Under the pieces are notes generated by a model. That model did no database searches and was not told the origin of the DNA. It saw only the letters and a list, made by a program, of their open reading frames with translations. A DNA stretch of 22,825 nucleotides from a virus: positions 1 through 22,825 of the IMG/VR virus record IMGVR_UViG_3300045135_001473; one strand, written 5' to 3'. A program made the translations under genes and the position numbers. Positions 1 to 22,825 of the stretch are shown in pieces (positions within the stretch are counted from its first letter, which is position 1; each line of letters starts with the position of its first letter).

Positions 1-1670
1 AAAGAGCTTTGGATTAATAACTGACGAGTTACATCAGTGAAAGCACCAAGAGTCTTAGGCGTCATAGAGATGTTGCCAACAGTCATTTCTGACTCGCTCG
101 CAGCACCACCTTCAGAAGCAATCCAAGCAGCAGATGCAGCAGTTAGCTTCTTAGGAATCTTAACGTCACCAGATAGACCAGATAACATTGTTGCACCAGC
201 TTGCATAACAGAAGATGCATTGCGAAGTACGTCAATGAAATCACCGCCACGGTAATCATCGCCAAACAAATCTGACTCGTCCGCAGAGTTAAGGTCACGA
301 CCCCAAGTCTTAAGAACGTCAGCTGGCATCATGATACCTTGAGCGTTAGCACCGTACTGTTGAGCAGCAGCGCGTGAACACTCAAACTCGAAAGCAGCTT
401 CATGCTGTGCGCGAGCGTCATGTGGGTTAGCTAAAGCACGGATGGCTTTAATTAGAGAGAAGCGTTTAACTTCTTCTTTGTCCATACCGATTTCTTTATT
501 TTCTAAAGCAGCAGTAGAACCGATTTTCTCTAATACGTCACCACGGAAAGACTCGATAGAGATTCCTTTAGCGATAGCTTCACGAGCCATGTCGCCTAAG
601 TTGTGACGTGCGCCTAGTTCTGCGATTTCCGCAGCGTTACGTTGTGCAGCTTTGCGAGCTTCCGCTTCAATCGCTGCAATATCTACTGTATCAGACATAA
701 TTGTCTCCTTAATTTGTTCAGTAGGTTTTTCTTCAGGGTTGATTGAAGTTTCACTTGAGCGACCAACGCCAACGGTGACATCCGCAGGTATTGAAACCAA
801 GCTTGCTTCTACAGGTCGCCAACGCTTCGCAATGTAAGTGTCTTTGTCCTTCTTTTCTAACTTGCTGATTGAATATCCTACGCTAATATTAGCACGGATA
901 CCATCAACTACATCGTCAAATGCTTCACGAGCAAGTCCGTTCTTACCGAATCGCACTTTAGCACGAAGACGTTTCGTACTTTCGTCAAGCTCAACAGATT
1001 CTACCACCCCAATTTGTTTCTCTGGGTCATGGTCTAATAGTAATGGAGCGCGTCCACTACCTAAGAAATCTAAGTCAATAGCGTCTTTGCTATGCTCTAA
1101 TACTTCATAGCCAAATGAGCGCATTACTGGCTCTTCTGTGCTAACAGCAATCATAGCAGTACGCTTGTCTTCGTCGATAGGCTTATAACCTATCTCCATT
1201 GAGCGATGCTCTACTTTGCCAAGTGAGCGCTCTTCGTTAAAGTCTAGCTCTTCAGGCTCTTCAGCCTCTTCTGCTAACTCCTCGATATCAATCTCTTCAG
1301 ATTCTATCTCTTCAACGATTTCAGAGACATCTTTTTCCTCTGCCATCATTCTTTCCTCTTCGTTATTAATACGTTTAACTTCTTTCTTCGCCCATGAGTA
1401 CCCAGCGTTACCGCCCCATAGTAGCCATGCAATCGTGAAAGCATTCTCACCACCATCATTCTCTTTCTCGCCATAATGCTTGTCGTAGTTCGACGAGTGG
1501 CGTGAAAAATACGAATACATTCTTTTAATAGTGCTGTCAGATAAATCTTTGTTATTACTAATATCCCTAGCACGAGCAACACCAACATCAGTACCACCAC
1601 GACCATACTCTTTGCGTAGTTCAAGCCCACGCTTTGCGTTTTTACGCATCTGGTCATTAGGCTTCGCCAT
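1..1670 (-). CDS. Prohead protease-major capsid protein fusion (partial, C-terminus outside window)
   Basis: A single open frame of 556 visible codons runs off the left edge. Residues 1-95 form a small domain often found next to phage head proteases (motifs GRGGTDVGVARARD and WLLWGGNAGYSWA). A very acidic linker follows (about 108-150). A U35/HK97-type prohead protease comes next, with the likely catalytic His in LLLDHDP and Ser in NISVGYSI. From about residue 325 the N-terminal scaffold-like delta region and start of an HK97-fold capsid protein follow. The protease would process the delta region during capsid maturation. The ATG at 1670 overlaps the portal stop by 14 nt. Two in-frame internal ATGs carry their own ribosome sites: 1349/1346 behind GAGGAAAGA, and 698 behind AAGGAGACAATT. 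Shorter protease and free capsid products are therefore plausible. The family assignment is strong; the separate products are inferred. Confidence 0.88.
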   Translation of the reverse strand, partial: MAKPNDQMRKNAKRGLELRKEYGRGGTDVGVARARDISNNKDLSDSTIKRMYSYFSRHSSNYDKHYGEKENDGGENAFTIAWLLWGGNAGYSWAKKEVKRINNEEERMMAEEKDVSEIVEEIESEEIDIEELAEEAEEPEELDFNEERSLGKVEHRSMEIGYKPIDEDKRTAMIAVSTEEPVMRSFGYEVLEHSKDAIDLDFLGSGRAPLLLDHDPEKQIGVVESVELDESTKRLRAKVRFGKNGLAREAFDDVVDGIRANISVGYSISKLEKKDKDTYIAKRWRPVEASLVSIPADVTVGVGRSSETSINPEEKPTEQIKETIMSDTVDIAAIEAEARKAAQRNAAEIAELGARHNLGDMAREAIAKGISIESFRGDVLEKIGSTAALENKEIGMDKEEVKRFSLIKAIRALANPHDARAQHEAAFEFECSRAAAQQYGANAQGIMMPADVLKTWGRDLNSADESDLFGDDYRGGDFIDVLRNASSVMQAGATMLSGLSGDVKIPKKLTAASAAWIASEGGAASESEMTVGNISMTPKTLGAFTDVTRQLLIQSS

Positions 1671-3129
1671 CGTCCTCTCCACCTACAGGCGTGAATTGAG
1701 CGCCATACGGCTCAAGCTGATACTGAATACCAAACTGCTCCATCAAATCTCTATCTCTAGCAATCTGACTTAATAACTCTTCTACATCCTTACCGTATTG
1801 GCTCGCTACATCTTGTAGTGACAGTATGCCAGACTTAAGACCTAGAACGGCAGCATTCATCTCTTTCTGTGGGTCTACCCAATTCCAAGCTCGACCACGG
1901 AACTCTGCAGCGTCAATAAACTTATCTAACTTAAATGCAGGATAGCGAATTGTGCCAGACTCTTGTGCTGAGTATAACCAAGCCTCAAACACAGGACGCA
2001 CTAAATGCTCAATCATCATTGACTGTATATTTCTATACATATCACGCTCTTCTAGCGCACCTTGACGTATAGATGAGTAAGATGTAGCTTCTAAATCGTT
2101 ACTTACTGCCGTATAAGAGATACCTAGACCACTGGCAATACCTTTTAGCACTGACTTGTGGAATGTATCGAACTCATTAGACGGGAATGCAGGGTCAAAC
2201 GTCTCAAAGCCAACACCAGCTGGTAATTGGTGGAAACTAGCAGGTTCTGCGCTCATAATCGGCACATCTTGATCCATATCATCAGGAACAAAGCCATCTC
2301 CCTGCGGAGAGGTAAAGAAGCCCATCTTAGACGCGCCAACACGAGCATTAATTACTGCTGCTTCACGGAATCCAGACAATTGCTTAATCGCTGACATCGC
2401 AGGTGAAGTCCAAGGCTCGCCTCTGGTCTGACCAGCACGTAATGAAATGAACAAATGGATCACTCTATCTGCTTCAATACGGATGTACTTCTTACCAGTG
2501 TTCATGCCAGTGTAGTCATAGTCACCCTTATGATAGTTAAGGAAGTGATATGCCACTGGACGCTTGTACTTATCAAGCTCTACACCCATGCGAATCTCGT
2601 TACCATTCTGCAATGTCTCATTCTTCTCATGGTCGATGTATTCTGGCTCAAGGAATTGCAGTGAGAAGGTGTCGTGGAAGTCAGGAGAGCGATGTTTAAG
2701 GATAAATACCTCACCATCCTTTGCCCATGCTTCGATAGCTAGTTTCTGTGCGTCCACAAACGTCATTTTACCGTCTACAGTACAATTACCTAGCTTACAC
2801 CACTTCTTAAACGCTTTTTCTATCTCATCATTGCCTAATTGGTCTAATTTACCGTCATTATTGATAGCTTTAGACTGCAATGTGAAGCCTTTATCGCCTA
2901 CTACATTGTTCTTTAGCAGCTCTAAATAGCGCTTAACATACTCGTTATTTCGGGCTAAATCACGGCTTCTAGCACGTAATTTGTTTAATACTGGGCGTAA
3001 TTCGCTATCAGCACTACGCTCTGAGCCAGCAAAATCGTTAAATAAACGACCTGTAGACGCTGAGGCATAGCTACGCTTGTGAACCTTAGCTGGTTTTTTC
3101 TTTGGCTTAAGAAAGTCAAATATAGCCAT
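1657..3129 (-). CDS. Phage portal protein (lambda gpB family)
   Basis: This 490-residue protein is the dodecameric portal at the capsid vertex through which DNA is packaged and ejected. The N-terminus (IFDFLKPKKKP, then ELRPVLNKLRARSRDLARNNEYVKRY) and the NNVVGDKGFTLQ segment are characteristic of the lambda-type portal family. The later stretch GISYTAVSNDLEATSYSSIRQG is also typical of this family. The length is normal for it. It starts 1 nt downstream of the connector gene stop and overlaps the protease-capsid gene at its 3' end, so the head genes are translationally linked. No truncation or frameshift is visible. Confidence 0.95.
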   Translation of the reverse strand: MAIFDFLKPKKKPAKVHKRSYASASTGRLFNDFAGSERSADSELRPVLNKLRARSRDLARNNEYVKRYLELLKNNVVGDKGFTLQSKAINNDGKLDQLGNDEIEKAFKKWCKLGNCTVDGKMTFVDAQKLAIEAWAKDGEVFILKHRSPDFHDTFSLQFLEPEYIDHEKNETLQNGNEIRMGVELDKYKRPVAYHFLNYHKGDYDYTGMNTGKKYIRIEADRVIHLFISLRAGQTRGEPWTSPAMSAIKQLSGFREAAVINARVGASKMGFFTSPQGDGFVPDDMDQDVPIMSAEPASFHQLPAGVGFETFDPAFPSNEFDTFHKSVLKGIASGLGISYTAVSNDLEATSYSSIRQGALEERDMYRNIQSMMIEHLVRPVFEAWLYSAQESGTIRYPAFKLDKFIDAAEFRGRAWNWVDPQKEMNAAVLGLKSGILSLQDVASQYGKDVEELLSQIARDRDLMEQFGIQYQLEPYGAQFTPVGGEDDGEA

Positions 3130-3130
3130 C

Positions 3131-3715
3131 TTAGAATCTCACCTTAATAGTTGATTGCCCAGTCTTACCGTTGCGAATGTCATGCAGACGTTGCTCTTTT
3201 ACCACTTCTTTGCGGTAGAAGTCTCTTACGTCTGTTAACTCGGCAAATGACATCTTAGTTAACGACCGACCAGCAATAGAGTAGCTAGATACGTCAGAAT
3301 CAGCCTTACCTTGTAGGATAGACTCAATCTTAGCCACCATAATCTCAGCATGAGTTCTAGCGTCTACGTTGTTACCATCCAAGTCTTCTACAATATCAAC
3401 TGTGCCAGTCTGAATAACCACACGGTTACCAGATGAAATCTGTTCAACTTCTAACTGCCAGTGGTAATGACCTGCATTGTAGTCATCTGACTCTGAGCTT
3501 TCGATAGTGAATACATGTACACCATCGACATTAGTAGCAACCACGTTAATTTCGTCGTTACCACCTTGCGAGAATCTAGCAATGTATCGTAGGGTATAGT
3601 CTGCCGGTGGGTATGTAGCTGACAAATCTGGACGCTTCCAACGTCCGAAGTCGCCAACAGTGAACCTAGTAGGCTCTGTTGTTGGTGCATTGTCAATATC
3701 GAATATGTTTGCCAT
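3131..3715 (-). CDS. Head-tail connector-like protein with gpW-like C-terminus
   Basis: This is a 194-residue protein between TerL and portal, the position where lambdoid phages carry a small head-joining protein. Residues about 15-120 look like a beta-sandwich (VGDFGRWKRPDLSA, TLRYIARFSQGG, YHWQLEVEQI). The last 50 residues (SIAGRSLTKMSFAELTDVR, ending IKVRF) resemble gpW-like head-completion proteins. The ATG at 3715 is chosen because it lies 1 nt after the TerL stop (TAACATG); a frame extension upstream to 3760 would run inside TerL. The role in closing the head and making the tail interface is inferred from position and C-terminal resemblance, not from a firm family match. Confidence 0.7.
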   Translation of the reverse strand: MANIFDIDNAPTTEPTRFTVGDFGRWKRPDLSATYPPADYTLRYIARFSQGGNDEINVVATNVDGVHVFTIESSESDDYNAGHYHWQLEVEQISSGNRVVIQTGTVDIVEDLDGNNVDARTHAEIMVAKIESILQGKADSDVSSYSIAGRSLTKMSFAELTDVRDFYRKEVVKEQRLHDIRNGKTGQSTIKVRF

Positions 3716-3716
3716 G

Positions 3717-5561
3717 TTATCGCCACGAATTAATAAAATTCTTCCCTGCTTTAGGCACAAAAGCCTGTTTAGCAGGATTGTTTTTGTCTTCTACAGGCTT
3801 CGCAGCCTTGCCATTAGCCATTTTGTCAGCCAATGTATTAATATCCACGTTGAGTATACCACAAGCTGCAATAGAATACACCATGCAATCAAGTGCTTCA
3901 TTTCGTGTCCGTGTTTTGATGTATGCTCTCTTCTTAAACCCTTTATGGAAGCGTGTTACAGCCTTTTCTGCCGTTAACTGCTTAAAGTACTCATCATCTA
4001 GTGTTTCATTGAAGTGAACATAGCCACCACCTTGCTCATTCTTGCTTAGTCTGGCGAACACTAAATCCTTAACTGTATCTACGCCAACAGGGTATAGCGC
4101 ACACTTACCAATATTGTTCTTACTCGGTCTGCCAACGATAGGTTTACCGTCACCACCTATACCTTTTATGGCAAATACGCGTCTACTAGCGTGTTTCTTA
4201 CAGAATTGGTACACAGAGTTAGTAAAGTGACCACCAGAATCCACACAAGTTGCCGTAATCTGTATAGGGCTACCATCTTCCTTCTGATACTTTGCAAAGA
4301 TACGACTCTCTAACGCACCCCACAACTGAGGTGTAGATGGGTCGCCATACATAGTCTCATGGTTTATTACGTACATTTCCTCATCACGACCATACCCTAT
4401 AACAGATATCTCCAGTCGGTTATCCTGTACGTCAGCACCAGCCGTCATAAATACGACATCGTTAGGGATGTTTATCATCTCCTCTCTGCGCTTGGCTAGT
4501 TCCATCTCGTCAATCTGTTGCCCTTGGTCTTCCCATGACTCGCCCAAGTAAGTATTCGTCCATACTCGTAATTGCTCGGGGTTAGACTTGGCGCTAAGAA
4601 AATCTCTTACGCCATCAGCCAATGGTGTCCATGGTGAGTATAGTGCTGATATGTGAAACCCTGCTATGCCGTTAAATGGCTCATCAGCTATCCACTTACC
4701 ATTACGTATAGACCATCTTCTATCACTGTCCGACCATTCCACACCGCAATGCTCGCAAATGTAACAAGCTGCGTCAGGGTCATCATTATACCACTTAACG
4801 TTCTTCCATCTCATTACTTGCGGTTCTTTGCAGTGTTTGCACGGTATGTGATACTTGCGCTTATCTGACTTCTCGTATGATTCTTCTATACGGCTTGCAC
4901 CCTTGTTAGTGGGCGTACTTACCATAATAATCTTACGATTCCAGAACGTACTGGTACGCTTAACCGCTAGTTGTATTGGGTCACCCTCTTCGCCAGCAGA
5001 AGTAGGATATCTATCCACCTCATCACAAAGTAGTACTCTGATAGGACGAGATGCCAGACCAGATGGGCTATTTGCACCGACCATCGTTAGTGCGCCACCA
5101 GCGAATAACTTATGTAGTGTCGTGTTACCAGAGTCACGAGAGCGTGGGTCTTTGACTTTATCTCGTAAGCATGGGGTAGAGCGTAATAGACCAGCAGTTA
5201 CACGGTCTTTACTGAATGCTTGTGCCATGTCCAGTGTGGGCTGTAGTACTAATATCGGGCTAGGGTCATTATCGATATGGTAGCCAATGATGTTAAGTAT
5301 CGCCTCAGACTTACCTAACTGCGCTCCAGCCATAACAACGACCTGTCTATTCTCAGGCTCGCTACACGCATCCATGATGCCACGCTGATATTCGGCACGG
5401 CTAGTATACCAACGACCTGCCTCGGCACTACTTTGCGAGTCTAGTCGTCTTTTTTGGTCTGCCCACTCGCTTACTGTTAGCTTTTTTGGTGGTTTTAGCG
5501 TCCACATTGCTTTCATCAGTTCGCTCGACAGACGCCTTTGTTGGATCAGTCTTTGGGTCAT
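3717..5561 (-). CDS. terL: Terminase large subunit (GpA family)
   Basis: This is the packaging motor and nuclease, 614 residues. Residues 78-85 (AGAQLGKS) are the Walker A motif and 176-181 (VLLCDE) the Walker B motif with its catalytic Glu. Two CxxC pairs (CKHC and CYICEHC) form a zinc-binding insert common in GpA-type terminases. The nuclease domain begins at AGADVQDNRLE, with DSGGH further on, and the C-terminus contains RNEALDCMVYS. The first 134 nt overlap terS. If the ATG at 5516 (MKAMW) is used instead, the overlap shrinks to 89 nt; family members usually begin close to the LTVSEWAD segment. A readable ribosome site (AAGAG) precedes 5561, so the longer start is kept. Confidence 0.95.
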   Translation of the reverse strand: MTQRLIQQRRLSSELMKAMWTLKPPKKLTVSEWADQKRRLDSQSSAEAGRWYTSRAEYQRGIMDACSEPENRQVVVMAGAQLGKSEAILNIIGYHIDNDPSPILVLQPTLDMAQAFSKDRVTAGLLRSTPCLRDKVKDPRSRDSGNTTLHKLFAGGALTMVGANSPSGLASRPIRVLLCDEVDRYPTSAGEEGDPIQLAVKRTSTFWNRKIIMVSTPTNKGASRIEESYEKSDKRKYHIPCKHCKEPQVMRWKNVKWYNDDPDAACYICEHCGVEWSDSDRRWSIRNGKWIADEPFNGIAGFHISALYSPWTPLADGVRDFLSAKSNPEQLRVWTNTYLGESWEDQGQQIDEMELAKRREEMINIPNDVVFMTAGADVQDNRLEISVIGYGRDEEMYVINHETMYGDPSTPQLWGALESRIFAKYQKEDGSPIQITATCVDSGGHFTNSVYQFCKKHASRRVFAIKGIGGDGKPIVGRPSKNNIGKCALYPVGVDTVKDLVFARLSKNEQGGGYVHFNETLDDEYFKQLTAEKAVTRFHKGFKKRAYIKTRTRNEALDCMVYSIAACGILNVDINTLADKMANGKAAKPVEDKNNPAKQAFVPKAGKNFINSWR

Positions 5562-5850
5562 AGTTTGCCAGCTCTTCTAGTGCTTCGTTGATTAAATCTT
5601 CTAGGATATCTTTGCATATCGCAGAGTCGTGTTCCGTGCTTACTACTGGTGCTGCCTTAGTTGGCACTGATAGTAGCTTTGCTTTCATGGCTGTTAGCAC
5701 ATCATTCCACGCATCGACAACATCCTCAGTGACTACGAGTGTACCATGAACTCTCTCTAGCTCTAATTCTGCCAGTTCTGCCTCAGCATTCATCTTTCTC
5801 GTTCTAGCAGCATCGTAATCAGAACCTAGTTTAACTCCACCTGTACTCAT
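5428..5850 (-). CDS. terS: Terminase small subunit (Nu1-like core with C-terminal AT-hook-like motif)
   Basis: This 140-residue protein sits immediately upstream of TerL. Residues 8-100 (SDYDAARTRKMNAEAELAELELER, then WNDVLTAMKAKLLSVPTKAAP) match the helical oligomerisation region of Nu1-type small terminases. The N-terminal winged-helix DNA-binding domain of lambda Nu1 is absent. The tail contains KRVGRPKK, an AT-hook-like GRP motif in a Lys/Arg-rich setting, which might supply DNA binding. The ATG at 5850 is preceded by CGGAGAAG and lies downstream of a good promoter at 5878-5906. It is the first gene of the head operon. The family assignment rests on the core and the position; the AT-hook role is inferred. 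Confidence 0.82.
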   Translation of the reverse strand: MSTGGVKLGSDYDAARTRKMNAEAELAELELERVHGTLVVTEDVVDAWNDVLTAMKAKLLSVPTKAAPVVSTEHDSAICKDILEDLINEALEELANYDPKTDPTKASVERTDESNVDAKTTKKANSKRVGRPKKTTRLAK

Positions 5851-5877
5851 GTCTTCTCCGTATTAGTTGCAACAATA

Positions 5878-5906
5878 ATGTTATGTTATAACGATATAAC
5901 TGTCAA
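5878..5906 (-). promoter_or_regulatory. Sigma70-type promoter of the terS-head operon with operator in the spacer
   Basis: On the minus strand TTGACA (5901-5906) is followed, after exactly 17 nt, by TAACAT (5878-5883). The spacer contains the perfect inverted repeat GTTATA-TCGT-TATAAC (5885-5900). Transcription would start near 5871, about 20 nt before the terS ATG. The operator position would block RNA polymerase binding when occupied. The -35 is perfect; the -10 matches at 4 of 6 positions. Confidence 0.7.
5885..5900. promoter_or_regulatory. Putative operator GTTATA-N4-TATAAC (site 1)
   Basis: Perfect 6-bp inverted repeat with a 4-bp spacer inside the head-operon promoter. The same arms recur at 8197-8212, with imperfect copies at 8154-8169 and 13013-13028. 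Confidence 0.55.
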
Positions 5907-6331
5907 CTATATAGACCTGTGGATAACTCGCACCCCTTTTATCCACAATGGTTAGGATGATTATCCTAATAATTAGGTTAGTTTAGCAAAATTCTGTCGC
6001 TAGAAAGACTTCGCACTCGGCAAGCACCCATGACATATGGCTCTGGGAGTACCTTTTGCAAAAGTTATCCACAGAGTTATCCACAGAAAGCCTTGGGCAA
6101 TGTATAACTTTTATTTTGCTTGTGGATAAGTCTACGATATCTGTGGATAAGTATATAAGTTATCCACATGCACCTAGAACGCGCTGAATCGCATTGTATG
6201 ACGCGCAAATGTGCGCTGATATATTCGTATAGGTTTTATTATTTCATGCGCTTAGAGTGCGCTTAAGATTGTAAGTTTATTGTGTGATGGTGTGATGGTG
6301 TGATGGTGTGATGGTGTGATTAATTGAGGGC
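5907..6331. other. Non-coding origin-like region with DnaA boxes and short repeats
   Basis: I see no convincing gene in this stretch. It holds seven perfect TTATCCACA boxes at 5918-5926 (-), 5939-5947 (+), 6065-6073 (+), 6077-6085 (+), 6121-6129 (-), 6142-6150 (-) and 6160-6168 (+). It also holds a TTAGGAT-GATT-ATCCTAA inverted repeat at 5952-5969, two TGCGCTTA copies 11 bp apart at 6247-6254 and 6258-6265, and an 8-bp tandem repeat at 6283-6320. Clustered perfect DnaA boxes next to AT-rich DNA are typical of DnaA-dependent origins. The site lies between the early and head operons. Origin function is inferred; a cos site could also lie here but I cannot recognise one. Confidence 0.6.
6283..6320. 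repeat. Tandem 8-bp repeat TGTGATGG, about 4.75 copies
   Basis: Four full copies (6283-6314) and a partial fifth are identical. The array lies between the DnaA-box cluster and the terminator. It could be a protein-binding array or simple slippage. Confidence 0.9.
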
Positions 6332-6355
6332 AAAAAAAAGAGGCTTAAAGCCTCT
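6332..6355 (-). terminator. Rho-independent terminator of the leftward early operon
   Basis: On the minus strand AGAGGCTT-T-AAGCCTCT (6339-6355) is followed directly by eight T residues. It begins at the stop codon of the last small gene (6354) and separates the early region from the origin-like region. Confidence 0.85.
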
Positions 6356-6446
6356 AATAAATAATGATTGATAATAAAAGAAATAGACAATAAAAGCTTA
6401 TACTGCCAATGATAGCAACAAGCCACGCCATAAGCTCATCATCCAT
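6354..6446 (-). CDS. 30-residue single-pass membrane micropeptide
   Basis: The peptide begins MDDELMAWLVAI and is then almost entirely hydrophobic (IIGSISFYCLFLLLSIIIY), a single membrane segment after an acidic N-terminus. The ATG at 6446 overlaps the end of the upstream gene by 8 nt, and a GGGGG run precedes it by about 12 nt. The stop falls in the terminator hairpin. It is the last gene of the early operon. Function unknown; superinfection exclusion or membrane modulation are possible roles for such peptides, but nothing here shows it. Confidence 0.5.
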   Translation of the reverse strand: MDDELMAWLVAIIGSISFYCLFLLLSIIIY

Positions 6447-6606
6447 GCATTAACCCCCATATAGAGATATAAAGGATAAACCCCATCGCAAAATAAAAAG
6501 CTATAGCAATTATCTTAGTGATGCGCTGAATCATTGCCATTTTTCTATTAAGAGGGAATTTAATAATATTATCGTCGTTTGATGCTTTTAATGCTGAACC
6601 GTTCAT
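6439..6606 (-). CDS. Small membrane protein, 55 residues
   Basis: The N-terminal half is polar (MNGSALKASNDDNIIKFPLNRK). A membrane segment follows at about 31-51 (KIIAIAFYFAMGFILYISIW). The ATG at 6606 has the ribosome site AGGGGTAAGAT, and the upstream gene stops 3 nt before it. The spacing and strong ribosome site support translation. No family is recognised. It belongs to a run of tiny genes (6354-8084) typical of phage accessory early regions. Confidence 0.6.
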   Translation of the reverse strand: MNGSALKASNDDNIIKFPLNRKMAMIQRITKIIAIAFYFAMGFILYISIWGLMHG

Positions 6607-6609
6607 ATC

Positions 6610-6693
6610 TTACCCCTTAGTGATGGCGCGTAAAAGAACGCCATATAAACAAATAATAATCATAATCATGTAATAAACTAAGTCGATGCTCAT
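6610..6693 (-). CDS. 27-residue membrane micropeptide
   Basis: The sequence MSIDLVYYMIMIIICLYGVLL is one hydrophobic segment with a short basic end (RAITKG). The ATG at 6693 is preceded by AAGGGGTGAATT, one of the best ribosome sites in the region, and the upstream stop lies 3 nt away. No function is recognisable. The ribosome site and tight packing argue that it is real despite its length. Confidence 0.5.
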   Translation of the reverse strand: MSIDLVYYMIMIIICLYGVLLRAITKG

Positions 6694-6696
6694 AAT

Positions 6697-6876
6697 TCAC
6701 CCCTTGTTGTAAGTAAAAACTGTTTCATTTTCACCATAGTAAAACCATCTCTCAAGATTGCCTTTGTGGTCATAGCATTGTGCCGTTTTGCTAGACTTTT
6801 TGCGCCACTTGTAAAGAGTGTTACCACGGTTGAACCATTCACCTATATCTAGATCTTTAAATTGTTTTATAGCCAT
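6697..6876 (-). CDS. Hypothetical 59-residue phage protein
   Basis: A soluble small protein (MAIKQFKDLDIGEWFNRGN, ending NETVFTYNKG), rich in aromatic residues (W, Y, F) and lysine; the alternating pattern suggests a small beta barrel. The FKDLDIGEWF segment resembles a 'cover page' motif seen in many small phage proteins. The ATG at 6876 follows the previous stop by 2 nt. No family is named with confidence and the function is unknown. Confidence 0.6.
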   Translation of the reverse strand: MAIKQFKDLDIGEWFNRGNTLYKWRKKSSKTAQCYDHKGNLERWFYYGENETVFTYNKG

Positions 6877-6878
6877 AA

Positions 6879-7064
6879 TTATTTATCACTCTCTCTTATT
6901 TCAAATCCTAAATTCGCATAGTCATTATGATAGCGTCTACCCATATTTATTAATAATAAAGCCTCTTCTGTTTCGATGTTGTTACGCTCCGCAAACGTTT
7001 CAATGCTTATATAATTATTCCAATAATCTAAAAATAATTCTCTTAGTTTTACGTTAATGCTCAT
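6879..7064 (-). CDS. Hypothetical 61-residue protein
   Basis: A mostly helical small protein (MSINVKLRELFLDYWNNYI, then FAERNNIETEEALLLINMG). The segment SIETFAERNNIETEEALLLI could be a short helix-turn-helix, because the pattern resembles the second half of small DNA-binding domains, but this is weak. Its ATG overlaps the upstream stop (TAATG), indicating translational coupling. Ribosome site AGGT lies about 7 nt upstream. Confidence 0.6.
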   Translation of the reverse strand: MSINVKLRELFLDYWNNYISIETFAERNNIETEEALLLINMGRRYHNDYANLGFEIRESDK

Positions 7065-7264
7065 TATTCAACCTCGCCATACTCGCTATGGATAAGCTTA
7101 CCGCAACACTCACAAGTGAGCGGCTCACCTTCCCAATACTTTACCCCGTCGATAAGGTCGATATCTGTATACTCGGCATTATCAAACTTGTATTTGTCTA
7201 TGCACCCAACACACACAACGCAACACAAGATACCATCATAAAAATAATCAATTTCTGTATACAT
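7064..7264 (-). CDS. Cysteine-rich small protein, probably zinc-binding
   Basis: In 66 residues there are two Cys clusters: CCVVCVGC near residues 14-21 and CECCGK near 51-56. The spacing suggests one structural zinc site. The remainder is acidic. The ATG at 7264 follows a GAGGAG ribosome site about 10 nt upstream. It is coupled to the next gene by TAATG. The function is unknown; metal binding is inferred from the cysteines alone. Confidence 0.6.
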   Translation of the reverse strand: MYTEIDYFYDGILCCVVCVGCIDKYKFDNAEYTDIDLIDGVKYWEGEPLTCECCGKLIHSEYGEVE

Positions 7265-7268
7265 AATA

Positions 7269-7592
7269 TTAATACTCCTCTTTTATTATTCGCTCGCATT
7301 CTTCAATTTTTTGTCTATATCCTACTTGATCCAGTCCTAGCAACTTATCTGTAATACTATCAGTACTATGCATGCAGCGTATGCCGTGATCTGTATTAGT
7401 TGCACTAACTATAAAGCGCTCACCGTATCCATTATTAACAATAAAAGCGAATATCTGCTTGTTATGGTCAAACAATCTTATACCTCGCTTTAACTTCTTA
7501 TAATACCCGTAACAAGTACCGCTTTTCTCAAATAGACTTTGATTGAATTCTTTATCGTTACTAGCAAATTTTACACCATTAAATAAAATCAT
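7269..7592 (-). CDS. Hypothetical 107-residue phage protein
   Basis: A soluble protein starting MILFNGVKFASNDKEFNQSLF and ending in a Lys/Glu-rich helix (KIEECERIIKEEY). The middle has an alternating beta pattern (KQIFAFIVNNGYGERFIVSAT). Ribosome site AAGGGGTAGAAA precedes the ATG at 7592 by a normal distance. The gene sits 4 nt upstream of the Cys-rich gene in the same operon. No family is recognised. Confidence 0.65.
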   Translation of the reverse strand: MILFNGVKFASNDKEFNQSLFEKSGTCYGYYKKLKRGIRLFDHNKQIFAFIVNNGYGERFIVSATNTDHGIRCMHSTDSITDKLLGLDQVGYRQKIEECERIIKEEY

Positions 7593-7605
7593 TTTCTACC
7601 CCTTA

Positions 7606-7893
7606 TTAAAATTGTCTAATAATTAAAAAACCTTCACCCCTAGCTACTACGTATTCCATTATTTCATGTATGGGTGTACTAAAATATTCGTCCTTAACCT
7701 CTTGAAGGCTTGCATATTCAGAGTATTCACAGCGAAGATCAACACGGTTAAATGCTATATCCTCGCCAATATCCTCGGATAACTCTTCTATATAGTTAAT
7801 TAGCCCCTCTGCCCCCTCATGAGTCCAGTGTGCAAATTCATCATTCAATAATTCTTGTATCATTTCGTTTTTTGTTGGTTGAATATAGATCAT
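7606..7893 (-). CDS. Hypothetical acidic 95-residue phage protein
   Basis: An acidic protein (MIYIQPTKNEMIQELLNDEFAHW, then YIEELSEDIGEDIAFNRVDLRC, EYSEYASLQEVKDEY). The mix of acidic helices and an EYASLQE segment resembles small phage proteins of unknown role. The ATG at 7893 is chosen over the frame-open start at 7977 because AAGGGGATC lies just upstream and it overlaps the previous stop as TAATG. Acidity could point to a DNA-mimic or inhibitor role, but this is speculation. Confidence 0.65.
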   Translation of the reverse strand: MIYIQPTKNEMIQELLNDEFAHWTHEGAEGLINYIEELSEDIGEDIAFNRVDLRCEYSEYASLQEVKDEYFSTPIHEIMEYVVARGEGFLIIRQF

Positions 7894-8084
7894 TATTTGA
7901 TCCCCTTTTCTAAAGTAAGTAAAATTACATGTAATGTATATAAATCCGGAATGCCTTTTATACTGCCATTTTTGCATGCATTAAAAGCCTTTTCAGTAAT
8001 AGGCAACAGCTCGATACCCTCACCCTTGCTATAAATTTCAAAGCCTATATTTTTCGCTTGTTCTACTAGTTCAATCAATAACAT
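7893..8084 (-). CDS. Hypothetical 63-residue protein, first gene of the small-gene operon
   Basis: The product begins MLLIELVEQAKNIGFEIYSKG and looks like a small alpha/beta protein. A GTG at 8093 would extend it by three residues, but AGAGAGGTG fits as ribosome site for the ATG at 8084 and would overlap a GTG start. Upstream lie two operator-like inverted repeats (8154-8169 and 8197-8212) in a gene-free stretch, so this is probably the promoter-proximal gene of the 8084-6354 operon. Confidence 0.6.
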   Translation of the reverse strand: MLLIELVEQAKNIGFEIYSKGEGIELLPITEKAFNACKNGSIKGIPDLYTLHVILLTLEKGIK

Positions 8085-8153
8085 TTTGTTCACCTCTCTA
8101 ATAAGTTCAAGCGCATATTAAAACAAGCAACAAAAACGTTGTAATAACTTTTC

Positions 8154-8169
8154 GTTATATGATTATAAG
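8154..8169. promoter_or_regulatory. Putative operator GTTATA-N4-TATAAG (site 2)
   Basis: One mismatch from the perfect inverted repeat at 5885-5900. It overlaps a minus-strand TATAAT hexamer upstream of the gene starting at 8084. Confidence 0.45.
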
Positions 8170-8196
8170 TTTATAGAATATGGGGATAACTTTTTG

Positions 8197-8212
8197 GTTA
8201 TATGCTTATAAC
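8197..8212. promoter_or_regulatory. Putative operator GTTATA-N4-TATAAC (site 3)
   Basis: Perfect arms, extended by one further base pair (GGTTATA/TATAACC). Same spacing as the site within the head-operon promoter. Confidence 0.5.
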
Positions 8213-8264
8213 CGAATGGAATAACGATTTTGAGATATGCTTTTCGGGCGCACCACATAGGCAA

Positions 8265-8435
8265 CCGTGGGATAGTAAAGTAACCGTGGGATAGTAAATT
8301 GCGCCCCCATTACCCCCCAATAGCTAACCGTGGGATAGTAAATTGCAACCGTGGGATAGTAAACCCCTTAAAGTTTTTCACTTTATGAAATATTTTTAGG
8401 GGTAGCCGTGGGATAGTAAACCGTGGGATAGTAAA
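8265..8435. repeat. Direct-repeat array of CCGTGGGATAGTAAA (six copies)
   Basis: Six identical 15-bp copies in the same orientation at 8265-8279, 8284-8298, 8328-8342, 8349-8363, 8406-8420 and 8421-8435. The last two abut, and the array ends 1 nt from the stop codon of the gene at 8437-9126. Copies 2 and 3 share a longer 22-bp unit (TAA before, TTGC after). The intervening DNA includes C-rich and AT-rich tracts and no gene. Possible iterons, operators or recombination sites. Confidence 0.95.
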
Positions 8436-8436
8436 G

Positions 8437-9126
8437 CTAAAGCTTCATTGTCCTTAATGCTAATCTTGTAGACGCTGCTATTTGTCTATGTATCCTTGCA
8501 GTAAATGTATTGGCAGCTATCTTACCTGATGGGAACTTCATCTTGTCTATACGATACTTTCTATGCATCGATACGTGCATTAATAACTTGGTGCTTACTG
8601 GCTTAGACTTTTTCTTGCCTACTTTCTTAAATACTTTACGTTCCCATAGACCTAAATATCTATCTCCAGACTTGTGCTTAGGTATACCAACGAAAAACCT
8701 ACTTTGACCACCTCTAGTTTTTAGAGCTAGTTTTTGCTTAACGTAAGACTCTTTTCCTTTACCCTTGCCATAGTTCTTCATGCGTCCTGATGACGTCTGC
8801 GCTGGCTTCATTGGTGACACTAACCTCTTACTGCCAGACTTAGGCTCGATTCTAGCACCATCCAGTACACCTTCCATGTAACCGTGCGTATTCATGTTGT
8901 AGAACAACTGGACGTTTAAGTCTTTCTTCTTAGAGCGTGTGAACCTTGGTGAACTTCTAGTGTAAGCGTTAGCCTTATCTAGATACCTTGGTATTTCTTT
9001 CACTTGTTCCTTGCGAATAGCAACGATTGTCTTGTTCATAGCGTGAGACACGATAAAAGGCGCTTGCTTTCCGTAAGCGTCAAGCTTACTGGCTAACTTC
9101 TTTGTATCTATGTTTATGCTTATCAT
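8437..9126 (-). CDS. Basic phage protein resembling tail-completion/minor tail protein Z
   Basis: A 229-residue, very basic protein. The N-terminal third (SINIDTKKLASKLDAYGKQ, then VSHAMNKTIVAIRKEQVKEI) resembles GpZ-type tail completion proteins, where an N-terminal helical segment precedes a Lys/Arg-rich body. The middle is rich in GKGKGK and KKGKK-like tracts. The ATG at 9126 follows AGAGGCGCAC; an upstream ATG at 9162 exists only because repeat copy 8 has CAT in place of CAC on the coding strand. A structural gene is unexpected here in the early region, away from the head and tail genes. It is bracketed by tandem 15-bp repeats on both sides, as if it were a movable cassette. The function call is tentative. 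Confidence 0.55.
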   Translation of the reverse strand: MISINIDTKKLASKLDAYGKQAPFIVSHAMNKTIVAIRKEQVKEIPRYLDKANAYTRSSPRFTRSKKKDLNVQLFYNMNTHGYMEGVLDGARIEPKSGSKRLVSPMKPAQTSSGRMKNYGKGKGKESYVKQKLALKTRGGQSRFFVGIPKHKSGDRYLGLWERKVFKKVGKKKSKPVSTKLLMHVSMHRKYRIDKMKFPSGKIAANTFTARIHRQIAASTRLALRTMKL

Positions 9127-9143
9127 GTGCGCCTCTAAGATAA

Positions 9144-9173
9144 CCGTGGGATAGTAAACCATGGGATAGTAAA
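9144..9173. repeat. Tandem pair of the 15-bp repeat upstream of the 8437-9126 gene
   Basis: Two abutting copies at 9144-9158 (CCGTGGGATAGTAAA) and 9159-9173 (CCATGGGATAGTAAA, one change). Orientation matches the six copies at 8265-8435, so the gene lies between two tandem pairs. Confidence 0.95.
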
Positions 9174-9194
9174 TATTTTACCATAAATCACGGA

Positions 9195-9647
9195 TTAACT
9201 CTCCATCCATTCCCTCATCTTCTCATTGTACGTCTCAATGCGTATCTTAGCTTGCCTGTATAACTGCTGGTCAGTTAACTTTGGCTTATCTTCCTTGTTG
9301 CCTGTCGCCTCATACTTTTTCAGCGACCTTTCATGCATGTCAATGAAGGTACGGTCAAAATTCAACTGTTGCTTCTCACTGTCGTATTTCTGCTTCGGAT
9401 AGTATGGTCTGCCACCCCTATCTTCACTCTCACCCTTAACGCCTATTGACTCTGCAATATCAAACGTATTAGCCCCACATGAGTAGCAATGCGCCCATAC
9501 ACTACCAGTCGTATCATAGTTAATCTGGACAGCCATTCTATTATTGCCATTATGCACTGGACACTTAGCTCTGTAGGTAGAGCTGCTTACACGTCTCACG
9601 CCATCCATCCGATTGATAAAGTCATCTATTTCTCTGTAGTTCTTCAT
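9195..9647 (-). CDS. CHC2-type zinc-finger primase-like protein
   Basis: In 150 residues the N-terminal part carries CPVH and CYSC about 27 residues apart, in the order typical of the DnaG/T7-primase zinc-binding domain that reads template and primer sequence (FINRMDGVRRVSSSTYRAKCPVH). The TOPRIM catalytic domain is missing. The C-terminal half is charged and helical (LTDQQLYRQAKIRIETYNEK). It overlaps the helicase gene by 4 nt (ATGA) and follows it in the operon, so it probably works with the helicase at a fork or origin. It could be a primase-loading or DNA-recognition factor rather than an active primase. Confidence 0.75.
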   Translation of the reverse strand: MKNYREIDDFINRMDGVRRVSSSTYRAKCPVHNGNNRMAVQINYDTTGSVWAHCYSCGANTFDIAESIGVKGESEDRGGRPYYPKQKYDSEKQQLNFDRTFIDMHERSLKKYEATGNKEDKPKLTDQQLYRQAKIRIETYNEKMREWMES

Positions 9648-11116
9648 GCTACTTTCCTCTTAGCGTACTTAATATTCAAATGCTTTAAATAGCTCTTGGT
9701 CTCATCTGACACATAGTATGCCTGATACGGTTGTATCCGATTAGGGAATACACCAAATCGCTCCTTATACTTATTAGCTGCCCAACCTTTCTTATAGCCT
9801 TTGTGCTTACCGTGTAGTAGTAGCTCACTAAAGAACTTGGCTTTCTGCTCAGTAGAAACCACCTTGTTTGCGTCACGCTTGATCTTAACCAACTCTTCGC
9901 CATCGGTTTGTAGCTGCTCAGTAATTGGTATCTCATACCCACACTTACAACGTAACCCCATCATCTCTGCGCCACATACAGGGCATGGCTTAACCTTGGC
10001 TTCTTTCTTCTCCTTAGTTAATGACTTTTCGTTATACTTTTTCTCGCCATCATCCAGCTCATCAGGCACTACCGCCTCAGCAAAGCCCCACTTACGACAA
10101 TTGCCAGCATGGTCTAAGTAGACTGCTCTATCTTTACCCTCTGCTGTACGCATAATACGACCTGCTATCTGCACGTAGTTAGTCAGGTTAGTTGGCTTGC
10201 AATCTATGATGCATGACGTAGTAGGCGAGTCGTAACCAGTGGATAGTAATTGACTGCACGACAGTATCTGGAACTCACCGTTATCGTGTGCATCAAACAA
10301 CTCTTGTCGCATATCGTCCTTCATATATCCGTCAATGTGATAAGCACTAACACCGTGAGAATTAAATAGCTCGACTAGGTATTTACTATGCTTAATACTG
10401 GGAGAAAACGCGATTGTTTGCATACCCTCAGCGTGTTTAAACCAATTCTTGACTATATCCCCAGATAACCTGTCTTTATCCTCTTCTGTGCGTCGAGAAA
10501 GCTCTTTTTGGTCATAGTCATACATGCCACCGGCTGTTTTTACTCTCTTGATACCCTTAGTGTCAATCTTAGCACCGCCATAGTAATCGACAGGCGTGAG
10601 ATAACCCATATCAACTAGCTCTAATGGAGTAATTGGTACTATGAGGTCATTGTAGTATTTGCCCATACCGCGGCTATATGGTGTTGCCGATAAGCCTATA
10701 ATTGGAATCTTGGTCCAACGCTCCATCTTGTCCATTAGCCACTTATACATTATGTGACACTCATCCACTAAGATAAGGTCAAAATCCATCTGACCTCGAT
10801 TCCTCATTCGTGATAATGTCTGTACTGAGCATATCTGTATAGGTGCATTCCAGTTAGTTCTTATGTGCTGACCTTGCATAACACCAACTTGTAACCCTAG
10901 TTCATCAAACTTCTCCATAGCTTGCTGTACTAACTTGATACGGTCACATACAAATGCTACACGCTTACCTTTCTTAACTGCGCTCATAGCGATGAATGCA
11001 GCCAATATCGTTTTGCCGAATGAGCATGGTGCTGCTAACACCACACGGTTCATGCCCTTCTTGAGGCTATGACGAATCATGTCGATAGCCTTTTCCTGAT
11101 GAGGTCTTAATTGCAT
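9644..11116 (-). CDS. Superfamily 2 DEAD/DEAH-box helicase
   Basis: A 490-residue ATP-dependent nucleic-acid translocase. Residues 3-7 (LRPHQ) form the Q-motif-like start, 29-36 (APCSFGKT) Walker A, 118-121 (DECH) motif II and 143-145 (SAT) motif III. The second RecA domain contains IAFSPSIKHS, a STGYDSP segment and QIAGRIMR (motif VI). Near residue 380 a zinc ribbon appears (CPVCGAEMMGLRCKCG). This architecture is the phage replication/repair helicase type similar to UvsW/RadD-like proteins, not a DnaB replicative helicase. The start ATG at 11116 has a run AGAGGGGGG upstream and overlaps the methyltransferase stop by 10 nt. Confidence 0.92.
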   Translation of the reverse strand: MQLRPHQEKAIDMIRHSLKKGMNRVVLAAPCSFGKTILAAFIAMSAVKKGKRVAFVCDRIKLVQQAMEKFDELGLQVGVMQGQHIRTNWNAPIQICSVQTLSRMRNRGQMDFDLILVDECHIMYKWLMDKMERWTKIPIIGLSATPYSRGMGKYYNDLIVPITPLELVDMGYLTPVDYYGGAKIDTKGIKRVKTAGGMYDYDQKELSRRTEEDKDRLSGDIVKNWFKHAEGMQTIAFSPSIKHSKYLVELFNSHGVSAYHIDGYMKDDMRQELFDAHDNGEFQILSCSQLLSTGYDSPTTSCIIDCKPTNLTNYVQIAGRIMRTAEGKDRAVYLDHAGNCRKWGFAEAVVPDELDDGEKKYNEKSLTKEKKEAKVKPCPVCGAEMMGLRCKCGYEIPITEQLQTDGEELVKIKRDANKVVSTEQKAKFFSELLLHGKHKGYKKGWAANKYKERFGVFPNRIQPYQAYYVSDETKSYLKHLNIKYAKRKVA

Positions 11117-11973
11117 ATACCCCCCTCTAACAGATGCTTAATTACATCTACAGTCCACCCATTACCTAAAACTTTCTGACATTGATTGTAGCTTAGTATA
11201 TCTGTGTAGCCATCTGGAACGGTTTGACATCTCTCAAGCTCTCTGCGAGTTAGGTATCTACAGAAATCTTCATGTTGTATAAGACCGCTATTAGGTTGAC
11301 GGTCTTGCTTTACTGTTAGGCAATATGCTTTATCGCTATTTGTTATATTGTAACAGCCACCAGATTTGCCACCTGTGCCATTACCGTCTGCCCACATTTT
11401 GCGTCTACTTGGTGTGTCATTAACCTTCGCTTCTGCAAGCATAATTGGATCGGTATCTTTTATATCTTGAAATGATATGCCTTTATCTATAGGTAAGTCT
11501 TGCTCCCAATTAAACCAATACCATCTCGGTCTTTTCTGTGCGCTTAAAACTTCACTGTTAATAAATACACCTTCTACACCAGTAAATTCATTTATAACCT
11601 CTAAGTTTTCTTTCTTCATCCTTACGTTTTCTAGCAAAAACTTAACGCTTGGATTTACATCTTTAACCTTGTTAAGTATCTCAATAAACGTAAAAAACAA
11701 CACAGAGCGTTGGTCGTTAAAAGCTAACTCTTTACCTATTCGTGAAAACCCTTGGCATGGGCTACCTGCCAAAACTAAGTCAAAGTTCCAATCGATATCC
11801 CACTCTTTCCATTTAGTTACATCCCCTAGACGTATGATGTCAGGGTAATTATGGTTGCTAACATTAATAGCGTGTTTATCTATCTCACTACTGTAATACT
11901 CACAATCAACGCCCATTTTATCCAGTGCAATGCGCCCACAACTCATGCCGTCAAACAAACTTAATACTCTCAT
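11107..11973 (-). CDS. C5-cytosine DNA methyltransferase
   Basis: A 288-residue enzyme transferring methyl from S-adenosylmethionine to cytosine C5. Visible motifs: I (LFDGMSCG, residues 6-13), IV (GSPCQG with catalytic Cys73), VI (ENV, 115-117), VIII (QKRPR, 146-150), IX (RRELERCQT) and X (GNGWTVDVI near the end). The target recognition domain between VIII and IX is short (about 80 residues), as in stand-alone phage enzymes. The ATG overlaps the stop of the PAPS-reductase-like gene at 11973. No cognate restriction enzyme can be named. It could protect phage DNA from host restriction; the site specificity is not readable from the sequence. Confidence 0.93.
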   Translation of the reverse strand: MRVLSLFDGMSCGRIALDKMGVDCEYYSSEIDKHAINVSNHNYPDIIRLGDVTKWKEWDIDWNFDLVLAGSPCQGFSRIGKELAFNDQRSVLFFTFIEILNKVKDVNPSVKFLLENVRMKKENLEVINEFTGVEGVFINSEVLSAQKRPRWYWFNWEQDLPIDKGISFQDIKDTDPIMLAEAKVNDTPSRRKMWADGNGTGGKSGGCYNITNSDKAYCLTVKQDRQPNSGLIQHEDFCRYLTRRELERCQTVPDGYTDILSYNQCQKVLGNGWTVDVIKHLLEGGICN

Positions 11974-12716
11974 TAATAATCCCCTTTAAATAGATCTAAT
12001 TGCCACTCACAAGTAAAACCACAATCACTTGGCATATCTCTCTTGAAGTTACCTCTATTCGGGTCTAGCTCATCAAGAAAAACCTTGCCATCTTTATCTT
12101 TTAATAGCGCGTGATTTAACTCTCTTTCCATTTTTGCCATTCTGTCAAAGTGGTCAGGAAAATCTTTGCGTATAGCATTCCAATAACCCATCCCACCTTT
12201 AACACAACCAATACAGTTATTATTGTTATAACCAAGCTTATACATTTGCGGAAGCTCTATACCAATATCTAAGATAAACTGCTTACATTCGGATTTACCG
12301 ATGTTTTTATCCAGTAGTGGAAACCATGAATCAACATCATTGTTAGAGTCAATAAACCTATCTGCTCTATCTTGCTCTTCTGCCGTGTAACCAAAAACCT
12401 GTAAATCATTAGGTTGCTGATATGACTTTCTGACATTCTTTTTAAGAATCATAGTGCATGGCGCACCCATTTGACCTTTTATAAACTTTCTTTCTTTAAA
12501 TACTTCGTAGATAGAGTAGTTATGCTTCTCAGAGCCTATAATCTCAACTTTAATTCCAGTTGCTTTTTCATAATCCTTAAGAAATCTAAGATTATCTTCT
12601 GATTCTTCAGCCACTCTGCAATACACTGCTTTTAGTTCAGGGTATTCCTTACTCGCAATATAAGTTGCGTAAGCACTGGCAGCTCCACAGCTAAACCAAC
12701 TAATAACTCTACTCAT
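11973..12716 (-). CDS. PAPS-reductase/DndC-like PP-loop protein
   Basis: A 247-residue member of the adenine-nucleotide alpha-hydrolase (PP-loop) superfamily. The loop is SCGAASA at residues 9-15, next to VISWF. A Cys-rich part follows (NNNCIGCVKGGMGYW, then DCGFTCEW), reminiscent of the Fe-S ligands of DndC and related sulfur-transfer enzymes. PP-loop relatives activate a substrate by adenylylation. Start choice: the ATG at 12716, with AAGGGG about 6 nt before it; an upstream frame to 12746 lies inside the previous gene. It is coupled to the methyltransferase gene, so a role in DNA modification or nucleotide-sulfur chemistry is possible but unproven. Confidence 0.82.
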   Translation of the reverse strand: MSRVISWFSCGAASAYATYIASKEYPELKAVYCRVAEESEDNLRFLKDYEKATGIKVEIIGSEKHNYSIYEVFKERKFIKGQMGAPCTMILKKNVRKSYQQPNDLQVFGYTAEEQDRADRFIDSNNDVDSWFPLLDKNIGKSECKQFILDIGIELPQMYKLGYNNNNCIGCVKGGMGYWNAIRKDFPDHFDRMAKMERELNHALLKDKDGKVFLDELDPNRGNFKRDMPSDCGFTCEWQLDLFKGDY

Positions 12717-12726
12717 CATTAACCCC

Positions 12727-12945
12727 TTATTCTTTTGTAATTCCAATATTGCCCTTAACAGGCACGATATTTCCTCTTATAGGCAGGTGAGTGTTGTCAT
12801 GACTGAACAAAGTAACAGTGAACGTGCGAGCTGAACTATCTGTTATCTTTAAGTCAAATACCGCAAAATCACCAGAGCTTTCATTAGTCAGTGTTTGTCT
12901 CGCTACTTCAATATTAATTATTTGATGTAAAACTAAACCATTCAT
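12727..12945 (-). CDS. Hypothetical 72-residue phage protein
   Basis: A small beta-rich protein (MNGLVLHQIINIEVARQTL, then ARTFTVTLFSHD, PIRGNIVPVKGNIGITKE). The pattern of alternating hydrophobics suggests an OB-like or small barrel fold, but no family is recognised. The ATG at 12945 has ribosome site GGGAGATAAAAT. The gene begins after a 76-bp gap containing an operator-like repeat, so it may be the first gene of the 12945-9195 operon. Confidence 0.65.
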   Translation of the reverse strand: MNGLVLHQIINIEVARQTLTNESSGDFAVFDLKITDSSARTFTVTLFSHDNTHLPIRGNIVPVKGNIGITKE

Positions 12946-13021
12946 ATTTTATCTCCCGTTGGTTGAGACTAAATAATAAAACAAAATTATGGATCAGAAT
13001 AAATAACGTTTTGTAATATGC
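12946..13021 (-). promoter_or_regulatory. Putative promoter/operator region upstream of the 12945 gene
   Basis: On the minus strand a candidate operator (GTAATA-TGCT-TATAAG, 13013-13028) precedes TTACAA and, about 19 nt later, CATAAT, which could be -35 and -10. The block CTTATAAGCATATTAC followed by AAAACGTTAT closely matches the two blocks in front of the 8084 gene. The promoter hexamers are weak; the shared block is the better evidence. Confidence 0.4.
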
Positions 13022-13028
13022 TTATAAG
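13013..13028. promoter_or_regulatory. Putative operator, imperfect copy (site 4)
   Basis: GTAATA-TGCT-TATAAG, two mismatches from the perfect GTTATA-N4-TATAAC sites but embedded in the same longer conserved block as the sites near 8154-8212. Confidence 0.4.
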
Positions 13029-13534
13029 TTTATGATATATGAGGTAAGTTCTTTGATTGGGTGTAGGTTTTTGTATTGCAGGACGCCACAATCTGCCTTG
13101 TGGTTAAAACCTTCTTTATCTGTTTGACCATTCTTGTAGTAAGTGCATTTTTGCCAATATTCTTTCTTAGTAATAAACCCTAAATACTCTATTTCATTTT
13201 TCTTCTTATTGTAACTAGCAAATACATAAAGAAAGCAGTTCATATTTTTTTGAGATGCGCCAACATGTGCATTGTAATTCATGCTTGCATCTACATTTCT
13301 ATCTTTTGTTTTTATGTCAATAGTTACACCCTCAACAACAAAGTCATAGTCATATACTTTGTCACCAACATGACTATACTTTAGGCTATGACCTTTTAAT
13401 CCAGCAATAAAGCATAGCTCTCCTATATTACCTACGTACTGCCCAGTTCCATTACTTAGTATGGTTGTTTTATTAAATGAATCATTAGAACATTTTTCTT
13501 TAGCTTCCAATAGAATTTCATTACTTACTTCCAT
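13022..13534 (-). CDS. PD-(D/E)XK nuclease-like phage protein
   Basis: A 170-residue protein. NIGELCFIAGL (Glu39) followed by YDYDFVVEG (Asp62/Asp64) and VTIDIKTKDR (Asp73, Lys75) gives the order E...D...D-x-K of PD-(D/E)XK restriction-like nucleases. The C-terminal half reads as beta strands with FLYVFASY and YLGFITKKEYW. Many phage and restriction proteins share this fold. The ATG at 13534 has ribosome site TCTGGAGA. Upstream lies the ~500-nt structured non-coding region, so its mRNA may have an exceptionally long leader. Substrate and activity are not shown; it might be a repair, packaging or restriction-type enzyme. Confidence 0.62.
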   Translation of the reverse strand: MEVSNEILLEAKEKCSNDSFNKTTILSNGTGQYVGNIGELCFIAGLKGHSLKYSHVGDKVYDYDFVVEGVTIDIKTKDRNVDASMNYNAHVGASQKNMNCFLYVFASYNKKKNEIEYLGFITKKEYWQKCTYYKNGQTDKEGFNHKADCGVLQYKNLHPIKELTSYIINL

Positions 13535-13555
13535 ATATTTCTCCAGACAATAAGG

Positions 13556-14060
13556 GGTCTATGATAGGCTGTTGGTCAACCTGTCGGTATGCTTTACTTT
13601 ATATTTAACTACTGGCTAATCCTTTGCCTTTACCCATCGTTTACATGCTCAATCTGCATATTGGAGTAATTTCGTTTTCCCATCTCATCCAGTCATCAGC
13701 AAGTGATTTAACTAGGTGTCATCCTAGCAGTGGTATCACCATGTACCACCCTGTCTGGCTCATTAGAGCAAGTTGACCGTAACGCTGTTTATTCCCGCCT
13801 ATCAGAGGTCGGATGAGATTTCTTGCTTTCTTGAGCGGATGCACAATGAGACATCACAATTTAACTAGGCTCGACTAGCTCAACTGGTGCGATTTCGCTT
13901 GATAAATATGGGGGTGTCACGTAGAATGTCTTTGTCGACAAGGTTTGGTAACGTACCTCTTTACTTATCAAACTGGATTGCCGTCCAGTCGATGAATTGA
14001 ATATACTTTACTTTTGTAGTGGAGTAAAGAGAAAAGCCCACATATTGTTGGGCTTTTTTT
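13556..14060 (+). ncRNA. Putative large structured RNA (unrecognised family) ending in a terminator
   Basis: This gene-free stretch has dense complementary segments. ATCTCATCC (13682-13690) pairs perfectly with GGATGAGAT (13811-13819). CTCTTTACT (13957-13965) pairs perfectly with AGTAAAGAG (14023-14031). Local hairpins include CTAGG/CCTAG (13712-13727) enclosed by GTGAT/ATCAC, GCTC-ATTA-GAGC (13768-13779), TTGTCGACAA (13932-13941) and ACTGGA-TTGCCG-TCCAGT (13972-13989). The word ATTTAACTA occurs three times. The rightward strand ends in a strong terminator at 14032-14060. The size range is that of large phage RNAs such as ROOL and GOLLD, but I recognise no family. No clear rightward promoter is seen. 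The alternative is a long leader of the leftward gene ending at 13022. Confidence 0.5.
14032..14060 (+). terminator. Rho-independent terminator (rightward)
   Basis: AAAAGCCCA (14032-14040), loop CATATTGT, TGGGCTTTT (14049-14057), with a run of seven T residues to 14060. The T run after the hairpin is on the plus strand, whereas all nearby genes are on the minus strand, implying a rightward transcript. Confidence 0.75.
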
Positions 14061-14160
14061 GTGTCTGATGTATACTGGTTTTAGTGGGCGCATTTAATAT
14101 GCAAGGATGCGTTCATGCTAGTAGATGTTAATTAAAGCCCCTTGATTGGGGCTTATTTAT
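14048..14160 (+). repeat. Direct repeat copy A: candidate promoter, ~75-nt small RNA and terminator
   Basis: This copy shares with 15100-15213 a 49-bp core differing at one position (from 14083), an upstream TTGGGC plus T run, and a terminal GCCCC-N6-GGGGC hairpin followed by TTATTTAT. On the plus strand TTGGGC (14048-14053) and TATACT (14071-14076) are 17 bp apart and could be a promoter. The transcript would start near 14084 and end at the hairpin (14137-14152). On the minus strand the same hairpin could end the pentapeptide gene transcript. The T-rich tail conserved in both copies favours the plus strand. Confidence 0.5.
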
Positions 14161-14176
14161 GCTTCGGTAGTTTTAT

Positions 14177-14629
14177 TCATAATTCAATCTCCAGAGCTTT
14201 AACTTGCATCAATAAAAATTCTTCATATAGACTGTTTTCACCGTACTTTTTTATGATTGCTTTAATAGCTTCATCTGTATCACCCCAAAAACAACCTAGT
14301 TTGTGCATAACACAGTTGGCGTGTTTAACTGAATAGCATGTGCGCTTCTCTCCTTGTGGCGCTTGCCACTGCATTATTCCCATAGCACCGCTTAAATTAA
14401 CACCGCTTAAATCAGCACCCCTTAAATTCGCACCATTTAAATTAGCACCGCTTAAATCAGCACATCTTAAAATAGCATCTCTTAAATCAGTATATATTAA
14501 ATTAGCATCTCTTAAATTAGCACCGCTTAAATCAGCGTCGTATAAATCAGCACCTCTTAAATCAGAAACGCTTAATTTAGCATATTTTAAATAAGCACCT
14601 TTTTTTATCTCGTAGCCATTAACTATCAT
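14177..14629 (-). CDS. Pentapeptide-repeat protein
   Basis: In 150 residues, positions about 13-82 consist of A(D/N)LXX pentapeptide repeats (for example [35 protein letters not shown]), which fold into a right-handed quadrilateral beta-helix. The C-terminal 60 residues are not repeats ([20 protein letters not shown]). Known pentapeptide proteins such as Qnr and MfpA mimic DNA and bind gyrase; many phage ones are uncharacterised. The ATG at 14629 is preceded by GGAAGATTGAATT. The codon repeats create long open frames on the opposite strand that are not genes. The gene lies between the two direct-repeat copies. A gyrase-protective role is possible but not shown. Confidence 0.85.
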
Positions 14630-14632
14630 AAT

Positions 14633-15043
14633 TCAATCTTCCTTAATGTCGAAGCCAAGCTCACCATCTTCATGGGCTTGGTAAGCTGCACCAGCTAACA
14701 TTTGATGAAAAGGCGTTCTTCCATCTTCATCTTCAAAGCAAATAACTTGTTTTATCGCTTTGACAGCATCAACGTTATCAGTAACTATCAAATGAGTATC
14801 ATGTTCTATTGAGCGCTTTAAACCCTGAAAACCAATAGCAAAAACAAGCTGACCACCTTTGATTTGAAAAGTGGCGTTTTCGTTAAAAGATAGTTCTGCC
14901 TGTCGCTCAAGCTCGAAAACTTTGTCTTTTTCTTCTGATAGCCTTGCCGTTAACTCGCCAAACTGAATTCTTGCTTTATGACCTTGTGGTAAAGTCGCTA
15001 ATATTTCAGCTAAGTCCATTTCTCGCATTGGTATATCTGACAT
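14633..15043 (-). CDS. Hypothetical 136-residue phage protein
   Basis: The N-terminus (MSDIPMREMDLAEILATLPQ) is followed by a helical, coiled-coil-like stretch (ARLSEEKDKVFELERQAELSF) and a C-terminal alpha/beta part (LVFAIGFQGLK, HLIVTDNVDAVKAIKQV) ending in acidic residues. The ATG at 15043 is chosen for its TGGAGAAATTT ribosome site; the frame remains open to 15073. The next gene (pentapeptide) starts 4 nt after its stop, so the two form a short operon. No family is recognised. Confidence 0.6.
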   Translation of the reverse strand: MSDIPMREMDLAEILATLPQGHKARIQFGELTARLSEEKDKVFELERQAELSFNENATFQIKGGQLVFAIGFQGLKRSIEHDTHLIVTDNVDAVKAIKQVICFEDEDGRTPFHQMLAGAAYQAHEDGELGFDIKED

Positions 15044-15099
15044 TAAATTTCTCCATTTAGTTTTGTTTAGCATAACTTCTCTTGTTTTAATAAATTCTA

Positions 15100-15213
15100 T
15101 TGGGCTTTTTTATATCTATGTGTATGCTTATTATCAGTGGGCGCATTTAATATGCAAGGATGCGTTCATGCTGGTAGATGTTAAGTATAGCCCCTTAACT
15201 GGGGCTTATTTAT
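15100..15213 (+). repeat. Direct repeat copy B: candidate promoter, ~75-nt small RNA and terminator
   Basis: Second copy of the element at 14048-14160, offset 1052 bp. The core 15136-15172 is identical over 37 bp to 14083-14119. TTGGGC (15100-15105) and TATGCT (15123-15128) again lie 17 bp apart. The hairpin GCCCC-TTAACT-GGGGC (15190-15205) has a different loop from copy A but the same stem and the same TTATTTAT tail. It ends 3 nt before the stop codon of the convergent gene at 15217. Confidence 0.5.
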
Positions 15214-15216
15214 ATC

Positions 15217-15504
15217 TCAAAGAAGTGTATCGGCTTCCATTCTCTTTCGCGGGCTAAACTCATCAGTACACAAGAATCGCCTCATATACATACTGCTATT
15301 AGTGATATTGACGTTTACCTGTCGTAGGTATGGAATCAACATGCCAGAGTTAACCTTAGTCTGCTTAATTGTCTTACCGTTAACGTAATAATCAATTATG
15401 CCACGTCTAACAGAGTCAATCATATTCAAACCATCCATGGCATTAACCACTTGCTCTAACGATAACGTGCCTTTCTTAAACTTGTAGTGGTTGTCACCTA
15501 TCAT
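15217..15504 (-). CDS. Hypothetical 95-residue protein
   Basis: A mixed alpha/beta protein (MIGDNHYKFKKGTLSLEQVV, then IDYYVNGKTIKQT, MLIPYLRQVNVNI) ending in a Lys/Arg-rich segment. The pattern NGKTIKQTKVNSGMLIPYLRQV could be a small DNA-binding helix-turn-helix, but I cannot assign a family. It overlaps the upstream gene by 4 nt (ATGA). It is the last gene of the 16727-15217 operon. Confidence 0.6.
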   Translation of the reverse strand: MIGDNHYKFKKGTLSLEQVVNAMDGLNMIDSVRRGIIDYYVNGKTIKQTKVNSGMLIPYLRQVNVNITNSSMYMRRFLCTDEFSPRKRMEADTLL

Positions 15505-15731
15505 AAGTAATGCTCCGTAATGAAGTCTTCCAGATTCTTAATCTGTTCTTTGGTTAGGGTTATTTGCTGCTCATTAAACTTAACTGAGTAAACCACGGCA
15601 TAGTTATCAACGCGAGTTTCCGTACCGAACTCATGGTCAAAGCTATTATCTTCCACCACTTCCTCATACATAACATCAAGGTCAATGAACCCGAATGCCT
15701 CACAATCTAATGTAATTGTCTCATATACCAT
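15501..15731 (-). CDS. Hypothetical acidic 76-residue protein
   Basis: An acidic small protein (MVYETITLDCEAFGFIDLDV) with a beta-rich centre (NYAVVYSVKFNEQQITLT) and a C-terminal helix (KEQIKNLEDFITEHYL). It is coupled to the next gene by ATGA. No function is recognised. Confidence 0.6.
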   Translation of the reverse strand: MVYETITLDCEAFGFIDLDVMYEEVVEDNSFDHEFGTETRVDNYAVVYSVKFNEQQITLTKEQIKNLEDFITEHYL

Positions 15732-15736
15732 CTTAA

Positions 15737-16006
15737 TTACTCCTTATCTAACTCAATGCTTCGTTTAATGCTTTGTATGGCTTCTTCTTTATCTTGGAAC
15801 ATATCTTTATGCCCACGTAGTCCACTGCATAACATTTTCTTAAGGGCATGTTGCATAGCTGGGCATCGCACATTAAATGCTTTAAGCACATCATACACAT
15901 CTACACGCACACCTTTTATCGTGCGAACGTACTTGCTGTTATTATTAGCAAGATTCGCTTTTATTGTCTCTTCACACATCATTTCCAAATCTTCGTAATA
16001 GTTCAT
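15737..16006 (-). CDS. Conserved-looking phage protein, 89 residues
   Basis: The product (MNYYEDLEMMCEETIKANL, then GVRVDVYDVLKAFNVRCPAM, KKMLCSGLRGHKDMFQDKEEAI) has a C-terminal pattern (CPA-QHALKK-L-GLRGHKD) that I recall as recurrent in small phage proteins of unknown role. The ATG at 16006 is chosen for ribosome site GGAAGGTG and because it overlaps the previous stop as ATGA; the open frame extends to 16057. No catalytic motif is visible. Confidence 0.6.
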   Translation of the reverse strand: MNYYEDLEMMCEETIKANLANNNSKYVRTIKGVRVDVYDVLKAFNVRCPAMQHALKKMLCSGLRGHKDMFQDKEEAIQSIKRSIELDKE

Positions 16007-16113
16007 AGCACACCTTCCACTAAGAATTGTATAAATGCCAACGCTATAACAAACCATAGCGCAAAGTATAGGCTAATTAAAAAGTCGATTACCTTCTTTG
16101 TCTTACTCTTCAT
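16003..16113 (-). CDS. 36-residue membrane micropeptide
   Basis: Basic start (MKSKTKKVI) followed by a single hydrophobic span (LISLYFALWFVIALAFIQFLV). Ribosome site AAGGAGATTAAAG is near-perfect. It overlaps the upstream HTH gene by 11 nt and the downstream gene by ATGA. This is a credible small membrane protein; its role is unknown. Confidence 0.6.
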   Translation of the reverse strand: MKSKTKKVIDFLISLYFALWFVIALAFIQFLVEGVL

Positions 16114-16372
16114 CTTTAATCTCCTTAAACTGAATATCGAACCCCATAGCGTTCATGCAAGCAATCAAGTTTAAATATGACGGTAAACCTTTACCGCTCA
16201 TCCATTTCTGAATGTTGTTAATATGAATGCCAGATTTCTCACTTAGTTGAGCTTGCGTAAAACCACTTATATGGATCATCTTTCGCAATGCATTGGTCAA
16301 GTCATAGCTAGACATACCCTCAACCTCTTTGATGGCTTCTGGGGTATAAAAATACGGGTTTTTCTCACACAT
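16103..16372 (-). CDS. HTH (Cro/CI-like) DNA-binding protein
   Basis: An 89-residue protein with a helix-turn-helix at about 36-63 (GFTQAQLSEKSGIHINNIQKWMSG). The preceding helix is ALRKMIHIS. The C-terminus ends DIQFKEIKDEE and is acidic. Such single-domain HTH proteins act as phage repressors or antitoxin-like regulators. The ATG at 16372 forms TAATG with the preceding gene's stop, the coupling used throughout this operon; an ATG at 16393 would add seven residues and is not excluded. It is a candidate, with the gene at 17678, to bind the GTTATA-N4-TATAAC operators. Confidence 0.8.
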   Translation of the reverse strand: MCEKNPYFYTPEAIKEVEGMSSYDLTNALRKMIHISGFTQAQLSEKSGIHINNIQKWMSGKGLPSYLNLIACMNAMGFDIQFKEIKDEE

Positions 16373-16545
16373 TAGCGTATCTTTCCTGTCCATCCTGACC
16401 CTTTAAGAGTGAAGTTTGACGCATAGAACACTTTTTCCAATTTGCCATCACATTTAGGGCAATCTTTAAGTGGTTCTTCGGTAATACGCTGAATAGTCTC
16501 GAACTGGTGTTCGCATTTATCGCATTTGTAATTGTATGTAGGCAT
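16372..16545 (-). CDS. FmdB-family zinc-ribbon protein
   Basis: In 57 residues, MPTYNYKCDKCEHQFE (CxxC) and DCPKCDGKLEKVF (CxxC) form the zinc ribbon typical of FmdB-type regulatory proteins. The C-terminus (FTLKGSGWTGKIR) is also family-like. The ATG at 16545 overlaps the upstream stop as TAATG. Family members are small proteins of uncertain role; here it lies between an unknown gene and an HTH gene. Zinc binding is very likely, function unknown. Confidence 0.8.
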   Translation of the reverse strand: MPTYNYKCDKCEHQFETIQRITEEPLKDCPKCDGKLEKVFYASNFTLKGSGWTGKIR

Positions 16546-16727
16546 TATTTATCCTTATTTCTTTCTTCTAAGATGGTTTCGTATAAAAAAATAATGTGAA
16601 TAACTGACTCTGCCAAAAAATAGGCATCATCATATCTTTTTTCATTATTTGCTATTTCATACATGTGACCAAGATACTGTATTATCTCGTCATGCTCTTG
16701 TTTGCAGAAAATGTCAAAACGTTCCAT
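16545..16727 (-). CDS. Hypothetical 60-residue protein, first gene of the operon
   Basis: A helical small protein (MERFDIFCKQEHDEIIQYLG, then AYFLAESVIHIIFLYETILE). The ribosome site AAGGGGGTTAT is strong. A sigma70-like promoter at 16759-16786 lies about 32 bp upstream. No family is recognised. Confidence 0.6.
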   Translation of the reverse strand: MERFDIFCKQEHDEIIQYLGHMYEIANNEKRYDDAYFLAESVIHIIFLYETILEERNKDK

Positions 16728-16758
16728 ATAACCCCCTTTTAGTAATGGTACAAAGGGG

Positions 16759-16786
16759 ATTATACATAATTAGGTGGGTTGTGCAA
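16759..16786 (-). promoter_or_regulatory. Sigma70-type promoter of the 16727-15217 operon
   Basis: Minus strand: TTGCAC (16781-16786), 16-nt spacer, TATAAT (16759-16764). The -10 is perfect. The -35 overlaps GTTGTGCAAC, a small palindrome containing TGCAACA, a word also present at two other phage promoters. Confidence 0.75.
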
Positions 16787-16799
16787 CAGAAATGTTTTA

Positions 16800-17225
16800 T
16801 TAATATCCGATAAAGTCGATATAACCTTCTTCACCGTCTTCTCTTTTAGCTTTTATCAGCTTAAGTTGCTCACGGTAATGCTTGGCTATCTCTTTCTCTT
16901 CGTCTTTTGATATCTTCATCGGCTTATAAGCTCGCTCGGTCAGTAAATCAAGCAAGCCTTCACCTAATATCGATTTTACCCATTGAGAATGCTCTAATGG
17001 ATGCTCACCAAGGTAGTTATGACAGCCAGCGCACAAGCAGAAGCCATTATCTTTATGCCAGCGAGTGCTTCTACCTCTGCGACCATAAAAATGACTTAAA
17101 TGACATGCCTGTGGGTTATGTCTGTTGTTTTTACCGCAATGCTGGCAATCGTAGTCATGCGCTTCACGCACACAGTCGGAAAATGCCTTGTCTGCTGGTG
17201 TTCTTTTGATGCCACCGAATGCCAT
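16800..17225 (-). CDS. NinG/HNH-like zinc-binding recombination protein
   Basis: In 141 residues, the segment CQHCGKNN (Cys27, Cys30), ACHLSHFYGRRG and CLCAGCHNYLGEH (Cys63, 65, 68, His69) make a zinc-binding HNH/NinG-like fold. Phage NinG (Rap) cleaves branched recombination intermediates such as Holliday-like junctions. The ATG at 17225 has ribosome site GAGGTAATT; a GTG extension to 17249 is less likely. It follows NinB by 7 nt, matching the ninB-ninG pairing in lambdoid phages. The exact enzymatic role is inferred by analogy. Confidence 0.75.
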   Translation of the reverse strand: MAFGGIKRTPADKAFSDCVREAHDYDCQHCGKNNRHNPQACHLSHFYGRRGRSTRWHKDNGFCLCAGCHNYLGEHPLEHSQWVKSILGEGLLDLLTERAYKPMKISKDEEKEIAKHYREQLKLIKAKREDGEEGYIDFIGY

Positions 17226-17232
17226 AATTACC

Positions 17233-17697
17233 TCAAATGTTTCCGTCACGGATTTTAGCGAATTGGCTATCTTCTGGCACAGGTAAAGCTATGCCTTTAT
17301 CAGTAGCCCAAGCAAGCATCTTCTCCATGTAGTTAAAGAACTCGCCTTTCTTCATTTTACTTGTTTCTGGGTAGAACACTATTTCTTTGTTTGCTACCAC
17401 TTTTGTCTGACCGCCAATAAAATATAACTTCATCATATCTTTTGCATGATGCTGTTCCATATTGGTTACTTCGCCAGTATCAGGGTCAGTTAATCCAATA
17501 CCGTTGTCATTACACCACTGCGCTATGACTCTGTACCACTTTTCAGCCAAGTCGTTCTGATTAAGACTTCTTACTGGCTGATACTTGCGCCATACTATTT
17601 CTACGCTGTGATTCCAGTTAAAGTTTTCTAACTCCGACTTAAGAGTATTAAGACGACTGTCAATATGTTGCTTAGAGTCAATCTTCAAGAACTTCAT
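17233..17697 (-). CDS. ninB: NinB-like recombination protein (lambda Orf family)
   Basis: A 154-residue protein. RSLNQNDLAEKWY matches the RSL-x-QN hallmark near the N-terminus of NinB, and the later TSKMKKGEFFNYMEKMLAWATDKG matches its second conserved block. Lambda Orf binds single-stranded DNA and helps load recombination proteins in a RecFOR-like manner. The ATG at 17697 has GGAG 8 nt upstream and overlaps the HTH gene by 20 nt; the longer frame to 17724 is not favoured. Confidence 0.85.
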   Translation of the reverse strand: MKFLKIDSKQHIDSRLNTLKSELENFNWNHSVEIVWRKYQPVRSLNQNDLAEKWYRVIAQWCNDNGIGLTDPDTGEVTNMEQHHAKDMMKLYFIGGQTKVVANKEIVFYPETSKMKKGEFFNYMEKMLAWATDKGIALPVPEDSQFAKIRDGNI

Positions 17698-17881
17698 AGA
17701 TAAACTCCATCTCATCAGCATCAAGTGCTATGCATATATTACGAATTACACTTAGTTTAGCGTCACTGCATTTATGCCAACGGTAAATCTGTTGACTAGC
17801 TATGTTTAACCGCCTAGCAAGCTCAGGGGCGCTAACCCCTGCAGCTAGTTGGTAACGCTTTAGTACGTGACCAAATTTCAT
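17678..17881 (-). CDS. Small HTH (Cro-like) regulator
   Basis: In 67 residues, VLKRYQLAAGVSAPELARRLNI and ASQQIYRWHKC form a helix-turn-helix of the XRE type, and little else is present. Ribosome site AAGGAGTCTTA precedes the ATG at 17881. Short one-domain HTH proteins are typical Cro-like phage regulators, possibly governing the early-late switch. Its operators are not identified; the GTTATA-N4-TATAAC sites are candidates. Confidence 0.82.
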   Translation of the reverse strand: MKFGHVLKRYQLAAGVSAPELARRLNIASQQIYRWHKCSDAKLSVIRNICIALDADEMEFIYEVLED

Positions 17882-17890
17882 TAAGACTCC

Positions 17891-18145
17891 TTAAAATGGC
17901 AAGTCGTCGTCTAGTTGGATTTCTTTGACGACCGCTTTAGGCGCGTCAACACGTTGCTCTTTAGGTGACAGGCTAATTGAGAGTACAGGCGCGTTAGGGT
18001 TGTCGCCACTCTTCTTAGCCCATGCCGAAATCCAATATTCCACATTATCCACCGTACCTGAACCTTTATAATCAGGATGTTTATCTGTCTTCTTATCATC
18101 GTTCTTCCAAATAGCTATACGGTTATTGTTATCATAATTGCTCAT
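17891..18145 (-). CDS. Small protein with SSB-type acidic C-terminal tail
   Basis: In 84 residues, AIWKNDDKKTDKHPDYKGSG and VEYWISAWAKK form a compact beta-rich part. The C-terminus reads EIQLDDDLPF, closely matching the acidic C-terminal tip of bacterial SSB (DDDIPF), which recruits SSB-interacting repair proteins. The protein is too small for a full OB-fold SSB. It lies among recombination genes, between the exonuclease and NinB. It may deliver host SSB partners to phage intermediates or act as a mini SSB; both are inferred from the tail and location. Confidence 0.75.
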   Translation of the reverse strand: MSNYDNNNRIAIWKNDDKKTDKHPDYKGSGTVDNVEYWISAWAKKSGDNPNAPVLSISLSPKEQRVDAPKAVVKEIQLDDDLPF

Positions 18146-18154
18146 TTTTATCTC

Positions 18155-18391
18155 CTAGTTACCTTTAATATATGCAACACCAGTTTCATCTAGTGCATCT
18201 TTTACTTTCTTCCAGTTTGGTCTTCCTCTGCCTAGTAGCCAGTTTTTAAGGACAAAAGGTGACACCCCGCACATACATGCGTAAAACTCAAATCGGTCAG
18301 ATTTATTATCACTATATTCAGAGTCAAGATAGTCATTATCTTCATCCATCCAACTCATTAGATAGTTTTTCATATCGTCTAAATTTTTCAT
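18155..18391 (-). CDS. Hypothetical 78-residue protein with possible C-terminal HTH
   Basis: An acidic N-terminal half (MKNLDDMKNYLMSWMDEDND) is followed by a possible helix-turn-helix (CMCGVSPFVLKNWLLGRGRPN, then WKKVKDALDETG). The ATG at 18391 follows a TGGAGAAAAAT ribosome site; a GTG at 18403 is less likely. It overlaps the exonuclease gene by 4 nt. No family is recognised. Confidence 0.6.
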   Translation of the reverse strand: MKNLDDMKNYLMSWMDEDNDYLDSEYSDNKSDRFEFYACMCGVSPFVLKNWLLGRGRPNWKKVKDALDETGVAYIKGN

Positions 18392-18993
18392 ATTTTTCTC
18401 CACTTATCAGCTTCTAAAGTAATTGTTTTGCAAGCTGCTTCGACTATGCCAGCAAGCTTGTTAATGTATTCCTCGTCACGCTTTACACGCACGATAAGAA
18501 TTTCTAGCTCAGGGTGAAACGATACAAAATCCCACCACTCTCGCTCTGTTATCCAAAGGCAACCTTGTATCTGTGGGTAGTATTTCATATCCACTGTGCC
18601 TCGACGTAAGTTTGCGATATGGTTTTCAGCTTTAGGGCATTTTATCTCAATGCCACCATCACATCCAACTAAACCATCTGGGCTACACCCTGCGTCAAAG
18701 TCATCATGTAGCATTAAGCCCATCTCTTTAACTTCGACTTCGCGTATAAACTCATACATGGCTTTTGCTTGTGGCTCTAAATCATTGCCACGTTGCATGT
18801 CATCGCTTTTGAATATTGCGGTACGTTCGCCAGTAAGCTTTTCTGCTACTAACTGATTAATGTAAGCATCAGCTTGCGTACTAGGCTTACCAGTAGGGCT
18901 TAAGAACTTAGCAAAGTTACTAGCAGTAGGTACGCCTAATCTAGCAGCTAACCACTCGTCCGTACCTTGCTCTACATCTACATGCCTACTCAT
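18388..18993 (-). CDS. YqaJ/lambda exonuclease-type recombination nuclease
   Basis: A 201-residue protein of the YqaJ viral recombinase family. Visible catalytic pattern: RGNDLEPQA (Glu73), CSPDGLVG (Asp106), IEIKCP (Glu116, Lys118) and YYPQIQGCLW. These nucleases resect double-stranded DNA 5'-to-3' and leave 3' single-stranded tails for the partner annealing protein. The length is normal for the family. It overlaps its partner SSAP gene by 4 nt. Together they form a phage recombination module used for repair and genome concatemer processing. Confidence 0.93.
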   Translation of the reverse strand: MSRHVDVEQGTDEWLAARLGVPTASNFAKFLSPTGKPSTQADAYINQLVAEKLTGERTAIFKSDDMQRGNDLEPQAKAMYEFIREVEVKEMGLMLHDDFDAGCSPDGLVGCDGGIEIKCPKAENHIANLRRGTVDMKYYPQIQGCLWITEREWWDFVSFHPELEILIVRVKRDEEYINKLAGIVEAACKTITLEADKWRKI

Positions 18994-19538
18994 TTCTTTC
19001 TGCCTAGTAGACCAATAGCTTTCTTAGCTTGAGCTTTAGTTAGCTCTTCAACATGGTTAACGTTAAAGGCTTTGCAAAACTTTTCTACATTAGATCCAGT
19101 TTCCTCGATAAGACGATTAATCTCATCAATGACATCTTTATCTATTGTCTCACTCATAACAGCAGGTAAATCTTCACCACTGTATATGTATAAGCCTAGA
19201 CCCAACATACTCAATGCCTTTACGTAGCAACGTTGACGTGCCGTGTTAATGTGCATAGATGATGGATTAGATATTGGCTTATTACGAAAATCTAACACAG
19301 GCAAAAACATGTGTCGTGTAAGACTTTCTTCGCCTTCTGTTACTGTCACATAACAAGTCACCATCATAGTGCCATCAGGATATGTGGTTTCCTCAAACGT
19401 ATGCGATGAGTTAGGAAAGTTAGACATCATTATGGAATGCGCCCAACTCCAAGACAGATACGTGAACTGCCCTTTCTTTTCAGTGTGGTCACTAACGTCT
19501 ATTACAGACAAAGTATCCCACAGTTTCTTTGCTAACAT
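18990..19538 (-). CDS. Single-strand annealing protein (DUF1071/Sak-type)
   Basis: A 182-residue protein. HTEKKGQFTYLSWSWAHSIMM is the characteristic N-terminal block of DUF1071 annealing proteins; AFLP-like MHINTARQRCYVKALSMLGLG lies in the middle. The family anneals complementary single strands in partnership with an exonuclease. The C-terminus (CKAFNVNHVEELTKAQAKKAI) is charged and helical. The start ATG at 19538 has ribosome site GAGGAG. It is the first gene of the 19538-16800 recombination operon, behind the promoter at 19567-19594. Confidence 0.85.
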   Translation of the reverse strand: MLAKKLWDTLSVIDVSDHTEKKGQFTYLSWSWAHSIMMSNFPNSSHTFEETTYPDGTMMVTCYVTVTEGEESLTRHMFLPVLDFRNKPISNPSSMHINTARQRCYVKALSMLGLGLYIYSGEDLPAVMSETIDKDVIDEINRLIEETGSNVEKFCKAFNVNHVEELTKAQAKKAIGLLGRKK

Positions 19539-19552
19539 ATACTTCTCCTCGG

Positions 19553-19597
19553 TTGTTGCAAGTTCAATTCTACATAAATGTTTTACTATTGCAACAA
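19553..19597. promoter_or_regulatory. Inverted 9-bp repeat TTGTTGCAA/TTGCAACAA flanking the recombination promoter
   Basis: TTGTTGCAA (19553-19561) and its exact complement TTGCAACAA (19589-19597) flank the leftward promoter: one arm overlaps the -35, the other lies in the leader. The same TTGCAACAA word is at 5867-5875, by the head-operon start site. Confidence 0.5.
19567..19594 (-). promoter_or_regulatory. Sigma70-type promoter of the recombination operon
   Basis: Minus strand: TTGCAA (19589-19594), 16-nt spacer, TAGAAT (19567-19572). Similar hexamers and spacing to the promoter at 16759-16786. It would drive the SSAP-exonuclease-ninB-ninG genes. Confidence 0.65.
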
Positions 19598-19604
19598 AAA
19601 AGTA

Positions 19605-19635
19605 TTGATTTCCTACATTATTGTAGTAGTATAAA
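19605..19635 (+). promoter_or_regulatory. Putative rightward promoter with operator-like palindrome
   Basis: TTGATT (19605-19610) with TAGTAT at spacing 16 or TATAAA (19630-19635) at spacing 19. The palindrome CTACA-TTAT-TGTAG (19613-19626) lies between them. This is a plausible promoter for the gene at 19661, divergent from the recombination operon. Confidence 0.4.
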
Positions 19636-19660
19636 AATTGTACAACTAATGAGGTGACTT

Positions 19661-19849
19661 ATGAATAGATACGACATGCGAATACACAAAGCTATCAACC
19701 GTAAAGAGCGCCAATACAAGAGCATTAATAATAACGGTTACAATTCGATTAAAAGTGAGCTAGAGTATCGGCTATCAGAAGCATTGGCAGACCTTGAGCT
19801 ATACGAGCCACACAGGGCTGAGATGCATATAAAATTACTGGAGCGGTAA
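19661..19849 (+). CDS. Hypothetical 62-residue rightward protein
   Basis: A basic N-terminus (MNRYDMRIHKAINRKERQYK) is followed by an acidic helix (SELEYRLSEALADLELYEPH). It may be a small helical adaptor or anti-regulatory protein. Ribosome site GAGGTGACTT precedes the ATG. It is one of only two rightward genes in the window and lies across from the recombination operon, a position where phages often keep regulatory genes. Function unknown. Confidence 0.6.
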   Translation: MNRYDMRIHKAINRKERQYKSINNNGYNSIKSELEYRLSEALADLELYEPHRAEMHIKLLER

Positions 19850-20034
19850 TGGATCGTAATAAGATGATTGAAGATAAGCTAGAGAACATAATGGAAGAAC
19901 TAGCTTTTATCAGTGAGAAGTGTGGCGAATCCAATAATTTCGTATATCTAGAAAATATCGAGTTCGCCTTTCAGCACCTTGACTTAGCTTTATTTAAGGC
20001 TAAGACACTAAGTGAAGCACCGACACTACAATAA
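19849..20034 (+). CDS. Hypothetical 61-residue rightward protein
   Basis: A helical acidic protein (MIEDKLENIMEELAFISEKC, then YLENIEFAFQHLDLALFKAK). Its start overlaps the preceding stop (TAATG), so it is coupled to it. Its 3' end converges with the metallophosphoesterase gene, overlapping by 9 nt. Function unknown. Confidence 0.6.
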   Translation: MDRNKMIEDKLENIMEELAFISEKCGESNNFVYLENIEFAFQHLDLALFKAKTLSEAPTLQ

Positions 20035-21117
20035 CATCTTAGCCGATATCGTAGCTCTAGCAACTTCCCCATAATCACAATGGTAGGTGATGACTTTCGC
20101 GTCTCTGCCACTCATCCAACCACCTCTTGAGGCATACGCATCACTAGCGGCTAAGGTTCTGTGCTGCTCTACGACCATTAGGTTCGTTTCCTTGACGTCA
20201 ATCGAGTGTAGATGACCCATGTGAGCGTAAGAATGCTCAGTTCGTCCAAACACCTCTCTAAACTTAGATGCGAATACGGTATCTATGTTGCCTACCTTGC
20301 GCTTATGACCATGATGGAAGAATAGACTAACGTTACCATGCTCGACACAGTAGTAAGTGTCTGCTGAGTTATCTACAGTCACTCTTGGCTCTATCTCGTA
20401 CATTGATGCGAATAACTCACGTAGCCACGCCTCACTAGCTTGGTCATGGTTGGCATCACACATTAAGATATGTACGTACTCATACTTATCTAGCAGTAAA
20501 CTTATAACATGACGTAATACTCTTATAGCCACACGGATTAACTTCTGGAATCTAGTGTCAGCGTCAAGAACGTGCTTAGATGCAGGTGTAACAGCGTCAA
20601 ATCCATCCCAGTGCAAGAAGTCGCCTATGTTAGCTAAAACGGCTGTGCTTGCGTCTGGTGACGATTTAATGGCTGATTGAAACCAATTAACGAGCATGTC
20701 TTCTGCTATCTGTAAATCCCAGTCATCGCCAGTCTCTTCACCCCATGCCATCATGCCTAGATGGTAATCTGTAATGACATAGACATTCATGAGCTGCTCT
20801 ATGTAGTTTCCGTAGGGTTGCTCTTTAGGTTGCACTGGTACAATCTCTGACTTCATAGCCTCTACTACTTCTCGCAGTGAGTCCGCAATGGCTTGTGCTT
20901 TACGATCTGTTTTTTCCCAAGTCAGCTTGATGTTACCGTCTTCATCGTAAAGTCGTGACTGACCTTTGATGATATAGCCATCTGGTTGTTTCTGAGCTTC
21001 TATTGGGTTGACGAATCGTCTTTTGCAGGAAGTGCATCTGTAGCGTTGCTTGCCAGTGTTTTTGTCGAACCCTTTCTTTATGTAAGACTCAGAGTGACAG
21101 TGTGGGCATAGTAGCAT
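20026..21117 (-). CDS. Metallophosphoesterase with N-terminal zinc ribbon
   Basis: A 363-residue fusion. Residues 1-35 (CPHC at 4-7, CTSC at 28-31) form an InsA-like zinc ribbon as found in transposase N-termini. Residues 110-310 are a calcineurin-like metallophosphoesterase: TDYHLG (Asp117, His119), GDF (Asp166), NHD (223-225), HHGH (268-271) and GHLH (301-304), giving the two-metal site. Homologous folds include SbcD/Mre11 nucleases. The zinc ribbon may direct the enzyme to DNA. The ATG at 21117 has ribosome site AAGGATAT. A hairpin TCCTGA-AAAA-TCAGGA (21130-21145) lies in its leader. The substrate is not identifiable. Confidence 0.85.
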   Translation of the reverse strand: MLLCPHCHSESYIKKGFDKNTGKQRYRCTSCKRRFVNPIEAQKQPDGYIIKGQSRLYDEDGNIKLTWEKTDRKAQAIADSLREVVEAMKSEIVPVQPKEQPYGNYIEQLMNVYVITDYHLGMMAWGEETGDDWDLQIAEDMLVNWFQSAIKSSPDASTAVLANIGDFLHWDGFDAVTPASKHVLDADTRFQKLIRVAIRVLRHVISLLLDKYEYVHILMCDANHDQASEAWLRELFASMYEIEPRVTVDNSADTYYCVEHGNVSLFFHHGHKRKVGNIDTVFASKFREVFGRTEHSYAHMGHLHSIDVKETNLMVVEQHRTLAASDAYASRGGWMSGRDAKVITYHCDYGEVARATISAKMLL

Positions 21118-21129
21118 TTTATATCCTTG

Positions 21130-21145
21130 TCCTGAAAAATCAGGA
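21130..21145. promoter_or_regulatory. Short inverted repeat in the metallophosphoesterase leader
   Basis: TCCTGA-AAAA-TCAGGA, a perfect 6-bp hairpin 13 nt upstream of the ATG at 21117. Because it is so close to the start it could affect translation or be an operator. Confidence 0.35.
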
Positions 21146-21184
21146 TGTTACAAGTAAGTGCCTACTATAGCTCAAATTATGAAC

Positions 21185-21213
21185 AAAAAAAAGCCCCACG
21201 GTTAGGTGAGGCT
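21185..21213 (-). terminator. Rho-independent terminator after the lysis cassette
   Basis: Minus strand: AGCCTCAC, loop CTAACC, GTGGGGCT (one G-T pair) followed by eight T residues. It lies downstream of the holin gene. Confidence 0.8.
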
Positions 21214-21269
21214 TCAAGGGGTCGGGAGTGTGTATATGAGAACACAACCGTAGTATACATAAATTTATA

Positions 21270-21662
21270 CTACTTGGTAACTTTTTTTACTTTTTCGAAT
21301 GTACGTAGCCCGCCCAATCCTAGCATACCCATTAACACGGTCATTAGTGAACTCATGTCAAAGGTTGGTAGCTCTACTGGTTGACCAGTTGCATTTAATA
21401 CGAATACAAGTAGAGGTTGGATTACAAAGTGATAAGATAATGCTACACCGCAAGTCCAGCCGATAAATGGACGCCAGCCACTGACAAAAGTAGACTTGTG
21501 CTTGGCTTCTTCTTGGTTGACTTTAATTTGTGCCATTGCTGACTCATGCGCTTGCTTCTCTGCTAACGTAGAGATTTCATGCGCTAACTTAGCCTTTTCG
21601 TCGGCATCTGGGATAAACTTGTCTAGTAGACCAGTTACGGCAGGTACGAGTAAGTTTAACAT
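21270..21662 (-). CDS. Holin, 3TM superfamily (GTA-holin type)
   Basis: A 130-residue protein that would form or trigger pores in the inner membrane. The N-terminus is amphipathic (MLNLLVPAVTGLLDKFIPDA), the middle is charged (KAKLAHEISTLAEKQ), and the conserved SGWRPFIGWTCGVALSYHF segment marks the 3TM holin family. Further hydrophobic spans are IQPLLVFVLN and LMTVLMGMLGLGGL. The ATG at 21662 overlaps the endolysin stop (TAATG); a TTG 12 nt upstream is less likely. It follows the endolysin. Confidence 0.85.
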   Translation of the reverse strand: MLNLLVPAVTGLLDKFIPDADEKAKLAHEISTLAEKQAHESAMAQIKVNQEEAKHKSTFVSGWRPFIGWTCGVALSYHFVIQPLLVFVLNATGQPVELPTFDMSSLMTVLMGMLGLGGLRTFEKVKKVTK

Positions 21663-22018
21663 TAGTACGTCCAAACAACGGGAGCAGTATCCCTGAAGTC
21701 CAAATGGATAAAGTTTTTATCTACGCCAATACCATTAGCGCCAACAAGTAAACCAGTAGTTATTAGCTCGTGTCTCTCGACACCACTAGACACATATATG
21801 TCAAAGGCAATGCCTTGTCTGTGTGTTCCCACTTTACCTTTAGGCTTTCTTGCTTCTACTGGATGATTACTGCAGCGATAAGAAGAGGTAATAGTAAGAG
21901 GTCTGCCGACAATATCACGAACAGCTTGCAGCTTATCTAAAGCCCATTGCTGAACTCCATCGCTACCACAGCATGAGCATTGTAGCTCTTCAGATGCAAA
22001 GTTCTTAGTACTAGCCAT
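21662..22018 (-). CDS. M15-family peptidase endolysin
   Basis: A 118-residue zinc peptidase that cleaves peptidoglycan peptides. The metal-binding pattern is GTHRQGIAFDI (His66, Asp73) and FIHLD (His105), which with SSYRCSNHP fits the peptidase M15 subfamily 3 (D,D-carboxypeptidase-like). There is no signal peptide, so it needs the neighbouring holin for export. It overlaps both neighbours as TAATG, consistent with a coupled lysis cassette. Confidence 0.88.
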   Translation of the reverse strand: MASTKNFASEELQCSCCGSDGVQQWALDKLQAVRDIVGRPLTITSSYRCSNHPVEARKPKGKVGTHRQGIAFDIYVSSGVERHELITTGLLVGANGIGVDKNFIHLDFRDTAPVVWTY

Positions 22019-22287
22019 TATGTTCTCAGGAAGTAAAAGGCTGTAGAGACGATAGACGCAAAGATAAGCCAGAATATTTTACTAGCGTTCTTGGCTGTCT
22101 GCTCGTTCTGTATCACGACTTTCTTAATGTCGATTACATCATCTTCCGTCTTGGCGGTTCTACGTTCTAGGTCGTCTACGCGCTCATCATGTCGAGCAAG
22201 CTCTGTCAGTACTTCGGTAATCTTACTGAAATTCTGATCCATTTTATACTCGAATCGGTCTATTCTTTTTTCAAGTTGCTCTGACAT
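22018..22287 (-). CDS. Coiled-coil protein with C-terminal membrane anchor (XhlA-like)
   Basis: In 89 residues the first two thirds are a charged coiled coil (KRIDRFEYKMDQNFSKITEV, then DERVDDLERRTAKTEDDVI) and the end is a membrane segment (IFWLIFASIVSTAFYFL). This plan matches XhlA-type hemolysin/holin accessory proteins. It could assist the holin or act in place of a spanin. The ATG at 22287 follows a weak TAGAG site. A candidate promoter lies at 22317-22345. No separate Rz/Rz1 pair is seen in the window. Confidence 0.72.
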   Translation of the reverse strand: MSEQLEKRIDRFEYKMDQNFSKITEVLTELARHDERVDDLERRTAKTEDDVIDIKKVVIQNEQTAKNASKIFWLIFASIVSTAFYFLRT

Positions 22288-22316
22288 GGGAAAACTCTAC
22301 AGGGAAATATAAGTAT

Positions 22317-22345
22317 ATTTTACACCAAAATTGACTTATCAACAA
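22317..22345 (-). promoter_or_regulatory. Putative promoter of the lysis cassette
   Basis: Minus strand: TTGTTG (22340-22345), 17-nt spacer, TAAAAT (22317-22322). It lies about 30 bp upstream of the XhlA-like gene start, in a 67-bp gene-free gap. Confidence 0.5.
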
Positions 22346-22354
22346 TGATGCATA

Positions 22355-22519
22355 TTACTCAACTTCTTTATCATCTGCTTTAAGTTCTTCCAACTCTTTT
22401 TGCATCACCGCAATCTGACCATGAGCTTCTGCTAACTGACCTGACAACTGTTGGTTCTGTTGCTGTAATGATTGGAACATTGCGTTAATTTGTGTTTCTT
22501 GATTATTGGTCTGGGTCAT
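22355..22519 (-). CDS. Small coiled-coil protein, 54 residues
   Basis: Gln-rich and helical (MFQSLQQQNQQLSGQLAEAH, then IAVMQKELEELKADDKEVE), a likely coiled coil. Ribosome site AGAGGAAG precedes the ATG at 22519, which lies inside the last codons of the upstream gene (17-nt overlap). Its position next to a tail-assembly-like gene suggests a tail or chaperone accessory protein, but this is weak. Confidence 0.6.
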   Translation of the reverse strand: MTQTNNQETQINAMFQSLQQQNQQLSGQLAEAHGQIAVMQKELEELKADDKEVE

Positions 22520-22825
22520 TTGGTTCTTCCTCTACTGGTTTCCAAGGTAAATGTTGATCTGTTCGGTTCTCTTGATCTATTTGCTTTAATATCATTCCAG
22601 ATATGTGATTAAGATATTTTTCATCAATAATACCTTTTATCCATCCTATTACAACTTCTTCAGTGAGTGTATCAAGTTGCATGAATTCTTCTTCACTCAA
22701 ATTACGAGCGCTAAATGGTGTTGCCCCAGCAAAAAACCCAGTACACCCATCTTCATCTGTGTACTCTGCTTTCCATTGTGTCTGACAAACTGCATTAGGC
22801 AAGACCACACCATCATTATTGACCT
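22503..22825 (-). CDS. Phage tail-assembly-like protein (partial, N-terminus outside window)
   Basis: The frame is open to the window edge, so the start is missing. Visible residues include NNDGVVLPNAVCQTQWKA, GFFAGATPFSARNLSEEEF, VVIGWIKGI and HLPWKPVEEEP. This pattern (VxQTxWKA, then an L-T-E-E-V-x-G-W-x-K block and a PW end) is shared by small phage proteins encoded near tail fibre and lysis genes. A role in tail fibre assembly is suggested by that context, not by a characterised homologue. Confidence 0.65.
   Translation of the reverse strand, partial: VNNDGVVLPNAVCQTQWKAEYTDEDGCTGFFAGATPFSARNLSEEEFMQLDTLTEEVVIGWIKGIIDEKYLNHISGMILKQIDQENRTDQHLPWKPVEEEPNDPDQ

Follow-up and report, generated by a model that had tools for sequence, protein, structure and literature searches.

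Mobile regulatory cassettes of T4-type phages were reportedly described by Arbiol et al. in 2010; the element in these cassettes is said to be an early promoter plus a stem-loop. Short regulatory sites of another kind are found in the cluster A mycobacteriophages, such as L5 and TipsytheTRex. According to an excerpt of the source, these temperate phages carry more than 20 operator or stoperator sites genome-wide, which are 13-mers bound by a monomeric repressor (PMC9283540). Finally, the CRP phage group is described in an excerpt of another source as probably strictly lytic, because an integrase is almost always absent (PMC12629253). The word 'repeat' does not occur in the main text of that paper.

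The window analysed here is a stretch of viral DNA of 22,825 nucleotides (positions 1 to 22,825 of IMG/VR record IMGVR_UViG_3300045135_001473), in which one gene is flanked by an array of short direct repeats. The repeat is a real conserved element, common to many mostly uncultured phages, and its direct job is most likely the control of gene reading.

The repeat array and the gene it flanks

The gene at 8437-9126 is flanked by eight copies of CCGTGGGATAGTAAA, seven of them exact and one with a single mismatch, all on the + strand, and dinucleotide shuffles of the window contain a mean of 0.35 copies, with a maximum of 2. The gene is on the minus strand; thus, six copies are downstream of it, at 8265-8279 (the outermost), 8284-8298, 8328-8342, 8349-8363, 8406-8420, and 8421-8435 (1 bp from the stop codon), while two are upstream of its start, at 9144-9158 and 9159-9173. 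This arrangement and its single orientation are as originally predicted, as is the abutment of the nearest copies on each side, which are exactly contiguous (8406/8421 and 9144/9159). The outer upstream copy, CCATGGGATAGTAAA, carries a G to A change in the core that does create an ATG, as had been noted. Because of this ATG, the mechanical ORF is lengthened into the outer copy (8437-9162), against which relatives support a start at 9126. That the window holds no further copies is also borne out, since a both-strand scan allowing up to three mismatches finds just these eight.

Other signals are found in or next to the array, all given here on the minus strand. A -10-like hexamer, TAAAAT, which is a weak match to the consensus, is at 9175-9180, just upstream of the mismatched copy in the gene's direction. 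An imperfect inverted repeat, CCCCTwAA ... TTTAAGGGG, which was read by eye rather than folded, spans 8363-8403 within the array, and inverted repeats were seen by eye within the array in some other loci too. Beyond the array, an AT-rich, lineage-specific imperfect tandem repeat with a period of about 21 occupies 8142-8213. A 57-nt piece at 13002-13058 is 75% like 8143-8199 of that repeat, which suggests a putative second regulatory site. Two separate repeats were also noticed elsewhere in the window. A 15-bp coding tandem repeat of about 14 copies (14368-14618) lies inside the ORF at 14177-14629, which, from the pattern read by eye, looks like a pentapeptide-repeat protein. Two 78-nt copies (14083-14160 and 15136-15213) are 94% identical, and both end in a terminator-like GCCCC...GGGGC stem.

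The flanked gene encodes a protein of 229 aa, of which residues 1-227 match phrog_1924, 'minor tail protein', with an E value of 1.3e-14, in agreement with its prediction as a tail-type structural protein. It is hereafter called Z, as a Z-like minor tail or HK97-gp10-type gene. An AlphaFold model of Z has a pLDDT of 81; a structure search of the PDB with this model gave no match below an E value of 0.5, and its neighbours in BFVD include minor tail and HK97-gp10 proteins. With the exception of two close relatives, the Z proteins of repeat-bearing phages are 15-40% identical to that of the window, and across phages with such divergent Z proteins the repeat is very strongly conserved.

It had been suggested that this gene is out of place in the early region, a claim that stands only in part. 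In MD8, R4C, phi2LM21, LESphi2, phiNP, and CRP-406, the phrog_1924 family is found at the genome end or adjoining the terminase genes. For instance, in the annotated tail cluster of CRP-406, minor tail U comes straight after head-tail joining, while the minor tail protein is found beyond terS. Thus, the usual address of Z in named phages is one step before the terminase genes, and its upstream position is no oddity of the window. The Z region of the window has no match in the named phages by tblastn or blastn.

Distribution and placement of the repeat among related phages

In relatives retrieved with a relaxed pattern from IMG/VR, the 15-mer is refined to a conserved core of 11 bp, which reads CTATCCCAYGG on the gene's strand (CCRTGGGATAG on the other), with TAAA as one common spacer. 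The logo of 333 unique instances in the gene's direction is (T/G)(A/G)CTATCCCAYGGNTA. The spacing between copies peaks at 11 and 21 and otherwise has no clear helical phase, the sets for logo and spacing being de-duplicated by sequence and not by phage. In some phages, the 11-mer is repeated head to tail at exactly 11 bp in ten or more copies. A literature search with the 11-mer sequence gave no phage paper about the repeat among the matches listed.

When IMG/VR was scanned for pairs of the 15-mer no more than 30 bp apart, 28 stretches were retrieved, and 27 records were examined. In all 27, the 15-mer (at most one mismatch) is on one strand only and, even in records of 30-44 kb, it is nearly always restricted to the Z locus, with one distant copy in G020. 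A phrog_1924 gene is beside the repeat in 26 of these records, and the remaining record is cut off about 220 bp past the array. The relaxed viral pattern gave 54 newly fetched loci, with Z recognised by profile in 42; the 12 without Z were split by eye into eight with different repeats and four that are cut or the same contig. A scan of the genomes of 84,980 species produced no match to the exact 15-mer pair and 61 stretches with the relaxed pair, none of which has Z by profile; the 17 that were inspected look like unrelated repeats. IMG/VR was also searched with the protein only, without using the motif. Repeats are present in 20 of the 21 members of a first Z subgroup (the remaining one is cut inside the gene) and in all seven of a second. 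In a third, among the best 80 of 142 relatives, they are present in 6/6 at an identity of at least 49% and in 0/74 at 41% or less. Neither condition that had been proposed as a refutation holds: the repeat is linked to the gene, and relatives with it and without it fall into clearly separate sets.

Direct repeats at both ends of a gene could mark an autonomous mobile element or a moron carrying Z. This explanation is now largely refuted and highly improbable, as Z is present in 26/27 repeat-bearing records, many loci have other genes between the copies, and no transposase or integrase match exceeded the curated cut-off among the window ORFs tested. The more specific proposal of a regulated moron is likewise not supported for Z, given that the one other record is cut and that Z is also beside cos or terS in phages without the repeat.

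On a tree of Z made with a quick method, which leaves out rows L281 and L268, the 11-mer is found in two separate parts. Two changes are needed to place the repeat on this tree, but the starred branches force only one. The same motif stands beside Z proteins of both tree regions and, consequently, the recogniser of the repeat is unlikely to be Z itself, which is disfavoured as the binder. Z proteins are equally basic without the repeat (median pI of 10.6 in repeat-free phages against 10.7).

A second type of repeat occurs at the same place in other phages. Roseobacter phage CRP-811 (PV211010), which was found via a related TerL, has no 11-mer array at Z and instead carries TGARCTTTTCCATCGGWGGGG, with two copies just past the Z stop and two just before the Z start. 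This second, related repeat type, with the motif TTTTCCATCGG, is in the same places around Z in CRP-811 and in 12 of 15 further IMG/VR stretches with the paired motif, always in one orientation. Two others, L269 and L271, are cut, and the one genuine exception among the 15 is L277, where the array (5052-5137, reverse complement) has no recognisable Z gene adjacent to it. Thus, the second motif is not strictly tied to Z. The cores of the two repeat types, aligned by eye, agree at 7/11 positions. As a cultured roseophage, CRP-811 offers a laboratory handle.

The placement of the 11-mer is strict. Within 700 bp of Z, the 387 core copies in 67 loci (a set that holds some contigs twice) are all on the gene's strand, the opposite strand and the interior of Z being free of copies. 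Downstream, the first copy is at most 15 bp past the Z stop codon in 42/65 loci, and a copy is within 60 bp of the Z start in 16/67. Copies are also found at further junctions of the same region, the extreme case being repeat-T-ATG...TAA-repeat, and stand singly in short gaps between genes. Such a strict strand, together with positions that follow stop codons directly or coincide with ribosome-binding sites, could point to an element that works in RNA, where a transcribed CUAUCCCAYGG would be bound in the mRNA, for instance, as a Rho-loading site or a translation-control site after stops or before starts. The C-rich units of group 1, spaced at 11 nt, and the Shine-Dalgarno-like GGAGG supplied by some copies would agree with this. 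Nevertheless, the second motif family is G-rich downstream, unlike a Rho site, and no hairpin read by eye is conserved from copy to copy, so that an RNA-level role is improbable.

In the genome, the arrays are located at the boundary between the replication operon, of which the Z-like gene is the last, and an accessory module that precedes cos. In repeat-bearing loci, this module separates Z from terL: the distance to terL is 3.2-4.7 kb in 13 loci, measured from the Z start, and 2.4-2.6 kb in three more, measured from the Z stop. In contrast, terL begins 485-1283 bp after Z in 51/58 loci without the 11-mer; in the remaining ones, it is on the other side (three loci) or at 1.9-2.6 kb (four loci). 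Lineage-specific second tandem arrays are found just beyond the Z array in L281, L283, L275, L279, L272, L023, L021, and L012, examples being a 16-bp ATCAACAGTTATCCTG in 13-15 copies and a 12-bp CCGACGCCCCGA in 10-17 copies. In L023, an array similar to the second tandem array recurs near cos.

The array of the window is about 2.4 kb upstream of terS, which is at 5428-5850 on the minus strand. The terS product matches only positions 85-196 of phrog_57 and lacks the N-terminal helix-turn-helix part; this part is also absent from terS of L053, L083, L094, and L023 and is present in that of L019. A cos-like block adjoins terS (5989-6053, minus strand), and seven perfect DnaA boxes (TTATCCACA, both strands) are at 5918-6168, within 250 bp flanking this block. 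The cluster of boxes beside cos is a probable replication origin or DnaA-dependent control region.

A packaging site (cos or pac) recognised by terminase might be expected in the array, as Z of the named phages is at the genome end, beside cos or the terminase genes. Such a role was rejected and has very little probability left, because the cos-like block, compared by eye, is conserved directly upstream of terS in 13/13 loci reaching terL, kilobases from the array. Moreover, terS with and without the N-terminal helix-turn-helix co-occurs with the same repeat.

The array could also be iteron DNA of a replication origin, adjoining an AT-rich, lineage-specific tandem repeat region, as the original prediction of an iteron-type initiator site implied. 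The copy number of the array varies, replication genes adjoin it, and lineage-specific tandem arrays are 130-500 bp beyond Z in many loci. However, GC-skew analysis of the window and CRP-811 gave no skew switch at the repeats; CRP-811 has a significant overall pattern with its minimum at 9.0 kb, not at Z. Single copies in short intergenic gaps do not suit an origin either, and the cos-like block with its seven DnaA boxes, about 2.3 kb away, argues against an origin as well as a packaging role for the array. An origin at the array is, therefore, unlikely, and the initiator proposal is not upheld.

Gene exchange at the repeats

Comparison of close relatives indicates that genes change at these junctions. 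L073 and L087, which share 94% identity in Z, are distinguished by 285 bp located exactly at the first repeat after Z, where L087 has one 90-aa gene and one repeat and L073 has a single repeat. The 90-aa gene matches only phrog_4256/4919, families of unknown function. L083 and L094 share 88-100% identity over most of the stretch that begins about 1.1 kb upstream and runs to the repeat preceding Z, with one segment in between missing; identity is about 60% across Z and 86-98% again for about 500 bp beyond the array. Z is here a 55%-identical allele swapped between near-identical flanks, and four-fold sites differ at 30/48 in Z compared with 83/534 in terL, helicase, and primase together. Identity between the window and L009 is 96-100% for most of the 900 bp upstream and 88% in Z, and beyond the array the two cannot be aligned; their four-fold sites differ at 28/81 in Z compared with 38/228 in helicase and primase (p=0.0014). 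Finally, Z of the L012 group falls among the Z proteins of repeat-free phages, yet its repeats match those of the main group, which would fit a Z that was swapped while the repeats stayed.

A gene nearby appears to have been swapped as well. For the C5-methyltransferase of the window (11107-11973), L009 offers no near equivalent, the most similar ORF found being 27% identical, although the adjoining helicase and primase are shared at 99-100% identity.

In 96 locus pairs, 453 ends of homology were recorded, of which 36 are within 15 bp of a repeat; 9.3 would be expected at random positions and 27.1 at gene ends (p=0.058), and a change in array length alone can break alignments and produce such ends. 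Overall, then, repeats exceed other gene ends as breakpoint sites by a narrow margin only. In addition, a methyltransferase insertion (L064/L062) and a 69-aa gene (L073/L087) are at ribosome-binding or start-codon junctions, not at repeats. The gene between repeats in L017 is a PDDEXK protein by Pfam, and its counterpart in L024 gave no match. The original idea of a mobile cassette with repeat ends thus holds insofar as the 90-aa gene is present or absent exactly at repeats and Z alleles are swapped between repeat-bearing junctions. It does not hold in that no locus with an 11-mer array and without Z was seen, cut contigs apart, and in that genes also come and go at non-repeat junctions.

The main rival to a regulatory role follows from these exchanges. 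The selected function of the repeat may be that of a recombination linker, kept identical for cassette exchange by short-homology annealing and comparable with the boundary sequences of other mosaic phages. The clean presence or absence of a cassette at a single repeat, the allele swap of Z, and the position of the L012 group all favour it. So do the encoded recombination genes, Sak, a single-strand annealing protein (18990-19538, minus strand), and YqaJ, an exonuclease that is a possible partner in short-homology recombination (18388-18993, minus strand). Nevertheless, this explanation is rather doubtful: the excess of breakpoints at repeats is marginal, other insertions avoid them, and head-to-tail arrays of ten or more copies are not explained by a linker role alone. 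For gene-by-gene mosaicism among phages that are mostly uncultured, the repeat supplies a definite signal at junctions, one that can be tested and for which natural before/after pairs exist.

Proposed regulatory role and comparison with known systems

The preferred reading is that the array is a putative one-directional operator or roadblock-type site that doubles as an exchange junction. The repeats would be asymmetric 11-bp sites at gene junctions, reading CTATCCCAYGG in the direction of transcription, and a sequence-specific factor, probably encoded by the phage, would bind them and control transcription. This factor may act at promoters, where a -10 box is beside or between copies, while in short intergenic gaps the repeats may serve as a one-way roadblock or terminator that insulates the replication/Z operon from the next module. 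Since one junction after another carries this short sequence, the repeats could also provide micro-homology for the annealing recombination of the phage, and genes between copies would then behave like cassettes.

A -10-like box beside or between copies was found, partly by eye, in the window, L009, L033, L012, L015, L023, L030, L066, CRP-811, and L278. By a pre-set promoter score, 5/21 reach 5 compared with 10% in controls, which is not a clear enrichment. In the 17 loci that reach at least 8.4 kb upstream, Z is the only family present in all, and no universal regulator was found; helix-turn-helix proteins are encoded, none of them universal across these loci. For these two reasons, the promoter score and the lack of a universal regulator, the regulatory reading is given a probability of roughly 0.45. 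If a binding factor is found, the repeats would represent a system of sites that insulate transcription, in phages with nearest cultured relatives that are reported to be probably lytic.

A broader and more speculative possibility, to be taken only tentatively, is that both repeat types belong to one family of junction elements with a single reading direction and diverging types (CTATCCCAYGG and TTTTCCATCGG). Such a family might serve as a platform for cassettes at the border of the replication operon with the accessory module, where one dedicated factor would insulate transcription and the repeat would guide the exchange of single genes, including a virion gene, by the annealing protein.

Among described phages, Pseudomonas phage MD8, LESphi2, Dinoroseobacter phage R4C, and Roseobacter phage CRP-406 have the same protein family at the genome end, next to the terminase. 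In these phages, there is neither such a repeat nor an accessory module between Z and terS, whereas the window phage has both. CRP-811 is closer in layout, since it has a Z gene with tandem direct repeats just before the start and just after the stop, although its repeat sequence is that of the second motif and not the CTATCCCAYGG of the window. The T4-type cassettes, as they are said to be organised, are alike in that a recurrent short junction element is tied to gene shuffling between related phages. Nevertheless, their element is reportedly a promoter plus a stem-loop, while the one described here is an array of 11-bp repeats in which no stem-loop is conserved.

The operators and stoperators of the cluster A mycobacteriophages resemble the repeats of the window in being, in the excerpt of their description, short asymmetric sites with one orientation relative to transcription (PMC9283540). 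In the same excerpt, these sites are placed in promoter regions and short intergenic spaces, and the repeats described here are in short intergenic gaps too (PMC9283540). By contrast, the 11-mers form arrays at one locus, while the cluster A 13-mers are spread genome-wide and have a known repressor (PMC9283540). The two also differ in lifestyle as excerpted, as the nearest named relatives of the window phage are reported to be probably strictly lytic (PMC12629253), whereas the cluster A mycobacteriophages are temperate (PMC9283540).

Follow-up and report, generated by a model that had tools for sequence, protein, structure and literature searches.

A previously uncatalogued, pseudoknotted RNA family in uncultivated phages and its possible role as a sense/antisense module

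Results

We analyzed a stretch of viral DNA (the window; 22,825 nt of IMG/VR record IMGVR_UViG_3300045135_001473). This 22.8-kb piece comes from an uncultivated phage; its terminase is closest to those of Roseobacter phage CRP-823 and its relatives, and its main genes are all encoded on the minus strand. On that strand, a pentapeptide-repeat ORF (gene B, 14177–14629) is followed by a gap and then by a 170-aa ORF (gene A, 13022–13534) for which no family match was found. Outside these neighbouring genes, the region 13535–14176 contains no ORF reaching 60 aa and only a single 50-aa chance ORF, as expected from the original prediction, which had been made from this sequence alone and described an ORF-free stretch at 13556–14060 among minus-strand genes. 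That stretch is indeed part of a non-coding element, but the conserved element is slightly longer (13545–14060, about 515 nt; taken here as a whole, without strand). The start of gene A adjoins it, with a Shine-Dalgarno sequence GGAGA at 13544–13540. A scan of the window for tRNA genes found none. Intergenic repeats occur elsewhere in the window: the segment 14048–14160, which includes the distal part of the terminator described below, is duplicated at 15100–15213 (87% identical), so that the two copies flank gene B and its 146-aa neighbour, and in the related contig L003 the sequence matching 15078–15243, which holds the second copy, was not aligned. Repeats of 33–44 bp also surround the minor-tail-protein gene (8257–8435 and 9141–9173).

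The window sequence by itself gave weak evidence of structure. Two perfect 9-bp complementary pairs (13682–13690 with 13811–13819, and 13957–13965 with 14023–14031) are present where they had been predicted, and with the terminator stem counted the region contains three such pairs against 0.45 expected from dinucleotide shuffles (P = 0.037). The word ATTTAACTA likewise occurs three times (13603, 13706, and 13859), with only the third copy falling within the conserved core, and a plus-strand terminator, AAAAGCCCACATATTGTTGGGCTTTTTTT, ends at 14060, both in agreement with the prediction. Single-sequence folding of the window element was unremarkable on the plus strand (z = −1.6) and better on the minus strand (z = −3.9); the mean z over 16 family members (−1.76 plus, −1.49 minus) favored neither. 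The question is settled by comparative evidence, because homologue conservation and the covariation of helix PK1, both described below, confirm on sequence grounds that the observation is real and beyond chance.

We found homologues of the element in approximately 75 viral contigs. It is carried both by a near-identical contig (L003/L004/L005) and by the diverged contig L006, in which the interval 13825–14004 is 80% identical, compared with about 68–74% for the flanking genes. Pattern scans of IMG/VR returned 35, 67, and 70 stretches, where few were expected by chance. A core covariance model of 97 positions recovered 70 loci at E ≤ 1e-13, one copy each, and matched exactly once in 21 of the 23 whole records tested; the window element scored 107 bits (E 1e-20) at 13781–13878. 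All family members are uncultivated viral contigs with one copy per contig, and their elements range from 370 to 590 nt in length.

The family is previously uncatalogued, without a match in Rfam or in the cultured phages, plasmids, and GTDB genomes searched. Among the 4227 families of Rfam 15, none exceeded its gathering score in the window or ten relatives, and relaxed thresholds yielded only weak below-threshold matches in the window and its homologues. Against cultured phages and plasmids, blastn gave 31-nt terminator-like matches or none, and one GTDB scan gave 7 chance matches without family context (at most 15.7 bits in the model); these searches used nucleotide similarity or patterns, which very diverged members would escape. 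There was no significant match in Pelagibacter phages HTVC111P and HTVC026P, phage DSL-LC06, Roseobacter phage CRP-823, or a related contig of L007, and the open-licence papers searched contained no description of the RNA family.

ROOL (RF03087), a large pseudoknotted phage RNA of unknown function, and GOLLD (RF02032), a large phage RNA in which a conserved domain is combined with a variable one, have been described before (PMC12286853). The present element resembles both: it is also a large pseudoknotted phage RNA whose function is likewise unassigned, and it too has a conserved and a variable domain. However, when the window record and nine relatives were searched with the two models, neither gave a match at E ≤ 10, although the positive-control genomes for ROOL were silent as well; direct cmscan of the window and ten relatives was negative for both RNAs. 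By the model test, the element is not GOLLD, a longer RNA (often over 800 nt, compared with 370–590 nt here) whose expression rises during phage lysis. ROOL often lies near tRNA islands and assembles into an RNA-only octamer cage. In contrast to these two RNAs, the window element has no tRNA nearby, and unlike ROOL it is overlapped by a putative counter-transcript. The original prediction had recognized no family consensus and proposed that the RNA may be of a new class; these searches support a structured, non-coding phage RNA that is so far unclassified.

RNAalifold gave a poor result on the raw MAFFT alignment because domain lengths vary, and arms were therefore compared in fixed registers. 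The two arms of PK1 (13682–13690 and 13811–13819; this and the following helices are assigned to the minus strand), which correspond to the first of the two predicted 9-bp pairs, change together across lineages, as do those of other helices: AUCUCAUCC/GGAUGAGAU, CAAACAUAC/GUAUGUUUG, UCAAUCUAC/GUAGAUUGA, and UCCGACAAC/GUUGUUGGA are among the covarying PK1 combinations. Cognate PK1 arms formed 8.25 of 10 pairs, compared with 4.83 for swapped arms (0 of 10,000 shuffles). Two further helices were supported by the same arm-swap comparison, namely H1 (TGATAGGC at 13562–13569 with GCCTATCA at 13797–13804; 7.5 of 8 pairs vs 5.4 swapped) and H2 (GGTCAA at 13574–13579 with TTGACC at 13773–13778; 5.5 of 6 vs 3.2). 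H1 encloses one arm of PK1 but not the other; the two helices therefore cross, and the fold contains a pseudoknot. Covariation thus strongly supports PK1 as a long-range pseudoknot helix. Helix H4 (CAGC at 13697–13700 with GCTG at 13784–13787) shows compensatory changes, being CAGUG/CACUG, CAGCG/CGCUG, or CAGC/GCUG depending on the lineage.

The conserved core includes two covarying hairpins. H6 (13838–13855), GATG(CACAATGAGA)CATC, has a near-invariant loop on a stem that appears as GAUG/CAUC, GGUG/CACC, GCUG/CAGC, CCCG/CGGG, CCUG/CAGG, or UUUG/CAAA, and H7 (13865–13878), CTAG(GCTCGA)CTAG, is paired in all 46 distinct rows, with stem variants CUAG/CUAG, CUGG/CCAG, AGAG/CUCU, and UCAG/CUGA. Across these hairpins, 6 pairs changed on both sides, compared with 1.4 in shuffles, and controls with slid partners lost the covariation signal. 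A mini-gene based on the short shared frame MRxxxLxRLD (13847–13878 and homologous positions) was also considered; most members have no ATG there, the stop is lost in L086 and L087, and the changes track H6 and H7, so the frame looks like a by-product of these hairpins.

In the 3′ domain, the arms of helix H9 (13899–13908 and 13962–13971) form 9 of 10 pairs in the window, L006, and L011 despite differing sequences, and a lineage-specific helix, H8, changes compensatorily. Conversely, the second predicted 9-bp pair (13957–13965 with 14023–14031) is not conserved: it is absent in L006 and clashes with H9 and with a local hairpin (14006–14012 with 14023–14029).

When a G–C pair drifts to A–U, the tolerated intermediate is G·U on the strand that acts as RNA. 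Among the non-Watson–Crick cells of PK1 and H6, read on the plus strand, A·C outnumbered G·U by 12 to 3 (P = 0.018) with a spurious alignment of L015 included and by approximately 10 to 1 without it, a small count that was partly tallied by hand and whose events are not fully independent. The intermediates in H4, H9, and one hairpin of the 3′ domain point in the same direction. Since A·C on the plus strand is G·U on the minus strand, the long folded RNA is probably in the sense of the operon; we regard this evidence for the minus strand as moderate and not decisive. The proposed operon-sense RNA would span 13545–14060 (about 515 nt) on the minus strand, its 3′ end abutting the Shine-Dalgarno sequence of the next gene.

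A second line of strand evidence disagrees with the first, as the terminator and a promoter-like site point to the plus strand. The terminator (AAAAGCCCA...TGGGCTTTTTTT, 14032–14060, plus) has a counterpart in nearly every complete member, and among the roughly 20 different stem sequences in the family the pairing is kept, with a T run after each. Upstream of it, the window contains a sigma-70-like site, TTGATA-N17-TAGAAT (13899–13927, plus; 10 of 12 consensus positions). Sites matching at 9 or more of 12 positions were present on the plus strand in 41 of 47 distinct 3′ domains, compared with 6 on the minus strand and 5.2 expected from shuffles; a few 3′ domains (L025, L086, L089, and L091) scored weakly. 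In the large group of members, transcription would begin about 78 nt ahead of the T run, a distance kept in L014 despite a 43-nt insertion upstream; in the window-like group, it would begin about 120–130 nt ahead of the terminator. Because the site stands so close to the terminator (only about 120 nt in the window), the plus-strand product is probably a small RNA complementary to the start of the minus-strand RNA, with a predicted size of about 125 nt in the window (13934–14060) and about 85 nt in most members.

In most members, a C-rich loop in the hairpin of this predicted small RNA matches the downstream ribosome-binding region over 6.65 nt for cognate pairs, compared with 6.03 nt for swapped and 5.11 nt for shuffled ones, which is suggestive only; a clear C-rich anti-Shine-Dalgarno loop was not evident in the window element. 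In L012-type contigs, 42 other ORFs have GAAGGG no more than 22 nt ahead of their ATG, compared with about 8 expected from its overall frequency, and a C-rich small-RNA loop could thus have many targets; general Shine-Dalgarno enrichment would also account for this excess.

In every contig, the genes around the element are oriented against the plus-strand RNA (126187 aa, compared with 7410 aa in same-strand ORFs that are probably spurious). Sequence conservation ends at the Shine-Dalgarno sequence of the downstream gene, and in nearly all members that ribosome-binding site is held tight against the element, whereas in L031/L037 no gene start adjoins it. Clustering of the downstream genes gave at least 15 unrelated groups. 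The capsid and packaging genes of the carriers also differ, including a lambda-GpA-like terminase in the window, a Pelagibacter-phage-like portal in L060, and a phrog_1328 capsid in L084. Moreover, the L084 element is a mosaic of a 5′ half like that of the window and a 3′ domain like that of L031. Together, the unrelated downstream genes, the differing phages, and this mosaic suggest that the RNA unit is exchanged between phages and between sites. The main alternative within the original prediction, a long leader RNA for a PD-(D/E)XK-like gene, gains ground insofar as a leader on the gene strand is concerned; because the downstream genes are unrelated, it does not hold as a leader specific to that gene.

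The proposal that the major capsid gene has the same Shine-Dalgarno sequence, GGAGAAGGG, was not supported when tested. In L067, TTAGACAATAG and, shortly after it, CACGCTGTTTATCC stand about 6.3 kb ahead of the core on the plus strand of the RNA; these are two element words side by side outside the element, possibly a remnant or a chance occurrence.

Discussion

With a confidence slightly below even, we prefer to read the element as a sense/antisense RNA module, of which each genome has one copy and whose small counter-transcript would control a structured operon RNA. The family, its fold, the terminator, and the promoter-like site are supported by comparison among members; from these we infer the strand of the long RNA, the production of either RNA, and the regulatory step. 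Transcription of the minus strand would yield a structured RNA of 370–590 nt with a pseudoknotted core, ending directly at the ribosome-binding site of the gene behind it, while the internal plus-strand promoter-like site would drive a short RNA that stops at the conserved terminator and has perfect complementarity to the initial part of the structured RNA. The short RNA may then pair with the nascent structured RNA and take up strands of the helices that close its 5′ domain (H9 in the window, H8 in the larger group). In many members, its C-rich hairpin loop could also mask the ribosome-binding site. Such pairing would switch the fold of the structured RNA and the expression of the operon behind the element. 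The unrelated downstream genes and the lack of an adjacent gene start in L031/L037 count against the module, since both are odd for a cis-regulator of one gene.

Comparable antisense-controlled structured RNAs are CopA/CopT of plasmid R1 and RNA I/RNA II of ColE1, in which a short RNA, read from the opposite strand between a promoter of its own and an intrinsic terminator, overlaps a long sense RNA near its 5′ end. The predicted layout of the element resembles theirs, judging from the promoter-like site and the terminator, which are conserved and keep a fixed distance; the clearly conserved structure of the long RNA would fit as well, although its placement on the opposite strand here comes from the wobble asymmetry only. 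Unlike these systems, the element has no Rfam match (window and ten relatives), is phage-borne, and stands before unrelated genes. Lambda OOP and P22 sar are short, terminator-ended RNAs opposite to phage genes, as is predicted for the short RNA here, but they oppose coding regions, whereas the region opposed here is non-coding and strongly structured.

To our knowledge, phages have yielded few large structured RNAs, whose functions are unknown. The present family has neither an Rfam entry nor a match among the sequenced cultured phages searched, yet its carriers represent at least three capsid/packaging types. The family offers a fold supported by covariation, a defined putative counter-RNA of small size, and clear-cut boundaries suitable for cloning, so that the role of large phage RNAs becomes directly testable in a reporter, without phage culture. 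We tentatively consider it possible that the pseudoknotted 370–590-nt operon RNA and its built-in counter-transcript form an exchangeable operon switch that moves between unrelated aquatic phages and stands in front of different genes; if so, it would represent a new and widespread class of phage RNA device.

It is somewhat unlikely that the minus-strand structured RNA is instead embedded in the operon, released from it, and active in trans, with the counter-transcript being secondary. Such an RNA, with the same modest probability, might serve as a scaffold, a host-factor decoy, or an RNA-only assembly like ROOL and GOLLD. Its conservation beside unrelated genes, its single copy per genome across phages with differing capsid and packaging genes, its extensive pseudoknotted fold, and the situation in L031/L037 would all fit this. 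However, no known processing signal accompanies the element, and the tight hold of the downstream ribosome-binding site in nearly all members speaks against this reading.

We consider quite unlikely the free-standing plus-strand RNA of about 500 nt that was originally predicted, here taken to run from the conserved 5′ block (with GACAAT, 13546–13551, as its −10) to the terminator. Part of the prediction was supported, namely a structured, non-coding element with a plus-strand terminator, surrounded by genes on the other strand. The presence of the terminator in nearly every complete member and the conservation of the 5′ block, AGACAATAG, after which comes a variable spacer, are also consistent with it. 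What was not supported is the strand of the long RNA, because the non-Watson–Crick intermediates of the covarying helices agree with the minus strand and the promoter-like site would give only a small plus-strand product. In addition, conservation upstream of the 5′ block goes no further than the ribosome-binding site of the neighbouring gene and includes no −35, and the better promoter is inside the element. Elsewhere in these phages, AGACAATAG does not recur as a promoter motif, with 5 occurrences compared with 4.6 expected.

A DNA-level element (replication origin or recombination hotspot) or a decayed coding region is very improbable, even though the swapping of flanking genes between phages indicates that the flanks recombine often, given the compensatory changes in at least five helices, the terminators and promoters on one strand, and the lack of a conserved frame, with MRxxxLxRLD mostly lacking an ATG and sometimes its stop.

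L003/L004 lack the DNA methyltransferase and PAPS-reductase-like genes found at 11107–12720 of the window, and the sharp junction near 12720 suggests a recent cassette exchange. The PAPS-reductase-like protein (phrog_424) recurs in phages that carry the RNA (window 11973–12746, L084 3657–4391, and L025 2571–3332), accompanied by a cytosine DNA methyltransferase in the window and L084.
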